DNA of 64,000 bases from Thermococcus zilligii AN1 (GTDB lineage: Archaea; Methanobacteriota_B; Thermococci; Thermococcales; Thermococcaceae): assembly GCF_000258515.1 (NCBI RefSeq), contig NZ_AJLF01000001.1:620001-684000 (forward strand), written 5' to 3'. Shown here in pieces: positions 1 to 64,000 of the stretch. Position 1 is the stretch's first letter; every line of letters starts with the position of its first letter. A program made the translations under genes and the position numbers. The notes beneath the pieces are model-generated. The model worked only from the letters and a program-made list of their open reading frames with translations, was not told the DNA's origin and searched no databases.

Positions 1-1101
1 ATGCACGCAGTAATCCTTGGCAAAAATCCAGCCCTCAGTGAGGCTGAGTTTTATTCTTTTGGCAGGAGGTTCGACCTTAAAGTTAGGCCGCTTGAATCCA
101 ACCGTAACTGGGTGTTGTTTGATGCTTCCCCACAGGTTGAGAGGTACTTCAACTGGCTCGGCGGCTCCCTCAAGCTCGTGAGAATAATCGGTGAGGGCGA
201 AGATGCTATTAAAGACCTCGAATACTCAAAACTCTTCACGGTAAGCCTCTACGGGAAGAGCGACTGGAAGCTCTGGAGGAAGCTGGGGAGCGAGATAAAG
301 AGGCACTTCAGGGAGGAAGGGCCGGCCAAGTTCTTCAAGCCTGCTGAAGTTTATTCAATGCCTGCAGAACTCATCCTGAAGGGCTTTCCTGAGGTTAAAG
401 ACTTCGTCTTCCTCTTTAGGGGGGACGGGAGCTTCCTCGTCGGCGAGACGGTTAAAGTAATCGACCCGTTCGAACTGAAGAAGCTCGACGTCGGGAGGCC
501 GGTTCAGAAGCCAATCCTCTCAATCCCCCCGAGGCTCGCGAGGATAATGGTGAACCTCTCCGAGGTCAGAAAAGGCAGCTTCCTTGACCCCTTCTGCGGG
601 ATTGGAACGGTGGTTCAGGAGTTCGTTCTTCAGGGCCTGGACGCCTACGGCAGCGACAGGGACGAGGGGCAGATAGGGGCGGCAAAGCAGAACCTCTCCT
701 GGCTCAGGGAGGAGTTCAGGCTCAAGAATTCGGCCCATTTAGAGGTCTGCGACGCGAGGAAGCTCAAGAGGTGCTTCCGGCAGCGCTTTGACGCCATAGT
801 GACGGAACCCTATCTCGGGAAGCCCCTGCGGAGAAATCCGGACAGGGAAGAGGCAATTAAACTTGCCAACGAGCTTGACCGGTTTTATTACCAGGTCTTC
901 GAGAGCTTTGCGGATGTTTTGAAGAGGAACGGAAAAGTCGTCTTCGTTTTCCCGGCCTACAGGCTGAGCGGTGGGGGAGTGTACAGAAAAGAGAGGAAGT
1001 GGCTCGAAAAGCTCGGCTTCGAGGTTTTGGCGAAGTACACGGATTACGAGGAGAGACACCGCTTAATCAGGGACATCCACGTGCTGAAGTACGGGGGTTG
1101 A
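1..1101 (+). CDS. Trm11/COG1041-type tRNA guanine-N2 methyltransferase-like protein
   Basis: A 366-residue class I SAM-dependent methyltransferase. The SAM-binding glycine motif DPFCGIGT lies near residue 195, and an acidic residue (GSDRD, near 218) would hold the ribose. The catalytic motif IV is TEPYLG near residue 265, as in the Trm11/Trm-G10 superfamily where it is normally (D/N)PPY. The N-terminal ~160 residues fit the position of the THUMP-like RNA-binding region of that family. The expected role is N2-methylation of a tRNA guanine, but the target position cannot be read from sequence. The first ATG is the first base of the window, so an in-frame start further upstream cannot be excluded. 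Confidence 0.7.
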   Translation: MHAVILGKNPALSEAEFYSFGRRFDLKVRPLESNRNWVLFDASPQVERYFNWLGGSLKLVRIIGEGEDAIKDLEYSKLFTVSLYGKSDWKLWRKLGSEIKRHFREEGPAKFFKPAEVYSMPAELILKGFPEVKDFVFLFRGDGSFLVGETVKVIDPFELKKLDVGRPVQKPILSIPPRLARIMVNLSEVRKGSFLDPFCGIGTVVQEFVLQGLDAYGSDRDEGQIGAAKQNLSWLREEFRLKNSAHLEVCDARKLKRCFRQRFDAIVTEPYLGKPLRRNPDREEAIKLANELDRFYYQVFESFADVLKRNGKVVFVFPAYRLSGGGVYRKERKWLEKLGFEVLAKYTDYEERHRLIRDIHVLKYGG

Positions 1102-1398
1102 CCGTTTCAGCGTCAAAGTTATTCGCGGGTGATATGGCGGTGAAAGTTCCACAACGGTGGACGAGAAGATTGCTGATCCATCGAACTCGGACGGAAGGCA
1201 AGGAAGGGAGCGAGTACTCTGAGGAAAATATCCTCTCGGGTGGCTAACACTGACCAATGAGTCGAGGGCATTCTCAGCCTGCTGGCGTCGCGCTCCGGCT
1301 TTGGGAAGGCAGGATTATCCCCCTTACTATCATACCGCCGGCCCGCTTTCCACCTAAAGGTTTAAAAGGAATAACTCCCCAGAATTTCCGGTGGTGCA
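1102..1398. other. Intergenic region, 297 bp, promoter only
   Basis: Nothing protein-like is convincing on either strand, and no box C/D pair or tRNA fold was found. The only clear element is an archaeal TATA box, TTTAAAAG at 1361-1368. It lies 38 bp upstream of the next ATG and would drive the small membrane protein that follows. Confidence 0.5.
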
Positions 1399-1839
1399 AT
1401 GGCCCTCTACGAGGAGAAGGTCTCGAGCAGGGGCTTCAGGATTTTTCTGCTTATCTTAGCGCTCCCGGTGCTCTTTGGCCTCTATGCAGCTTATATGGCC
1501 GGTGAGGGCTTTGGGTTCATGCTCATCACAGCGCTTCTCGTTGTGCTCGTATTAGTGGATGCTATGGAGATAAGGATCGAGATAGACGAGAGAAGGGTAA
1601 GTATACGGGGGTTACTCGGGCTTCCTCTCACCCGAAAGACGGTCGAGATAGGGAACATCGCGAGCTTCTCCGTTACAGAGGGCTGGATGAGCTGCTCCGG
1701 AGCAATTCACTTCAATCTCCCGGCCAAGGGCTGTGTAATGCTGAGGCAGAAAAAGGGCTGGACGGTTTCTTTCACGACGAACCATCCTGAGGAAGTTGCC
1801 CGGGTTCTGGCGATGCTCGGCGTCCCACGAGAACCTTAG
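1399..1839 (+). CDS. Small two-TM membrane protein with PH-like C-terminal domain
   Basis: A 146-residue protein of unknown function. Two adjacent hydrophobic segments (about residues 14-33 and 38-54) are followed by a soluble beta-rich region, starting with a stretch like IRIEIDERRVSIRG. That arrangement resembles the bacterial PH-like (DUF304/YdbT-type) membrane proteins, but the similarity is only in pattern. GGTGGTG just before the ATG acts as Shine-Dalgarno, with a TATA box 38 bp upstream. It is monocistronic. The next gene converges on it. Confidence 0.6.
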   Translation: MALYEEKVSSRGFRIFLLILALPVLFGLYAAYMAGEGFGFMLITALLVVLVLVDAMEIRIEIDERRVSIRGLLGLPLTRKTVEIGNIASFSVTEGWMSCSGAIHFNLPAKGCVMLRQKKGWTVSFTTNHPEEVARVLAMLGVPREP

Positions 1840-1897
1840 TCCCCTTCGCCTCTACTACCACTACCCTCTCCCCTCTTTTTCCGCGTGATGGGGTTCC

Positions 1898-2539
1898 TCA
1901 TTCCCCACCACCGAGCCATCTCCAGTAGGGATTCAGCTCGATGATGCTCCACCACTTCTTGAGCTCCCTCCTGGCTTCCCTGTAACCGGGGTAGAATCGC
2001 CCAACGAACTCCCAGAACGCCTTTGAGTGGTTCATGTGCTTCAGGTGCGCGAGCTCGTGGATTACCACGTACTCCCTAAGCCCGGGCGGAACGGAAACGA
2101 GGCGGACGTTGAAGTTAATGTTTCCCTGGGGTGAACAGCTCCCCCACCTGCTCCGCTGGTGTCTGATGAATACTCTCTCCGGAAAAACGCCCATCTCTCC
2201 GGAGTATTCCTCGACCAAAGCCATTATCCCTGGTCGGAGGTATGACTTAAGCCCGGCGATGGCTTCATCTGGATGGGCTGAGAAGACGACCGTTCTGAAC
2301 TCCCCGTGCACCCTGGTCTTTCTCCCGCGGATGACCTGGTATAGCTCCCCGTCTATGGGAAACCCCGATTCGGTTCTCCTGCTTTCTATCTCGGCCAGCT
2401 TGGCCTCAATCCACTCCTTATGGCGCTCCACGAAGGAGTCAACGTCGAAGCCTTCGGGCGCGGTAACGACTACCATACCATTGGGCTTCACCTCAATCCG
2501 CGCGTACCTGACGGGCCTCCTTCTGATTTCCAAGTTCAT
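1898..2539 (-). CDS. YgjP-like (DUF45) M48-type metallopeptidase
   Basis: A 213-residue protein with the zinc-protease signature HELAHLKHMNHSKAFW (HExxH plus a downstream H) in its C-terminal third. This is typical of the YgjP/SprT-like DUF45 family, cytosolic putative metalloproteases. An upstream ATG gives 25 extra residues that are unlike the family, whereas the chosen ATG is preceded by GGTGAT, so the shorter form is preferred. It is divergent from the radical SAM gene, with 37 bp between the two starts. The substrate is unknown. Confidence 0.75.
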   Translation of the reverse strand: MNLEIRRRPVRYARIEVKPNGMVVVTAPEGFDVDSFVERHKEWIEAKLAEIESRRTESGFPIDGELYQVIRGRKTRVHGEFRTVVFSAHPDEAIAGLKSYLRPGIMALVEEYSGEMGVFPERVFIRHQRSRWGSCSPQGNINFNVRLVSVPPGLREYVVIHELAHLKHMNHSKAFWEFVGRFYPGYREARRELKKWWSIIELNPYWRWLGGGE

Positions 2540-2576
2540 GCCATCACCTTTTAAGGGGGTCTGGCGACTTGAACTT

Positions 2577-3377
2577 ATGAACCTTCGGGTCATCGAGAAA
2601 AAGGCCAAAAGCATCTACACTCCCTCAAGGATTCCCGGCGTCGAGTGGAGCTTAAACCAGTACGTCGGCTGCGCCTTCGCCTGCAAATACTGTTACGCCA
2701 GGTTCATGGCGAAATGGAGGGACTACGGCGAGTGGGGCAGCTGGGTGGAGGCCAAGACCAACGCGCCAGAGCTTGCCAGAAAGCGCGTTAATGGGGGCGT
2801 TTTCATGTCCACGGTGAGCGACCCCTATCAGCCGGTAGAGGAGGAACTAAAGCTGACGCGGCGGGTTCTTCAGTACATGGACAAGGGGAACGGGCTCTCC
2901 ATCCTGACGAAGTCGCCGCTCGTTACGAGGGACATTGACATCTTTAAACTCTTCCGCTCGATAGAGGTGGGTTTAACCATAAACGGCTTCACGGGAAGGG
3001 AAAAGCGGCTCTTTGAGCCACTGACGCCGGTTCACGAGGCGAGGATGAGCGCACTAAAGGAGCTGAAGGAATCCGGGCTGAAGACCTACGTTTTCGTCAG
3101 CCCGATAATTCCTGGAATAACGGACGTCTCGGCCGTAGTCAGGGAGACGAGGGACTTTGCGGATTACTACTTCTTCGAGGTTCTGAACCTCCGGGCGGCT
3201 GGAAAGGAGTTTCAAATCCTCCTCAAAGAGGAGTATCCGGAAAGCTATGCGGCCCTGACTGACCCCGGGAAGTTCGGGGAGTTCCTGCGGGAGTTGAAGG
3301 GGGAGATAAAAGGCCTCGGAGTAAAGGCAGAGGGAATAGAGACCCACCGGAGGGGCTGGGAGTTCGTGGAACTTTAA
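2577..3377 (+). CDS. SplB-like radical SAM protein (COG1533)
   Basis: A 266-residue radical SAM enzyme. The cluster-binding motif CAFACKYCYAR (CxxxCxxC) lies near residue 27, followed by SDPYQPVE, which is typical of the spore-photoproduct-lyase-like family COG1533. The reading frame stays open far upstream over the antisense peptidase gene, but homology begins just before this ATG, and a TTTTAA element about 25 bp upstream suggests a leaderless message. Archaea have no spores, so a DNA lesion or tRNA/metabolite reaction is possible. The substrate cannot be inferred. A second member of the family is at 50225. Confidence 0.75.
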   Translation: MNLRVIEKKAKSIYTPSRIPGVEWSLNQYVGCAFACKYCYARFMAKWRDYGEWGSWVEAKTNAPELARKRVNGGVFMSTVSDPYQPVEEELKLTRRVLQYMDKGNGLSILTKSPLVTRDIDIFKLFRSIEVGLTINGFTGREKRLFEPLTPVHEARMSALKELKESGLKTYVFVSPIIPGITDVSAVVRETRDFADYYFFEVLNLRAAGKEFQILLKEEYPESYAALTDPGKFGEFLRELKGEIKGLGVKAEGIETHRRGWEFVEL

Positions 3378-3416
3378 CTTCAGAAGGTTTAAAAATGCTG
3401 AGAATTACCCCGAAAC

Positions 3417-4655
3417 ATGGGGCGTCTCAGGCTCTCTAACAAAGGTTCGGGATTGCTCGTCCTAGTGGCGGTGATAGTTAATCTGCCACTGGTGTTCCTT
3501 GGCTACTACTATCACGACACCCACGTTCTTGCTATCTCTGCAAAAAAGTTCGCGGAAAGCGGGATAAGCCCCTACGAATGGTGCGAGGACGTGTTTTGTA
3601 AACCGGAATATCAGTGGTACGCGTATCCACCGCTGCCCTTTCTAATCGTGGCCCCCTTTTACGCCCTCGACCCAGGTCCGCTGGCAGAAAGGTTCTTTGT
3701 AAAGATACCAGCGCTTCTCGGGATGGTTATTCTAACGCACGCCCTGAGGAAGCTCGGATGGGAGGAGAGGAGGAATATACTGTTCGTATGGCTCAACCCG
3801 TTCTTTCTCTACACCGCCACGCTGAGGGGGAACTTCGATACCCTCTGTGTCTCCTTAATGCTTGAATCCTACCTGTATCTGAAGGAGGGGAGAACGGTTA
3901 GGGCGGGCGTTGTGGGGGCCCTCTCACTGCTAACAAAACAATATGCGGCAGTGTTCTTGCTTCCACTGCTCCTTTCAACGAGGTCCCTGAGAAAATTTGC
4001 CAAATATGCCCTTTCAGCGTCCGTGGTTGCATTTTTAATAGCCGGCCCCTTCTTCATTAAAAGCCCAGAGGGCTTCCTGAATTCAACTCTAAAGTTCCAT
4101 CTCGGCAGGGCCCCTTCAAACTACGGCCTTTTAGGCCTCAAAATGCTGGGGGATGCCATATACAACGTTTTGAACTCTATACCTGCTGATTATCCAGGCC
4201 AGGCTATTCAAACGGGGTCTCCCCTGATTATGGCCCTGGTGGGGACTTTTCTGATGGTTCCACTCGTTGCTGGAATGGTTAATATAGTTGTTGACGCAGT
4301 TTTGGGAAAAAGAGAGACCGGAGAAACCCTCAAACTGACAACTGCCATTTTTCTTGCTTTCAGTAAGGTCGTGAACATCCAGTACTTCGCGCTTCTGGTT
4401 CTTTTAGATTTAACCTTCCTGGAATGGACTCTTTTGGCGTTCTCCGGTGCAGTAACCGGGCTGAGTCTTATAAAATCAGCGATTCCTCTTTACGTAGCTC
4501 CCTCTGAACTCTGGATTCCACCTCTCTGCGGGGTTAATGGAACCTGGATTGATGGATTTTCCAGGCTTGTCGGTTTCGTTCTCTATTTGCCGGTCTTAAG
4601 GAAGATCATGAGGCCCCTCGGATGGATGAGATTTATCAGGCCGGGGGGACTATGA
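3417..4655 (+). CDS. Multipass GT-C-like glycosyltransferase/mannosyltransferase-type membrane protein
   Basis: A 412-residue protein with about 9-10 membrane segments. After the first helix comes an extracytoplasmic loop with HDTH, then a YPPLPF motif. Later segments contain RGNFDTL and LLTKQYA. This resembles GT-C glycosyltransferases of the GPI-mannosyltransferase/DUF2029 type, which use polyprenyl-phosphate sugars on the outer face of the membrane. TATA is TTTAAAAA at 3388, about 29 bp before the ATG. It is an isolated transcription unit. Donor and acceptor are unknown, so the family call is moderate. Confidence 0.6.
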   Translation: MGRLRLSNKGSGLLVLVAVIVNLPLVFLGYYYHDTHVLAISAKKFAESGISPYEWCEDVFCKPEYQWYAYPPLPFLIVAPFYALDPGPLAERFFVKIPALLGMVILTHALRKLGWEERRNILFVWLNPFFLYTATLRGNFDTLCVSLMLESYLYLKEGRTVRAGVVGALSLLTKQYAAVFLLPLLLSTRSLRKFAKYALSASVVAFLIAGPFFIKSPEGFLNSTLKFHLGRAPSNYGLLGLKMLGDAIYNVLNSIPADYPGQAIQTGSPLIMALVGTFLMVPLVAGMVNIVVDAVLGKRETGETLKLTTAIFLAFSKVVNIQYFALLVLLDLTFLEWTLLAFSGAVTGLSLIKSAIPLYVAPSELWIPPLCGVNGTWIDGFSRLVGFVLYLPVLRKIMRPLGWMRFIRPGGL

Positions 4656-4683
4656 AATCCCCCTCATTTGTCCCGCTGTTTAC

Positions 4684-5742
4684 TCACACCCTGTCAAAAT
4701 CTGCGTTCTTCGCTGGCGAACCTTTCAGGGAAATGCCAAAGGGCTCGTCTTCCTTTCTCCCGGCACCGGGTATCTCATCGAACTCGTACTCCTCGCGAAT
4801 CCCCAGGAGGATCTCGACCTCCTTCGGTGTAAGCACCGGCTTTTCCCAGTTCTCGTAATCATCCATTGGAACCCTCGGGCAGGCAACTACGACGTAGGCA
4901 TCAAAATCGAAGCCTTCCAGGGCGGAATAGCTTACGTAGTCCATTGCTATAAGCCTGGCATACTTCCCATGCTCCCTGAGAAGATTAACGATCTTCCTCG
5001 CCTCCACCAGCCTGAGCTGTCCCTTTTTTGTACTTACGATGACCCCAAATTTCTCTGCGTCGATGGCCCTGGCTATCTGGGCCCACCTTTTTCTGATGAG
5101 CCTTTCCGCCTCTTCGTTCATCCAGATGGCGTCGCCGGAATAGGGGTTTACAGCGAGGGTGGGCTTTTTTGCGGCAATTGCCACGCCTACCGGGTGGAAG
5201 TAACCGGCTCCAACAAAGAGAACCCCGTCCGCTTCCACCCTGGCGGCCGAGAAGTTGCATCCTAAAACCTGTCCCGGCCAGCTTACCCTGGAATCGCCCC
5301 TGCCAACCAGGACTTCAAAGCCCTTCTCCTCAAGAAAGCGGCGCATTCTCTCGAGATGGAGTATGTGCTGGGCGGTGGTAACCAGGGCTATCCTCTTCCC
5401 CAGCTTTCTTATCTCGTTAAGATTTTTCTCAAGGGCGGGGACTGGATCAACTTTTGCAAAAGCCGGGACGAAGATCGTTGGGACATCGAGGTGTAGCGTC
5501 ATGTAACTGTGTCCAAGGTGTATGAGCGCGTCGCATCCGAGTAGTTTAGCCTTTGAATCCGCGGGGTCACACGCCCCGTAGTTGACGTCCCCGTTTATTA
5601 TGGCCTCTATTCCTTCGGCCTCAAGAAAGTCGGCCAGCTCCTGGGCCTCTTTTTTAAGACCTTCGGGCGTTTGTATGAGGACTTTTTTCGAGCCAATCCC
5701 GCGGAGCCTTTCCAATATCTCACCGAAGGGTACCTCGTGCAT
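4684..5742 (-). CDS. dph2: Dph2, diphthamide biosynthesis radical SAM-type enzyme
   Basis: A 352-residue protein matching archaeal Dph2, which transfers the 3-amino-3-carboxypropyl group of SAM to a histidine of elongation factor 2, the first step of diphthamide synthesis. The three cysteines that bind the non-classical [4Fe-4S] cluster are visible in [15 protein letters not shown] and VACPRVP, one per repeat of the fold. The start is the ATG preceded by GGTGGTGAA. The open frame upstream of it looks non-coding and holds the TATA box. It is divergent from rps15. Confidence 0.9.
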
Positions 5743-5770
5743 TTCACCACCGGGTTCTTCAACAGGGGGA

Positions 5771-5810
5771 GAGTTTAAATGGGCTCCGGTCGGGCAAACC
5801 TTTTTAAATC
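5771..5810. promoter_or_regulatory. Divergent promoter pair between dph2 and rps15
   Basis: Two AT elements stand side by side. GTTTAAATGG (5773-5782), read leftward, lies about 30-40 bp from the dph2 ATG. TTTTTAAATC (5801-5810), read rightward, precedes the rps15 leader. Both fit archaeal TATA boxes, so the two genes have separate but adjacent promoters. Confidence 0.5.
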
Positions 5811-5875
5811 CCATCCCGATTCCCCACGCGAAGGGGCGGCTGGCGGGAGCTGGCCGTCACCTGGAGGTGAAGGAA

Positions 5876-6331
5876 ATGGCAAGGATACACGCGAGGAAGA
5901 GGGGTAAGTCTGGATCAAAAAAGCCCCCAAGGACAGCTCCGCCCGCCTGGGTGGAATACACGGCGGAGGAAGTTGAAGGGCTCGTTGTGAAGCTCAGGAA
6001 AGAGGGCTACAGCACTGCCATGATCGGAACGATCCTGAGGGACCAGTACGGAATCCCGAGTGTCAAGCTCATCACGGGTAAGAAGATCACCGAGATACTT
6101 GAGGAGAACGGTCTTGCCCCGGAGATCCCGGAGGATCTGATGTTCCTCATCAGGCGCGCGGTGAACCTGAGGAAGCACCTGGAGCAGCACCCGAAGGACA
6201 AACACTCCAGGAGGGGGCTTCAGCTCATCGAGAGCAAGATCCTCAGGCTTGCCAAGTATTACACTAGAACAGGAAAGCTCCCGGCCGGGTGGCGCTACGA
6301 TCCGGAGCAGGCCAAGCTCCTGGTCCGCTGA
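5876..6331 (+). CDS. rps15: 30S ribosomal protein S15
   Basis: 151 residues, the archaeal/eukaryotic (S13e) form. It has the basic N-terminus [14 protein letters not shown], a conserved middle [16 protein letters not shown] and the C-terminal segment [10 protein letters not shown]. It binds 16S rRNA in the platform of the small subunit. GGAGGTGAAGGAA precedes the ATG. It is the first gene of a cluster with GAN, Pcc1 and S3Ae, an arrangement I recall from other Thermococcales, linking translation with replication and tRNA modification. Confidence 0.97.
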
Positions 6332-6362
6332 TCCCTTTCCTTCTTCTTACCGGTGATGCCCA

Positions 6363-7796
6363 GTGGATAAGGGTGCCTTCTTAGAGCGGGCCAGAGCAGG
6401 GGCCGAACTGATAAAGATGCATATCGAGTTAGGCCACACGATAAGGCTGATCTCCCATCGTGACGCCGACGGCATCACCGCAGGTGCCATTCTCGCCAGG
6501 GCCATTGCGAGGGAAGGCGGGGCCTTCCAGCTGAGCATCGTCAAGCAGGTCAGTGAAGAGCTTCTCAACAGGCTCGCGAGTGAGAACAGGGAGATATACG
6601 TTTTCAGTGACCTCGGCAGTGGCTCAATGGAGCTGATAGAGAAATACCTCGGCGAAGCGACGGTTGTTGTGGTCGATCATCATCCACCCGAAAAGGAGAG
6701 CTTTTCGAACGAGTCCCACATCCTCGTCAACCCCGTTCCGTTCGGTGCCAACAGCGTCCGTGATCTGAGCGGTTCGGGTGTTGCCTACTTCGTTGCCAGG
6801 GAAATGAAGGGGGAGAACAGGGGTCTGGCCTATATAGCAATAGTTGGTGCAGTCGGTGACATGCAGGAGATAGACGGCCAGTTCCACGGCATGAACATCG
6901 AGGTCATTGAAGACGGAAAAAAGCTTGGAATCCTGGAAGTCAGGAAAGAGCTGAGGCTATTCGGAAGGGAGAGCAGGCCCCTCTACCAGATGCTCGCCTA
7001 CTCCACCAATCCCGAGATCCCGGAAATCACCGGAGACGAAAGGAAGGCCATAGAATGGCTCCGCTCCAGGGGCTTCGACCCAGAGATGCATTACTGGCAG
7101 CTCAGGGAAGAGGAGAAGAGGAGGCTCCACGACGCCCTGGTTCTTCACCTCATAAAGCACGGTGCCCCGAAGGAGGTCATAGACAGGCTCATCGGGGACG
7201 TTGTGATAAGCCCCCTCTATCCAGAGGGCGACCCCAGGCACGAGGCCAGGGAATTTTCTACCCTATTAAACGCCACCGGAAGACTCAACGAGGGAACTTT
7301 GGGCGTTGCGATCTGCCTCGGAGATGAGGAAGCCTACAGAAGGGCAGTTAAAATGCTCGAAGACTACAAGAGGGAGCAGATCGAGGCAAGGAAGTTCATA
7401 ATCCAGAACTGGAACACGGTCAACGAAAGTGATCACGCCTACGTCTTCTACGCGGGAAAGAGCATCAGGGACACACTCGTTGGGATAGCCGCCAGCATGG
7501 CCATAAACGCCGGTCTCGCCGATCCCGAAAAGCCAGTCGTTGTCATTGCCGACAGCGACGAAGACGAGAACCTGGTGAAGGGCTCCGCCAGAACCACCGA
7601 GAAAGCCCTCGCTAAGGGCTATCACCTCGGCGAAGCCTTGAGAGAAGTGGCGGAGAAGCTTGGAGGAGAGGGCGGAGGTCATGCTATAGCGGCCGGGATT
7701 CGCTTCCCGAAGGGCAAAATCGATGAGTTCATCAGGCTCTTCAACGAGGCCTTGGCAAGACAGCTCAGGGGGGAGCAGGATGAAAGTCAGGGTTAA
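6363..7796 (+). CDS. gan: GINS-associated nuclease GAN (archaeal RecJ/Cdc45-like DHH protein)
   Basis: A 477-residue DHH-family phosphoesterase. Motifs in order are [11 protein letters not shown] (motif I, near residue 37), [14 protein letters not shown] (the DHH motif, near 104) and the DHHA1-type GGGHAIAAG near the C-terminus, so the metal-binding residues appear intact. In Thermococcus the orthologue binds GINS in the replisome and degrades single-stranded DNA 5' to 3'. The start is taken as GTG, preceded by GGTGAT. The nearby ATG at 6355 is out of frame. The 3' end overlaps pcc1 by 17 bp, indicating co-transcription. Confidence 0.88.
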
Positions 7797-8040
7797 GGCC
7801 GAGATAGTCTGGCACTACGGTGATGCCAGAAAAGCTGAGGCAATCGCAAGGGCCGTTCGGGTAGACGATGAGGGCATACCGGAGAGCCTAAAGAAAAGTT
7901 TAAATTTGGAAACCCGATGGGTTGATGGAACCGTCAGGACAAAGGTTAAATACTCGGGTGAGATTGATACTCTCATCAAAGCGCTTGATGACCTGGTGTT
8001 TTCGGTCAAAATCGCCGAGGAAATGACCGAAAAGGTGTAA
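7780..8040 (+). CDS. pcc1: KEOPS complex subunit Pcc1
   Basis: 86 residues with the Pcc1/CTAG pattern: a beta strand KVRVKAEI, a helix in which [12 protein letters not shown] marks the family, then [26 protein letters not shown]. Pcc1 is the dimerisation subunit of KEOPS, which makes the t6A37 modification of ANN-decoding tRNAs. The ATG lies inside the end of the GAN gene behind GGGGAGCAG, and S3Ae follows after 15 bp, so the three are one transcription unit. Confidence 0.88.
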
Positions 8041-8055
8041 AGTGGAGGTGTTAAG

Positions 8056-8652
8056 ATGGCTAATCCGAAAAAGATGGCTGCCGCAGCAAAAGACAAGTGG
8101 AAGCTTAAGGAGTGGTACGTGGTTTACGCTCCCGACTTCTTCGGGGGTAAGGAGATAGGACTCACCCCGGCAGACGAGCCCGGGAAGGTTATAGGGAGGG
8201 TCATAGAGACCACGCTCAAGGACGTGACCGGCGACTTCACCAAGGGACACGTGAAGCTCTACTTCCAGGTCTACGACGTGAAGGGCCAGAACGCATACAC
8301 CAAGTTCAAGGGCCACAAATTGGCCAGGAGCTACGTAAGGAGCCTCGTAAGGAGGAGGACGACGAGGGTTGACGGCATATTCAACGTCACCACCAAGGAC
8401 GGCTACAAGCTCCGCGTTATGGGGCTGGTCATCGCCTATAGAAGAATCCAGACCAGCCAGGAGAGGGCAATAAGGAGGGTCATCCAGGACATCATCTACA
8501 AGAAGGCCGAGGAGCTCAACTTCGCGGACTTCGTCCTCCAGTCCGTCAACGGTCAGATAGCGAACGAGATAGCCAAGGAGGCCAGGAAGATCTACCCGAT
8601 TAAGCGCGCCGAGGTAAGGAAGATCAAGGTTCTGGCCGAGCCAGGGGCCTGA
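8056..8652 (+). CDS. rps3ae: 30S ribosomal protein S3Ae (eS1)
   Basis: 198 residues, archaeal S3Ae. Landmarks are the basic N-terminus, [32 protein letters not shown], and [15 protein letters not shown] at the end. It is a small-subunit protein with no bacterial counterpart in sequence. The Shine-Dalgarno GGAGGTG sits 7 bp before the ATG. It is last in the rps15-gan-pcc1-rps3ae cluster. Confidence 0.97.
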
Positions 8653-8757
8653 TGGCCTCCTCAAACGCTTTTTTCATTCGGTTTCTCCTGCTCATCCATA
8701 ACCCTTAAATACTTCTGCCGCTACATTTAGATGGAAATCTAAACGGAGGCGCAGGCC

Positions 8758-9795
8758 ATGGTGAACCTGGAACTGCTTAAGAAGATCGTTGAAGCTCCCG
8801 GCGTTTCTGGCTACGAGTTCCTTGGAATAAGGGACGCCGTTTTGAAGGAACTCGAGCCGGTAGTGGACGAGATATACGTTGACAAGCTCGGAAACGTCAT
8901 AGCCCACAGGAAGGGCTCGGGGCCCAGGGTAATGGTGGCCGCCCACATGGACAAGATAGGCGTCATGGTAAACCACATAGACAAGGAAGGCTACCTCCAC
9001 GTTGTTCCAATCGGGGGCGTTGACCCGAGGACCCTCGTCGCCCAGAGGATTCGCTTCTTCACCGAGAGCGGCGAGCGCTTTGGCGTTGTCGGCCATGTGC
9101 CACCCCACCTCCAGAAGCCGGAGGACAGGACGAAAGCGGCCGACTGGGACAGCATAGTCGTTGACGTTGGCGCCGACAGCAAGGAGGAAGCCGAAAAGAT
9201 GGGCTTCCGCGTCGGCACAGTCGGGGAATTCGCCCCGGCCTTCGTACAGCTCAACGAGAACCGCATAGCCACGCCCTATCTCGATGACCGCGTCTGCCTT
9301 TACGCCATGATTGAAACGGCCAAGGCCCTCGAGAACCACGAGGCTGACATTTACTTCGTCGCCTCTGTCCAGGAAGAAGTCGGGCTCAGGGGTGCCGGGG
9401 TTGCCAGCTATGCCATAGCCCCTGAAATAGGCATAGCCATGGACGTTACCTTCGCCAAGCAGGTCGGCGACAAGGGTGAGCTGGTGCCAAAGCTCGGCGG
9501 CGGGCCGGTCATGGACGTGGGGCCAAACATCAACCCGAAGGTCAGGGCCTTCGCCGACGAAGTCGCCAGGAAGTACGGGATACCACTCCAGGTCGAGCCT
9601 TCTCCAAGGCCAACTGGAACGGATGCAAACATAATGCAGATCAACAGGGAAGGCGTTGCCACGGCCGTTCTCAGTATACCGATAAGGTACATGCACAGCC
9701 AGGTCGAGACAGCTGATCTGAGGGACATCGACCTCACAATAAAGCTCGCCAAACACCTCCTTGAGGAGCTTAAGCCGATGGATTTGACTCCCTGA
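8758..9795 (+). CDS. M42 family (TET-type) metallo-aminopeptidase
   Basis: 345 residues matching tetrahedral M42 aminopeptidases. Probable metal ligands are seen in AAHMDKIG (H, with D nearby), PYLDDRV (bridging Asp), VQEEVGLRG (catalytic Glu pair), MDVTFA (Asp) and RYMHSQVE (last His). It would trim peptides released by the proteasome in the cytosol. TATA is CTTAAATAC at 8704, about 50 bp upstream. It is not overlapped with neighbours. Substrate preference among TET paralogues (acidic, hydrophobic or basic) cannot be told from sequence alone. Confidence 0.85.
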
Positions 9796-9844
9796 CTTTT
9801 CCTTCCTTCGAAAACTTTATTGGCTTCTCCTTCTACCTCAGTTG

Positions 9845-10405
9845 ATGCCGACGATACTGATCGCCCCGATTGGCGAGGTGGATGAGGCCCTCCTGGAGAG
9901 AGTGGCCGACTTTGTGGGGGCCTATTACCCCCGCTTTGGCCTTTCCACCGGAATGCTCCCGGAGATCCCCGTGGAGCCCTTTTCCCGCGCCTTCAACCCG
10001 ATAAGGAGGCAGTACCCCGGTCGGGTCTTTCTTCCCACCTTAGCCAACCTCCGGAAAAGGGCGGGAGGAACGGCGATTCTCGGCGTTACAGGGGTTGATC
10101 TCTACGAGGAGGGGCTGAACTTCATCTTTGGTTTAGCCAATCCCTCACTCGGGGCGGCCGTGATATCTCTCCACAGGTTAAGGCCCGAGTTCTACGGGAA
10201 GGGGTCAGATGGAGAGCTTTTAAAGGAGAGGGCCGTTAAGGAAGCCATGCACGAGCTCGGCCACGTCTTCGGACTTGGGCACTGCCCGAATCCTCGGTGC
10301 GTTATGCACTTCTCCAACTCGATAATGGATACAGACTTTAAAAGTCCCCTCTACTGCCCAGTCTGTGAGGAGAAGCTGGCCAAAAACCTGGGGGTGTTGG
10401 TGTGA
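9845..10405 (+). CDS. amzA: Archaemetzincin family zinc metallopeptidase
   Basis: 186 residues. The extended zinc motif HELGHVFGLGHC is followed by a CPNPRCVMHF segment and a C-terminal CPVCEEKL, giving the CxxC-type second zinc site that defines archaemetzincins (HExxHxxGxxHC-x4-CxMx-CxxC). The peptidase is predicted to be cytosolic with unknown targets. A TTG three bases upstream could also start translation. With AAACTTTATT about 30 bp upstream, a nearly leaderless message is likely. It overlaps the next gene by 4 bp. Confidence 0.88.
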   Translation: MPTILIAPIGEVDEALLERVADFVGAYYPRFGLSTGMLPEIPVEPFSRAFNPIRRQYPGRVFLPTLANLRKRAGGTAILGVTGVDLYEEGLNFIFGLANPSLGAAVISLHRLRPEFYGKGSDGELLKERAVKEAMHELGHVFGLGHCPNPRCVMHFSNSIMDTDFKSPLYCPVCEEKLAKNLGVLV

Positions 10406-10950
10406 TAGAGGTGGAGCTGAAGGGCTACGCGGATGAGGAGATCTTCGAAAGGGTCCGGGAGAAGTACAGGCTCGTGAGGAGGGAGTACCACGAAGACACA
10501 TACTTCCAGCATCCCTGCCGGGATTTCTCCAAAACCGACGAGGCCCTCAGGATAAGGATTAGGCAGTTCAACGGGCACTTCGAGGTCTTCATGACTTACA
10601 AGGGGCCGAAGCTTGATAAGAAATCGAAGACCAGGAAGGAGATAGAGGTTGAGCTGACCGATCCGGACAAGTACGTCGAAATACTCAAAAATCTGGGCTT
10701 TGTTGAGGTGCTCACGGTTACCAAGATACGTGAGAAGTACTACGTTGAGAAGGGCATCAGCATAGCTCTCGACGAAGTGGAAAACCTCGGGAAGTTCATC
10801 GAGATCGAAACCCTTGTTGAGGATGAGGGGGAGATTGGGGAAGCTGTAGAGCACCTCAGGGCAATTTTAGAGGAGCTTGGCGTTAAACATTTTGAACGGA
10901 GGTCCTACCTTGAACTCTTGATGGAGCGATACAGGAATGGGGAAGCTTGA
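10402..10950 (+). CDS. CYTH-domain protein (class IV adenylate cyclase/thiamine-triphosphatase-like)
   Basis: 182 residues. The diagnostic N-terminal IEVELKGY (ExExK) is followed by alternating strands with charged residues pointing into a tunnel: ALRIRIRQ, VFMTYKGPK, RKEIEVEL, KYYVEKGISIALDEVENLGKFIEIE. This is the CYTH triphosphate tunnel fold. Members act on ATP (cyclase), thiamine triphosphate or polyphosphate, and the substrate here is open. The start is GTG in a GTGA overlap with the archaemetzincin stop, so it is translationally coupled. Confidence 0.8.
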   Translation: MIEVELKGYADEEIFERVREKYRLVRREYHEDTYFQHPCRDFSKTDEALRIRIRQFNGHFEVFMTYKGPKLDKKSKTRKEIEVELTDPDKYVEILKNLGFVEVLTVTKIREKYYVEKGISIALDEVENLGKFIEIETLVEDEGEIGEAVEHLRAILEELGVKHFERRSYLELLMERYRNGEA

Positions 10951-11004
10951 CGAGCTTTTCGGTTTAAGGCGGGGGTGGCATAAGCCCGCAGAGATTCTCG
11001 GGGA

Positions 11005-12480
11005 TTATTCCTTTCTTACCCTCACCATGGTCACCAGGCTGACCACGAACACGAGGACCGAGAATATCTCCAGTCTGCCCACCCACATCAGGGCTATCAG
11101 GAGGACTTTAACATCAACTGGCAAAGACGGAGAAGTTATCCCAACGCTCAGGCCTACGTTGCCCTGGGCCGATGCGGTTTCAAAAAATGCGTCCACCAGG
11201 GATACCCTGAGGCGAACCATCATGTAGAGGGTTCCGAAGAGAAGGAAGGCCAGGTATGTTATCACAAAGCCCGTGACTTCCTGGAGATCCTCGGCCGTGA
11301 AGACGTAGTTTTGAACCTTCCTTTTTATGACCGCACCCCTGGGAAGGATCGACTGCTGAATGGTCCACTTCAGGCTTTCGTACATCAGGGTGAAACGGAT
11401 CAGCTTTATACCGCCCGCCGTGCTTCCTGCGCCTCCCCCAATGACCATCAGCAGACCGAGTAAAAACCTGTCAAGTTCGGGGTACTTTGAGAGATCGGAG
11501 ATACTGAAGCCTGTACATGAAATTGCCGAGACCGCGTGGAATACAGCCTGTCTCAGGGAATCCCCAACGGAATCACCATCCCAGACTAAGCCGTAGGCCA
11601 GGAGGGATATCGCTGGGATGAGAAAAAGGAACATGTACCTCACCTGGACGTCATCAAAAAACGAACCTATGCGCTTTTCTTTGAACACCCGGTAGTGGAC
11701 TGTGAAGTTGACGGCACCCATGATCATCAAAAAGATTGTAATCGCTTCTATGCTCATGCTGTTAAAGTACCCGATGCTCGCGTCGTGGGTGCTCATACCA
11801 CCGGTTCCCAGGCCGGTCATTGAGTGAGTGAGAGCATCGAAGAGCCCCATGCCGTTTACGTAGTACAGGTAGGTGCCGATTAAGGTGAGAGCCAAGTAGA
11901 TCTGGAATATAACCTTGGCCGTGTTGACCAGGTTGGGCAGGATTCTCTCGTTTCTGGCCTCTGCCCGGTAAAGCCTTGCGGCGGCAACTCCGGGGCGTAT
12001 CAAAATGGAGAGGGCCACGAGGACTATCCCTATCCCGCCAAGCCATTGCATCCACGCCCTCCAGAAGAGCAGAACGTGTGGATAGCTCTCCAGGTTCTTC
12101 ATCATTGTCAGACCAGTTCCAGTCCACGCGCTCATGCTCTCAAAGTATGAATCCAAAAAGCTCATATTGGCTATTTTAATGAAGGGAACAACGCTTACCA
12201 GTGATGCGAAGAGCCATATAAAGGCAGCCGAGATCATGGCCTGCCTTAGGTTTACGTCCTCTATCTTTTTCTGTTGCCTGGAAAGCCAGGCCCCCAGGAG
12301 GACGTTGATAAAACCCGGAACGGCAAAGTAGGGGACGTAACCTATCTCCGAGGGATAGAACCATGTGAGAAGGACAGGAAACAGGTAAGCTACGCCAACA
12401 CCCTCGAGTATCGCACCTATCAGATTCTGAACGACGAAGATGTCTTCAGTTGAGTTGATGTACCTCCTGAATTCTAACAT
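11005..12480 (-). CDS. trkH: TrkH/KtrB-type potassium uptake channel subunit
   Basis: 491 residues with the four-fold membrane-pore-membrane architecture of TrkH. The four selectivity-filter loops read TGTGLT, TGLGTGG, SCTGFS and QGNVGLS, each keeping the glycine that lines the K+ filter. It would take up potassium across the cell membrane. No TrkA/RCK subunit gene adjoins it here, so its regulatory partner must be elsewhere. The ATG is preceded by GGTG. It is convergent with the CYTH gene. Confidence 0.9.
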   Translation of the reverse strand: MLEFRRYINSTEDIFVVQNLIGAILEGVGVAYLFPVLLTWFYPSEIGYVPYFAVPGFINVLLGAWLSRQQKKIEDVNLRQAMISAAFIWLFASLVSVVPFIKIANMSFLDSYFESMSAWTGTGLTMMKNLESYPHVLLFWRAWMQWLGGIGIVLVALSILIRPGVAAARLYRAEARNERILPNLVNTAKVIFQIYLALTLIGTYLYYVNGMGLFDALTHSMTGLGTGGMSTHDASIGYFNSMSIEAITIFLMIMGAVNFTVHYRVFKEKRIGSFFDDVQVRYMFLFLIPAISLLAYGLVWDGDSVGDSLRQAVFHAVSAISCTGFSISDLSKYPELDRFLLGLLMVIGGGAGSTAGGIKLIRFTLMYESLKWTIQQSILPRGAVIKRKVQNYVFTAEDLQEVTGFVITYLAFLLFGTLYMMVRLRVSLVDAFFETASAQGNVGLSVGITSPSLPVDVKVLLIALMWVGRLEIFSVLVFVVSLVTMVRVRKE

Positions 12481-12545
12481 ACGACACCGGAATAGAGCAG
12501 GCGAAGGAAAATAAAAGGTTTTCGAACAAAAAGTTTAAGGGTTAG

Positions 12546-13460
<915 letters not shown>

Positions 13461-13576
13461 GCCGGGGTTTTGTTTTCCTTTATTTTGATGTTGCTGCCAT
13501 AGTTCAGGGTGGAAAAGCATTTCGTTCGATTGTAGGCAACTTAAGAGAGGGTAAGGAAAAGACCTTGGCTCGGCGA

Positions 13577-13663
13577 TGGCGCCGGGGCAGGGATTTGAAC
13601 CCTGGCGGGCGGACGCCCACGGGATCTCGAGTCCCGCGCCTTCCCGGACTAGGCTACCCCGGC
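13577..13663 (-). tRNA. tRNA-Ser(CGA)
   Basis: On the minus strand the gene begins GCCGGGGTAGCC and ends with an encoded CCA. The acceptor stem GCCGGGG pairs with CCCCGGC, and the discriminator is G. The anticodon loop CTCGAGA is closed by CGGGA/TCCCG, giving anticodon CGA (serine). A long variable arm (GGGCG...CGCCC) confirms a type II tRNA. It is nearly identical in body to the tRNA-Ser(GGA) at 55749, differing mainly in the anticodon stem-loop. Confidence 0.95.
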
Positions 13664-13690
13664 GCTTCCCATTGATAGGGGCTCGAGGGA

Positions 13691-13700
13691 GTTTATAAAT
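13691..13700 (-). promoter_or_regulatory. TATA box of tRNA-Ser(CGA)
   Basis: GTTTATAAAT lies 28-37 bp upstream of the tRNA 5' end on the minus strand, the normal spacing for an archaeal TATA element driving a tRNA with little or no leader. Confidence 0.6.
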
Positions 13701-13909
13701 TTTTAGTTCTGAGTCTGTTGGCGCCTGCCCAAAATTGTGCTGTTGTAGTTAGTTTGCGGGAGACGATTTCGGTCGCAGATCCCTGGTTTTTGGACAGGAT
13801 CATATAAATCAACCCGCGAAAAATTTATTAACCTGTATTTACTAAAACCTCCCTGATTGCAAAGGTTTAAATCCTCAGACGCCCTAAGAAAAATGAAGGG
13901 GGTGACAGC

Positions 13910-15082
13910 ATGGTTGGAATTCTGGTGCAGGAGGTTATGACGGACAGGTTCCAGAAGGTGGACATCAACGCCCCGCTTTCTGAGGCGGTTGGCATATTCG
14001 AAAAGGAGGATCCGGACCTGATTCTCGTGTTCGATGGAAATCTGTACAAAGGAGTCCTAACCCAGGACCTGATAATCAGATCTCACCTCAAGTGGGACCC
14101 TACCAAAGCCAAGGTTAAGGATGTCTACAAACCTGCCCCCGTTGTCCAGCCCGGCGATGACCTCAGCAGGGCCGCAAAGCTCATGCTTGAAGTTGATCTG
14201 AGGTCTCTCCCCGTTGGCGAATCAAAGGCCGAGATAATCGGTGTCGTAAACGATGTGGCCGTCCTCGAAAGGGTCGCCCAGGAAAAGTTTGGAAAGGACA
14301 GGGTTGAAAACTACATGACAAAGGACGTTATAACCCTCACCCCCCAAGACACCGTGGCGAAGGCTCTCGCCACTATGAGAGACCACGCTATCTCCAGGAT
14401 ACCCATAGTCAACGAGGAGGGCAAACTGGAGGGCCTGGTTACCCTCCACGATCTGATAGTGCGCTTTATCAAACCCCGCTTCAGGGCCCAGTACGGTGAA
14501 GTTGCAGGTGAGAAGATACCGCCCTTCAGCATGCCACTGCGCGATGTGATGATAAGGGGAGTAATAACCATACTCCCCGACGCTACCGTCAGGGAAGCCG
14601 TCGCCACAATGAGGGACAACGACATCGATGGACTTGTAGTCGTCAACGAGGACAACAAAGTTGTCGGAGTGCTCACCGTTAAGGACCTCCTCCTGCCAAT
14701 TTCGAAGATGACTGAAAAGGAGGCCCGTTTCTACCTCCAGCTCGGCGGTGACGCTTCAACCCTGAGTGACTTCACCAGGGAGAGGATAATCAGCGACATC
14801 AAAAGGTTCGTTGACGGCTACGAGAGCCTGCTTGGCCAGGAGGGCGTAATATACCTCTACATAAGGCGCTTTAAGGAGAAGTTCAGGGGAGTCCACCTCT
14901 ACCAGGCAAGGATGAGGATATCCACCGACAGAGGACTTTTCGTGGCCACCGGCGAGAGCTGGGGCGCCATTCAGGCCGTCCACGATGCACTCCGCGCCAT
15001 CGAGAGACAGCTCCTTCAGAAGGCCGAGCTCGAGAAGGACCTAAGGTACGCCAAGAGGTTCCTCGAGAAGCTGGAGTTCTGA
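13910..15082 (+). CDS. Four-CBS-domain protein with ribosome-hibernation-factor-like C-terminal domain
   Basis: 390 residues. Four CBS motifs run at about residues 5-60, 68-125, 135-192 and 210-268, forming two Bateman modules likely to bind adenine nucleotides. After a linker, residues ~295-375 carry a pattern (YLYIRRF, QARMRISTDRGLF, AIQAVHDALRAIERQL) that resembles the S30AE/HPF fold of ribosome hibernation factors, including the terminal helix ending in ERQL. CBS-repeat proteins have recently been reported as archaeal ribosome hibernation or dimerisation factors, which makes a nucleotide-sensing ribosome role plausible. GGGGGTGAC precedes the ATG, and TATA is GGTTTAAATCC near 13864. Confidence 0.75.
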   Translation: MVGILVQEVMTDRFQKVDINAPLSEAVGIFEKEDPDLILVFDGNLYKGVLTQDLIIRSHLKWDPTKAKVKDVYKPAPVVQPGDDLSRAAKLMLEVDLRSLPVGESKAEIIGVVNDVAVLERVAQEKFGKDRVENYMTKDVITLTPQDTVAKALATMRDHAISRIPIVNEEGKLEGLVTLHDLIVRFIKPRFRAQYGEVAGEKIPPFSMPLRDVMIRGVITILPDATVREAVATMRDNDIDGLVVVNEDNKVVGVLTVKDLLLPISKMTEKEARFYLQLGGDASTLSDFTRERIISDIKRFVDGYESLLGQEGVIYLYIRRFKEKFRGVHLYQARMRISTDRGLFVATGESWGAIQAVHDALRAIERQLLQKAELEKDLRYAKRFLEKLEF

Positions 15083-15113
15083 CCTCTTTCTTTAACTTTT
15101 CGCTTGAAAAAAA

Positions 15114-16046
15114 TCAAAGCTCAACGCCGTAAAAAAGGAGGGCCAAATAAAGCGCGTAGAGGGCAAGGAAGTAAGCCCCAACGCGCCTGCCTATCCCCCC
15201 GGTTTTTCTCAGGGAGGCTATCATTGGAACCATTACAAAAAGAACGAGGATTACCGTCAGCACCGAGGCCCCGGTCTGGAGGGGCCTTATGAGGGAGGCT
15301 ATCCCGAGGACAACGAGGGCGTTTATGATGTTGGCCCCTATTATGTTACCGACGCTTATGTTCCCGCGCTCCCTTATGGCCCCATAGATGGCGTTGGTCA
15401 TCTCCGGGAGGGACGTCCCCACCGCCACCACCGTTGCTCCGACCACGAAGTCAGAGACGCCGAGGGCCTGGGCGATGTTCTTGCCACCGAAGACCACCAT
15501 CCCGGCACCGCCGACGAGGAAGAGGCCGAGAATGATGAGGAGAGCATAGTCGATAATCCCGACTCCGTCCACCGGCTCCCAGTCAGCCCCATTCCTTGCG
15601 TGCTTCTTCAACAGCCAGCGGAGGTAGGCAGCGTAGGCGAGAAGAAGTAAAAATCCATCGAGCCTGCTCAACGTTCCGTCGATCGATAGAACCATGAGAA
15701 AGACGAGTGAAGCAAGCATTGCAAGTGAGTTCTCATAGGCGGGGGAGTCCGCTTTTAGGGGCTTGATCAGGGAGGCGAGGCCGAGGATCAGGGCGATGTT
15801 GGCGAAAATGCTTCCGAGGGCGTTCCCGAGGGCTATCCCGTTGACCCCCTGATAGCTCGCCAGGGCGCTGGTGGTTATCTCTGGCAGAGTGGTCGAGAAG
15901 CTCACGAGGACGATGCTTATAATGAGCGGCGAGACGCCCGCCCTCCTCGCAACCTCGATTATTTTGTCGGACAGCCTATCCCCGGCAAGAACGAGGATCG
16001 CGATTCCGGCGAGTATTGAGAGAGACCATACCGCAAACTCGAGCAT
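15114..16046 (-). CDS. CaCA-family sodium/calcium antiporter
   Basis: 310 residues, about ten membrane segments. Two inverted alpha-repeats are visible: SFSTTLPEITTS near residue 50 and VAVGTSLPEMTNA near residue 205, whose Glu residues coordinate Ca2+ in this family. GNALGSIFANI and GNIIGANIINA follow each repeat. It likely exchanges Ca2+ for Na+ or H+ across the cell membrane. The open frame extends far upstream, antisense to the phosphoglycerate mutase gene. The ATG with GGTGGAGG directly upstream is the real start. Confidence 0.88.
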   Translation of the reverse strand: MLEFAVWSLSILAGIAILVLAGDRLSDKIIEVARRAGVSPLIISIVLVSFSTTLPEITTSALASYQGVNGIALGNALGSIFANIALILGLASLIKPLKADSPAYENSLAMLASLVFLMVLSIDGTLSRLDGFLLLLAYAAYLRWLLKKHARNGADWEPVDGVGIIDYALLIILGLFLVGGAGMVVFGGKNIAQALGVSDFVVGATVVAVGTSLPEMTNAIYGAIRERGNISVGNIIGANIINALVVLGIASLIRPLQTGASVLTVILVLFVMVPMIASLRKTGGIGRRVGAYFLALYALYLALLFYGVEL

Positions 16047-16139
16047 CCTCCACCCCGAGAATGCATCTAAAGGGCCATTATAAAAAGGTTGTGCAACAAA
16101 CTTATTAAACCGGTGGACTAACCACTCCCGGTGATAGAC

Positions 16140-17375
16140 ATGAAGCAGAGGAAGGGATTGCTCATAATCCTCGACGGCCTCGGCGACAGGCCAATCAAAG
16201 AATTTGGCGGAAAAACACCGCTTGAATATGCCAACACGCCGAACATGGATAAGCTGGCGAAGATGGGGATCCTCGGGCAACAGGACCCCATAAAGCCCGG
16301 ACAGCCGGCGGGAAGCGATACGGCCCACCTCAGCATCTTCGGTTACGACCCCTACAAAGTCTACCGCGGCAGGGGCTTCCTCGAGGCCCTCGGAGCCGGC
16401 CTTGACCTCAACGAGGACGACCTGGCTTTCCGCGTCAACTTCGCCACCATCGAAAAGGGCATCATAACCGACAGGCGCGCCGGGAGAATAAGCACGGAGG
16501 AAGTCCACGAGCTGGCGAAGGCCATCCAGGAGAACGTCAGGATACCGGTTGATTTTATCTTCACCGGAGCAACCGGCCACAGGGCCGTTCTCGTTCTCAG
16601 GGGCATGGCCAAAGGTTACCGCGTCGGTGAGAACGACCCCCACGAGACCGGCAAGCCACCCCACCCCTTCTCCTGGGAGGACGAGGAGAGCAAGAAAGTG
16701 GCGGAAATCCTTGAGGAGTTCGTCAGGAAAGCCCACGAGGTTCTCGACAGACACCCGATAAACGAGAAGCGCATGAAGGAGGGCAAGCCGGTTGCCAACT
16801 ACCTCCTCATCAGGGGTGCCGGAACCTATCCAGACATCCCGATGAAGTTCACGGAGCAGTGGAAGGTCAAAGCCGCCGGAGTAATAGCGGTCTCCCTCGT
16901 TAAGGGCGTCGCCAGGGCCATAGGGTTCGACGTTTACACGCCGGAGGGAGCAACGGGCGAGTACAACACCGACGAGATGGCAAAGGCGAGGAAGGCAGTT
17001 GAACTGCTCAAGGATTATGACTTCGTCTTCCTCCACTTCAAGCCCACTGATGCCGCTGGCCACGACAACAACCCCAGGCTCAAGGCGGAGATGATAGAGA
17101 AGGCCGACAGGATGATAGGCTACATCATCGAGCACATTGACCTCGAGGAGACCGTCATAGCGATAACCGGCGACCACTCAACGCCCTGTGAGGTAATGAA
17201 CCACAGCGGCGACCCGGTTCCGCTCCTTATCGCCGGCGGCGGCGTCAGGCCCGATGAAACCAAGGCCTTCGGCGAGAGGGAGTGCATGCGCGGCGGCCTC
17301 GGAAGGATAAAGGGCCACGACATCGTTCCCATCATGATGGACCTGATGAACAGGAGTGAAAAGTTCGGGGCCTGA
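16140..17375 (+). CDS. apgM: 2,3-bisphosphoglycerate-independent phosphoglycerate mutase
   Basis: 411 residues of the archaeal aPGAM family in the alkaline phosphatase superfamily. Landmarks are LLIILDGLGDRP (metal Asp), PAGSDTAHLSIFGYDP (catalytic Ser), LHFKPTDAAGHDNN (Asp/His) and ITGDHSTPCEVMNHSGDPVP (metal Asp/His). It interconverts 3- and 2-phosphoglycerate in glycolysis and gluconeogenesis. A GTG nine bases upstream is part of the GGTGAT Shine-Dalgarno. The ATG gives the length and N-terminus I recall for Pyrococcus. Confidence 0.95.
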   Translation: MKQRKGLLIILDGLGDRPIKEFGGKTPLEYANTPNMDKLAKMGILGQQDPIKPGQPAGSDTAHLSIFGYDPYKVYRGRGFLEALGAGLDLNEDDLAFRVNFATIEKGIITDRRAGRISTEEVHELAKAIQENVRIPVDFIFTGATGHRAVLVLRGMAKGYRVGENDPHETGKPPHPFSWEDEESKKVAEILEEFVRKAHEVLDRHPINEKRMKEGKPVANYLLIRGAGTYPDIPMKFTEQWKVKAAGVIAVSLVKGVARAIGFDVYTPEGATGEYNTDEMAKARKAVELLKDYDFVFLHFKPTDAAGHDNNPRLKAEMIEKADRMIGYIIEHIDLEETVIAITGDHSTPCEVMNHSGDPVPLLIAGGGVRPDETKAFGERECMRGGLGRIKGHDIVPIMMDLMNRSEKFGA

Positions 17376-17395
17376 AGGCCCTATTTTCGTTTCCC

Positions 17396-18352
17396 TTAAA
17401 CCTCTTTCAGCGCCCTGACAAGTATTTCGTTCTCCTCTGGCCTTTTCACGGAGAACCGGATGTGCTCGGGGAGGCCGAAGCTCTCGCAGCTCCTCACAAG
17501 GATCCCCCGCCCTCTGAGGGCTTCGACGACTTTTTTAGCGTCTCCAACGCGCTTGATGAAGAAATTGGCGTCGCTTCTAACATTCAGGGCTTTTTCAATC
17601 CTCTCCTTTTCGCGCCAGATCAGCGGCACCGTCTTTTTCAGGTGCTTTAAGCGATCTTCAAGGAGAAACTCAAGGAAAGCCGCGCCGGTCGAGCCAATGC
17701 CCCAGGGCATTCTAACGCTCCTAAACGCCTCTGGGAAGCCGATCACGTAGCCGACCCTTATTCCGGGCAGGCCGTAGCCCTTGGTGAAGGTTCTGAGCTT
17801 TACGACGTTCTCCCCTTCAGGGCTTTCAAAGTTCTTAACGAAGTCCATGAAGGCCTCATCCAGGACGAGCAGGGCTTTATTGTCTTCAGCGGCATCGAGG
17901 AGGGGCTTGAGCTCTTTAACGCGGTAGAACCTCCCGTCCGGGTTGTTTGGGTTGCAGAAGAAGACCACCGAGTCCTTCTCAACCAGCTCAGCCAGCTTCC
18001 AAGGCTCGTTCGGGCCCTTAATAACTTCCGCCCCGAAGATGTGCGCGGTTCTTTCATACTCGCCGTAGGTGTGCCTGGGGACTACAACCTTCCTCCCCCG
18101 GAGGGCGAGGGTTCCGAGGAGGTAGAGGGCTTCAGTAATGCCAGCGGTCACGGTAACTTCCTCGCCGATTAGTTCCGAAAGGCCCTCCTCAAGCCTTTCG
18201 TAGTAGGGATAGCGGTCGCTTATTCCCTTAGCACGCTCGAACATCTCGTCGAGCCATTCGGGAGGATAGGGGTTAAGTGACGCTGAAAAGTCCAGCAGGC
18301 CTTCCTCCCTCGCACCGCCGTGGTAGCTCGAGAACTTCACCGGTTCAAGCAT
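17396..18352 (-). CDS. cobD: PLP aminotransferase, CobD (threonine-phosphate decarboxylase)/HisC-like
   Basis: 318 residues, fold-type I PLP enzyme. [10 protein letters not shown] at the N-terminus, [19 protein letters not shown] and the PLP lysine in [16 protein letters not shown] are all present. The N-terminal 'YHGG...DFSASLNP' pattern and position next to cbiB point to L-threonine-O-3-phosphate decarboxylase, which makes the aminopropanol linker of cobalamin. Histidinol-phosphate aminotransferase is the alternative. The start overlaps the end of cbiB by 16 bp and follows GGGGGT, so it is coupled to it. Confidence 0.78.
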
Positions 18353-19221
18353 GGGCATACCCCCGTCCAGAGCAGCGGCACAACTATTGCTACCCACTCA
18401 GTAACGATGAGCCAGTAGAGCCTTAAGGCCCTCTTTATGTCTTCATCCGCTGGCGCCCTGCCGGGAAAACGATAAACGCCGGGCTTCTCAAGCCACACGC
18501 CCAGGATGGCGCCCATCGCGGCTATTGGTTTATCGGAGTTTATCTTGAACTTGGCCAGGCGGTAGTAGCGGATGACCTTCCCCATGCCGAGGGGCAGGTA
18601 GAGGAGAACCGTCAGCCTGGCCGGGAGGAAGTTGAGGGCATCGTCAAGTCTTGCCGAGAACTTTCCAAAGTATTCGTAGCGCTCGTTTCTGTATCCAAAC
18701 ATCGCGTCGAGCGTGTTGACGGCGCGATAGACCAGAGCACCGGGTAGGCCGAAAAGGAGAAAGTAGAACAGAGGTGCCACAACGCTGTCATTGAGGTTCT
18801 CGGCGAGGCTCTCTATAGCGGCTGAGTTGAGGTGGGGCTCGTCAAGCTTGCTAACGTCCCTGCTGACTATCATCGAGACGGCCTTCCTCTTTTCTTCAGC
18901 GTCCTTCGTCACAGTCCTGGCAACGTGCTCGTGCAAACTCCTCGCTGCGAAAGAGCTCTTCAGGAGGTAAACCACCAGCAGGTAGTTAAGTGGATAGGGG
19001 GCAAGGGAGGGGGAGAGGGAAAGCAAAAGGGCAAAGGCAATAACCATCAGTGCCGCCACCATCCCCACCAGAAAATCAAGCGCTGGAAAGCGCCGTTTAT
19101 AGCGGGAATCGACCAATCCAGCGAGCTTTCCGAACCATACCACCGGGTGGAGCTTCACCGGCGGCTCCCCTAAAAGCAGGTCCCAGAGGAAGGCCAGGGC
19201 GAAGGCGAATAAAGCGTCCAT
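18337..19221 (-). CDS. cbiB: Adenosylcobinamide-phosphate synthase CbiB
   Basis: 294 residues, integral membrane, about five hydrophobic segments. The family N-terminus is clear ([21 protein letters not shown]), as are [43 protein letters not shown] and [16 protein letters not shown]. It attaches the aminopropanol (phosphate) arm to adenosylcobyric acid in cobamide assembly. It is the upstream member of a two-gene unit with the CobD-like enzyme. Confidence 0.93.
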
Positions 19222-19312
19222 TCACCTATAACCTCCAGGGTATTTTCTCAGCGGCTTGAGCTTTGGCGTAATGGATAAAAAGTCCATGGGTTTATATCTT
19301 TGGTGGTCACCG

Positions 19313-19561
19313 GTGGAGACGAGAAAATGCCCCCTCTGCGGTGGAACCATGGTGAAGGGAAAGAACTACCAGTCGGGATACACCAGGTACTTCTGGGAGC
19401 CCCCGTGGAAGCACGGCATAAAGGCCGCACTGAAAGGGCCCACCCACGCCTACCCCTGGCTCTGCCTTAACTGCGGGGTTGTTCTGCTCTACGTGGGGGA
19501 AGCGGAACTTCAGAGGATAAGGGAAGAGTACGAGAGGGCCAGGACGGGTGAACAGCTTTGA
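19313..19561 (+). CDS. Small zinc-ribbon protein
   Basis: 82 residues. Two CxxC knuckles, CPLCGG near the N-terminus and CLNCG near residue 60, form a probable zinc ribbon, separated by an aromatic-rich stretch and followed by a charged helix. The start is taken as the GTG at 19313, because TATA TTTATATC at 19290 lies only 23 bp before it, so the upstream in-frame TTG would precede transcription. It overlaps the PP-loop ATPase gene by 4 bp and heads the cobZ-cobS operon. Function unknown. Confidence 0.6.
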   Translation: METRKCPLCGGTMVKGKNYQSGYTRYFWEPPWKHGIKAALKGPTHAYPWLCLNCGVVLLYVGEAELQRIREEYERARTGEQL

Positions 19562-20199
19562 GAGGGGTCGCCTTCTTCTCTGGCGGCAAGGACGGGCTTT
19601 ATGCACTGTACCTTGCCGAAAAATCGGGAATTAAAGTCCCCTACCTGCTGGCCTTAAAAACGACGATTGAGCTCTCACCGCACTGGGAGAACTTAGATGC
19701 CTTAAAAACGCTCGCCGGGGCGATGGGGAGGGAGTTGCTTACCTTTGACATGGCCCGCGGAAGTGACTCCCTTGCTAACCTCATAGCTTCCCTCGGCGTT
19801 GACTGCATCATAGCCGGCGACGTTCTAATCAAAGACCACAAAAAGTGGGTTGAATGGCTCGCGGAGAAAGCCGGGGTTGAGCCCCTCGAACCCCTCTGGG
19901 GAAGGGATACCCTCGGGTTGGCCAGGGGGATGCTCCGGGAGGGCTTTGAGTGGGCTATAATAGCCGTTGACAAGAGAAAGCTACCAAAAGAGGCGCTGAC
20001 TTATGCATTCCGCTCGCGAGAAGACCTGGAGAACTTTTTAAGGGTTTACCCTGGCGTTGATCCTGTGGGCGAGTTCGGCGAGTTTCACACGGTGGTTTTG
20101 GCTTCGCCCCTCTTCGAAGGGCGCTTTGAGCTTGAGGTGAAGTCAGCCGAGGAAAGTGAGAGGTACCACTGGATCCGCTTTGGGCTGGTGAGGGCATGA
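19558..20199 (+). CDS. Dph6-family PP-loop ATPase (diphthine-ammonia-ligase-like)
   Basis: 213 residues. The N-type ATP pyrophosphatase motif FFSGGKDG is at the N-terminus, followed by IIAGDVLIKDH, EPLWGRDT and GEFGEFHTVV, all hallmarks of the COG2102/Dph6 family. Characterised members amidate diphthine on EF2. Here it sits inside the cobamide operon, so a role in B12 chemistry is possible and cannot be decided by sequence. It starts with TTG in a TTGA overlap with the zinc-ribbon gene, and ends in an ATGA overlap with cobZ. Confidence 0.72.
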   Translation: MRGVAFFSGGKDGLYALYLAEKSGIKVPYLLALKTTIELSPHWENLDALKTLAGAMGRELLTFDMARGSDSLANLIASLGVDCIIAGDVLIKDHKKWVEWLAEKAGVEPLEPLWGRDTLGLARGMLREGFEWAIIAVDKRKLPKEALTYAFRSREDLENFLRVYPGVDPVGEFGEFHTVVLASPLFEGRFELEVKSAEESERYHWIRFGLVRA

Positions 20200-20612
20200 A
20201 AGCCGGGGAACTCCTCCAAAGGCTTGAAAAGCACGGCGTAACGCTGGAGAAAATGCTTAACACAGCAATGGAGCTCTACATCGGCAGCGACCCGGAGAAA
20301 GTCAGGGATAGACTCAGGAGGCTGATGCTCCGCTACCTCGGAGACATCAACGTCCAGGCGCTCCTCATGGCGGCTTTACTCCTCGAGGAGAGTTTTAACG
20401 TCGAGGGTGACCCGGTGAACCTCGTCGCGGATGAGTTGATCGGGATTAACATCGCCGAGTACATAGGCGGGAAGATGGCCCTCTTCAACTTCTTCTACTA
20501 CGACACCAAAAAGCCCGGAATCCTCGCCGAGCTGCCGCCTTTCTTAGATGACGCGATAGGGGGGTTCATATCCGGGTGCATGACAGAGCTCTTCCAGGAG
20601 GGCGTTGAATGA
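20196..20612 (+). CDS. cobZ: CobZ, alpha-ribazole-phosphate phosphatase (PgpA-like)
   Basis: 138 residues of the PgpA-like fold found in archaeal CobZ. Landmarks are [12 protein letters not shown], a helical middle with [23 protein letters not shown] and [12 protein letters not shown]. In methanogens the enzyme removes the 5'-phosphate from alpha-ribazole phosphate in nucleotide-loop assembly, replacing bacterial CobC. The genomic place directly before cobS supports that. The ATG overlaps the previous stop (ATGA), and the same occurs with cobS downstream. Confidence 0.82.
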
Positions 20613-21298
20613 GAAACATCCTCCCGTTCCTGACGAGAGTTCCCGTCGGGGGGAATTTTGAGAAGGCCCGCGGGGAGCTCTGGGCATTTCCGCTTGTAGC
20701 CGTGGTAAGTTCAGCCCTCCCTTCTGCCATCCTCTATCTCAATCTACCGCTGGCCAACGTCCTTGCCATTCTGGCGCTCTACTTTAGCATTGGCCTCCTC
20801 CACCTGGACGGCCTTGCTGACTGGGCCGATGGGATAATGGCCAAGGGCGACCGCGAGAAGAAAATCAGGGCAATGAAAGATTTGAACACCGGGATAGCGG
20901 GCCTCTTTGCCGTCGCGATGGTTCTCTTCATCCAGGTTTATTCGCTTCCTCTGGTGCCGTTCTACTCCCTCTACCTCGCAGAGCTCAACTCGAAGTTCGC
21001 CATGCTCCTCGGACTTTTTACAAAGAAGCCGCTGGGGGAAGGCCTTGGGGCCTACTTCATGGAGGGGATGAACGGAAAACAGCTCGCCATCGGGACATTC
21101 CTCTACGCGCTCCTCTACCTTCCGGTTGCGCTCCGCAATCACCTGGCCCTAACAGGACTGGCTGGCCTTCTCTTTGCGGCACGCGTTATTAAACTTTCCC
21201 TTGATAACTTCGGTGGGATAAACGGGGACTGCCTTGGGGCCATGGCGGAGATAACGAGGGGCGGGACTTTGCTCGTTCTGGCGTTTGCTTGGGCTTAA
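20609..21298 (+). CDS. cobS: Adenosylcobinamide-GDP ribazoletransferase CobS
   Basis: 229 residues, multipass membrane protein. The N-terminus [10 protein letters not shown] and the metal-binding loop [11 protein letters not shown], followed by [10 protein letters not shown]-like sequence, are diagnostic of cobalamin synthase. [16 protein letters not shown] near the C-terminus is the second acidic motif. It joins adenosylcobinamide-GDP with alpha-ribazole (phosphate), the last assembly step, at the membrane. Last of the operon zinc ribbon-PP-loop-cobZ-cobS. Confidence 0.93.
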
Positions 21299-21300
21299 CT

Positions 21301-21455
21301 TTAAAAGCAGTTCATTTTAATCCCAAAAGGTGGGATTATGCCCACCGGAAGTACGGACTGGATTTCGATGATACCCACCAGTGTGCGGTTGCCCTTTCTG
21401 AGGGTTTAACGATCGTGGCAACCCCGTATTCGGTGAAGGTTATTTTCCTGCAGGG
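21301..21455 (+). pseudogene. Remnant of a PIN-domain (VapC-like) protein
   Basis: Between cobS and cobY one frame reads a stretch like the C-terminal half of a VapC PIN domain: KYGLDFDDTHQCAVALSEGLTIVAT, where family members have a YGLxxxDAxHxAxAL...LVTxD pattern. The N-terminal half with the first catalytic acids is absent, no start codon with a ribosome site is present, and the final D of the motif is replaced. It therefore looks like a decayed toxin fragment, but the assignment rests on about 45 residues. Confidence 0.4.
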
Positions 21456-21479
21456 GCCAGGGCTGATAAAATCGGGGGC

Positions 21480-22034
21480 ATGGACATGGGAGCTCCTGTA
21501 GTCATCCTCTCCGGTGGCAGATCAACGCGCATGGGAAGGGAAAAGCCCGTCCTGAAGGTCGGGGGAAAGCCTATGCTTCTCAGGGTTTACGGCGAGGCTG
21601 AGAAGGTTGGGGAAGCCTTCGTTGCCCTCTCGAAGAACACACCGAAGACCAGAGAGTTGTGCCTCACGGAAGGAATCCCCTTCGTTGAGACTCCCGGGAT
21701 GGGTTACGTTGAGGACGTGAGCTGGCTCCTCCGGGAGTTCGGGCCTTTCGTGAGCATGTCAGCAGATCTCCCCTTTGTTAAGGCCTCCGATATTGGCTCA
21801 ATCGCCAAAGCCTTCGACGGGGAGACGAGCCTAACCGGAGTCCTCCCCCTTGGGAGGGTTCCGCGGGATTTAAGGCCAGTGGTTTACAGGAGCTACGCAG
21901 TGGTCGGGCTGAACACCGTTGGGGCCGGGGAGGAAAAGTTTTTCGAGCTCGGCAACCCCCTTTTGGCCCTCAACGTGAACACCCCGGAGGATTTAAAGCT
22001 CGCGAACAGGATAGCGAGGTTAGTGGGAAGATGA
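21480..22034 (+). CDS. cobY: CobY, GTP:adenosylcobinamide-phosphate guanylyltransferase
   Basis: 184 residues. The nucleotidyltransferase motif LSGGRSTRMGREKPVL begins near residue 9. KNTPKTRE and GMGYVEDV match the archaeal CobY pattern (cf. M. jannaschii NTPKTKEY, GKGYIEDL), and SADLPFV is the metal-binding motif. CobY activates adenosylcobinamide phosphate with GMP in archaea lacking CobU. A second ATG six bases downstream has better Shine-Dalgarno spacing (GGGG eight bases upstream) and may be the true start. Confidence 0.85.
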   Translation: MDMGAPVVILSGGRSTRMGREKPVLKVGGKPMLLRVYGEAEKVGEAFVALSKNTPKTRELCLTEGIPFVETPGMGYVEDVSWLLREFGPFVSMSADLPFVKASDIGSIAKAFDGETSLTGVLPLGRVPRDLRPVVYRSYAVVGLNTVGAGEEKFFELGNPLLALNVNTPEDLKLANRIARLVGR

Positions 22035-22078
22035 GAGGAAACAAAGGGCGTTTTACCCTCGCGGGCATATGTGACGCC

Positions 22079-23530
22079 TTAGAGCCCGAGCTCTCCTAAA
22101 ATCCTCCCCACGTCAAGGTTCTCCCCCACAACCCTTGCGAACTTCTCGATTTCCTCCTCTATGCTCCATCCCCCAACCGAAATCGGCTCGAGACCCCTCT
22201 CTTGCCTCAGGTAGTTCAAAAACCTCTCCGTGAAGGCGAAGTTGTGGAAGATGCCGTGGAGGTAGGTTCCAATGGCCCTCTCGCCGATTGCTCCCTCCGG
22301 CTCGAAGGTTCCAGCGCCATTTACCGACGTTATTACCGAGAAGGGCCTCTCCGAGAGGGAACGGCCCATCCTTATTTCATAGCCCTCCACGCCCATGCCC
22401 CCGGCTGGCCCCCAGAGGACCCTCGCTTCCAGGTGGTTCGTTCTTTTCTCTGCCTTAAAGACTGTTTTAGCCGGAAGAAGACCGATGCCCTCTACTTTGC
22501 CGCGCTTCGACTCGAATTCGTCTATGATCTCCTTCCCGAGCATCTGAAAGCCGCCGCAGATCCCCAAGACAAAAGCCCCATCTTTATAGGCCTCAAGAAT
22601 GGCATCCTCGATCCCGTTCTCGCGCATCCAGAGTAAATCTTCAACCGTGTTTTTGCTCCCGGGAATTATTACGACGTCCCCCTTAATCTCCTCGGCTTTC
22701 GTGACATAGTCAACGCCGTTGGCCCAGTGGAGCGGCTCAAAGTCCGTGAAGTTGCTCATGTGGGGCAGTCTGACTATCTGGATGTGCAACTCGCCCCTGA
22801 CCTTTGGAAACTCCACCAAGGAGTCCTCCTCAGGAAGACGGTGCTCGACGTAGGGGATAACGCCGAGAGCGGGCTTCCCGTAGCGCTTCTCAAGGTAATC
22901 GAAGCCGGGCTTCAGCAGGGAAGCATCGCCGCGGAACTTGTTGAAGACGAAGCCAAGGACTAAGTCCCTCTCCTCTTCGTTCAAAAGCTCCATCGTGCCG
23001 ACTATCGAGGCGAAGCTTCCGCCGCGGTCTATGTCCGTGACGAGGATGACTTTGGCGCCCGCAAACCTCGCCACGCGCATGTTGGCAATGTCGTAGTCCT
23101 TCAGGTTTATCTCGACCGGACTGCCGGCGCCTTCGATTATGACGAGGTCGTGCTCCTCCTTCAGCCCATCGAGGACTTTCATGGCCTTTTGAAAGAGCTC
23201 CTCTTTTTGCGAGAGCATGTAATCTTTAGCCGAAACGCTTCCGATGGGCTTACCCATAAAGACGACCTGGCTCCTCATGTTTCCCTCGGGCTTGAGAAGA
23301 ATCGGATTGAACCTCACGCTCGGCTTCTTTCTGCAGGCTATCGCCTGGAGGTACTGGGCGCGGCTCATTTCGCCACCTTCAATGCTTGGAGCGGAGTTCA
23401 GGCTCATGTTCTGGCTCTTGAAGGGAACCACATCGTAGCCGAGGTTTGAGAAGATCCTGCAGAGGGCTGTGGTCAGGAGGGACTTGCCGGCTCCCGATGA
23501 CGTCCCCTGGATCATGAGGGCCCTTCCCAT
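22079..23530 (-). CDS. cobQ: Cobyric acid synthase CobQ/CbiP
   Basis: 483 residues. The N-terminal BioD/MinD-like ATPase domain opens with [21 protein letters not shown] (P-loop), then KSQNMSLNS and [14 protein letters not shown]. The C-terminal class I glutamine amidotransferase domain has [12 protein letters not shown] (nucleophile Cys) and the His of TYLHGIFHN. It amidates four side chains of adenosylcobyrinic diamide. The ATG (MGRALM) is preceded by GGTGGGAAG. It faces the cobT-like gene across a 68-bp divergent promoter. It is complete, so the island can accept cobyrinate intermediates or cobyric acid from CbiZ. Confidence 0.95.
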
Positions 23531-23559
23531 CTTCCCACCAGGGAACATTCGCCGAAGGC

Positions 23560-23570
23560 CCTATAAACCC
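23560..23570. promoter_or_regulatory. Shared bidirectional TATA element between cobQ and cobT-like gene
   Basis: CTATAAACCC (23561-23570) reads TATAAA to the right and TTTATAG to the left. It is about 32-37 bp from each start codon (23530 minus strand, 23599 plus strand), so one element could position both divergent transcripts. A second AT element (GGATAAAAC, 23574) is also present. Confidence 0.4.
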
Positions 23571-23598
23571 TTGGATAAAACCTCCAGTGGTGGTTGGG

Positions 23599-24600
23599 GT
23601 GGAGAGCCTCTTCCTGCTCGTTTTGGGGAACACGGAGATAAGCACTGTTCCGGGAATTAGCGTCGCGGGGGCGACGCCTGAGTTGACCAAGCTCACTCCG
23701 GTCGCCGATGCCGAATACCTCCTTCACGAGAGGCCCTTGACAATTGACGTGATTCCCGTAACGCCCGGGGGGCACCCAACTCCCGCCATAATCACCAAGG
23801 CCGCGAGGGAGCTGGCGAACTTTCCCCTCTTAGTTGTTAGGGGCGGGACTTATTTAGCTCCCCTCGTCCCCCACCTCCACATAAGCAATGCCGTTGGCAG
23901 GGACTTCAGGAGGGAGCCCGCCCTACCTGAGTTCGGGGAGATAATCAAGCGCGCAAAGCTCCTGGGAGAAGAGCTTAACAGGTTACCCGTAAAGGAGCTC
24001 GTGGTCGGGGAATCAACTCCCGGAGGAACAACCACGGCGCAGGCCGTCCTCTGGGCGCTCGGTTATAACGCCAGAACTTCCTCAGCGTCGCCTGACAATC
24101 CATTGAGCCTCAAGGAGATAGTAATCGCTGAAGCCTTCCAGAGGGCGGGCATAGGGAAGGGCCAGCTGGGGGACAACCCGCTTGAAGCGCTCAGACAATT
24201 TGGCGACCCGATGATGGCCACTGTGGTGGGGTTGGCTCTCGGTTTCAGGAGAGATATAATTTTGGCCGGTGGGACGCAGATGCTCGCCGTTGCGGCCCTT
24301 CTGAAAGCCCTCGGTGAAGACCCGGGCCGCTTCATGATAGCGACGACGAAATGGGTTGTCAACGATAGGAGCGCCACGTTCGTTAAGACGGCAAGGGAGA
24401 TAGGGGTAATAACCTATTCCGCTGACCTTGACTTTTCGAAGAGCGAGTTCAAGGGTCTGGGGGACTACGAGAGGGGCTACGTCAAGGAGGGGGTCGGTGC
24501 CGGGGGAGCAACTTGGCTGGCAGTTAAGGCGGGCTTCTCGCCGGAGGAGGTGAGCGAAAAGGTGGAGGAGCTTTACGGGAGGCTCATGGAGATGAAGTGA
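23599..24600 (+). CDS. cobT: CobT-like nicotinate-nucleotide phosphoribosyltransferase (UPF0284)
   Basis: 333 residues. The family pattern is strong: [11 protein letters not shown] near the start, [39 protein letters not shown] and [12 protein letters not shown]. It is related to bacterial CobT, which transfers ribose phosphate to the lower-ligand base, making alpha-ribazole phosphate. Four in-frame GTG/GTT codons lie at the start. I chose the GTG at 23599, because GGTGGT is 4 bp upstream and the TATA box makes 23587 too close to the transcription start. Divergent from cobQ. Confidence 0.82.
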
Positions 24601-24685
24601 GTTCCCTAAGCAGTTCCGCTTTTATTCCTGTTCGTACTTTTTTGTGCCGATTACCGCTCGAAAAATTAGGGAAGTGATGAAATTA

Positions 24686-24898
24686 TCACTCCTGCCCTGT
24701 GGAAAAAGCAAAAGTTAACAGGAGATCAACGGCAATCAGAGACACTAGGAGGATCAACGCCGTAGTCGGTTTTCCGTAGGCGTAAACTACCAAAGTTGTC
24801 GCTAGATACCCTGTCAGCCGTTTGAGGAATGAAGTTACTGATGGAAGGTAGTTTCTGCGGTATGCACCAATTAGGGACCCGGTGATATTGGCTCGCAT
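24686..24898 (-). CDS. Small two-TM membrane protein, DUF2061-like pattern
   Basis: 70 residues. A basic amphipathic N-terminus (RRNYLPSVTSFLKRLTG) is followed by two hydrophobic segments separated by YGKP. The 'K-R-x-T-x-x-x-x-T-x-x-x-Y' spacing is reminiscent of DUF2061 proteins, but the typical C-terminal HERxW is missing. GGAGGG sits 6 bp before the ATG, and the gene starts 12 bp after the stop of a 29-codon gene, so the two look like an operon. Function unknown. Confidence 0.5.
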   Translation of the reverse strand: MRANITGSLIGAYRRNYLPSVTSFLKRLTGYLATTLVVYAYGKPTTALILLVSLIAVDLLLTFAFSTGQE

Positions 24899-24910
24899 TT
24901 GTGACCCTCC

Positions 24911-25000
24911 TCACCACAGCATGGCCCGTTGCAGCAGAGACCTATACGCCCCGACAAGGAGCAAGATCACAAGTGTGGCCAGCAGTGCACGCCTTTTCAT
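24911..25000 (-). CDS. Tiny single-TM peptide (29 aa)
   Basis: An ATG behind GGGGGGGTCG opens 29 codons: a basic start (MKRRALL), one hydrophobic segment with VILLLVGAY, then LLQRAMLW and TGA. TATA CTTATATACC (about 25046-25055, read leftward) lies roughly 50 bp upstream. The strong ribosome site, promoter and close linkage to the 70-codon gene suggest a real micro-protein gene, possibly a leader peptide or small membrane subunit. No family recognised. Confidence 0.42.
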   Translation of the reverse strand: MKRRALLATLVILLLVGAYRSLLQRAMLW

Positions 25001-25154
25001 CGACCCCCCCCAGCAGGGTTCTGCACTTAAATTGTAATAGTTTGAGGTATATAAGAATTATTTAAACCAAAGGTTAACAACTAAGCATTGAAGAGTTAAT
25101 TCCAGCCAAAATGAAGTCCAACTAAAACTCACCTTCATCTCACGTACAACCCTG

Positions 25155-25718
25155 TTATGTCCCCCTCATCAATGCCTCTCTCACGGCTTTACCTATGTTT
25201 ATCCCGAGCTCTGTGGCAGTCCCTGCCCATTCCGTTTCCCCCTCAAACGCGAAGACCCCGATTCCATCGCTCGTTGTGCCGGTGGCGTTGTAACCGAGCC
25301 TCAGCAGAGTGTAAGTTTTGGCTTCAGTTGCGGTCATTATCGCGTTTGCCATGGCGCCGACCGTTAAGCCCTCTTCAATGAGGAGGGCAATGTTTATCGT
25401 TCCCGGCTTCCAGGGAGGCGGAACTTCTCCCGCTATGGCAGGGTTGGTTATTCCTGCTGTCACATAAGCAGTAACGCTCCCCCTTTTGGCTGTGGCGAGA
25501 GCTCTCCCAACGTCAGCGGCAGTCATGAAGCCGACGAAGTCTTTTAACCCGTGCCCTCTTTCAAAGGCCAGGCAGTCAGCCTTGTAGTCGCTGGAATAGT
25601 TCTTTGGAACCATCATGAAGAAGAAGCCACTGGCTTTAGTTAGGCCGCCGCGGTGGGGCGCGTTGCTGAGTGAAAGCATCGGACAGCCAAATGGGAGGAT
25701 GAAGTGTTTCAAATCCAT
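25155..25718 (-). CDS. cbiZ: Adenosylcobinamide amidohydrolase CbiZ
   Basis: 187 residues. The family pattern is visible: LSLSNAPHRGGLTKA near the N-terminus, FMTAADVGRA, AYVTAGITNPAIAG, GTINIALLIEEGLT, ATEAKTYTLL and a final GTTSDGIGVF segment. CbiZ cleaves the aminopropanol arm from salvaged (adenosyl)cobinamide to give cobyric acid, which CbiB can then rebuild. The start has GGAGATGGGAAC upstream. The N-terminus is shorter than in some archaeal members. It completes the salvage island beginning at 17396. Confidence 0.85.
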   Translation of the reverse strand: MDLKHFILPFGCPMLSLSNAPHRGGLTKASGFFFMMVPKNYSSDYKADCLAFERGHGLKDFVGFMTAADVGRALATAKRGSVTAYVTAGITNPAIAGEVPPPWKPGTINIALLIEEGLTVGAMANAIMTATEAKTYTLLRLGYNATGTTSDGIGVFAFEGETEWAGTATELGINIGKAVREALMRGT

Positions 25719-25815
25719 GTTCCCATCTCCGGATTCACGAATTTTACCTCCACTTTTCCTTGCTCCTCCATCAATGCACTGAATTCGACTTCCGGGGACG
25801 GGTGAGACTCACCTT

Positions 25816-26256
25816 ATGCTCAACGTCCTCTACAACCTAAAGGGAGCTTACATCTCCTTCGCCGGGACCAGGAGGCAGTTCTACGGGGGCGCGCATAACC
25901 ATGGGATAAACCTCGAGGAGATTGAGGAAAAGGGCCTCTTCGGGTTCTACGGCATGCTTACCCTGCCTAAAGAGGAGTTCGAGGACTTCGTGAACTGCCT
26001 CATCACGGATCTGGTGGACTGGAAGCCAGACATAGTCGTTTTTGACTTCATAACTGTCTTCGGCCAAGTTTTAGGCGAGATACACCTCAGGGCCTTCCCG
26101 CACTCGACAATAGGAGGAGTTCGTGGCGGACGGGGTTACAGTTCCCAACCCGGACGCTACATGAGGACACCCAAGATGCGCAGCAGGGCCCTTGAGCGCT
26201 ACTCATACGAGTACGTGATCACCGAGAGGGGCATAGGCTTGAGCGCGCGATCATAG
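25816..26256 (+). pseudogene. Broken KaiC/RadA-like ATPase gene
   Basis: The 146-codon frame reads like the middle of an archaeal KaiC-family ATPase: a Walker B-like segment (KPDIVVFDFITVFGQVLG), then HLRAFPHSTI. At about 26110 the match jumps to another frame, where EEFVADGVTVPN is read (26114-26150) before a TGA. It then returns to the first frame as KMRSRALERYSYEYVITERGI, the usual KaiC 'RKMRGT..F.IT..GI' position. The P-loop half is missing at the 5' end. At least two frameshifts, an internal deletion and both ends lost show an inactive relic. Confidence 0.65.
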
Positions 26257-26280
26257 CCCTGAAGAGCAGGCGCTCGAAGA

Positions 26281-26508
26281 GTGACCCAACGCCGGGGCGC
26301 TCACGGTAGGTGGGATAAGTCGGCCCCCACTTTCCCGTTGCCGTGGGGGTACCTGAAGACAAAATACTGGGAAACCCTTGAGCCCGCAGGAAAGGACCCG
26401 GAGCTCTTCTACGGCGCCATCAAAGACCTCTTCGGAGGGGGCCCCGGCATGAGGGTTAGAACAGAGGAAGATGCCGTAAAGGTGGTGGAACTGCTCTCTA
26501 AGAAGTGA
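26281..26508 (+). pseudogene. Unrecognised gene fragment (C-terminal part, 75 codons)
   Basis: A GTG-initiated frame whose last 50 residues look protein-like (FYGAIKDLF, then RVRTEEDAVKVVELL), but whose first 20 are low in quality and have no ribosome site. It lies directly after the KaiC-like relic and overlaps the convergent HEAT-repeat gene by 11 bp. I cannot name a family. It may be the 3' end of the same or a neighbouring decayed gene. Confidence 0.35.
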
Positions 26509-28276
26509 CCAGTGCTTTGGACTTCTCGGCGATTTCCTCGAGTATTCTTAAGGCCAGCTTCTGCTCCTCTGGCGAGGCCGTCTTTTTGATCTCCTTCAGC
26601 TTTTCTACGAAGGGCCTCACGAGGTGCAACTTTTCGGAAGGGATAGATGACACAAGCGCCTCCAAAAGCATGAGGGCATCAAAAAGGGTCTCCCCATTGA
26701 GGTAGTCGCCGAGCTTCTCAAGCACTGCCCTCGCGGTCTTCTCGTCCCATCCATCGCTGAAGTAGTAGCTGAAGAACTCGAGGGATGGGAGAGCCCCTTC
26801 GCCTTCCTCGGAGAGGTATTCCTCAAGGAAATGTCTGAGTACCTCCTCGCCATAGGGTGCTTTAGAGGCGAGCTTTGCGAGCGTTTTGGCGGCCCTAAGC
26901 CTCGCCCAGCGGTTGCGGGATTTTGCGATTCTCATCAGGGGCTCCACCGCAGGCCTGAGGATGAAGGTTTTTGCAGGGTCAAGCTTCTCAGCGAGCTTTG
27001 AGAGCGCCCAGAGGGCGTCCATCCTCTCTAACTTGTCGCCCTCCTCGAGTTTGCGAGTTAGCTCAAAAACAGCCTCGGGTTTTCTCTTCGCGAGTTCGAC
27101 GAGCTCTTCTGTCTTTCCTGACTCAAGGGCACGCTTCAGTCCCGCTTTCTCCTCCTCTGAGAGTTCGCCTCCTCCGGGAGAAGGTTCTTTGAGGGCTGTA
27201 TCAGAGGCGCTCTTCCTCGGCGTTTTGAACTGAGACAGTGAAGGCGGTGTTAAATACCTCTGGGCCTTTTTCTCCGGCGGCACTGAAAGGTACCTCGGCC
27301 CGGGTAGAACGCGCTCGTTTATTTTGAGGGTCTCCCTGCCCATTTTCTCCAGAACGTCTGCCAGCCACTTCAGAACGTAGGTGTCGCCAACAGCTAAAGC
27401 AAGGTCAACGGCCTCGTAGAAGCGCTCGTTTATGAGGAGCTCGTTTATCTTCTCCCGGGCCCTTTCTGGCCTCCCTTTGTAGTAGTTGTAGATAGCCCCC
27501 TCAAGCTTTTCCGCCACTATTCTTGCCTTCTCCCCCAGTTCCGGGTTCTTTCCCAGGGCAAGGTTTTTCACAGTGGTCAGGGTTCTCGCGACGTCGTCTA
27601 TGAGTTCCTCAGTCAGGGGATGTTCCGCTATTTCGAGGAGAATGTTGAGCATAAAGTCCGCTAAAGGAACGTCCTCTCCCGTCAGCATGTCGCCGGCGGA
27701 GGAGAAGACCTCTTTCAGCAGGGAGGGGTCTCCGGTGTAGGTGCCCACGTTGAGGAGGAGCCTGAGGCCCATGGCCCTAAGGCGGGGATTCCTGGATTTG
27801 AGGAGCCGGGATATAATATCGTAAACCCCCGGATCCGGAGAAAGGACACGCATGTTTTCAAGTATTGGGGGAATTTCGAGGAGAACTACCTCGTTCCTCC
27901 TGGCCTTCACGAGGTCTTTCAGGGCATGGCCCAGCTTCACGAAGGTTTCTGGGTCAAGTGGAATATCCCGGATGAGCCAGGCGAGGGCCCGGAGGGCATG
28001 GAGAGCGATATCGTCTTTGTCGCTTTTAGCGGCTTCCAAAAGATCATCGAGAAACTCGCGCACGAGAAAGAGCCGCTTAACGTCGGGCAAAGCCTTAAGA
28101 ACCCCTTCAAGGGCCATCAAAGCCCTGAGCTTTATCTCCTCGTCCTGCTTGTGGAGAAGCTTAAAGAGCCCCCTTAAGGCCCCGTCGTCTCTCAGGGCTA
28201 ACTCGACTATCCTGCCCATCTGCCACGAGGATAGGTGTTCTCTTAACAGCCCGTCGATATTTTCCAATGCTGCCAT
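26498..28276 (-). CDS. HEAT/ARM-repeat protein
   Basis: 592 residues, nearly all alpha-helical. Repeated helix pairs with the HEAT pattern (for example EIKLRALMALEGVLKAL, DIALHALRALAWLIRD, RLRAMGLRLLLNVG, RWARLRAAKTLAKLAS, QKLALRILEEIA) flank a central proline/serine-rich linker at about residues 345-385. Such proteins are scaffolds for protein-protein contacts, and the partner is unknown. ATATAAG about 25-30 bp upstream with no Shine-Dalgarno suggests a leaderless message starting at the ATG. An adjacent in-frame GTG is less likely. Confidence 0.75.
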   Translation of the reverse strand: MAALENIDGLLREHLSSWQMGRIVELALRDDGALRGLFKLLHKQDEEIKLRALMALEGVLKALPDVKRLFLVREFLDDLLEAAKSDKDDIALHALRALAWLIRDIPLDPETFVKLGHALKDLVKARRNEVVLLEIPPILENMRVLSPDPGVYDIISRLLKSRNPRLRAMGLRLLLNVGTYTGDPSLLKEVFSSAGDMLTGEDVPLADFMLNILLEIAEHPLTEELIDDVARTLTTVKNLALGKNPELGEKARIVAEKLEGAIYNYYKGRPERAREKINELLINERFYEAVDLALAVGDTYVLKWLADVLEKMGRETLKINERVLPGPRYLSVPPEKKAQRYLTPPSLSQFKTPRKSASDTALKEPSPGGGELSEEEKAGLKRALESGKTEELVELAKRKPEAVFELTRKLEEGDKLERMDALWALSKLAEKLDPAKTFILRPAVEPLMRIAKSRNRWARLRAAKTLAKLASKAPYGEEVLRHFLEEYLSEEGEGALPSLEFFSYYFSDGWDEKTARAVLEKLGDYLNGETLFDALMLLEALVSSIPSEKLHLVRPFVEKLKEIKKTASPEEQKLALRILEEIAEKSKALVTS

Positions 28277-28402
28277 CACAGAGTGTTCGAAGTTGAAACT
28301 TATATCCCTTTCCCTGCATAAAGTCCAGAAGTAGTCAAAGACCCTGCAGTGAAAGCCCCTGCGTAGCTTTTTACCCCCCCATTAAAAAGTGTCACCAAAA
28401 AC

Positions 28403-28427
28403 TTTATAAACCCATTGTGCATATGCA
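28403..28427 (+). promoter_or_regulatory. TATA box and overlapping-downstream palindrome before the DUF2202 gene
   Basis: TTTATAAA (28403-28410) is followed by the perfect palindrome TGCATATGCA (28418-28427), placed just before the expected transcription start near 28430. That is a typical position for a repressor site that blocks polymerase. An ArsR-type regulator is encoded 1.2 kb downstream. Confidence 0.4.
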
Positions 28428-28460
28428 ATATTGAACTTACATATGGAGAGGTGAAGACAC

Positions 28461-29246
28461 ATGAGGAAAAAGTTGGTTGGATTTGGGTTGATGGTGCTAG
28501 GCCTCTTCGGCCTAGTGCTCGGAGGAGCCGCAGCGTACATGGGCACTCCGGGAGCAAACCCAGAAGAGGAGGAGGCCAGCGGGTTGCTCTACATGGTTGA
28601 GGAGGAGAAACTCGCGAGGGATGTATATCTAACGCTCTACGAGCAGACAGGCCTGAAAGTCTTCGAGCACATCTCAAACAGCGAGCAGAGGCACATGGAC
28701 GCGGTTCTGTCTCTAATAGAGAAGTACAACCTGACGGCACCGGACACTCTAAGCGAGGTCGGCGTCTTCCAGAACGGGGAGCTTCAGGCCCTCTACGACC
28801 AGCTGGTCGAACAGGGGAGCAGGAGCGTTGAGGATGCTCTCAAGATCGGAGCAATCATAGAGGAGACCGACATAAAGGACCTCGAAGACTGGATCGCCAG
28901 GACGGACAACGAGGACATAAAGACCGTTTACGGCAATCTCATCGCTGGCAGTGAGAATCACCTCAGGGCTTTCGTGAGGAACCTTGAGGCGCGTGGAGTG
29001 AGCTACACTGCCCAGGTGCTCCCGGAGGAGCAGGTTGATGGGATACTAAGCGGAGAGACAGGCCACAACGGAGATGGGAAGATGATGGTCGGGGAGAAGC
29101 ACGGTCACTGGAAAGGCACTGGGCACATAGGAGGCATGAACGGCAAGAAAGGAAGTCAGAAGGCTCAGAAAGGGGCACGGAGAGGTCCAGCTGACGGCAG
29201 CGGGCCCCTTCGTGACGGGAGCTGCGGAATGAACATCGGGGGCTGA
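28461..29246 (+). CDS. DUF2202 ferritin-like secreted/membrane-anchored protein
   Basis: 261 residues. An N-terminal hydrophobic signal (about residues 5-26, ending AAAYMG) precedes a four-helix DUF2202 domain. Its putative metal ligands are visible in YMVEEEKLARDVY, HISNSEQRHMDAV, IIEETDIKDLE and SENHLRAF (Glu and ExxH-like pairs). The last ~65 residues are Gly/Lys/His-rich and look disordered, perhaps metal binding. It acts outside the membrane. The substrate is unknown, and the fold suggests iron or redox chemistry. The gene after it encodes a small membrane protein. Confidence 0.78.
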   Translation: MRKKLVGFGLMVLGLFGLVLGGAAAYMGTPGANPEEEEASGLLYMVEEEKLARDVYLTLYEQTGLKVFEHISNSEQRHMDAVLSLIEKYNLTAPDTLSEVGVFQNGELQALYDQLVEQGSRSVEDALKIGAIIEETDIKDLEDWIARTDNEDIKTVYGNLIAGSENHLRAFVRNLEARGVSYTAQVLPEEQVDGILSGETGHNGDGKMMVGEKHGHWKGTGHIGGMNGKKGSQKAQKGARRGPADGSGPLRDGSCGMNIGG

Positions 29247-29298
29247 TGCCCCTATTTTTTCCGTCAAGGGATCCGATGTTAAGGGCTGGGGGATGAAA

Positions 29299-29472
29299 AT
29301 GCCGAGAGGACTCGGAGGACCCGTTATGCGAGGTCCATTCCTAAGAAGGAGGGGCTTTGGCTGGTGGTGGTTCGGCCCCTTTGCGTTCATCTTCCTATTC
29401 GCGAGGGTTGCCCTGCTAGCGCTGCCGCTGATCGTGCTGGCACTCATGCTCTACGCCTTAGTTAGAAGATGA
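29299..29472 (+). CDS. Small single-TM membrane protein with Arg/Trp-rich N-terminus
   Basis: 57 residues. MPRGLGGPVMRGPF is followed by RRRGFGWWWFGPF and then a long hydrophobic stretch ending VRR. GGGGGATG precedes the chosen ATG by about six bases, and an in-frame ATG two codons earlier overlaps that site. It lies 52 bp after the DUF2202 gene on the same strand and may be co-transcribed. Function unknown. Similar W/R-rich mini membrane proteins exist in Thermococcales to my recollection. Confidence 0.6.
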   Translation: MPRGLGGPVMRGPFLRRRGFGWWWFGPFAFIFLFARVALLALPLIVLALMLYALVRR

Positions 29473-29596
29473 CACCCATTGAGTGCTCCCCAGATGCTGA
29501 GTGAGGAACAGTGCCCCCCATTAGAGGGCCGACGGAAAGCTTTTATTTCCCTTAGCTGTTTTATCTTAGAGCTTTGCTTAGGTGTGCACCAGTGTG

Positions 29597-29899
29597 ATGG
29601 CAATGATCCAGAGCGTTGATGAGCTTGCGGCAATCGGGGAAGCCCTCTCAAACCCGATAAGGATAAGGTTACTCAGGATGCTCTGCGAAAAGGAGTGGTA
29701 CATCTATGAGCTGGCAAAGGAGCTCGGCATATCGAGGCAGCTCCTCTACCTTCACCTGAAGAAGCTCGAGAAGGCCGGACTCATCGAGAGCGAGCTACAC
29801 CTTGAACCCGGCGACCCGAGGGCCAAGAGGTACTACCGGGCGAGGCAGTTTAACATTCTCATCAACAACGATGTGATAAAAAACCTGAAGGAGGTTTGA
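29597..29899 (+). CDS. ArsR-family winged-helix transcription regulator
   Basis: 100 residues. The wHTH is clear: ALSNPIRIRLLRMLCEKEW (helices 1-2), IYELAKELGISRQLLYLHLKKLEKAGLIESE (recognition helix and wing), then RAKRYYRAR. It probably acts as a dimeric repressor or activator. Metal-binding Cys/His pairs typical of ArsR proper are absent, so it may be a different effector type. The upstream GTG at 29582 is also in frame. It overlaps the next small gene's ribosome site, and the two are coupled. Confidence 0.82.
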   Translation: MAMIQSVDELAAIGEALSNPIRIRLLRMLCEKEWYIYELAKELGISRQLLYLHLKKLEKAGLIESELHLEPGDPRAKRYYRARQFNILINNDVIKNLKEV

Positions 29900-29901
29900 A
29901 G

Positions 29902-30111
29902 ATGCCGTGGGGAGGTGAGCACGTGCAGACCCCAAGCGGGTGGATAAGCGTAATCCTCGGTCTGATAATCCTCGTGGTGCTTATATTCGCCTTCTACCAG
30001 GTGAACAAGGCCTTAAACGACTTCAAAGTCGAGGTTGAGAAGCTCAAGAACGCCCTTGAGGAGACGCGGAAGAACACCGAGGAAATAAGGAAGAAGATCG
30101 AGGAGGTCTGA
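29902..30111 (+). CDS. Small membrane protein with C-terminal coiled coil
   Basis: 69 residues. One membrane helix (about residues 13-35) is followed by a heptad-like coiled coil (VEVEKLKNALEETRKN, then EEIRKKIEEV). GGAGG lies 7 bp before the ATG, at the end of the ArsR gene, so the pair is a translationally coupled operon. It might signal membrane state to the regulator, but that is only inference from linkage. It ends 6 bp before the convergent MBL-fold gene. Confidence 0.65.
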   Translation: MPWGGEHVQTPSGWISVILGLIILVVLIFAFYQVNKALNDFKVEVEKLKNALEETRKNTEEIRKKIEEV

Positions 30112-30117
30112 ATTCGC

Positions 30118-30723
30118 TCAAAGACCGAGCCGCTCCACGAGCTCCCCGAGCTTTTCTTTTCCGTTCCCCAGCAGAGGCTCCCCGTGTGCGGGCAAAAGGT
30201 TCTCGAAGTCAGCCTCGAGGAGCTCTCTTATTCTTCTCCTGTTCATCTCCGGGTCGAGGGAGTACTGGTGCGGCACCTCTTCAAGCTTTCCCCCGCGCTC
30301 GATGACGAGGTCGCCGACGAAGAGGCTTCTGCTCTTTTCATCGAGGAGGCAGATGCTCCCCCTCGTGTGGCCGGGCCTGTGGAGAACCCTGAAGCCCTCA
30401 AAGACGTCCCCATCCATGAGCTCCACATCGGGCTCAAGTCCAGTCTTCTCCTTTATGAGTTCCACCTCGTCCCTGTGGGCGGCTATAACGGCGTTTGTTC
30501 TCCCCTTCAGGCACTTCAGCGAGCCGGTGTGGTCGAGGTGGCCGTGGGTGAGGGCTATCACCCTCAGGGGCTTTCCAATTTTCCCAGCGGCGTCGAGTAT
30601 CTTCCCACAGGTGGTGTCTAAACCAGTGTCCACCGCCACGAGGTGGTCTCCCCTGTCAACGAGGTAGACGTTAACGAACGTGTCAAATATCCTGTAAACC
30701 CCGGGAAGGACTTCCCCATGCAT
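30118..30723 (-). CDS. MBL-fold metallohydrolase
   Basis: 201 residues. The metallo-beta-lactamase signature LTHGHLDHTG (HxHxDH) lies near residue 60, with further ligands in RPGHTRG (His), VGDLV (Asp) and LPAHGE (His), so a complete dinuclear zinc site is present. The compact length fits glyoxalase II-like or general hydrolases. The substrate is unknown. GGTGG precedes the chosen ATG. An in-frame start 9 bp upstream is less likely. Confidence 0.8.
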   Translation of the reverse strand: MHGEVLPGVYRIFDTFVNVYLVDRGDHLVAVDTGLDTTCGKILDAAGKIGKPLRVIALTHGHLDHTGSLKCLKGRTNAVIAAHRDEVELIKEKTGLEPDVELMDGDVFEGFRVLHRPGHTRGSICLLDEKSRSLFVGDLVIERGGKLEEVPHQYSLDPEMNRRRIRELLEADFENLLPAHGEPLLGNGKEKLGELVERLGL

Positions 30724-30815
30724 GAAGCCCACCTCATTCAGGTTTTCATATTAACCCTAAAATCCTTTTCGAATAAACTTATTAAGCCAGGCTTCGAGAT
30801 TTGTTAGGTGATGGC

Positions 30816-31652
30816 ATGGAGCATGTCCCCATTTTTGACGACCTGAAAAGGATAGGTCATGACAAGGTTACCGCCGTAGGCATGGGCACCTGGGGCATAG
30901 GCGGCAAGGAGAGCCCCGACTACTCGCGGGATAGGGAAAGCGTTGAAGTTCTTAAATACGGTCTTGAGCTCGGGATAAACCTCATCGACACTGCTGAGTT
31001 CTACGGCGCCGGACACAGCGAGGAGCTCGTTGGAGAGGCGATAAAGGACTTTGAACGCGAGGAGATATTCATCATAAGCAAGGTCTGGCCGACCCACTTT
31101 GGTTATACAGAGGCCAAGAAAGCCGCGAGGGCGAGCGCTAAGAGGCTGGGAACCTACATAGACCTCTACCTCCTCCACTGGCCCTCCGATGACTTCGGGA
31201 AGATAGAGGAGACCCTCCACGCGCTGGAGGAGCTGGTCGAGGAGGGGCTCATACGCTACATAGGCGTGAGCAACTTCGACCTTGAACTGCTCAAGCGCTC
31301 CCAGGAGGCAATGAGGAAGTACGAAATAGTGGCCAACGAGGTCAAGTATTCCCTCAAAGACCGCTGGCCAGAGAGGAGCGGCCTTCTCGACTACATGAAG
31401 AAGGAGAAGATTGCGTTGATAGCCTACACCCCGCTGGAGAAGGGGACGCTGGCTAAAAACGAATGCCTCGCCGAAATTGGGAAAGCCTACGGAAAAACGG
31501 CTGCCCAGGTCGCCCTCAACTACCTGATATGGGAGGAGAACGTCGTGGCGATACCAAAGGCCGGAAGCAGGGTTCATCTCGAGGAGAATTTCGGTGCCAT
31601 GGGGTGGCGCCTCTCGAAGGAGGATAGGGAAAAGGCAAGGGGGTGCGTCTGA
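30816..31652 (+). CDS. adhD: Aldo-keto reductase, AdhD-like alcohol dehydrogenase
   Basis: 278 residues, the same length as the P. furiosus AdhD (PF1960) I recall, with extensive identity. The AKR catalytic tetrad is visible: Asp in LIDTAEFYGAG, Tyr in the same motif, Lys in IISKVWP and His in YLLHWP. It reduces or oxidises secondary alcohols and ketones with NAD(P)H. GGTGATGGC precedes the ATG. The stop overlaps the start of the tungsten enzyme gene (TGATG), so aldehyde and alcohol metabolism are coupled in this operon. Confidence 0.9.
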   Translation: MEHVPIFDDLKRIGHDKVTAVGMGTWGIGGKESPDYSRDRESVEVLKYGLELGINLIDTAEFYGAGHSEELVGEAIKDFEREEIFIISKVWPTHFGYTEAKKAARASAKRLGTYIDLYLLHWPSDDFGKIEETLHALEELVEEGLIRYIGVSNFDLELLKRSQEAMRKYEIVANEVKYSLKDRWPERSGLLDYMKKEKIALIAYTPLEKGTLAKNECLAEIGKAYGKTAAQVALNYLIWEENVVAIPKAGSRVHLEENFGAMGWRLSKEDREKARGCV

Positions 31653-33508
31653 TGTACGGCTACCACAACAGGATTGCACGCGTCAACCTCACTGAAGGGA
31701 AGGTAACCTACGAAGAACTGCCGGATGAGGTGATAAGGAAGTTCATAGGCGGAAAGGGCCTGGGTTACTACCTTATCTACCGCGAGGTTCCGCCGGGGAC
31801 CGATCCCCTTAGCCCGGCCAACAAGTTCGTCTTTGCGCCCGGTGGGATGACAGGCCTGGTCCCGGGTTCGAGCAAGGTAATAGCGGTGAGCAAGAGCCCG
31901 GAGACGGGGCTCGTCACCGACTCAAGCGGAGGAGACGCCTTCGGTCCAAAGCTGAAGGGGCACTTTGACGCGCTGATAATCGAGGGAAAGAGCGAGGAGC
32001 CGGTTTATCTCTACGTCCACGGCGGAAAGGTCGAGATTTTGCCCGCCAGTCACCTCTGGGGAAAGGGCAACTACGAGGTCGCTAAGGAAATCTGGGGGGA
32101 ACATCCAGGGGCGAGCATGGCGATGATAGGGCCGGCGGGGGAGAAACTCAGCAGGATAGCCAGCGTTGTTTACGACACGGAGCGGGCCAGCGGAAGGGAA
32201 GGCCTTGGGGCCGTCCTCGGGAGCAAGAAGGTTAAAGCAGTCGTCGTTGAGCCGGGGGAGAGGCCGGAGGTTGCCAACCCCGAGGAGTTCCAGAGGCTGT
32301 GGCAGGAGTACTACAGCGAGTTCGCGACGAATCCAAAGTACGAGCACACGAGGAACTACGGAACCACTGACGCCATGAGGGATTCCGCCTCCGTTGGAAT
32401 GAGCCCCGCCTACAACTTCTCAAGGCCCCACATTCCGGACGAGCTGGCTTCGAAGCTCGCCGGGGATGAAGTCAAGAAGTATGAGGTCGAGCCAGAGTGG
32501 TTCGTCCACGGCAAGAGCTGTCCGATAAAGTGCGCCCGCTACGTTGAGGTGGAATACAGGGGCAGGAAAATCCGCGTAAAGCCAGAGTACGAGAGCATAG
32601 CGATGCTCGGCGCTGCAACGGGCGTCTTCAACTTTCCGGCGGTTGCTTACTTCAACTGGCTCGTCAACAACCTCGGCCTGGACAGCATAGCGACTGGAAA
32701 CACGATAGCCTGGCTCTTCGAGATGGTCGAGAGGGGCCTCATCGGCGAGGAGGAGATAGGATTCCCTGTGAAGGGCTTCGGCGACGGGGAGGCTGAGGAA
32801 AAGCTCATCAAATTAATGGCCGAGAGGAGGGGCATCGGTGCAGTCCTTGCCGATGGCGTGAAGAGGGCCTGCGAGAGGCTTGGCAGGGGCTGTGAGTTCG
32901 CAGTCCACGTCAAGGGATTGGAGAGCCCCGCCTGGGATCCGCGCGGCAGGAGAACCTACGCATTGAGCTACGCCACTGCGGATGTTGGCGCTTCCCACCT
33001 CCGCGGCTGGCCGAGGCCCCACCAGTTGCCAAACCAGGGGCCTGCTAAGGAGCTCGTGCCTTCCCTCATAGAGGACAGGGACGAGAGCTACATCACCGAC
33101 ATGCTCGGGACATGTAAGTTCGTGCCCTACGAGCTCGAAGACCTCGCGAGGCTTTACTCCATTATTACCGGCGAAGAATGGACGGTTGATGAACTGAGGA
33201 GGAGGGCGTGGGCCGTTGAGAGCATGGCAAGAATCCACAACGCCCTCGACTGGGTGGTTCCTCCGCTCGACGACACGATTCCGCCGCGCTGGTGGGAGCC
33301 CGAGCCCGATGGGCCTGCAGAGGGCAACAAAGCTTTCATAGACTACAACGACTTCCTCGAGGCGAGAAGGGAGTTCTACAGGCTCAGGGGCTGGGATGAG
33401 GAGCTCGGCGTCCCACTGCCGGAGACGATGGAGAAGCTCGGTCTCCCGGAGTTCAAGGAAGACGCAGAGAGGGCCTTAGATGTGGTAAGGAAGAGGATGG
33501 GGCTTTGA
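31652..33508 (+). CDS. wor4: Tungsten-containing aldehyde:ferredoxin oxidoreductase family, WOR4-like
   Basis: 618 residues of the AOR family: FIGGKGLGYYL at the N-terminus, pterin-binding segments around GREGLGAVLGSKK and DPRGRR, and KGLESPAWD. The iron-sulfur motif reads KSCPIKCAR, with two cysteines where AOR and FOR have three, and a distal Cys in GTCKF. The adjacent adhD matches the PF1960-PF1961 order in Pyrococcus, where PF1961 is WOR4, an enzyme reported with a [3Fe-4S] cluster. The physiological substrate is unknown. The electron acceptor would be ferredoxin. Confidence 0.85.
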   Translation: MYGYHNRIARVNLTEGKVTYEELPDEVIRKFIGGKGLGYYLIYREVPPGTDPLSPANKFVFAPGGMTGLVPGSSKVIAVSKSPETGLVTDSSGGDAFGPKLKGHFDALIIEGKSEEPVYLYVHGGKVEILPASHLWGKGNYEVAKEIWGEHPGASMAMIGPAGEKLSRIASVVYDTERASGREGLGAVLGSKKVKAVVVEPGERPEVANPEEFQRLWQEYYSEFATNPKYEHTRNYGTTDAMRDSASVGMSPAYNFSRPHIPDELASKLAGDEVKKYEVEPEWFVHGKSCPIKCARYVEVEYRGRKIRVKPEYESIAMLGAATGVFNFPAVAYFNWLVNNLGLDSIATGNTIAWLFEMVERGLIGEEEIGFPVKGFGDGEAEEKLIKLMAERRGIGAVLADGVKRACERLGRGCEFAVHVKGLESPAWDPRGRRTYALSYATADVGASHLRGWPRPHQLPNQGPAKELVPSLIEDRDESYITDMLGTCKFVPYELEDLARLYSIITGEEWTVDELRRRAWAVESMARIHNALDWVVPPLDDTIPPRWWEPEPDGPAEGNKAFIDYNDFLEARREFYRLRGWDEELGVPLPETMEKLGLPEFKEDAERALDVVRKRMGL

Positions 33509-33654
33509 GGCCCTTTTCCATTCTGCACTCTTTCCGCACTTTCTTTGTAACAACTTGGTGGCGTACTTTCCTGTGGCCGTAAACCTCTCTTATTACTGCT
33601 CTCTGGAGTTCTATTTTTACAATTTACACGGTTCTATCAATTATCATCGCCATA

Positions 33655-33709
33655 AAGTTTATATACTGTGTTGTGCAGTATTCAATCCGTCCGACGATGA
33701 GTGTCGGAC
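33655..33709 (+). promoter_or_regulatory. TATA box and leader hairpin before the secreted-protein/ABC operon
   Basis: GTTTATATAC (about 33657-33666) is a good TATA box. Just inside the predicted leader is a perfect 7-bp inverted repeat, GTCCGAC (33689-33695) and GTCGGAC (33703-33709), with a 7-base loop. GGAGGGGGG (from 33720) follows, directly before the ATG at 33733. The hairpin could control translation or be a protein-binding site. Confidence 0.5.
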
Positions 33710-33732
33710 ATGTCTCTTAGGAGGGGGGAGTA

Positions 33733-34617
33733 ATGAGGAAGTTACTGGGTGTGTTGATTGTCGTTGGAATGGTGTTCCAGCTATTTGGACTTGTGGGGGC
33801 GTACTCGACAGGAGATACTATCGGGCCCTGGACAGTTCAAGACCAACGCATAAGTAATTACTACGACGGAAATCAATGGCTCGGAAGATTCGTCGCCATA
33901 TCTGGAAGCAAGAGTGTCGTTCGTGATGGATATATTTACGTGACACATAGAGTAAATGATCCTAACCCCATCAGCGGCGTGAGCAGAGTTTCATCGTTTG
34001 CAGTTAAGGAAGGAGGTAGCTGGCGCACATGCTCATGGTGGATATTCTGCACCACTTACTGGCCAGACATCAGAGTTAAAACTTATGAAGAATACGATTT
34101 TAATGCAAAATACTCCTACGGATATCGGGAAAGACCTACTGTAGAGTACAGTGATGTGACCGTGATCACTGACAAAGGTTCTGACATCTCTTACATGAAT
34201 CTCGATCCTGCGTTCCGAGCACTACTTGATGCTGTTGCATCTTTGGCAGGATCCCCCATCGGAGTCTCATGGATTTTTGATGTGTTCCAAACAAAAACTG
34301 ACTCTGGACCAGTACAGGGCTTGTTGACTAGTGATATAAAGGTCGATCTGAAAACTGGCGAGCAGTGGTTCCCATATCCCGACAACTTCTACGCCGATCA
34401 TGGGCTTATTCAATCCCATATCACTCTTCAATTTGGACCCGTCTATGGAAAGAGAAAACCGGGGGACATAGACTTCATAGACCTAGATTCTGTTTACACT
34501 GTTGAAGCTGGAGAATATTTTATTGGACCTTTCATGGAGTACCCATCATACCTCCCAGTTAAGACAAGCAAGGAACCGCTATATTTCATTAACATACGGC
34601 TTGAATGGACAGGATGA
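33733..34617 (+). CDS. Secreted protein of unknown function, first gene of an ABC-exporter operon
   Basis: 294 residues. The N-terminus is a classical signal peptide (MRKLLGVLIVVGMVFQLFGLVGAYS, cleavage expected after the GAYS region). The mature part is rich in Tyr, Ser, Asp and Trp, predicted mainly beta, with two close cysteines (RTCSWWIFCTT). No domain is recognised. Base composition is visibly more AT-rich than the flanking genes, with many AAT/ATA codons, suggesting recent acquisition. It starts a run of five same-strand genes ending in an ABC ATPase. A secreted effector, toxin or binding protein served by that transporter is a reasonable guess. Confidence 0.6.
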   Translation: MRKLLGVLIVVGMVFQLFGLVGAYSTGDTIGPWTVQDQRISNYYDGNQWLGRFVAISGSKSVVRDGYIYVTHRVNDPNPISGVSRVSSFAVKEGGSWRTCSWWIFCTTYWPDIRVKTYEEYDFNAKYSYGYRERPTVEYSDVTVITDKGSDISYMNLDPAFRALLDAVASLAGSPIGVSWIFDVFQTKTDSGPVQGLLTSDIKVDLKTGEQWFPYPDNFYADHGLIQSHITLQFGPVYGKRKPGDIDFIDLDSVYTVEAGEYFIGPFMEYPSYLPVKTSKEPLYFINIRLEWTG

Positions 34618-34627
34618 GGGGATCACA

Positions 34628-35539
34628 ATGAAACGAGCTTATCTCCCCCTGTCTTTTTTCATAATCCTGGTATTGGTCGGAGCTTATGCGGTTGTTGGTA
34701 TACTCAAAGACGGTGGAAAGGCGGGAAATAGCGGTAAAAATAGCAGTTCCACCTCAGCTCCCATGAACGAGACACCGTTTCAGCTCCTTTTGAAGGGATA
34801 CGGCAGCTACTACGAGTTAGATGAGGGAACCTCTGGTGAATACCTGTGGAAAAAACTGGATCCGAAAAGTTACAGCTGTAACTTAAGTAGCAATGAGAAC
34901 TTCCTTAAGGAGAAAGCGAGGAACGTTATCCAGATTTATAAGAACCTGTCCGTTAACGAGACTTCCAGGGGGGACCTTGTGGGCGTCCTACTCTTGGCCG
35001 ACCTCAGAGATAGGATATCCGACCTCACAGCAAGTTATGTCTCTCCGTTTGCAAATACAATCTGTTTAATGGAGAACCGCCTGAAGAATTTTGAGACGTA
35101 CAAAAAAGAAGCGCTTGAAGTTTATGGCTATCCCTCATTCTCCTTTGATGACCTCTCAAACCTTAGTTTAACCCTGAAGAACATCACTTACAAAACCTAC
35201 TGGGGTCCTCTCTCAGGGTCATGGGTTGTTGACGTTAGAGTTGTCCTCAAGCATTTTATTTACCGGGCAATATACAACGAGTCTTTAGTAGAATCTTCCC
35301 TGTCTGACTACAGCTACGAGAAAAGTGCCTCGTTGCTTGTAAACCTGAGCGAAGAACTTAAAAAGGATCCATATGCAGAATCCGTCTTTAAACCCTGCCT
35401 CATATATTTGGCTTATTGGTGGAGCTGGGAGTATCAGCACTCCAGCAATCCCTCAGAAGTCAACGACAAGTACCTCAAGATATTCTGGGCCTGGTATAAG
35501 CTTGTCAATCCCGAAAAATTCATTGGAGGTGCAGAGTAA
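34628..35539 (+). CDS. Membrane-anchored extracellular protein of unknown function
   Basis: 303 residues. A single N-terminal hydrophobic segment (about residues 5-25) is followed by a Ser/Gly/Asn linker (NSGKNSSSTSAP) and a helical extracytoplasmic domain with many N-x-S/T sequons, several Trp/Tyr and four cysteines. GGGGATCAC precedes the ATG. An in-frame ATG 126 bp upstream lies inside the previous gene and is unlikely. It begins 10 bp after the secreted-protein gene and abuts the next. No family recognised. Confidence 0.6.
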   Translation: MKRAYLPLSFFIILVLVGAYAVVGILKDGGKAGNSGKNSSSTSAPMNETPFQLLLKGYGSYYELDEGTSGEYLWKKLDPKSYSCNLSSNENFLKEKARNVIQIYKNLSVNETSRGDLVGVLLLADLRDRISDLTASYVSPFANTICLMENRLKNFETYKKEALEVYGYPSFSFDDLSNLSLTLKNITYKTYWGPLSGSWVVDVRVVLKHFIYRAIYNESLVESSLSDYSYEKSASLLVNLSEELKKDPYAESVFKPCLIYLAYWWSWEYQHSSNPSEVNDKYLKIFWAWYKLVNPEKFIGGAE

Positions 35540-35916
35540 TGGGTAAGAGGGCTGGAATAATATTCTTGGCCTTTTTTACGTTAATCGCTATTTCAGAGCT
35601 GGGTTTACTTGCTGGCATTTATGCAATCCCTTCGTCCAAAAGAGTTGAAGTTCTGAATGTTTTTCCAAAGGCGTACTGGATTTTTCATTTCAGCCAACTG
35701 GTCGTTGCTGGGCTCTATATCCTGGGTTACTTCATTGGATTCAGGGACAAAATCATGGCTGGAATAGTTGCTTCCTTTATTGTTTTCAGATTGCTCTCCA
35801 TCGCCAGTATCCTTAACATCAAAACAGTTCTTACCTGGCGGGAAATCATTCAGGTGCTTGTTTTTTACATTAGCGGTATGGCAACTTACTATCACTTAGG
35901 AGGGGGCCGGGAATGA
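35539..35916 (+). CDS. Small four-TM membrane protein
   Basis: 125 residues with four hydrophobic segments (about 5-28, 47-68, 71-91 and 100-120). The start overlaps the previous stop by one base (TAATG), and the end overlaps the permease start by 4 bp, so it is a fixed operon member. It could be an accessory or immunity subunit of the transporter. No family recognised. Confidence 0.6.
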   Translation: MGKRAGIIFLAFFTLIAISELGLLAGIYAIPSSKRVEVLNVFPKAYWIFHFSQLVVAGLYILGYFIGFRDKIMAGIVASFIVFRLLSIASILNIKTVLTWREIIQVLVFYISGMATYYHLGGGRE

Positions 35917-37970
35917 TGTGGCACTCCGTTAAGGTGATCCTGAGAAAGAGGGGTCTGCCGTTTCTTCTCATGGTCTCCTTTTCGATCTCACTCATAATGC
36001 TTAATCTTGTCTCACAGGTGGGTGCAATTGTTGACAGCAGCATCGAATACAGCTTCAAGGAGTACAGGCCTCACTCCGTGTATAACATGGAAGTCACCCT
36101 CGGAGGCACACCCGAGAATTTTACTTCCAACCCCTATGAGTTCATGCTGGAGGTGGAGAACCTATCAAGTATCATCAAAAAACATCTGGGCGAAGACAAC
36201 GTCACCAGCGGGGTCGTTTTAGCTTTCCCCTGGGCGAGGCTGGAGCCGCTGGAGATTAACAACCACACGGTGTACTTCTCCGTCTACCTGTTCATGGAGC
36301 CCCGGGATCTCATGGAGTTTGGATTTGAAGGCAACTTTTCAGGTGATTCAGTTATCGTTCTTCAGGAGAACTTAACCGGGGACCTTTCTCCAGAGACGGC
36401 AGTGGCGTCTTTCTTCAACAGAAGCGTCCATGTGGAGAGGGCTTACGGGAAGTTCAGGGAGTACCCTCTTGCAAAGGCTGAGGGTGTTGAGTACCTTCAG
36501 ATAGCCATCCCTCTGCGGCCGTGGGCCGTTGAGACCACTCTTAGAAGAGTCAAGTCCGTATTAAAAACATCCAGCACATTTTCCGTTTACGTCGCAGTGA
36601 ACCTCAACAACGTTTACAGGGATCCCGAGCCTTTGGAGACTCTCCTGGAAAGAAGAGTGAAGGATGAGCTCATAAATGCGTCCATAACCTTCTATAGAGA
36701 CGTTATCTGCGAACAAAGATCTCTGGTCGTTAGGGGGAACGGCTGGACTTACTTCAACGGCACTATTATGGATCCCAAAGAAGCGGAGCGTGCAGCTTTT
36801 GAAAAAATATCTACCGGAAACAGCAGCCAGTACTGTGTGGCGTCTCTTTTGGGGCCGTCCCTTGTAAATAGGGACATACTCATCTTGGTAAAGAATGCGG
36901 GGTCTCAAACCGTTGATTTCTTTGAACTGTTTGGGGGCCTCCTGGTTGTTTTTTATCTGCCCCTTTTCACCCTGGTGGTTTACTCCGCCTCGAACATCTT
37001 CGCGGACATGAAGCGAGATCTCAATGTGCTCTCGGTCAGGGGTATAGGCGGGAGGGTAGTTCTTGTCCAGAAGGCAGCGGTGCTGTTGCTGGTGACCCTG
37101 ACCTGCCTTTTAGGATGGGTCGTTTTTGTATATTTGAATCCCGGCAGTGTGTCCTTTGGGGTCAGCATATTCATAACCCTTGCAGTGGTCTTCTCAGTGC
37201 TGGTTTCAGAGAGGCTCGGGGAATTAAAGCCAGGAAACAAGCTCGAAATAACCTTTGCGATACTGACGGTCGTTTTCCTTGCCCTCGGCTACTTCCGAAT
37301 CAACCAGACCACGGTGATGGGAAGCGGGTACTGGGCGGTGGTGATACTGCTGGCGTTGCTCTTGGCCCTCATCCCCCTGCTGGGGGCATTTGCCGGCCTG
37401 TGGTTCCACAAAGCGTCCATCTTTATGCTCTCGCTCTCCTCTTCCTTTGACGTCAGACCCTACGTCAGGGCCGTGATGAAACATAGCGCCCTGCTGACGT
37501 TTGCCGGTTATTCTTTCGCACTGGCAATTCTGCCGAGGATCACCTCCGTTGCACGGGTCACGAACGAGATATACAGAGAAGGCTACGTTAACCTTGTGGG
37601 CTATTCAAAGACTCTCTCGCTCAGCCTCTTTGGGGTATACATCAATGAACTGGGGAGGTGGTTCGCCTTCTTTGGAGCCCTATCGCTACTGGTTTTGATG
37701 GGCATGGCCCTCAGCTATTATTCAAAGCTGCGGAATTACTCATCCACGAGAGGGATTGAAGTGACCATCGCCAAAAAAGCCCTCTTTGGGTTTGTTCTCA
37801 GAGAACTGCTGCTGATTGCCGCAATGGCGGCGGTGGTTTCCCTCTTCCTTTCGCTGTTTGTAGACGCGTACATAGGCATAACGTTTACAGCGGGGGAGCT
37901 CTCTTTCACGGGAAGCAAGATAATTGTCCAATCCGTTTTCAGGCCGCCTCATATTTTCGTCTGGGGGTGA
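35913..37970 (+). CDS. ABC transporter permease, FtsX/MacB-like topology
   Basis: 685 residues. One N-terminal membrane helix (about 15-38) is followed by a large extracytoplasmic domain (to about residue 335) with at least eight N-glycosylation sequons. After that come helices at about 340-365 and 385-405, several more, and a final block ending near 670. One TM, a large loop and then clustered helices is the type VII (MacB/FtsX/LolCE) arrangement, and resembles the integral membrane proteins of lactococcin 972-type operons. Two consecutive ATGs open the gene, overlapping the previous stop. It pairs with the ATPase downstream. Confidence 0.65.
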   Translation: MMWHSVKVILRKRGLPFLLMVSFSISLIMLNLVSQVGAIVDSSIEYSFKEYRPHSVYNMEVTLGGTPENFTSNPYEFMLEVENLSSIIKKHLGEDNVTSGVVLAFPWARLEPLEINNHTVYFSVYLFMEPRDLMEFGFEGNFSGDSVIVLQENLTGDLSPETAVASFFNRSVHVERAYGKFREYPLAKAEGVEYLQIAIPLRPWAVETTLRRVKSVLKTSSTFSVYVAVNLNNVYRDPEPLETLLERRVKDELINASITFYRDVICEQRSLVVRGNGWTYFNGTIMDPKEAERAAFEKISTGNSSQYCVASLLGPSLVNRDILILVKNAGSQTVDFFELFGGLLVVFYLPLFTLVVYSASNIFADMKRDLNVLSVRGIGGRVVLVQKAAVLLLVTLTCLLGWVVFVYLNPGSVSFGVSIFITLAVVFSVLVSERLGELKPGNKLEITFAILTVVFLALGYFRINQTTVMGSGYWAVVILLALLLALIPLLGAFAGLWFHKASIFMLSLSSSFDVRPYVRAVMKHSALLTFAGYSFALAILPRITSVARVTNEIYREGYVNLVGYSKTLSLSLFGVYINELGRWFAFFGALSLLVLMGMALSYYSKLRNYSSTRGIEVTIAKKALFGFVLRELLLIAAMAAVVSLFLSLFVDAYIGITFTAGELSFTGSKIIVQSVFRPPHIFVWG

Positions 37971-37975
37971 TTGGG

Positions 37976-38638
37976 GTGGGTGTTGTTGAGTTTGAGGATG
38001 TGTTCGTAAAATATGAGACGTACACCGGTGGGGTTCTGGCCCTCAGGGGGGTTACGTTTTCCCTTGGGGAGAAGGAGGCACTGTTACTCATGGGGCCCTC
38101 GGGAAGCGGAAAAACAACGATACTGAAGGCAATCCTGGGGTTAGTACAGCCACTTCACGGTTCGGTCAGGGTCTTCGGCATGGAACCAAAGGATGAGAAG
38201 CAGGCCCTCGAGGTCAGAAGGAGAACAGGCTACCTGACTCAGGAGGGAATGATGATAAGGGAGCTCACGGTGTGGGAGAACATTCTTTTTTATGCCCGGG
38301 GCAGGAGAAAAAGCCTGGACGAGAAGTCTGTCAGAGAGCTGGCAGAGAGGCTGAACATCGGGAGGGTCCTCGACAAGCATCCGGACCAGTTGAGTGGTGG
38401 GGAGCTGAAGAGGGCGGAGCTTTTGATGGTGCTCTCCGACAGTCCGGAACTGTTGCTCCTGGATGAGCCGACTTCAATGCTCGACGCTGAAAACGCCGGG
38501 ACTGTTGTTGAGGTACTGAACGGGATGAAGGGGCGAATCCCCATGATAATAACCTCCCACGACCCAAGGCTCGTGGAGCTGAGCGACCGGATTTTAAAAA
38601 TAGTAGGAGGAAACCTGATTGAAGGGAACGGCCCATGA
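37976..38638 (+). CDS. ABC transporter ATP-binding protein (LolD/MacB type)
   Basis: 220 residues. All ABC motifs are present: Walker A GPSGSGKTT, Q-loop YLTQEG, signature LSGGELKRAE, Walker B LLLLDEPTS, and the switch His in ITSHDP. The size and sequence fit the LolD/MacB/FtsE subfamily that pairs with FtsX-like permeases. The GTG at 37976 has GGTGAT 4 bp upstream. A GTG at 37967 in a GTGA overlap with the permease stop is the alternative. Last gene of the five-gene operon. Confidence 0.85.
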   Translation: MGVVEFEDVFVKYETYTGGVLALRGVTFSLGEKEALLLMGPSGSGKTTILKAILGLVQPLHGSVRVFGMEPKDEKQALEVRRRTGYLTQEGMMIRELTVWENILFYARGRRKSLDEKSVRELAERLNIGRVLDKHPDQLSGGELKRAELLMVLSDSPELLLLDEPTSMLDAENAGTVVEVLNGMKGRIPMIITSHDPRLVELSDRILKIVGGNLIEGNGP

Positions 38639-38711
38639 CGCCTTTCAATATTTCATCCCCGGAGGGAGTGCGGTAAGGCTCGGAAGAGGCAGGGATAACG
38701 AGAGACTTGGT

Positions 38712-38731
38712 GGGGGTTAAGCCGAACCCCC
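38712..38731. terminator. GC-rich hairpin between convergent genes
   Basis: GGGGGTT (38712-38718) and AACCCCC (38725-38731) form a 7-bp stem with a 6-base loop, in the 139-bp gap between the converging ABC ATPase and PhoU/RCK_C genes. No T tract follows on either strand, so it may be an mRNA 3'-end stabiliser rather than a terminator. Confidence 0.3.
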
Positions 38732-38777
38732 GCCCTTCACTGGAAAATGAGGTTAGAAATGGGGAAACTGAGCAGGA

Positions 38778-39359
38778 TCAGTCCTCTTCTTCCTCGAATT
38801 CTTCCCCGGCGAGCTTTCTCAGCTTATCCAGGTCGGAACTGACCGCTATAAGGACATCCCCCTCGTGGATTTCGTCTTTTTCACGGGGGTTGTAGATGTA
38901 CATTGTTCCGCGCTTTATTGCCAGTATCCTCGTCCCTATTTTGCTCGGAAGTTTAAGTTGCTGGAGGGTCTTGCCTATGAGGACTGAGCCGGGTCTGACC
39001 ATTACCCTTCCGAGCTCTTCCTCGGTATCTTCCATTATCTCCATGATGATGGGGTGCGGCTCTATATCCTTGAGGACTATATCGGCTATCCCATAGGCGG
39101 CATCGCTTATGCGCTCGTTTATGTCGGCCAAATCAATTATGCTCAGGAGCTGTTCCGGATCCTCCTCACGTTTGGCGGCCTTAAGGGCCAGTTTTTTGAC
39201 CCTCTGCGTGAGGTCGTCCATGCGCTCCTCCAGAAGGTAGACTTCCTCAGCTATGTCCTCGCTGTTGTACATGACCGACGAAAAGGCCAGGTCTATCATA
39301 AGGGTCGAGAGGTTTTTCATCTCAACCAGGTAGTTCCTTATCTCGTCGAACTCATTCAT
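38778..39359 (-). CDS. PhoU-like/RCK_C (TrkA-C) regulatory protein, copy 2
   Basis: 193 residues. An N-terminal helical PhoU-like half (to about residue 105) is followed by a TrkA-C/RCK_C domain, with GSVLIGKTLQQLKLPSKIGTRILAIKRG and DEIHEGDVLIAVSS. Such RCK_C domains bind small ligands and gate ion transporters. The gene overlaps its upstream paralogue by 8 bp. The pair faces an MgtE-type transporter gene across a divergent promoter, so control of that transporter is the most economical hypothesis. Confidence 0.8.
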   Translation of the reverse strand: MNEFDEIRNYLVEMKNLSTLMIDLAFSSVMYNSEDIAEEVYLLEERMDDLTQRVKKLALKAAKREEDPEQLLSIIDLADINERISDAAYGIADIVLKDIEPHPIIMEIMEDTEEELGRVMVRPGSVLIGKTLQQLKLPSKIGTRILAIKRGTMYIYNPREKDEIHEGDVLIAVSSDLDKLRKLAGEEFEEEED

Positions 39360-39960
39360 TGGGCATCACCTTGATGACGCCCCTGGCTATCTCCTTGAGG
39401 TACTCCAGGGCCGTTTTCGTTCCACGCCCGATGATTATATCTCCAGGCATTATCTTCGTGTCCTCCTCTGGGTCGAAGATCCACCTCTTTCCCCTTCTTA
39501 TGGCGAGTGGCCAGACACCGGTGTTGGTTGGGAGATCGAGTTCTTCCAGGGTCTTTCCGACGAGAATCGAGTTCGGGGAAACGGCCACCCTTCCGATCGT
39601 TTCCTCGCTTTCAAGGATGACCTCGGTTATAAGGGGATGAATTTTCTCTTCCAAAACCATTTTCGCCAGATCTGCGGCGGCGTTTGAGATTTCGTCTATT
39701 GAGTGGGCCATCTGTAGGATAGAGGTTATCTTTTCGGCTTCCTTCAGGCTTCTGGATGCCGCCAGAACAGCCCTCACCATCAGGTGGTAGTTTAGGATGT
39801 CCAGGTACTCCTCAAGCTCAAGAACCTCTTCGGCCATCTCCTTCTCTTTAAAAAGTGCGGCTGAATAAGCAAGATCAACCATAAGCTCCGCGGTATTTTT
39901 CATCTCAACGAAGATGTCCTTAACGTTGTTTGGAACCTCCACTTCGTCCCATTCTTCCAT
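39352..39960 (-). CDS. PhoU-like/RCK_C (TrkA-C) regulatory protein, copy 1
   Basis: 202 residues, paralogous to the next gene downstream. PhoU-like helices occupy residues 1-115, then RCK_C with NSILVGKTLEELDLPTNTGVWPLAIRRG and MPGDIIIGRG. The two copies probably form a heterodimeric or mixed regulator. GGAGGG precedes the ATG. It starts 125 bp from the divergent MgtE-like gene. Confidence 0.8.
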   Translation of the reverse strand: MEEWDEVEVPNNVKDIFVEMKNTAELMVDLAYSAALFKEKEMAEEVLELEEYLDILNYHLMVRAVLAASRSLKEAEKITSILQMAHSIDEISNAAADLAKMVLEEKIHPLITEVILESEETIGRVAVSPNSILVGKTLEELDLPTNTGVWPLAIRRGKRWIFDPEEDTKIMPGDIIIGRGTKTALEYLKEIARGVIKVMPNE

Positions 39961-40085
39961 CGAAGTCCCTCCCCAGTTTTGGATTCTCGGGCAAGTTTAT
40001 TTACTTTTCGCCTTTGACATGACAACGTTTATAAGGCCGTTTCGGCTAAGTGGCCTGGAGGTGGGTGAAATGGAGGTGGAGAACG

Positions 40086-41276
40086 ATGCTCCCAGTGAAA
40101 GTAACCGTTGGAACCCGCGGATGGCGGAAGAGACTGAAGCAGACGTTCTTAGTAACGTTTCCAGCCCTGTTACTCTGCTTGGCCCTTGATTTCGTTGGTG
40201 GAGGTGTTTTGGGAAAGAATTTTGAAATGATAGCCACCTCTTACCCGCTGCTTCTGATAATTCTCCCCGGTCTCAGCGATCTAAGGGGCAACGTTTTTGG
40301 GGCGATGGCCTCGAGGATGACAACGGCCCTCCACCTCGGTAAAATTAGGGGAGTCCTTGACAAGGAAGTCACGACCAACGTGTCGATGGCCATTGGAAGC
40401 TCCGGAATCCCCCTCATTGTTCTCTGGTTGGCGGGTACGATAAAGCTTGGCTTTTCCGATTCAGCCTTGACCATCCTTCTCATCGTGATTGCCTCCGCGA
40501 TAGCCATCGGTTTGCTCCTCGGCTACTCCACCGCAATCATCACGGTATTCCCCTACCGCTGGGGCGCGGACCCTGACATGATGGCGGCCCCTTTAATAAC
40601 CTCCGTGGCGGACGTCATAACAATCCCCACGCTTGTTTATCTCGTATTTTTCTACGAGAGTAACGAAACGGCCTTCTACGCCTTTACGGCCCTCATGATA
40701 GCCCTCCTCGTTCTGCTGATACTCCGCTCTGAGTATAAGGGGGAACACATCAAAGCGTTCAGGGAGATCGTGGGGGTCTTAACCGGCCTGGCCATTCTCG
40801 AGATATTCGCGGGTTCAACCCTCGAGTCCTACAGCGATGTCATCTCTAAAGTTATAATACTCAGCGTTATGTACCCGGCAATACTCGACAGCGTCGGCAA
40901 CTTCGCCTCGATAGCCGCGGCAACCACTTCAACGAGGCTAAACCTTTCTGGAGAGAGCGCCCTCAAAGACAGGGAGTTCTACTTTGACATTTCTGCGCTG
41001 CTCCTGCTAACCCCGATAATCGGCTTTCTGACCAACTACATAGCAGTCCACGTCACAAACCTGATAGGCTATCAGGCTACATTGATATGGCCGTTCATCC
41101 TCGGCTACCCATTCCTCGTCGCGGCAAACATAGCCATCGGAGTTATTGTAGCCCTCATTTCCTTCCGCTTCAACATCGACCCGGACAACGTTGCAGTCCC
41201 GACTGTCACCACGGTGGCCGATGTCACGGGGACACTCTTCGTCGTCCTGCTGGCGGATATGCTGGTGGGGGCATGA
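40086..41276 (+). CDS. MgtE-like divalent cation transporter, two fused MgtE domains
   Basis: 396 residues. The MgtE membrane domain is present twice in tandem, as in eukaryotic SLC41. First half: LPGLSDLRGNVFGAMASRM and ADPDMMAAPLITSVADV. Second half: YPAILDSVGNFASIAAAT and DPDNVAVPTVTTVADVTG. The Asp residues of the ADP/DPD-type motifs line the ion path. The N-terminal CBS/regulatory domains of bacterial MgtE are lacking, which may explain the divergent PhoU/RCK_C genes. The start has GGTGGAG upstream. TATA is GTTTATAAG at 40028. Confidence 0.85.
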   Translation: MLPVKVTVGTRGWRKRLKQTFLVTFPALLLCLALDFVGGGVLGKNFEMIATSYPLLLIILPGLSDLRGNVFGAMASRMTTALHLGKIRGVLDKEVTTNVSMAIGSSGIPLIVLWLAGTIKLGFSDSALTILLIVIASAIAIGLLLGYSTAIITVFPYRWGADPDMMAAPLITSVADVITIPTLVYLVFFYESNETAFYAFTALMIALLVLLILRSEYKGEHIKAFREIVGVLTGLAILEIFAGSTLESYSDVISKVIILSVMYPAILDSVGNFASIAAATTSTRLNLSGESALKDREFYFDISALLLLTPIIGFLTNYIAVHVTNLIGYQATLIWPFILGYPFLVAANIAIGVIVALISFRFNIDPDNVAVPTVTTVADVTGTLFVVLLADMLVGA

Positions 41277-41610
41277 TGGCCCGTCGATGACAGCTTAAAG
41301 TGGCCGCACTACCTGCCCGCGGCAATCTTCCCCCTTTCCTTCTTCCGGAAAGTCCTCAACAGAAATAAGAGCGAGCTTGCCCATTGGGATGAGAACAGTT
41401 CCGTGGAGAATATGCCCCCAAAGCTACCCGGAGTAATGAGGCCCCTGAAAGTGAAAGCCCCTGAATCTGCCCTGAGAAGCCAGAATTTTTTGAAAAGCCT
41501 GCATTGATGGATGTTTCAGTTCATTGGAGCTCAATTTTTACAAAACGCAACTCTTTTATACACCCAGAATGAATTTTTCCCGAGGAGAAGCTTCTGGCGG
41601 AGGGACAACG
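41277..41610. other. Intergenic region, 334 bp, with promoter of the acyl-CoA synthetase operon
   Basis: The left 240 bp holds no convincing gene. A 30-codon frame on the minus strand (about 41293-41385) has no ribosome site. Near the right end, TTTTATAC (41554-41561) is a TATA box, and GGAGGGAC is the Shine-Dalgarno of the following ATG at 41611. No box C/D or tRNA features were found. Confidence 0.45.
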
Positions 41611-42888
41611 ATGACTGACAGGATTGTGGAAGAGATGAGGCCCTTCTTCGACCCGAAAGCTGTTGCCATCGTAGGCGCAACCGACAAAAAGGGCAAGGTT
41701 GGGAACGTTATCTTCGAGAACTTCAAGAGGAACAAAGAGAACGGCGTGTTTAAGGGCAACATCTATCCCGTGAACCCCAAGCTTGAGGAGATTGACGGCT
41801 ACAAGGTCTACAAGAGCGTTGAAGAGCTCCCGGATGACACCGACCTGGCGGTCATCTCGATACCTGCACCATCCGTGCCCGAAACGATGAGGGAAATCGC
41901 CAAAAAGGGCATAAAGTCGGTCGTCATAATCACGGGCGGCTTCGGAGAGCTCGGCGAGGAAGGAAAGAAGCTCGAGCGCGAAATCTACGAGATAGCCAAA
42001 GCCAACGGGATCGACTGGGCGGCTGGGGCTGGGATAGGAATTGGAAAGATGGTCAGCTACGGCAACAAGCTCGACGTTGACGACGCCGACCTGATGGAAT
42101 ACTTCCTCCACGATGACGGGATAAACGTCGTCACCTTCTACATCGAGGGCGTTAAGGACGGAAGGAAGTTCATAGAAAGTGCAAAGAAGATAACGAAGGT
42201 CAAGCCGGTCATCGCTCTGAAGAGCGGGAGAACCGAGTATGGAGCAAAGGCGGCTTCTTCCCACACCGGTTCTCTCGCCGGGGCGGACACGATTTACGAT
42301 GCCGTCTTCAAGCAGACGGGCATAATCAGGGCAGAAGACTTCGAGCACATGTTTGACCTGGCGAAGGCCTTTGCGGCGCTTAAGGGCAAGCTCCCGAAGG
42401 GCGACAGGATAGGCATAATCACCGACGGCGGTGGAGCTGGGGTCATGGCAAGCGATGCAGTGGCCAAATTCGGCCTCAGGATGGCAAACCTGAGCGAGGA
42501 GACGATAAAGTTCCTCAAGGAGAACTTCCCGCCGCACGCTGTCGCTGGCAATCCGACCGACGTTGTCGGTGATACCGACGCGGAGCGTTACAGGATAGCA
42601 ATCGAAGCTTTCACCAAAGACCCGAACGTTGACGCCATAGTTATCATCGTCCTCTTCCAGGTGCCCCTCCTCGAGGAGGAGAAGATAATCGACATCCTCG
42701 CCGAGTACCAGAAGAAGAGCGACAAGCCGATAGTGGCTGTGGCAATGGGCGGAAGGAAGACCGACCGCTACGCGAGAATGCTCGAGGAGAGGGGAGTTCC
42801 GGTCTATCCAACCCCCGAGAGGGGTGTCAGGGCGATGGCAGGTTTGGTTCGTTATGCTCAATATCTGAAGAAGGGGGGAGGGTTATGA
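41611..42888 (+). CDS. ADP-forming acyl/acetyl-CoA synthetase alpha subunit, internally shortened
   Basis: 425 residues. The N-terminal CoA-binding Rossmann domain (PKAVAIVGATDKKGKVG) is followed by the family's helical part. At residue ~135 the sequence passes from YEIAKANGI straight into DWAAGAGIGIGKMVSYGNK. Intact alpha subunits have roughly 48 further residues here, including the GPNxxG and SQSGA motifs of the second domain. The catalytic phosphohistidine loop SSHTGS, and GGGAGVMASD, remain. The reaction is acyl-CoA + ADP + Pi = acid + CoA + ATP. The gap is in frame, so the product may be folded but defective, or the deletion may be an assembly error. Confidence 0.85.
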   Translation: MTDRIVEEMRPFFDPKAVAIVGATDKKGKVGNVIFENFKRNKENGVFKGNIYPVNPKLEEIDGYKVYKSVEELPDDTDLAVISIPAPSVPETMREIAKKGIKSVVIITGGFGELGEEGKKLEREIYEIAKANGIDWAAGAGIGIGKMVSYGNKLDVDDADLMEYFLHDDGINVVTFYIEGVKDGRKFIESAKKITKVKPVIALKSGRTEYGAKAASSHTGSLAGADTIYDAVFKQTGIIRAEDFEHMFDLAKAFAALKGKLPKGDRIGIITDGGGAGVMASDAVAKFGLRMANLSEETIKFLKENFPPHAVAGNPTDVVGDTDAERYRIAIEAFTKDPNVDAIVIIVLFQVPLLEEEKIIDILAEYQKKSDKPIVAVAMGGRKTDRYARMLEERGVPVYPTPERGVRAMAGLVRYAQYLKKGGGL

Positions 42889-43613
42889 AGGGGGAAGCCC
42901 TCAAAGTTATTGAGTCCGTCCTGGCCCAGGGCAGGACGGCCATGGTCGAGTACGAAGCAAAGCAGGTTTTAAAGGCTTACGGTCTGCCCGTTCCGAACGA
43001 GAAGCTTGCCAAGACTCTCGATGAAGCTTTAAAGTACGCCGAGGAGATCGGCTACCCAGTGGCCATGAAGCTCATGTCGCCGCAGATTCTCCACAAGAGC
43101 GACGCTAAAGTGGTTCTCCTCAACATAAAAACGCCCGAGGAACTCAAGGAGAAGTGGAAAGTCATCCACGAGAACGCACGCAAATACAGGCCGGACGCGG
43201 AAATCCTCGGCGTTCTCATAGCCCCGATGCTCAGGCCGGGCAGGGAGATAATCATCGGCGTCACCGAAGACCCGCAGTTCGGCCACGCGCTCATGTTCGG
43301 TCTCGGCGGCATCTTCGTCGAGGTTCTCAAGGACGTCACGTTCAGGATAATCCCGATAACCGAGCGCGACGCCAGGAAGATGATAACGGAGATAAAGGGC
43401 TACCCGATTTTAGCGGGAGCGCGCGGTGAAAAGCCAGCCGATATGGAGGCAATAGTTGATATGCTCCTCAGGGTAAGCGAGCTGGTCGACGAGCTGAGGG
43501 ACTACATAAAGGAGATGGACCTCAACCCGGTCTTCGTCTACAGCGAGGGCGAAGGCGCCGTGGTCGTTGACGCGAGGATCATCCTCAAGGTTCCCGGGGA
43601 CAAGGAGCCCTAA
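42885..43613 (+). CDS. ADP-forming acyl/acetyl-CoA synthetase beta subunit
   Basis: 242 residues, an ATP-grasp protein of the ACD beta type. VEYEAKQVLKAYGLPVPNE opens the gene, then YPVAMKLMSPQILHKSD, the nucleotide-binding FGLGGIFVEVLKD and ELRDYIKEMDLNPVFVY near the end. It couples the phosphohistidine of the alpha subunit to ADP, giving substrate-level ATP in peptide or sugar fermentation. It overlaps the alpha gene by 4 bp (ATGA). The beta subunit appears full length. Confidence 0.9.
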   Translation: MKGEALKVIESVLAQGRTAMVEYEAKQVLKAYGLPVPNEKLAKTLDEALKYAEEIGYPVAMKLMSPQILHKSDAKVVLLNIKTPEELKEKWKVIHENARKYRPDAEILGVLIAPMLRPGREIIIGVTEDPQFGHALMFGLGGIFVEVLKDVTFRIIPITERDARKMITEIKGYPILAGARGEKPADMEAIVDMLLRVSELVDELRDYIKEMDLNPVFVYSEGEGAVVVDARIILKVPGDKEP

Positions 43614-43673
43614 ATGAGCTCCGAGTACAAGGAAAGGGCGCTTAATCCTTTTCTTTTTGAAATTAAAAGGAAC

Positions 43674-43844
43674 TCAACCGAAAATGCTCGAACCGAAGAG
43701 GTGCAGAAAAATCTCAAACGCAACCAGTATCAGCGTGAGCGCAATAACCCCCTTTGGACTGACCTTAATGGCCCTTGTGTCCTCATCAAAGAACCTCATT
43801 AAGCCCGCTCCGGTTGGCGGAAGAGTCGTTTTGTCCTTTGCCAT
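43674..43844 (-). CDS. secG: Preprotein translocase subunit SecG (Sec61 beta)
   Basis: 56 residues. It reads MAKDKTTLPPTGAGLMRFFDED, with the pattern of archaeal Sec61 beta: a short cytosolic part with a Pro/Gly-rich stretch and RFFDED, then SPKGVIALTLILVAFEIFLH as the single membrane helix. It is a non-essential subunit of the SecYEbeta channel. The ATG follows GGATGG. An in-frame ATG two codons upstream is possible. The TATA element GCTTATAGAG (minus strand, about 43873-43882) lies about 30 bp upstream. Confidence 0.9.
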   Translation of the reverse strand: MAKDKTTLPPTGAGLMRFFDEDTRAIKVSPKGVIALTLILVAFEIFLHLFGSSIFG

Positions 43845-43960
43845 ACCCATCCCCTCGTCCTTTGTAGTAAGGCCTCTATAAGCGTTCTCCCCATGGACGT
43901 TTTTAAGCTTTTCCGGGAAGGTTTATTAACGTTCCTCCCTTATAGCCCCCGGTGGGAAGC

Positions 43961-44629
43961 ATGGACTACGGGAGCCTCAGCCCAAGGACAAAAACGGTTT
44001 ACGCCCAGGTTAGATACCTGGATGACTACCACTGGAACATAGAGGGAGAAACAATAAGCGGCATCCACAAAAAGAGCGGTATCAAGGTCACGATTATGAC
44101 TGCAGACAACAAGGAGCAGGCCATCAAAATCGCAGAGAGCCTGAAGCCGGAGGGGATTGTGATAATAGCGGTCCCCGAGAAGGGCGTCTTCTCCGTCCAC
44201 AACGGAGTTTTCATAATGACCCACAGGTACGCCAGGGCAACCCTGAGCGACATAAACGATCACATAGTGTGGAGGGGCTTCAAAGTTGAAGAGGAGAACG
44301 GAAAACTCACTCAGATGGATTTTTATGAGTACCTGGGGGGCAGGTTGATAGATCACATCAAGCAGAACGCAGTAATCGGCCAGGACTACGTCTTCTGGCA
44401 GTTCTACAAGTGCGAAGAATGCGGCAAATACGTTGACATAGACAACCTGGAGTTCCATCTTAAGGAACACGGGATTAAACTTCAGGAGAAGAACGAGGAG
44501 GTCTACGAGATCCTCGAGCTGAACTTTGGGGACGGCAAAGTCTACGATAAGTTCGGAAAAGAGGTTTCCATTTCAGCTTTCAGCGAAGAAACCCGGGAAT
44601 TCCTTGAGGAAACACTGAAAAAGGAGTGA
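43961..44629 (+). CDS. Thermococcales protein of unknown function with a C2H2-type zinc finger
   Basis: 222 residues, soluble. No known catalytic domain is seen. Around residue 150 a finger-like segment reads [20 protein letters not shown], with CxxC and HxxxH spaced as a zinc knuckle. The N-terminal part is mixed alpha/beta. GGTGGG lies just before the ATG, and the in-frame GTG at 43952 is part of that site. The stop touches the stop of the convergent DUF835 gene. Possibly nucleic-acid binding, unproven. Confidence 0.6.
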
Positions 44630-45727
44630 TCAGGGGAAAAACTCCCTTTCAAGAAGTTTTCTTTCCCTTTCTTCGAAGGCGTTTTTGGTTACGACCACCG
44701 TTAAAACGCTATCTTTTGTTGTCACTGTATCCTTAACCGCGAGGAGGAACTTCATCATGGGTTCGAAGCCAACCTCTGACTTCAGGTACTCGAGGGCGTC
44801 TATATAAACTATCTTATACCCGTTTTCCAGTTCTCTGGTTATCAGATCCTGGAGTATCCCAAGCTTTGACGGACTTATGGCTATTACGCGAGGCTTCTCT
44901 CGAACGGGGCCTTCTTTTGCCCTCGTAAGCCAGAATACCAGGGAACCCTCAGAGAATTTTTCAGCGGCTCTTTCAGGGTCGGTTCTTGTTACCACTATCA
45001 TGTCGTTCCTGAAGAAGTGCGGGTATTGTGACAGAAGCTCCTCTTCACCGGGAAACAGGTGGGCTCCAAGCGGCGGCACGTTCGATACTGACGTCTTCTC
45101 CGGCTTTACCACGGGGTAGAATACAAAGACGAACGCCCCAACCGCGGCCAGTACTCTGCCCAGGGCCGCCGCGGAGAAAGCAAAGTTTGAATACCAGCCT
45201 ATCTGCCTTCCAATGGGATAGGTAAGGTTGAGGAGACCGACTATTGAGATGCCTATGGGAAGCAGTCTGTCCCAAAGCCTCTCCCCTATTATGTACTTCC
45301 AGAGGATGTAAGATAGGAGAAGCAAACTTCCACCAAAAACAAACGACGGAAAACTGTTTTTAAGTAAGAAACTGTCTCCGAAGATATTTGCCGCCACAGC
45401 AAACAGCCATAGATACGAGGTTACGAGAAGTATCGACACGAGGAGGGCGTGTTTAAACCCGATTTTTCCATTCTCAAGGCAGAGGGAGCCCCAAACAACT
45501 GAGACACCTATCAAAAAACTCGGCACTAACGATGCAACATCGTAGGCCTCATCCGGTATCCTGATTCCGAGGGGGTCCAGGATGTATGCTTCGATGTCAA
45601 GGGCATTAATTAAAAAAGCCGCCGAGAGCAATACCCATCCCTGGTTCTTTGTTTGGTAAGCCTTGTAAGCTATGGCCCCAAAAAGAATCCACCTCGAAAG
45701 AAAGTTGACGAGCGCGATCCATTCCAT
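44630..45727 (-). CDS. Multipass membrane protein with C-terminal DUF835 domain
   Basis: 365 residues. About seven membrane helices occupy residues 5-215. The C-terminal cytoplasmic domain (about 230-365) fits DUF835, with strands such as IVVTRTDPE, YKIVYIDALEYL and a final TVVVTKNAF. DUF835 proteins are common in Thermococcales, with no settled function, and resemble signalling modules. The ATG directly follows the stop of the glmU-like gene, so it is the third gene of that operon. Confidence 0.72.
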   Translation of the reverse strand: MEWIALVNFLSRWILFGAIAYKAYQTKNQGWVLLSAAFLINALDIEAYILDPLGIRIPDEAYDVASLVPSFLIGVSVVWGSLCLENGKIGFKHALLVSILLVTSYLWLFAVAANIFGDSFLLKNSFPSFVFGGSLLLLSYILWKYIIGERLWDRLLPIGISIVGLLNLTYPIGRQIGWYSNFAFSAAALGRVLAAVGAFVFVFYPVVKPEKTSVSNVPPLGAHLFPGEEELLSQYPHFFRNDMIVVTRTDPERAAEKFSEGSLVFWLTRAKEGPVREKPRVIAISPSKLGILQDLITRELENGYKIVYIDALEYLKSEVGFEPMMKFLLAVKDTVTTKDSVLTVVVTKNAFEERERKLLEREFFP

Positions 45728-46990
45728 CTAAACCACCTTCCTCAGTATTTTCTCTTGTTTCAGCAACACCATAGCCCCCGGAGGGACGTTCTCGTCCACT
45801 ACGACGCCGGGCCCTATCAGGGAGTTGCTCCCAATCTTTCTGCCAGGATAGATGCTGACGTTAATCCCAGTTTTGACGTTGTGGCCGATTATGGCGCCAA
45901 GTTTATGCCGCCCGCTGTCTTCGAGCTTTCCTTTGATTTCGACTTTGATGCTGCCCCTGTCGTGTCTAAGGTTGGCTGTTATAGTTCCCGCGCCGAGGTT
46001 TACGTTCTCACCTATTATGGAATCACCGACATAGTTCAGATGGGGTACATTGGAGTTGTCCATTATTATGGAGTTCTTGACCTCAACAGCGTTTCCAATA
46101 TGGCAGTTGTCGCCTATGCTCGTGCTGGGCCTTATAAAGCAGTTCGGGCCTATCACTGAGTTTCTCCCTATTTTTACCGGCCCTATTATGTACGAGCCGC
46201 TCCTTACCACGGTTCCCTCCCCTATCTCAACGGGGGGTATTATTACGGCGCCTTCCTCGACTTTTCCTCTTATCTCATGCTTCAGCTTTGTTTTGAGCAG
46301 GTATTCGTTGAGCTCGAGGAGGTTCCATGGCCTGCCGATGTCATTCCAGTAACCATCGTAAACCGCATAAACGACGTTTTTTCCGGCATTTATCATGAGG
46401 TTGATGGTGTCCGTTATCTCGTACTCTCCCCTCTCGCTCGGCGGTGTGGCTTTGATGAAGCTGAAGACTTCAGGGGTGAATACGTAGAGGCCGAGGTTCG
46501 CGTAACCCGGAATTTTCCCCGGCTTCTCGGTTATTTTTTCGACTTTGGGTCCATTAACGTCAACTTTCCCGAAGTGACTCAGGTCGTCGAAATTCTTTAC
46601 CAGAATGGCCGCATCAGCATTGTGCTTTCTGAAAGTGGACACGAGTTCCCTGACTCCGTCTTTTTCAAGATATATGTCCCCGTTTGCCACTATGAACTCC
46701 TCGCCCGTAACGTATTTCTCAGCGCTTTCTATGGCTTTGGCAGTTCCATTCCCCGGAAGCTGTTCGACGTAAGTTACTGGCTTCCCGTGGAACTCGTCAC
46801 CGATGACTTCAATCAGCTTCTCCTTTTTGTACCTTACAATGATCACAAAGTCATCAACGAACGGGTCAAGATTCTCCATTATGTACTCTATTAGGGGCTT
46901 GTTAGCTACTTTCAGAGTTACCTTGGGTCTGTCGTCGGTTAGGGGCTGGAGCCTTTCTCCTTTCCCTGCCGCTAGGATAACGCCTTTCAT
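45728..46990 (-). CDS. glmU: Bifunctional sugar-1-phosphate nucleotidylyltransferase/acetyltransferase (GlmU-like)
   Basis: 420 residues. The N-terminal nucleotidyltransferase domain has GVILAAGKGERLQPLTDDRPK, ANGDIY, and GYWNDIGRPWN at its end. From about residue 240 a left-handed beta-helix of hexapeptide repeats runs to the C-terminus (for example IIGPVKIGRNSVIGPN, HIGNAVEVKNSIIMD), the acyltransferase part. Archaeal homologues make UDP-GlcNAc or dTDP-sugars from sugar-1-phosphates. Which sugar is used here is not decided. GGAGGTGAG precedes the ATG. It is four bases after the uppP-like stop. Confidence 0.85.
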   Translation of the reverse strand: MKGVILAAGKGERLQPLTDDRPKVTLKVANKPLIEYIMENLDPFVDDFVIIVRYKKEKLIEVIGDEFHGKPVTYVEQLPGNGTAKAIESAEKYVTGEEFIVANGDIYLEKDGVRELVSTFRKHNADAAILVKNFDDLSHFGKVDVNGPKVEKITEKPGKIPGYANLGLYVFTPEVFSFIKATPPSERGEYEITDTINLMINAGKNVVYAVYDGYWNDIGRPWNLLELNEYLLKTKLKHEIRGKVEEGAVIIPPVEIGEGTVVRSGSYIIGPVKIGRNSVIGPNCFIRPSTSIGDNCHIGNAVEVKNSIIMDNSNVPHLNYVGDSIIGENVNLGAGTITANLRHDRGSIKVEIKGKLEDSGRHKLGAIIGHNVKTGINVSIYPGRKIGSNSLIGPGVVVDENVPPGAMVLLKQEKILRKVV

Positions 46991-46994
46991 GGGC

Positions 46995-47705
46995 TCACCT
47001 CCAGAGTATTGAGATTAGGGATATTAGAGCATAACCCACGAGGAACTTTCTCCCGTGTGCTGCGAGCTTTAGGAGGGAATGTATAATTATCAAAGAGAGA
47101 AAGAACGATACCGAGGACAGGATTATTCCGTCGGCCCCCACAAGACCGGACTCTTTGAGTAGCACAGCCCTGAGGGCGAAGTACGCGGGGGAGGCTAAGA
47201 GACTGGCCCCAACGGCATCCCTTACATCACTTTCTATTATTGAAGCCGTTATTAGGGAAGTCAGGGCCCTCGAGGGGCCGGGCGATGAAAGCCCCTGGGC
47301 GGTTCCTACTAAAAAGGACAGGAAAAAGTCTTTGATGTCCCCCGGTAAATTAAGGGGTACCCTTTCAAGAGTGCCCAGAATTAAAAGTACAACACCCAGG
47401 GCAACGTCCACGATGATAAGGGTTTGGACGCCAAGGGTTCCCAGGGTTTTCCCGAGGGGGTAGCCTATTATGAGTGTGAAAAGGGATGAGTACAGAAAGA
47501 CTTTGGACCAGCTTCTCTCATTTTGGGTTATTAAATCCCTTGGAAGCAGGCATATTTCCTTCTGGAAATAGAAGACACCCGCAAAGGTCGCCCCCAAATA
47601 TATGGGAAAAAGGTAAGCCTTTTCAAGCGCGAGCTCGGGGCTAGTCGGGAGCCATGCCAGAATCGTTCCAAGTATCGCTTTGAGTACCAGCTGGGGGTAG
47701 CTCAA
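46995..47705 (-). CDS. UppP/BacA-like polyprenyl-diphosphatase family membrane protein
   Basis: 236 residues, about seven helices. Two motif-like segments recall undecaprenyl-diphosphate phosphatase: AWLPTSPELAL (cf. EWLPVSSSGH) near residue 17 and AQGLSSPGPSRALTSL (cf. LIPGVSRSG) near 140, though several catalytic positions differ. The role would be recycling of the lipid carrier for surface glycans, which fits the downstream glmU-like gene. TTG start with GGTGGT upstream. Confidence 0.65.
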   Translation of the reverse strand: MSYPQLVLKAILGTILAWLPTSPELALEKAYLFPIYLGATFAGVFYFQKEICLLPRDLITQNERSWSKVFLYSSLFTLIIGYPLGKTLGTLGVQTLIIVDVALGVVLLILGTLERVPLNLPGDIKDFFLSFLVGTAQGLSSPGPSRALTSLITASIIESDVRDAVGASLLASPAYFALRAVLLKESGLVGADGIILSSVSFFLSLIIIHSLLKLAAHGRKFLVGYALISLISILWR

Positions 47706-47782
47706 TCCTATACCACCCTAAACTATCTCCCCATAGAAAAAATAAAGTTTTCGAGCATTTCCGATAGTTGTTATATCTTCAT

Positions 47783-47880
47783 GCCAAACCGCCTCGGCGC
47801 CTTAATGGCGTGAAACGCATGAGCCCCGGTGCGGTAGTTGAAAACCTCAATACCGGTTCTCCCTGGCTATGCGGTTTGGC
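47783..47880 (+). ncRNA. Candidate structured RNA, 98 nt, closed by a perfect 10-bp helix
   Basis: In the 282-bp gap before the NOG1-like gene, GCCAAACCGC (47783-47792) is exactly complementary to GCGGTTTGGC (47871-47880). Between them are two further hairpins: GGTAGTTGA...TCAATACC (47832-47853), and CGCC/GGCG or GGC/GCC helices with a GTGA...ATGA arrangement (47807-47825) reminiscent of the kink-loop of archaeal H/ACA guide RNAs. No ACA box was found at the 3' end, so the class is uncertain. The strand is assigned by the GTGA/ATGA pattern only. Confidence 0.45.
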
Positions 47881-47987
47881 TGCGGGGTTGCTAAAGACTT
47901 AAGTTGGCGATTTTTCCTTTTCCTTCAGGCATATTTTTAAACTCGCGGGTACACTCTTTTCGTGTGAGAGAAAGGAGGGTGATCTGT

Positions 47988-49070
47988 ATGAGGAATCCTT
48001 TTGAGAAAATGCCAACGGTGCTTACCGCTGATGAGCTCATAGACAAAGCCTTCAGGCGGGCTGAGAAAGCCGCTTCCGCCGTTACACCTCAGGGCGGAAA
48101 AGTGGCAAAGGCGAGACAGAGGGAGGAGCTGAGGATAAGGACTGTTTCCAACGTCGTTAGGGACAACCTGAAGAAGATACTCGAGGGGACCCCCGGGGTT
48201 TCTACCCTGCCGAAGTTCTATCAGGAGCTCGTGGACACATTGGTTGACAGGGATCAGTTCCACCGTTCTCTGGCGAGGGTTGACTGGGCGATAAAGACAA
48301 TCCGAAACCTCGAACAGAGGTACGTGGAAAAGCTTCGCTTTGAGAGGAACCCCCTGGAGATAGCAAAGTTGAGGAGGCAGTTTTATGGCAGGGTGGCGGA
48401 TATACTGCAGAGCATCAACGACGACCTCGAATACCTGAACAGGGCCAGAAACGTGCTAACGGAACTCCCTGTGGTTGATCTTGAGCTGCCAACCGTAGTG
48501 ATAGCGGGTCATCCCAACGTTGGGAAGAGCACTCTCTTGCGAGTCCTAACCAATGCAAAGCCTGAAGTGGCCAGCTATCCCTTTACCACCAAAGGCATCA
48601 ACGTTGGCGAGTTTGAGGAGCACTACCTCAGATACCAGGTGATAGACACCCCGGGTCTCCTTGACAGGCCCCTCAGCGAGAGAAACGACGTGGAGAAGCA
48701 GGCGATATTGGCACTGAAGCACCTCGGGGATGTTATAGTCTACATCTTTGATCCAAGTGAGCACTGTGGCTTTCCGATAGAAGAGCAGATGCACCTGTTT
48801 GAGGAGATCCATTCGGAGTTTGGCGAGTTTCCCTTTGTGGTGGTTCTCAACAAGACGGACATAGCGGAGGAGGAAAATATTCGACAGATTGAAGAGTTCG
48901 TCAGGAAGAAAGGCCTCAGGCCCATCAGGATATCAGCTTTAACTGGGGCCGGCCTGGATGAGCTAAAGAAGACCGTGACTGAACTGGTCAGGCCAAAGGC
49001 TGAAGAGCTTGCCAGGAAGATAATGGAAAAGGAACTGGAAAAATTCCGGGAGGGAAGCAATTTTGTGTGA
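47988..49070 (+). CDS. NOG1-family GTPase
   Basis: 360 residues. An N-terminal helical domain (about 1-165) with MRNPFEKMPTVLTADELIDKAF is typical of NOG1. The G domain has G1 AGHPNVGKSTLL, G3 DTPGLLDRP, G4 NKTD and G5-like ISALTG. NOG1 proteins assist assembly of the large ribosomal subunit. The open frame begins 84 bp upstream, but the ATG preceded by AGGAGGGTGAT is the start, and TATA ATTTTTAAA at 47932 agrees. Shorter than eukaryotic NOG1, as usual for archaea. Confidence 0.88.
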   Translation: MRNPFEKMPTVLTADELIDKAFRRAEKAASAVTPQGGKVAKARQREELRIRTVSNVVRDNLKKILEGTPGVSTLPKFYQELVDTLVDRDQFHRSLARVDWAIKTIRNLEQRYVEKLRFERNPLEIAKLRRQFYGRVADILQSINDDLEYLNRARNVLTELPVVDLELPTVVIAGHPNVGKSTLLRVLTNAKPEVASYPFTTKGINVGEFEEHYLRYQVIDTPGLLDRPLSERNDVEKQAILALKHLGDVIVYIFDPSEHCGFPIEEQMHLFEEIHSEFGEFPFVVVLNKTDIAEEENIRQIEEFVRKKGLRPIRISALTGAGLDELKKTVTELVRPKAEELARKIMEKELEKFREGSNFV

Positions 49071-49075
49071 GTTTC

Positions 49076-49717
49076 TCAGAGACCGAAGGCTCCCCTTATC
49101 CCGTTTATTATCATCTGCATGGCCATAGAGGCGAGTATCAGACCCATCATCCTCGTCATCACCTTGATGCCGAGTCTACCGAGCCTCTCCTGTATCTTGC
49201 TCGAGAAGTAAAGGATCAGCCAGGCCGTCAGCCCTACCGCTATGATGCTCGCTATAATGAGGGCCTTCTCGAAGATCTGGTGGCTCCTGGCAGTGTAGAG
49301 CATAACCGTTGTTATTGCGCTCGGGCCTGAGAGAAGGGGAATCGCGAGTGGAATTATCGCGACCTCCTCGAGTGTAACGGCCTCTCCGCTGAACTCCTCG
49401 GTCTCCTCCCTGCTTATCTTCACGGTGGAGATGTTTCCCGAGAGCATCTCCATTGCCATCCTGAAGAGAAGTATACCTCCAGCTATCGCAAAGGCGTCGG
49501 TGCTTGAGCCGAAGAATTTGAATATCCACTGACCGATGAGGGCGAAGACGAGGAGCGTTATCACGACGGTTATGGCAGTCTTCGTCGCTATCTCGCGCCT
49601 CTCTTTCCAGCCGAGGTCGCGGGTGACGCTCAGGAAAACGGGGACGGCTCCAATCGGGTTCGTTATCGCGAAAAGGCCTCCGTAAATGAGAATGAAATAC
49701 TTCAGGTACTCGATCAT
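49076..49717 (-). CDS. snatA: MarC/SnatA family small neutral amino acid transporter
   Basis: 213 residues, six membrane segments. Landmarks are LFAITNPIGAVPVFLSVT at the N-terminus, AIPLLSGPSAITTVML in the middle and MTRMMGLILASMAMQMIINGI at the end, defining UPF0056/MarC. A Thermococcus sp. KS-1 member, SnatA, was shown to transport glycine and other small neutral amino acids, to my recollection. It is convergent with the NOG1-like gene with only 5 bp between the stops. Confidence 0.82.
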   Translation of the reverse strand: MIEYLKYFILIYGGLFAITNPIGAVPVFLSVTRDLGWKERREIATKTAITVVITLLVFALIGQWIFKFFGSSTDAFAIAGGILLFRMAMEMLSGNISTVKISREETEEFSGEAVTLEEVAIIPLAIPLLSGPSAITTVMLYTARSHQIFEKALIIASIIAVGLTAWLILYFSSKIQERLGRLGIKVMTRMMGLILASMAMQMIINGIRGAFGL

Positions 49718-49756
49718 GGGATCACCGTATCAAGCGGGTACCAAGGAGTTAAAAAG

Positions 49757-50167
49757 CTAATCTTCCCTCACCACCTCAAAGGAATATGTCAGCTCTGTCC
49801 CGCTCAGCTTCATGTGGGCGCTGGCGGAGCAGTACTTGTCCTGGCTTAGCTCTATGGCCCTTTTGGCTTTCTCCTCCTCCACGTTGCCGTATATTCTGTA
49901 GTGGATGTGGATCCTGCTGTAAATCCTCGGGTGCTCCTCACGCCTCTCGCCGCTTATCTCGATCTCCAGACCCTTTAGGGGTTCGCGCATCTTTTGAAGT
50001 ATCATTACCACGTCGTAGGCTGTACAGCCGGCGACGCTCAAAAGCAGGAGCTTCATGGGGCTTATGCCGCCTTCCCCGAGTATGACTGAACAGCTCTCAC
50101 CCTCGATGCGCCCAACGAACTGATAATCCTTGAACCACTCGACCTTTCCCCTGACCTGGTCTGACAT
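49757..50167 (-). CDS. OsmC-family protein
   Basis: 136 residues. The OsmC fold is suggested by GGISPMKLLLLSVAGCTAYDVVMIL (conserved Cys of the peroxidatic site) and the C-terminal YCSASAHM, which carries the second conserved Cys. Members reduce organic hydroperoxides. Both Cys are present, so activity is plausible. The open frame upstream is antisense to the radical SAM gene. The ATG with GGTGGTGGC upstream is the start. Divergent from the radical SAM gene over 57 bp. Confidence 0.82.
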   Translation of the reverse strand: MSDQVRGKVEWFKDYQFVGRIEGESCSVILGEGGISPMKLLLLSVAGCTAYDVVMILQKMREPLKGLEIEISGERREEHPRIYSRIHIHYRIYGNVEEEKAKRAIELSQDKYCSASAHMKLSGTELTYSFEVVRED

Positions 50168-50224
50168 TGCCACCACCGGCCCCATTCCGAAAATGCCTTT
50201 AAAGAGGTTTCCCAAACTTTGGCG

Positions 50225-51067
50225 ATGTACGTGAGACCATTTGATCCATGGAAAGCGAAACTCTGCACCTGCCCCTTTAAGTACACGCTGAACGTCTACA
50301 CCGGCTGCGACCACGCCTGCGTCTACTGCTACATAACGAGCTACATCCCCAACGCCTTTCGGGTGAGAACCAAGGAGAACCTCCTGCCAAGGCTGGAGAA
50401 AGAGCTAAGGGAGTTGGATAAAAGCCACATCATAGCGCTCTCCTATTCCTCCGACCCGTATCCAAAAATTGAGGAAAAGCTGGGAATAACGAGAAGAGTG
50501 CTGGAGCTTTTCAAGAGATACAACGTCCGCTGCCTGCTCCTCACGAAGTCTGACATCTTTGAGCGGGACATTGATATCCTAAGCGAGCTGAAGTGCGCCG
50601 TCGGGGTAACAGTGACGACAGTTGATGAGGAGAAGGCGAAGCTCCTCGAACCGAACGCACCAGCCCCGAGGGCCAGAATCCGGGCGCTGAAGAAAGCAAA
50701 GGAAGCGGGAATTCCTGTTTACGCCCGCATTGACCCGATAATCCCGTTTTACACGTGGGAGGACTTCGATGAGACCCTCGATGCCCTTAGCTTCGTGAGC
50801 CACGTAACGGTTTCAACTCTCAAACTCCGACAGGATTCAAAGAAGAGGATGTTCGCCAAGTTTCCGGAGCTGATGGAGAAACTGTGGCCGCTCTACGAGA
50901 AGGGTGAGCAAATAGGCGGCTACCACTACCTTCCGCAACCGATAAGGTTTGAGATCCTGCAAAAAGCCGAGGAAGAGATCGTGAAGAGGGGTATCACCTT
51001 CGGTTCCTGCAGGGAGGGCTACCGCTCTTTCCCCACCTGCGACGGCTCACACCTCGTTCCCGGGTGA
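50225..51067 (+). CDS. SplB-like radical SAM protein (COG1533), second copy
   Basis: 280 residues. FKYTLNVYTGCDHACVYCYIT carries the radical SAM CxxxCxxC motif near residue 31, followed by SYSSDPYPKIEEK, the same family signature as in the protein at 2577. A cysteine also lies in FGSCREG and another in FPTCDG near the C-terminus, possibly binding a second cluster or acting in catalysis. TATA-like TTTAAAGAG about 25 bp upstream suggests a nearly leaderless message. The 3' end overlaps the convergent amidotransferase-like gene by 21 bp. Substrate unknown. Confidence 0.75.
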   Translation: MYVRPFDPWKAKLCTCPFKYTLNVYTGCDHACVYCYITSYIPNAFRVRTKENLLPRLEKELRELDKSHIIALSYSSDPYPKIEEKLGITRRVLELFKRYNVRCLLLTKSDIFERDIDILSELKCAVGVTVTTVDEEKAKLLEPNAPAPRARIRALKKAKEAGIPVYARIDPIIPFYTWEDFDETLDALSFVSHVTVSTLKLRQDSKKRMFAKFPELMEKLWPLYEKGEQIGGYHYLPQPIRFEILQKAEEEIVKRGITFGSCREGYRSFPTCDGSHLVPG

Positions 51068-51826
51068 GGGCTTCTCCTGCATTTCCGTCTTTTCCCTCTC
51101 AATCCTGCGGTGGTGGTTCTCTCTGGCGGCATTGATTAGGGCTTTGTAGAGCCCGATCATCTCCGGGAGGTATTCGGGTCTCCACTGAACGCCAACGTAA
51201 AATCCCTCTTCCCTTTCGATGGCCTCTGTTATACCGTCTATTGAGAACGCTACGGGCCTGAACCCCTCCCCAACCTTCTTAATTGCCTGATGGTGGAAAC
51301 TGTTGACATGGATAAAGACCTCGTTGGTGCTTGAGATCTCCAGGTAATCCTTTATTGCCTCGTAAACCTTTGAGGCGGTTTTGAGTCTCATCCCGTGAAG
51401 ACGCTGGTGGGGGTTGGTCTGTCTTATATCCCAGTCATGTTTTATCGCTTTCGGGATCTCTGAGGCTATATCCTGGTAGAGGGTCCCGTCCATGGCCACG
51501 TTCATTATTTGCATTCCCCTACTTATCCCCAAGACTGGGATTTCCATTTTAAGGGCCAGCTTGAACAGTTCTATCTCAAATTTGTCCCTGTCGTAGTCAA
51601 CGCTCCTGATGGAAGGCGATGGGTCATCCCCGTAGAAGTAGGGATGGACATCGGGCCCATCGGTCAGCACTATGCCATCGGCGATGTTCACTATGTCCCC
51701 GGGATCGCCTTCGGGCAGAAAAACCCCGGGTATCCCCCCAGCATTCTTTATAACCCGGAACTGCTGCTTGATGGAAGCCCAATCCGATTCTTCGGTTCCC
51801 ACAATTATAGCTATGAATGGCTTCAT
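51047..51826 (-). CDS. Class I glutamine-amidotransferase-like (peptidase C26) protein lacking catalytic Cys and His
   Basis: 259 residues with the layout of gamma-glutamyl-GABA hydrolase (PuuD)-type C26 proteins: DGIVLTDGPDVHPYFYGD, then the nucleophile elbow, HQRLH, VNSFHHQAI and QW.PEYL. The elbow reads LGISRGMQ where the family has LGICRGMQ, and the His of QWHPE is Arg (QWRPE). Both active-site residues are therefore replaced, which I confirmed in the DNA (AGT and AGA codons). The reading frame is otherwise intact, so a non-hydrolytic binding or regulatory role is likely. The start follows GGGGGTG. Confidence 0.8.
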   Translation of the reverse strand: MKPFIAIIVGTEESDWASIKQQFRVIKNAGGIPGVFLPEGDPGDIVNIADGIVLTDGPDVHPYFYGDDPSPSIRSVDYDRDKFEIELFKLALKMEIPVLGISRGMQIMNVAMDGTLYQDIASEIPKAIKHDWDIRQTNPHQRLHGMRLKTASKVYEAIKDYLEISSTNEVFIHVNSFHHQAIKKVGEGFRPVAFSIDGITEAIEREEGFYVGVQWRPEYLPEMIGLYKALINAARENHHRRIEREKTEMQEKPSPGNEV

Positions 51827-51906
51827 AGGCACCCCCGGATAAACTGAGGCAACCTCTATAAAAACGTGTTGATCAGGGGAGTAAAAGGGAAATAGTCAAG
51901 GCCGTC

Positions 51907-53154
51907 TCAAGGTTTTTTGAGCTCCTCCTTAACGGTCTCCGCCAGCCTCTTCACACCCTCCCTGATCTTCTCCTCTGGCACGTAGGTGAAGTTGAGCCTC
52001 ATGGTGTTCTTTTTGTCCCTGTGGACGAAGAAGGCCTCACCGGGGACGTAAGCAACTCCCTTTGAAACGGCTTTTTCCAGCATGAACTTCGTGTCTATGC
52101 CCTCCGGGAGGGTCACCCAGACGAACATTCCGCCCTCGGGCTTTGTCCAGGTAACGCCTTCGGGCATGTACTCCTCGAGAGCCTCAAGCATGGCGTCTCT
52201 CCTTGGTTTGTAAAACTCAACGATCCTGGGTATGTGCTCATCCAGGTGGCCGTCTTCCACGTACTTCCAGGCTATGGTCTGTCCTAAAGTGTTGGTGCAG
52301 AGGTCTATGCTCTGCTTGGCTATCTCCATCTTCCTTATGAGGTGCGGATGGGCGGCCACCCACCCGATCCTGAGTCCCGGGGCGAGTATCTTCGAGAAGG
52401 TTCCGAGGTATATGACGCGGCCGTTCTCGTCGAAGTGCTTTATCGGGGGTATAGGCTCCCCGGAGTAGCGGAGCTCGCTGTAGGGGCCATCTTCAACAAT
52501 AAGGAAGTTGTACTCCTCCGCGAGCTCGACGAGCCTCTTCCTCCTCTCAAGGCTCATTGTGACCCCTGCCGGGTTCTGGAACGTTGAGACCGTGTAAACC
52601 ATTTTCACTCTCTTTCCTTGCCTTTTGAGCTCCTCCAGCTTCTCCTCGAGGAGATCAATCCTCATGCCTTCGTCGTCCATGGGGATCGATACAAACTCTG
52701 GATCGTAGTACTCGAACGCCTGTATCGCGGCTAAATAAGTGGGGGCCTCCACAACTATAACGTCGCCCGGGTTTATGGTGACCCTGCCTATGAGATCAAG
52801 GGCCTGCTGGGATCCGGCAACCGTCAGTATCTCGACCTTGCTCATGGGGATCCCATACCTCTTTTCCATCCACCTCGCCAGCGCAAGCCTTAGGGGGGTG
52901 AATCCCTTGGTTGTTCCGTACTGCAGGGCCTTATCGGCGTGTTCTTCGAGAATTTCGGCAGTTATCTTCTTTATTGTCTCAACGGGGAAAGTCTCAGGCG
53001 CGGGCAGGCCTCCGGCCAGGCTTATAACATCGCTTGTCTCAACGAGCTTCAGGAGCTCCCTAACCTCGGAAGCCTTCATCCTAAGCGCCTTCTGGGAGAA
53101 GAACGAGTCAAAGTCCACGGGCCCGGCGGCAAGCTTCCTTTCGAGTTTCTTCAT
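51907..53154 (-). CDS. Class I/II PLP aminotransferase (LysN/multi-substrate type)
   Basis: 415 residues. The family is clear: VISLAGGLPAPETFP, LTVAGSQQALDLIGR, TVSTFQNPAGVTMS (Asn of the active site), VEDGPYSELRYSG (Asp) and the PLP lysine in YLGTFSKILAPGLRIGW, then the carboxylate-binding Arg in NTMRLNF. It resembles Thermococcus/Pyrococcus aromatic or 2-aminoadipate aminotransferases. The exact substrate is not fixed. An in-frame GTG twelve bases upstream overlaps the GGAGG ribosome site, so the ATG is preferred. TATA GTTTATAACC lies about 80 bp upstream. Confidence 0.86.
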   Translation of the reverse strand: MKKLERKLAAGPVDFDSFFSQKALRMKASEVRELLKLVETSDVISLAGGLPAPETFPVETIKKITAEILEEHADKALQYGTTKGFTPLRLALARWMEKRYGIPMSKVEILTVAGSQQALDLIGRVTINPGDVIVVEAPTYLAAIQAFEYYDPEFVSIPMDDEGMRIDLLEEKLEELKRQGKRVKMVYTVSTFQNPAGVTMSLERRKRLVELAEEYNFLIVEDGPYSELRYSGEPIPPIKHFDENGRVIYLGTFSKILAPGLRIGWVAAHPHLIRKMEIAKQSIDLCTNTLGQTIAWKYVEDGHLDEHIPRIVEFYKPRRDAMLEALEEYMPEGVTWTKPEGGMFVWVTLPEGIDTKFMLEKAVSKGVAYVPGEAFFVHRDKKNTMRLNFTYVPEEKIREGVKRLAETVKEELKKP

Positions 53155-53519
53155 CTTTTCCTCCACGTCCTTCCCTCCCGATGATCAACTTAATCCATCG
53201 GCACGGAACTGTACATAGACTTCTGGGGCTAATCGGTTATAAACTTTTCTCTAAACCTGCACTCCAGTCTTTCTATTTGTAAAGGAGCGGCCCGTAAGAT
53301 CTCCGCCTCTTCCGGCGGGTTATTCGGCGTTTCAGTGCACTAAAGGAGGCTTTAATGCCGATGTTTTAGCGCAGGAGCAGTTTTAACCAATTGCCCATCC
53401 CCCATCATGGCTCCCGGGTTTGGTTAACAGGCGAACTTAACTGTGCATTTTATGTAAACGCTTCCTTTTGCGAAGGCCTTATATCCTTCAAGCCGAAAAT
53501 CCTTCGGGGTGATTACCTC
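53155..53519. other. Intergenic region, 365 bp, with two divergent promoters
   Basis: On the left, AGTTTATAACC (minus strand, near 53238-53248) serves the aminotransferase. On the right, CCTTATATCC (53478-53487) serves the formaldehyde oxidoreductase, with GGGGTGAT before its ATG. The 150 bp between (53280-53430) has GC-rich complementary bits (CCGCCTCTTCCGGCGG), but I could not assign an RNA class and see no gene. Confidence 0.4.
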
Positions 53520-55391
53520 ATGGCAATGAAAGGCTGGTGGGGAAGAATCCTCAGGGTTGACCTGACCAACAACAGGGTGTGGGTGCAGGAGTACCCCGAA
53601 GAGGTCGCTAAGAACTTCATAGGCGGTAGAGGCCTGGCCGCGTGGATTCTCTGGAACGAGGCCAAGAACGTTGACCCGCTCGGGCCTGATAACAAGCTCG
53701 TTTTCGCTTCCGGCCCGTTCAACGGTCTTCCAACCCCAAGCGGCGGAAAGATGGTGGTGGCGGCTAAAAGCCCACTCACCGGTGGCTACGGAGATGGCAA
53801 CCTCGGGACCATGGCTACCGTTCACCTGAGGAAGGCCGGCTATGACGCTATAGTCGTTGAAGGTAGAGCCAAGAAGCCGGTGTACCTCTACATTGAGGAC
53901 GACAACGTGAGCATACTCAGCGCCGAGGGACTCTGGGGCAAAGGCACCTTCGAGACCGAGAGGGAGCTCAAGAATATACACGGCAAGAACGTGGGAGTCC
54001 TCAGCATAGGCCCGGCCGGAGAGAACCTCGTCCGCTACGCAGTCGTGATGTCCCAGGAGGGCAGGGCGGCGGGAAGGCCCGGTATGGGTGCCGTCATGGG
54101 GAGCAAAAAGCTCAAGGCAGTCGTCATAAAGGGCACCAAGGAGATACCGGTTGCAGATAAGGAAAAGCTCAAGGAGCTCTCCCAGGAAGCCTACAACTCC
54201 ATCCTCAACTCACCCGGTTATCCCTTCTGGCACAGGCAGGGGACGATGGCGGCCGTTGAATGGACCAACGAAAACTCCGCCCTGCCGACGAGGAACTTCC
54301 AGGACGGTTCCTTCGAGTTCGCCCGCTCAATAGACGGTTACACCATGGAGGGCATGAAAGTCAAGCAGCGCGGCTGTCCCTACTGCAACATGCCCTGTGG
54401 AAACGTAGTTCTGGACGCCGAAGGCCAGGAGAGCGAGCTTGACTACGAGAACGTGGCATTACTCGGCTCAAACCTCGGGATCGGAAAGCTCAACGAGGTT
54501 TCTGTCCTCAACAGGATTGCAGACGACATGGGTATGGACACGATAAGCCTCGGTGGTGCAATAGCTTTCATAATGGAGGCCAAGGAGAGGGGCCTGATTA
54601 AGGACGACGCCGCTCCGGAGTTCGGTGACTTCAAGAAGGCCAGACAGCTCGCCCTCGACATCGCCTACCGCAGGGGGGAGCTCGGCAACCTCGCGGCGGA
54701 GGGCGTCATGAGGATGGCGGAGAAGCTCAACGCAGAGGACTTCGCCATGCACGTCAAGGGCCTTGAGGTCAGCGGGTACAACTGTTACATCTACCCGGCG
54801 ATGGCCCTTGCCTACGCTACCAGTTCAATCGGCGCCCACCATAAGGAAGCCTGGGTCATCGCCTGGGAGATTGGCACGGCTCCGATAGAGGGTGAGAAGG
54901 CCAAGAAGGTCGAGTACAACATAACCTATGACCCGGTGAAGGCCGCCAAGGTCGTAGAGCTCCAGCGCCTCAGGGGCGGTCTCTTCGAGATGCTCACCGC
55001 GTGCAGGCTCCCGTGGGTCGAGGTCGGCCTGAGCCTCGACTACTATCCGAAGCTCCTCGAGGCCATCACGGGCGTCAGGTACACGTGGGACGACCTCTAT
55101 AACGCAGCCGACAGGGTTTACGCCCTCATAAGGGCCTACTGGGTCAGGGAGCTCGGTGGGAAGTGGGGCAGGCACATGGACTACCCGCCGAAGAGGTGGT
55201 TCACCGAGGGCCTCAAGAGCGGACCTCACAGGGGCCAGCACCTCGACAGGGAGAAGTACGACGGTCTGCTCAGCGAGTACTACAGGATAAGGGGCTGGGA
55301 CGAGCGCGGAATCCCAAAGAAAGAAACCCTCAGAAAGCTCGGCCTCGAAGAGGTCATCCCTGAGCTCGAGAAGGTCACGAAGCTCGAGTGA
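53520..55391 (+). CDS. for: Formaldehyde:ferredoxin oxidoreductase (tungsten enzyme)
   Basis: 623 residues with the pattern I recall for Thermococcus litoralis/P. furiosus [43 protein letters not shown], and [13 protein letters not shown]. The [4Fe-4S] ligands are CPYCNMPC plus the distal Cys in LTACRLPW, so all four are present. KGLEVSGYN is the pterin region. It oxidises short aldehydes, passing electrons to ferredoxin. A second ATG lies six bases downstream. The long open frame upstream is outside the promoter. A MoaD-like gene follows. Confidence 0.95.
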
Positions 55392-55437
55392 TTTCCTTTT
55401 CTCTTTTACGCTTGAGAATCTCCTGTGGTGGTGTGAG

Positions 55438-55668
55438 ATGGTCAGGATAAAGCTCATGGGGGCTTTTGCTCATTTAGCCGGGGCGAGGGAGCTCAATGTT
55501 AAGCTTGAGGGTAGGAAAACCGTCGACGAGCTCCTCCGCGGGGTCATACCCAGGTACGACGAGTTCCATGACAAGGTCATCATGATAAACGGCCACCCCG
55601 CGAGGGGTGATGCTGAAGTTGAAGACACCGACGAGATCAAGGTGATGCCCGTTCTGAGCGGGGGCTAA
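55438..55668 (+). CDS. MoaD/ThiS-type ubiquitin-like sulfur carrier
   Basis: 76 residues of beta-grasp type, ending in the diagnostic GG (VMPVLSGG), which is adenylated and thiocarboxylated. The position 46 bp after the tungsten oxidoreductase suggests a supply of dithiolene sulfur for tungstopterin, although it could also be a SAMP-type modifier. GGTGGTGTGAG precedes the ATG. Length is normal for MoaD. Confidence 0.88.
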   Translation: MVRIKLMGAFAHLAGARELNVKLEGRKTVDELLRGVIPRYDEFHDKVIMINGHPARGDAEVEDTDEIKVMPVLSGG

Positions 55669-55748
55669 AACTTTCAAATTTTCAAGTTTCGTTCTTGAGA
55701 GCAGAAGAACCCGTTGAAGCCACGGGCGAAGTTCAATAGAAGGGGTTT

Positions 55749-55835
55749 TGGCGCCGGGGCAGGGATTTGAACCCTGGCGGGCTAACGCCCACTGGCTCTC
55801 CAGGCCAGCGCCTTCCCAGGCTAGGCTACCCCGGC
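55749..55835 (-). tRNA. tRNA-Ser(GGA)
   Basis: On the minus strand GCCGGGGTAGCC begins the gene, and the acceptor stem GCCGGGG/CCCCGGC, discriminator G and encoded CCA end it. The anticodon loop CTGGAGA in the stem CTGGC/GCCAG gives anticodon GGA. The long variable arm GGGCG/CGCCC is typical of serine tRNAs. It starts 17 bp after the rps10 stop on the same strand without its own TATA, so it is probably processed from the tuf-rps10 transcript. Confidence 0.95.
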
Positions 55836-55851
55836 GCATAAATGAGAGGAA

Positions 55852-56160
55852 TCAGGAGACGAGCTCGATCTCAATGGTAACATCCTCGGGAACGCGGATG
55901 CGCATGATCTGGCGCATGGCCCTCTCATCGGCCTCAATATCGACGAGCCTCTTGTGAACGCGGAGCTCGAACCTGTCAAAGGTCGCAGATCCTTCCCCGT
56001 CGGGGCTCTTCCTCGTGGTGATCCTGATCCTCCTGGTCGGGAGCGGTATTGGGCCGCTCATCCTGACGCCGGTTCTCTCCGCGATCTGCTTGATCTGGTC
56101 GGTGACCTCGTTGAGGGCCCTGATGTTTGTACTGGCGAGCTTAATCCTTGCCTTCTGCAT
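55852..56160 (-). CDS. rps10: 30S ribosomal protein S10
   Basis: 102 residues. [43 protein letters not shown] and RVHKRLVDI are standard archaeal S10. AGGAGGGACGGAG precedes the ATG. It lies 49 bp downstream of tuf on the same strand and is followed by tRNA-Ser(GGA), the common archaeal arrangement tuf-rps10-tRNA-Ser. Confidence 0.97.
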
Positions 56161-56209
56161 CTCCGTCCCTCCTGAGGTTAGGGAAGGAAAGGAAAGTCAG
56201 AGAAGGGCG

Positions 56210-57499
56210 TCACTCCTCGCCCCTCTGGATGGATATGACCATACCGGCAGCGACGGTCTGGCCCATGTCACGGATGGCGAACCTGCCCATCTGCGGGATC
56301 TCCTTGACCGGCTCGATGACCATTGCCTTGGTCGGCCTGAGGATGACGATGGCTGAGTCACCGGTCTTGATGAACTGCGGGTTCTCCTCGACAATGTTAC
56401 CGGTCCTCGGGTCGAGCTTGGCAAGGAGCTGCTCGAACTTGACTGCCACCTGGGTGGTGTGGGCGTGGAGCACCGGGGTGTAGCCGACGGTGATAGCGGT
56501 CGGGTGGTTGAGGACGATGATCTGGGCCTTGAAGGTGTCCTTCGGCCTGACGACGGTCGGCGGGTTGGTGGTGTGTCCCGCAACGTCACCGCGCTTTATG
56601 TCGTCCTTACCAACGCCACGGACGTTGAAACCGATGTTGTCACCCGGAAGGGCCTCCTGGAGTGGCTCGTGGTGCATCTCGATGGACTTGACTTCACCCT
56701 GGATCGGCTTGTGGAAGATAGTTGAAGCCGGCTCAAAGATGACGATGTCACCGACGCGGAGGATACCGGTCTCGACACGGCCGACCGGGACGGTACCAAC
56801 ACCCTTAATTGAGTAGACGTCCTGGATCGGGATGCGGAGCGGCTTGTCGGTCGGCTTTGGAGGCTCCGGGATCTGGTCGAGGGCCTCGAAGAGGGTCGGG
56901 CCCTTGTACCAGGGCATCTTGTCGCTCCTGTGGACGATGTTGTCACCCACCCAGGCGCTGGTCGGGATAATCGGGAAGTCCTTGTAGCCGAGCATCATGA
57001 GGAGCTTCTTGACCTGCTCGGCAACCTCCTTGAACTTCTTCTCGTCGTAGTTGACCGCGTCCATCTTGTTGATGCTGACGATTATGTGGTTGATACCGAG
57101 GGTCCTGGCGAGGAAGGCGTGCTCCTTGGTCTGGGGCATGACACCGTCGGTGGCGGCTACAACGAGGACGGCGGCGTCGGCCTGGCTGGCACCGGTGATC
57201 ATGTTCTTAACGAAGTCCCTGTGGCCAGGGGCGTCAATGATGGTGATGTACCTGTGCGGGGTCTCGAACTTGGTGTGGGCGACGTCAATGGTGATACCCC
57301 TCTCCCTCTCTTCCTTGAGCCTGTCCATGACCCAGGCGAACTTGAAGGACTTACCCTTCTCACCCATCTGCTCGAACTTCTCGATGATGGTCGGCGGGAC
57401 GTTACCGGTGTCGAAGAGCAGCCTTCCAACGGTGGTGCTCTTACCGTGGTCGACGTGTCCAATAAAGACGATGTTAATGTGGGGCTTTTCCTTGGGCAT
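56210..57499 (-). CDS. tuf: Translation elongation factor EF-1alpha
   Basis: 429 residues. G1 GHVDHGKST, switch and G3 DAPGHRDF, G4 NKMD, G5 SAW, then domains II ([13 protein letters not shown]) and III ([11 protein letters not shown]). It brings aminoacyl-tRNA to the ribosome. GGAGGTG is 7 bp before the ATG, a near-optimal ribosome site. An in-frame TTG two codons earlier is not used. TATA GATTTAAAAAG (minus strand, about 57548-57558) gives a leader of about 25 bases, as expected for a highly expressed gene. Confidence 0.97.
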
Positions 57500-57603
57500 T
57501 TTCAAACACCTCCATATTTTGGTCTACTCCGGCTGAGTAGGATGGCTTTTTAAATCTTTCGAACCTCGGCCCCCTCGGACGGGAAACCCGCCTTTTTCGG
57601 GGG

Positions 57604-57641
57604 GACCTCACGAGTTCCGTGGGTTAACTCGGGTGAGAGGT
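57604..57641 (-). other. Long imperfect hairpin downstream of the PfuExoI-like gene and upstream of tuf
   Basis: ACCTCAC-GAGTT (57605-57616) pairs with AACTC..GTGAGAGGT (57626-57641), a stem of about 16 bp with a small internal bulge and a 9-base loop. It lies about 35-70 bases past the stop of the PfuExoI-like gene. It could be the 3' end of that transcript, or a site near the tuf promoter. Confidence 0.3.
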
Positions 57642-57674
57642 TTAAAAAGTTAACTAGTGATGTTTCTGTCCGCG

Positions 57675-58361
57675 CTAATCCCTCTTCCAAACTTCGAGAA
57701 CCATGAACTTTCTAACAAGCGGGTTCGGGTAAAGTTCCCAGTCTATGCCTTCGGTGTCGGTGGGTAGCCTACCGAAGAGTCCCCCCTCCCTCGGGTCAAG
57801 GCTTGCTCCGGCAATCTCCCCCTCAAGGATTTCGACTTCCATATACCTCGGCAGTCCCACGGCTACCCCGCCGTTTTTCCTGGCGTACTCTATGGCCCAC
57901 CTAGCAGCATAGAGGCCGGAGTATATCTCCGCTATCCTAACGGGAACGCTGGACTTTCCAATGGCTATTATCTCTATCCCCGTCTCTTCCCAGAACTTTC
58001 TCGCCAGAGGCTGGAGATCCTTTGCGAGGTCTCTCCACACTTCTTTTCCTCGGTCGGTTATGTTCAAAGCCTCTATCGTTGGTTCGTCAAGCTTCCTGAC
58101 TTCTATCCCCCCAATGGTGGAATCCAGGTGGACAACATCGGGCTTTACTTCTCTTGCCAGCTCAACTGCCAGAACTGCCTCATCCCTTATGGCCTGCCTG
58201 CCGCTCATGTCGTAGTTAAAAGGATCCGCGTACCTGACTCTGCTCACCGTTGCAGTCCTGTAGGGTTTTTCAACTAAAACCGCGGCCGTTGCTATGAGCC
58301 CGACAGGGTTGTACCCCTCGTCGAGAAGCGCCCCTCCGGTGTCAGCGGCAACTATTCTCAT
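57675..58361 (-). CDS. DUF4152 protein, PfuExoI-like 3'-5' single-strand DNA exonuclease
   Basis: 228 residues. An RNase H-like arrangement is suggested by the N-terminal IVAADTGGALLD and the second acidic strand VVHLDSTIGGIEV. A conserved AIGKSSVPVRIAEIYSGLYAA helix follows. It matches, to my recollection, P. furiosus PF2046, reported as a ssDNA-specific 3'-5' exonuclease. GGAGGTGAAAGC precedes the ATG. A box C/D sRNA sits directly upstream on the same strand and may share its promoter. Confidence 0.75.
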   Translation of the reverse strand: MRIVAADTGGALLDEGYNPVGLIATAAVLVEKPYRTATVSRVRYADPFNYDMSGRQAIRDEAVLAVELAREVKPDVVHLDSTIGGIEVRKLDEPTIEALNITDRGKEVWRDLAKDLQPLARKFWEETGIEIIAIGKSSVPVRIAEIYSGLYAARWAIEYARKNGGVAVGLPRYMEVEILEGEIAGASLDPREGGLFGRLPTDTEGIDWELYPNPLVRKFMVLEVWKRD

Positions 58362-58377
58362 GCTTTCACCTCCATGA

Positions 58378-58430
58378 AGGTCAGAACCTTTTGGTCATCA
58401 CCCCTCAGTACTCGGCAAACTCATCATCCC
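58378..58430 (-). ncRNA. Box C/D methylation-guide sRNA
   Basis: On the minus strand the order is C box ATGATGA (58427-58421), 12-nt guide GTTTGCCGAGTA (58420-58409), D' box CTGA (58408-58405), 3-nt spacer, C' box GTGATGA (58401-58395), 10-nt guide CCAAAAGGTT (58394-58385) and D box CTGA (58384-58381). Every box is consensus, and guide and spacer lengths are canonical for an archaeal dual-guide sRNA. The D' guide is complementary to ACTCGGCAAA, a sequence I recall from 23S rRNA. Methylation would fall on the base paired five positions from D'. Confidence 0.85.
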
Positions 58431-58570
58431 CCCATGGCCTCAAAAGCTGTTCGAGATTTTTCAGTAATCACCCCACAGGTAGAGGGGCTCACTGGTCAGG
58501 TTATCGCCCACATGTTTCCACCGGAGTTACCCTTATAACGTCGGGCGATTAAAACCTTTCCGGTGGGGAT

Positions 58571-59593
58571 ATGGCAACCAGGGGAGAGTGGCCGTTGTTT
58601 TTGCTCGCCATTGTCCTGGTCATTCTGGTCATCTCGTGGAAGACCGTAAGCCCGCTTGTGACCCCGGTATTCTTTGCCCTTACTCTGGCGTATATTGTGT
58701 ATCCGGTTCACCGGAGGCTTGAAGCGAAAGTTGGCCCACTAAAATCTGCCCTCCTCATGACCCTGCTTATGATCGTTCTGGGTCTTTTGATCCTCGCTCT
58801 TCTGGCAACGGTGGCCATAAACCTTCTCCGGACATTTTACAGAAACGTCGGCGATGTATTTAACTGGCTTTTGTCCGTTAATTTGCCTCCTTCGGTCTCC
58901 AGTTTTGTCCTGAACCTCAGGGCAAACTTGATGCCCATGCTGGCCGATTACGTTTCGTCATTTACCTTTTCTGTTCCGGGTTACGTCCTCCAGCTCCTTG
59001 TCTTTTTGCTCACGTTCTACTATACGTTGGCCTATGCCCGTGACATGATCCCGTTCATCCTCAAACTGGTTCCAGAAGGGCAGAAGGACTTTGTTTTCGA
59101 GCTTCTTGAGAACCTGGACAAAACGATGAACGCCCTCGTCAGGGCGTGGTTGCTTCTCAACGTCGCGAAGGGTATCCTGATGACCTTAGGGTACATTATC
59201 TTTGGGGTTTCGGATCTATACACCGCCCTGGTTGCGGGCTTTTTGACGTTCCTTTTCAGCTTCGTCCCCCTGCTTGAGGGGTGGATGCTGTGGGCTGTTG
59301 GGGCTGTATACCTTTACCTTTCCGGGTCACCCATCCTGGCCATCGGGATTTCCATCTACGGCGCGGCCCTGGTTTCCCCTCTCCCCGACTACACTATACG
59401 CCCAAAGCTGGTCGCCAGGGGTGCTGATCTTGACGAAACGATAGTCTTCATGGGCATGGTTGGAGGTACCTGGGCTTTTGGTCTCAAGGGGATCCTTCTG
59501 GGTCCGATAATCCTGAGCCTGGCCCTGGTGGTTTTAAAGGAGTGGAAAAACAGGCAGAGAGTGGCTAAAGTTTCTCGCACTCAACAAGCTTAG
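58571..59593 (+). CDS. AI-2E family (UPF0118) transporter
   Basis: 340 residues, about eight membrane helices in the order typical of the family: two N-terminal helices, FALTLAYIVYPVHRRLE, a loop, then GVSDLYTALVAGFLTFLFSFVPLLEGW and the conserved PLPDYTIRPKLVARGADLDE near residue 275. Members export small molecules or ions in bacteria. The archaeal substrate is unknown. GATTAAAACC about 25 bp before the ATG suggests a nearly leaderless message. The 3' end overlaps the convergent nicotinamidase gene by 29 bp. Confidence 0.83.
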   Translation: MATRGEWPLFLLAIVLVILVISWKTVSPLVTPVFFALTLAYIVYPVHRRLEAKVGPLKSALLMTLLMIVLGLLILALLATVAINLLRTFYRNVGDVFNWLLSVNLPPSVSSFVLNLRANLMPMLADYVSSFTFSVPGYVLQLLVFLLTFYYTLAYARDMIPFILKLVPEGQKDFVFELLENLDKTMNALVRAWLLLNVAKGILMTLGYIIFGVSDLYTALVAGFLTFLFSFVPLLEGWMLWAVGAVYLYLSGSPILAIGISIYGAALVSPLPDYTIRPKLVARGADLDETIVFMGMVGGTWAFGLKGILLGPIILSLALVVLKEWKNRQRVAKVSRTQQA

Positions 59594-60116
59594 CCCCGGC
59601 CTTCTGGAGCTCTTCCAGGGCCCTTTTTTCTCCCTCCGGATTTATCCCCCCGATGGCGTCCACTATTATGCAGGTTTCGTAGCCAAGCCTGAGAGCATCC
59701 ATGGCCGTTGCCTTCACGCAGTACTCCGTCGCGACACCACAGACGTAAACCCGCTCAACCCCGTTTTTCTGCAGGATTTCGTTGAGTTCCGTCCCCTCGA
59801 AACCGGAATATGCCTCCTTATCTGGCTCCGTTGCCTTCGATATTACAGCGGCATTCTCCGGAATCTCGACAACGAACTCTGCCCCCGGAGTGTTCTGAAC
59901 GCAGTGCTTTGGCCACGGGCCTCCCCGCTCCTTAAAGCTGATGTGGTTCTCAGGATGCCAGTCCCTCGTGGCAACTATCAGCGCGCCCCGCCCCTGGAAC
60001 TTTTTGATGCATTGGTTGACCTTCGGGATTATTTTGTCTCCCTCCGGAACCGGAAGGGCTCCCCCGGGCATGAAATCCCTCTGCATATCGACTACAATAA
60101 GGGCTTCCCGGGACAT
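59565..60116 (-). CDS. pncA: Nicotinamidase/pyrazinamidase
   Basis: 183 residues, isochorismatase-like fold. The catalytic Asp is in LIVVDMQRDF, the metal ligands are in TRDWHPENHISF, Lys is in ISKATEPD, and the nucleophile Cys is in CGVATEYCVKATA. It deamidates nicotinamide to nicotinate for NAD salvage. The preferred ATG follows GGTGAT. Two earlier in-frame starts (GTG 60125, ATG 60122) overlap that site. Confidence 0.92.
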   Translation of the reverse strand: MSREALIVVDMQRDFMPGGALPVPEGDKIIPKVNQCIKKFQGRGALIVATRDWHPENHISFKERGGPWPKHCVQNTPGAEFVVEIPENAAVISKATEPDKEAYSGFEGTELNEILQKNGVERVYVCGVATEYCVKATAMDALRLGYETCIIVDAIGGINPEGEKRALEELQKAGAKLVECEKL

Positions 60117-60161
60117 GTTCATCACCGTAGAATGTTGGGGAGTGGCTAAATTAGGTTTTCG

Positions 60162-60563
60162 TTATTCAAGGCTGAGCCTGTCCCTGAACTTTGACATGTC
60201 CAGCCCTCTATCCAGCCCGAAGAGATACAGAACGAGCTTCCTGTCGAGGTTGCCGTACCTTTTTGAGAACTCCTCAAGCTCAGTCATGAGTTCATCCCTC
60301 CCAAGCCCCAAAGAAGAGGAGACAAATTGAGCCATTTCCCCAAAGAGGTCTTCACCCTTAGTGGTCTCATCCAGGGCTTCCTCCTTCACCAGAAGGACGC
60401 CTTCTCTCTCCTCGATGAGGCCCTGTTTTATCCACGCATCAACGGACTCCTTGGCCTCCTTAACACTCATTATTCTGAGCGTAAAGGCAAGCAGGCCAAC
60501 GAGCTCGTTTCGGGAAAACTCCCTGGACCCCTTAACGCTTATCGCCTTCCTAAGCGGGTGCAC
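60162..60563 (-). CDS. DUF2240-family archaeal protein
   Basis: 133 residues, alpha-helical. The N-terminal half has a winged-helix-like pattern (FSRNELVGLLAFTL, then KEAKESVDAWIKQGLIEEREGVLLV), as in DUF2240. The C-terminal half ends in LDRKLVLYLFGLDRGLDMSKF. Function is unknown. A DNA-binding or scaffold role is suggested only by fold pattern. It starts with GTG after GGTGAT, and the tRNA-Thr gene lies 57 bp upstream on the same strand. Confidence 0.68.
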   Translation of the reverse strand: MHPLRKAISVKGSREFSRNELVGLLAFTLRIMSVKEAKESVDAWIKQGLIEEREGVLLVKEEALDETTKGEDLFGEMAQFVSSSLGLGRDELMTELEEFSKRYGNLDRKLVLYLFGLDRGLDMSKFRDRLSLE

Positions 60564-60620
60564 AGGATCACCGGGGTTAAATATGCCCCGGAGATATAAA
60601 AACCTGCCGGAGAAGGGATA

Positions 60621-60697
60621 TGGAGCCGGGACCGGGATTTGAACCCGGGACCTGCGGATTACGAGTCCGCCGCCCTACCGAGCTAGGCTACCCCGGC
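60621..60697 (-). tRNA. tRNA-Thr(CGU)
   Basis: On the minus strand GCCGGGGTAGCC starts the gene and TCCCGGC-T-CCA ends it (one G-U pair in the acceptor). The anticodon loop CTCGTAA in stem GCGGA/TCCGC gives anticodon CGT (threonine). The T arm is CCGGG-TTCAAAT-CCCGG, and CCA is encoded. 77 nt with CCA. Confidence 0.94.
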
Positions 60698-60721
60698 ACC
60701 CGTTTGAAAGGGGGTGAGGGG

Positions 60722-60730
60722 GTTTATAAG
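60722..60730 (-). promoter_or_regulatory. TATA box of tRNA-Thr(CGU)
   Basis: CTTATAAAC read on the minus strand lies 25-33 bp upstream of the tRNA 5' end, the normal spacing for an archaeal TATA element. Confidence 0.55.
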
Positions 60731-60739
60731 TTTTTCCCG

Positions 60740-61546
60740 TCATGGCTTTGGAAGGGCTATGGCTATCAGAAGAAGGGAACCACCTAAGGCAAAACCGGCC
60801 AGAGTAATTGCCTGCATACGGGCCGGGTCGACCCTGTGCAGTATCTCCGGAAGTTCTATCCTGTGGCCCTCGGTGGCTTTTCCAATTACTGAGGCGAGCA
60901 CCAAACCGGAAATTGCATCGTAGACCCAGTGGTGGGCCAGAAAAATTGTAGAAAACGGGACGAGGGAGTTCAGGGCGATTAGAACCTTGCCCCATGTTTT
61001 TTCTCTGTGATTCCAGAGGGTTATTACGTTGACTGCCGCTATGGTGTTGTGAAGTGACGGGAGAACGAACTCGGCCTGGGTCAAATAAGTGGCGCTCGGT
61101 GAAACTACGTCCAGCTTATAGACGTCGTGGGGCGCGTGTACGTGGAAGAAAATATACGTGATTCCACAGAGCAGATAGGAGAGGAAATATCTGGCCATGA
61201 GTTCATCGGCCGAGGACAGGTCTTTCCAGTAGATGAGGACGAAGAAAACAGTCAGTGCTATTGAGCTCGAGAACCCTATGAAGTACACGGCCTTCATCAG
61301 GTAGTAGAAGGGCAAAATGCTCTTTGCGAGTTCGAGGGTTGAAACGACGAATTGGCGGGAAGTGAAGGGGAGTCTCAGCAGGTAACTGGTGACGTCCCGA
61401 CTTTCATTTATAAACGGGTACAGAAATGTGAAGAGCAGCCATCCGAAGTACAGTATCAGGAATCCGTCGAGCCTCGCTAGGACGTTATTGTCTCTGAGGG
61501 ACTCCGCCACTGAATTGAGGCTGTCTTTCAGTCCCGCGCCCTTCAT
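60740..61546 (-). CDS. PAP2-superfamily membrane phosphatase
   Basis: 268 residues, about six helices. The PAP2 motifs are only partly typical: FVLPSLHNTIAAVNV (PSxH) and FLAHHWVYDAISG (HxxxD) match motifs 2 and 3, whereas the usual KxxxxxxRP motif 1 is not obvious. Related archaeal and mycobacterial proteins act in lipid or inositol-phosphoceramide synthesis (AUR1-like). The start is ATG. TATA TTTAAATACC (minus strand, about 61576-61586) lies about 30-40 bp upstream. Confidence 0.75.
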   Translation of the reverse strand: MKGAGLKDSLNSVAESLRDNNVLARLDGFLILYFGWLLFTFLYPFINESRDVTSYLLRLPFTSRQFVVSTLELAKSILPFYYLMKAVYFIGFSSSIALTVFFVLIYWKDLSSADELMARYFLSYLLCGITYIFFHVHAPHDVYKLDVVSPSATYLTQAEFVLPSLHNTIAAVNVITLWNHREKTWGKVLIALNSLVPFSTIFLAHHWVYDAISGLVLASVIGKATEGHRIELPEILHRVDPARMQAITLAGFALGGSLLLIAIALPKP

Positions 61547-61676
61547 TTTCCTCGACTATGATTGGGGGAGGGGTATTTAAACTTTTCACCGATAACCCCA
61601 AAACTCTGTGGAGTTGTGCACATGAACCTCCGGAATCCTTTTATAAAACCCACGCCATTGGGTGCCGGTGATTAAA

Positions 61677-62129
61677 ATGAACACCGAAGTACCCGGCTAC
61701 CGTAAACTGGAGTTTAGCTCAGTCCTCTTCGACCTCAACGGAACCCTCGGCCAGAGCGGGAGAATCGGGGAAGAGGTAAAGCACCTCCTCGAGAGGCTCG
61801 CGGATAAGTACACGGTGGTGGTCCTCAGCGCGGACACCTTCGGCACGCTCGAGGAAGAACTCAGGGGCCTCCCCGTGAGGGTTGAGAGGGTATCGAACGG
61901 AGTAGAGAAAGCGGAGGTTGCGAAGGGCTACGCCCCCTACGCGGCGGTTGGCAACGGCAACAACGACGTGGCGATGCTCGAAGGGGCCGAGCTGGCTTTC
62001 TGCGTCATCGGGCCCGAGGGGGCGACCGTTGATGCACTGCTCGCGAGCGATATCGTCGTCAAGGACGTGAGAGACGCCATAGCGATGCTCCTCGATGAGA
62101 GAAAGCTCATAGCGACGCTGAGGGGATGA
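61677..62129 (+). CDS. P-type-ATPase-like soluble HAD phosphatase (COG4087)
   Basis: 150 residues. HAD motif I reads LFDLNGTLG (DxN, the second acid replaced by Asn, as commonly in this cap-less group), motif II is in VVLSAD, and motif III is AVGNGNNDVAML. It resembles the P domain of P-type ATPases without membrane parts. The substrate is unknown. GGTGATTAAA precedes the ATG, and TATA TTTTATAAAA is at 61639. The next gene follows after 10 bp. Confidence 0.8.
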   Translation: MNTEVPGYRKLEFSSVLFDLNGTLGQSGRIGEEVKHLLERLADKYTVVVLSADTFGTLEEELRGLPVRVERVSNGVEKAEVAKGYAPYAAVGNGNNDVAMLEGAELAFCVIGPEGATVDALLASDIVVKDVRDAIAMLLDERKLIATLRG

Positions 62130-62139
62130 GGGGAGAGGA

Positions 62140-62757
62140 GTGGGGTACAGGACGCTGAAGGGCCCCGGAACGGCCCGGCTCATCGTCAGGAAGTCGGTCT
62201 TCATAGGCTACGCCTCCCCCGCGAACACGGAAGAGGAGGCCAGGGCCTTCATAGCAAAGATAAAGGCCCACCACGGTGACGCGACCCACAACGTTTCCGC
62301 TTACCTCATCAACGACGGGAAGAACTTCGCGGTTCGCTATGACGATGACGGCGAACCAAAGGGCTCCGCCGGAAAGCCCGTCCTCAAGGTCATACAGAAC
62401 AGGGGCCTGAGCAACGCAGTTGTCGTGGTTACGCGCTACTTCGGTGGCATAAAGCTCGGCTACGGCGGGCTGGTTAAAGCGTACAGCGACGCGGCGAGTT
62501 TAGCCATAGAGAACGCGGGAACCGTTGAGGTTTACGAGACGGAGCGCTTTGAGGTGGTCTTCCCTTACAGCCTCTTTCACACGGTCAGGGAGGCCGTTGA
62601 GAAGGCCGGGGGAAAGGTGGTAAGCGAGGAGTACGGGGAGCTCGTGAAGTTCACCGTGGAGACCAGAAAGGGCGAAGCCGGGCCCCTCATGGAGCTTTTG
62701 GCCGAGAAAACGCGGGGCAGGGCAAGGTTGAGGCCGCTTTTTATGCTGGAATTGTAA
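62140..62757 (+). CDS. YigZ/IMPACT family protein
   Basis: 205 residues. The N-terminal UPF0029 domain is clear: KSVFIGYASPANTEEEA, then HNVSAYL, RYDDDGEPKGSAGKPVL and VVVTRYFGGIKLGYGGLVKAYSDA. The C-terminal ~70 residues form the DUF1949 domain (ETERFEVVFPYSLF). Related eukaryotic IMPACT regulates the GCN2 pathway. The bacterial and archaeal role is uncertain. GTG start with GGAGAGGA upstream. Probably co-transcribed with the HAD gene. Confidence 0.88.
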   Translation: MGYRTLKGPGTARLIVRKSVFIGYASPANTEEEARAFIAKIKAHHGDATHNVSAYLINDGKNFAVRYDDDGEPKGSAGKPVLKVIQNRGLSNAVVVVTRYFGGIKLGYGGLVKAYSDAASLAIENAGTVEVYETERFEVVFPYSLFHTVREAVEKAGGKVVSEEYGELVKFTVETRKGEAGPLMELLAEKTRGRARLRPLFMLEL

Positions 62758-62792
62758 GGAAGGCTTCTGTTCGTGCACCACCTGGCCAGCCC

Positions 62793-64000
62793 TCAGTTCT
62801 TCCCAAAAATCCTCTCCCAGGCCCTTATGGCGCCCCACTTGTCGAGGAACTCGTTGAAGGTTCCGCACTTAGGAGAGAGGACGCAGACGGGACAGCCGTC
62901 TTTGCAGGGGCACCCCCTGAGGTGCTCGAGGCTCTTCTCCATGAGCCTCTCGGCGTTTTCGTAGAGGACTTCAGCGAGGCCTGCTCCCCCTTCGTTGCCG
63001 TCGTAGATGAAGACCACCGGCATCCCCGCGTAGGGTTTTCCCGGAAAGGCCGCGTAGCTGTAGCCGCCGAGCTCCCTCGAATCAACATAGGTGAATACCG
63101 GCGCTATCTTGATGAGGTTGTGCTCTATCGCGTGCAGTGCCGGGCCAACCCCGTCTTTGCTGTCAACCATCTTCTTTATCGCGAAGGCCAGCTCCCCGTC
63201 GCTTATGCCCGCCCCCTGGAGGGCGTCGTCTATCGTTTTCCTGATTATAAAGCTCGTGCTCCCGAGGTAGAGCGGGAAGAGCTTTCTCCTGTCGAGGCTC
63301 CCGTAAAGGTGGAGCGCGATGTCTTCGGCTTTCTCCCCCGCTTTCCCGAGGAACTCCCGGAACTCCTCAGCTGGGACGTCCCCTATCGACTCGGGGAAGA
63401 CGAGCCATATCCCCTCGGTCTCGAACTCCCTCACGTGGGGTTCCTCAAACTCGACCCTCGCGAACTTCTCCCAGCTGAGTACCGGGTCTTCCCTCCCCTC
63501 CCCGCTCGCCGGAGAGAAGATCTCGCCCTTTAAAATTCCCGTCTCCTTCAGCTTCGCCAGCTCGGCCACGTAGTTTCCTGTATCGAGGCCCCTAACGGCG
63601 TAGCCTGTGTAGACATGCCTCACCCTGAGCCTCCCGAGGCCCACCGTTACTCCCCTGTATGACTTCTCCCCCCTAACCTCGAGGATTTCAACGTCCTCGC
63701 GCTTGCTAACCAAGGTCTCTACGTCCCAGAGGCGGTTTAACTGCCTCGCGAAGACGAAGTGGAAGTTGCCCGTGCTCAACCTGTCTGCCGCCATGTAGAG
63801 CTCTCCCCTGGAGAAGTAGGCCATCCCGGGCAAAAGCGAGCGGTGGTATTCATCGGTGTCGACCTCCTCTATGACGTAGCCCCTCATCCTTAGCCAGTCG
63901 ATTAAGTTTATTAGCTCGCGCGCTGATGCCTTTTCCATCAGCTTGCCCCTTACCCAGGGCTCGTCCTTCACGAGGAAGAAGCTCTCGTCGCTGGCTGTCC
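62793..64000 (-). CDS. C-terminal part of an Hrq1-like DEAD/DEAH helicase with DUF1998 domain (cut by window end)
   Basis: The frame is open to the window edge, so only the last ~401 residues are seen. They contain the DUF1998 region, with GGYSYAAFPGKPYAGMPVVFIYDGNEGGAGLAEVL and the four-cysteine zinc cluster CPCKDGCPVCVLSPKCG near the end, characteristic of RecQ4/Hrq1-family helicases (COG1205). The helicase motifs themselves would lie upstream, outside the window. The GTG at 63971 is internal and not a start. Role in DNA repair by family analogy. Confidence 0.82.
   Translation of the reverse strand, partial: TASDESFFLVKDEPWVRGKLMEKASARELINLIDWLRMRGYVIEEVDTDEYHRSLLPGMAYFSRGELYMAADRLSTGNFHFVFARQLNRLWDVETLVSKREDVEILEVRGEKSYRGVTVGLGRLRVRHVYTGYAVRGLDTGNYVAELAKLKETGILKGEIFSPASGEGREDPVLSWEKFARVEFEEPHVREFETEGIWLVFPESIGDVPAEEFREFLGKAGEKAEDIALHLYGSLDRRKLFPLYLGSTSFIIRKTIDDALQGAGISDGELAFAIKKMVDSKDGVGPALHAIEHNLIKIAPVFTYVDSRELGGYSYAAFPGKPYAGMPVVFIYDGNEGGAGLAEVLYENAERLMEKSLEHLRGCPCKDGCPVCVLSPKCGTFNEFLDKWGAIRAWERIFGKN

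Follow-up and report, generated by a model that had tools for sequence, protein, structure and literature searches.

A box C/D guide RNA of the sR11 type upstream of a DUF4152 exonuclease gene in Thermococcus zilligii AN1: its predicted 23S rRNA target and the apparent reduction of its usual host ORF

Genes and sequence elements at the locus

The 64,000-nucleotide stretch of the T. zilligii AN1 genome analyzed in this work (hereafter, the window) carries on its minus strand, at positions 58381-58427, a box C/D sRNA with four exact boxes, located between a DUF4152 gene and a divergently oriented transporter gene. The features of the locus, in order of position, are as follows (strand in parentheses).

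57675..58361 (-): DUF4152 gene, 3'-5' exonuclease homologue (Pfam and structure homologues)
58366..58373 (-): Shine-Dalgarno-like GGAGGTGA of the exonuclease gene (by sequence)
58372..58380 (-): 3' arm of a possible extended terminal stem, CCTTCATGG, its last two G shared with the ribosome-binding site (two of three folds)
about 58378-58431 (-): probable mature RNA, its ends being deduced
58381..58427 (-): box C/D sRNA body, C box through D box (boxes and Rfam scores)
58381..58384 (-): box D, CTGA (by sequence)
58385..58394 (-): D guide CCAAAAGGTT, 10 nt (by sequence)
58395..58401 (-): box C', GTGATGA, holding the stop codon of ORF X in most same-genus copies (by sequence)
58402-58404 (-): D'-C' spacer, GGG (by sequence)
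58405..58408 (-): box D', CTGA (by sequence)
58409..58420 (-): D' guide GTTTGCCGAGTA, 12 nt, pairing with LSU 1809-1819 of 23S rRNA
58421..58427 (-): box C, ATGATGA (by sequence)
58428..58462 (-): surviving 3' end of ORF X; a T present in the relative G020 is absent (alignment with G020)
58429..58437 (-): 5' arm of that possible stem, CCATGGGGG, able to form 9 pairs, two of them G-U, with 58372-58380 (two of three folds)
58487..58511 (-): surviving 5' end of ORF X, of which about 8 codons can still be recognised (alignment with G020)
58547..58560 (-): candidate BRE/TATA element GAAAGGTTTTAATC (identical in G020 and consensus-like)
58571..59593 (+): divergent AI-2E family transporter gene, the outer landmark (Pfam)

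The organization described in an earlier note on this DNA, that is, four exact-consensus boxes, guides of 12 and 10 nt and a 3-nt D'-C' spacer, was confirmed in the sequence. The boxes C, D', C' and D follow each other at the spacing proper to archaeal box C/D sRNAs, and the D' guide has the complementarity to rRNA or tRNA around position N+5 that is expected of at least one guide in such RNAs, the nucleotide concerned being C1812 of 23S rRNA. In a search of 501 bp the window copy scored 38.3 bits (E 1.6e-6) with the Rfam family snoPyro_CD (RF00095) and 33.2 bits (E 2e-4) with sR11 (RF01150). Both values, the sR11 one included, lie below the respective gathering scores of 45 and 39 bits, and the sRNA was therefore absent from the output of the default Rfam scan of the whole window. 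Scanning of the source genome with RF00095, in which 150 of 460 candidates were scored, gave 24 matches at E<=1, with a single one above the curated score and the window copy in seventh place; the weakest of these matches mean little, since sub-cut-off matches to this family also occurred in 11 of 14 control genomes, bacteria among them. Another structured RNA, SscA (RF00063, 82.1 bits), was detected at 57523-57618 (-), directly upstream of a gene (56210-57505) resembling that of elongation factor 1-alpha by eye; SscA also occurs near the sRNA in G020.

Guide complementarity and distribution of the sRNA

Alignment of the D' guide to the rRNA of the same genome, the check proposed in the earlier note, revealed 10 Watson-Crick pairs and one G-U pair with 23S rRNA at LSU 1809-1819, where the target stretch is AACTCGGCAAAT with its first A mismatched; guide position 1 forms an A-A mismatch with 23S rRNA. 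The pairing partner ACTCGGCAAA named in that note is indeed present in 23S rRNA of the organism. The nucleotide facing guide position 5 is LSU C1812, which aligns with A1671 of E. coli, in agreement with the expectation that the C five positions from D' would be the modified one; the D' guide thus predicts Cm at LSU C1812 (E. coli position 1671). As 5 of 150 shuffled D' guides scored equally high in the rRNA of the source genome, the match in this genome alone is only moderately unusual, and it is the comparative evidence that carries the weight: the D' guide was directed at the same C of 23S rRNA, by 10-13 Watson-Crick pairs, in 22 of 22 genomes (27 genomes were requested, of which 21 had rRNA, and the source genome was added).

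The sRNA was searched for in 94 genomes of the family using a pattern composed of C box, guide core and D' box with two mismatches allowed. Matches were found in 44 genomes, comprising 36 of 61 from the same genus and 8 of 9 from a second genus, g3; with the pattern reversed as a control, none was obtained in the same 94 genomes. Among the copies within reach of this pattern, the 10-nt D' core TTTGCCGAGT was unchanged in all 44, the mismatches that did occur falling within the boxes. No match to the pattern, which copies diverging by more than two mismatches would escape, was obtained in 25 of the 61 same-genus genomes (e.g., G013, G031, G060, G071) and in any of the 24 genomes of four other genera, some genomes of both sets being incomplete. 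Since the genomes lacking a match include 33 of the 74 of good quality, the guide is not indispensable. A gapped exact pattern accommodating other spacing matched in 29 of 94 genomes and added no copy to those of the first search. We infer that the same genus is Thermococcus and that g3 is Pyrococcus, the latter because the g3 copies match the Pyrococcus family sR11 in four cases of four.

All four Pyrococcus-type copies tested exceeded the sR11 gathering score, and none of the four other Thermococcus copies tested reached that of any C/D family. The window sRNA shares with sR11 (RF01150, Pyrococcus) the 10-nt D' core, the target C in 23S rRNA and the box layout. Thus, the D' guide of sR11 and its 23S target are found in the window sRNA, whereas a D guide with a second 23S target is not: instead of the 12-nt D guide of sR11, targeting the equivalent of 23S C1894, it has a 10-nt orphan one. 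It also differs in genomic neighbourhood and in its score (33.2 bits against the gathering score of 39). In the three of eight Pyrococcus-type cases examined the gene is at another locus, 3' of an ORF resembling that of aIF2-beta by eye; because both the locus and the D guide are different, the common guide of Pyrococcus-type and Thermococcus copies could be a result of convergence. PMC3511168 credits sR11 to Gaspin et al. (2000) and gives SNORD96 as an equivalent modification. RiboMeth-seq data for P. furiosus have reportedly been placed in GEO (PMC7758197). The window sRNA is best regarded as the relative of the sR11 family in Thermococcus, which adds a further member to an established kind. 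The window locus was not found in the literature searched; relatives may be catalogued in the supplementary sRNA tables of T. kodakarensis and Pyrococcus, which lie outside that literature.

For the D guide no target was revealed in 23S or 16S rRNA of the source genome, the best run through N+5 scoring 6, a value that 138 of 150 shuffled D guides equalled or surpassed in the same rRNA; the target AACCTTTTGG proposed for it earlier is consequently not supported. Among its eight best matches to 44 tRNA genes, none inside a tRNA body scored above 6, and the matches of 7-8 fall in the 20-nt flanks. Considering the rRNA score, equal to that of shuffled guides, and tRNA bodies without a notable match, a second working guide was rejected, so that of the earlier designation 'dual-guide' the D' half stands (23S C1812) and the D half, having neither an rRNA nor a tRNA target in the source genome, does not. 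The window sRNA is thus predicted to have a single working guide. In Pyrococcus-type genomes the D guide forms 10-11 pairs with a second 23S site in five of five tested; this is the C1894-equivalent (E. coli C1773), 82 nt downstream of the D' site. In the 17 same-genus genomes tested the D guide consists of ten variable bases, with best rRNA scores of 6-8 that are scattered. With a constant target for the D' guide and, in the same genus, a variable D guide whose matches are scattered, the former is kept unchanged and the latter drifts. Archaeal sRNAs with an empty guide have already been described, and sR152 of Tte likewise combines a guide that has a target with one that has none (PMC4644070); as distinct from that case, a dual-guide form with the same D' guide as in the window sRNA exists in Pyrococcus-type genomes.

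The locus in relatives and the apparent reduction of ORF X

In three sRNA-bearing loci of relatives the gene order was established as follows: a divergent AI-2E-like transporter gene, ORF X (100-111 codons), the sRNA lying over the end of X, a convergent ORF Y (128-163 codons), and the DUF4152 gene. The presence of ORF Y at the remaining loci was deduced from the 343-519-nt spacing; for the transporter, the name comes from Pfam in the window and from inspection by eye in relatives. A Pfam search with three X proteins and one Y protein gave nothing over the cut-off. The order X, Y, DUF4152 was also encountered in four loci without the sRNA, where X ends differently. All 36 same-genus copies are at one locus, 35 of them near the DUF4152 gene and that of G062 at ORF X on a contig without DUF4152. 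In 32 of the 36 (29 of the parsed loci, together with G050, G058 and G062) the sRNA forms the 3' end of an intact ORF X: X usually finishes in GMMxLPSxE-stop, its final codons coinciding with the C box, D' guide and D' box and its stop codon lying within C'. Weaker second matches to the ORF X profile, several with an internal stop, were observed at second loci in several genomes (e.g., G000:C1:253124-253249, G000 being the source genome) and suggest a small paralogous family.

The boxes and the D' core of the sRNA are retained in all four copies in which X is altered or was not found, i.e., in the window and in G020, G030 and G016. In G020, a TGA inside the C box terminates X, and the Y-containing spacer is gone; G030 yielded no ORF X but has kept the sRNA with an identical D' core; in G016, X is split by an insertion carrying an ORF that resembles TnpB by eye, the sRNA being intact. 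G020 is the closest relative compared, with a 92% identical DUF4152 protein. As in G020, the spacer to the exonuclease gene is gone in the window; relative to G020, about 195 bp from the middle of X are missing (a net loss of about 173 bp), and the 5' and 3' ends of X and the element GAAAGGTTTTAATC still align. The base beside the D' box, the spacer and the D guide differ between the two copies, and the guide core is identical. The element GAAAGGTTTTAATC is probably the old promoter of ORF X; a crude promoter scan did not place it on top, other stretches scoring equally or higher. Since the sRNA persists where ORF X does not, the guide RNA apparently outlasts the ORF, suggesting that selection acts on the RNA rather than on the ORF. 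The differences between the loci are computed and the direction of change is deduced from them; the events in G016 and in the source genome may have happened too recently to carry information by themselves.

Archaeal C/D sRNAs that overlap the 3' end of an ORF, one of their boxes containing its stop codon, are established (Tripp et al., 2017, as described in PMC7994747), as are those in 5'-UTRs, with 11 potential 5'-UTR snoRNAs in T. kodakarensis (PMC4247193). The sRNA analyzed here has in common with them the 3' overlap with the host ORF in relatives, the stop codon in a box and the leader position, and differs in that it occurs in both positions among relatives and that the host ORF is cut down where the sRNA is in the leader.

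Placement before the exonuclease gene and alternative readings

The gene following the sRNA, called PfuExoI-like in the earlier note, encodes an exonuclease homologue. Its product matches PF13680 over the full length (430.1 bits), and its homologues include the structurally solved 3'-5' exonuclease PhoExo I (4yor, E 2.3e-110) and PF2046 (4o8u). Between the D box and the ATG of the gene (58361) there are 19 nt, GGAGGTGA included. A further ATG, located upstream within the ribosome-binding region, begins a frame of 5 codons, MEVKA (58358-58375, minus strand), overlapping the exonuclease start; in G020 the equivalent ATG is in frame with the exonuclease gene.

A position of the sRNA in the leader of the exonuclease gene is plausible. 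Such adjacency was found in 4 of 34 parsed same-genus loci (the source genome, G020, G052, G067); the distance from the D box to a motif just inside DUF4152 is 26-32 nt in these four, 172 nt in one and 343-519 nt in 29. The parsed set represents 34 of the 44 pattern matches, G062, G050 (sRNA 473 nt upstream) and the eight Pyrococcus-type copies being outside it. A conserved pairing of the sRNA with the exonuclease was therefore rejected, adjacency in 4 of 34 loci being lineage-specific. G052 and G067 have the same adjacency with X intact. The codon-level DNA tree of DUF4152, covering one gene in 27 of 36 genomes (nine were dropped by the filter), joins the source genome and G020 with G024, G028, G069 and G070 against the rest at a bootstrap of 100 and places G052 and G067 on the other side, apart from each other, which suggests, for this one gene, at least two losses of the spacer. 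The protein tree of DUF4152, from which 4 of 37 rows were dropped by a motif filter, did not separate the origin of the adjacency. In a search that was crude and used post hoc motifs, an AT-rich element upstream of DUF4152 was present in 55 of 88 regions and absent from 33, namely all four adjacent cases and 29 others. Because this element is missing before the gene in the window, transcription of the exonuclease gene probably starts at the old X promoter and passes through the sRNA.

Taken together, these data are best explained by an sR11-type guide for 23S C1812 that derives from a leader and has outlived ORF X and the spacer, its D guide being orphaned; we estimate the probability of this explanation at roughly 0.86. 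The sRNA would be made from the minus strand as part of the exonuclease mRNA, whose 5' leader it would constitute, the promoter used being probably the one that remained after the deletion of ORF X; L7Ae, Nop5 and fibrillarin would bind it at its two k-turn motifs, and it would be trimmed out of the precursor. Its D' guide would then direct 2'-O-methylation of 23S C1812 (E. coli position 1671), and the D guide would be left orphaned. The greater part of X would have been lost, as would the spacer before the exonuclease gene, with the RNA outliving both. The boxes, the D' complementarity with its conservation and the drift of the D guide were obtained by computation; transcription unit, processing, sRNP assembly and methylation are deduced.

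It is also conceivable, though unlikely, that the RNA does two jobs, the k-turn in the leader and the 9-bp terminal stem allowing L7Ae or sRNP assembly to hold back exonuclease translation as long as the sRNA has not been excised. The possible stem reaches 9 bp in G020, 9 bp with two G-U in the source genome and 8 bp in G030, as compared to 2-5 bp in 40 of 43 copies, and flank shuffles reached such a stem in 129 of 20000 and 315 of 20000 cases; in the 121-nt fold predicted for the window leader the start-codon region is paired as well. Precedents are provided by L7Ae of Sulfolobus, for which PMC5539422 gives autoregulation via a 5'-UTR k-turn, and by a 5'-overlapping sRNA that lowered transcription of a downstream reporter gene (reviewed in PMC7994747). 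However, the stem test was chosen after the stem had been seen; of the three folds of the window leader, that of 92 nt lacks it, and no fold stands out by its stability (z -0.87, 0.20, -0.12); the fold of G020 keeps 8 stem pairs without extension over the start codon. Moreover, the 9-bp stem occurs in two close relatives only, and G052 and G067, which are gene-adjacent too, have stems of 2 and 4 bp. Rather improbable is the more specific version, according to which, after the loss of the host ORF and the spacer, the long stem burying part of the ribosome-binding site would let sRNA maturation (the supply of L7Ae/sRNP) gate exonuclease synthesis in this small lineage.

A decayed relic, i.e., a former guide RNA unexpressed or non-functional since the loss of its host ORF, would accord with the cut-down X and with a D guide devoid of a target in the source genome; we regard it as distinctly improbable, since there is no deviation in any of the four boxes or in the D' core, the putative promoter does not differ from that of G020 although the middle of the ORF is gone, and the changes against G020 affected the D'-adjacent base, the spacer and the D guide but not the guide core. 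As for a chance C/D-like sequence in the leader, strings of C box plus D box are common (52 matches in the source genome versus 14 for the reversed pattern), but the Rfam E-values and the comparative evidence, that is, the D' guide conserved in 44 genomes and the common 23S target, make this explanation very unlikely, to the point of being negligible.

Returning to the leader-derived guide that outlived ORF X, its biochemical function is a textbook one, and its local history is traceable. The guide RNA would have been kept where its usual host ORF was lost, with the second guide and the gene neighbourhood turning over around it. Such a locus may serve to examine by what route C/D sRNAs are freed from coding or leader transcripts, and which half of a dual-guide RNA is under selection.
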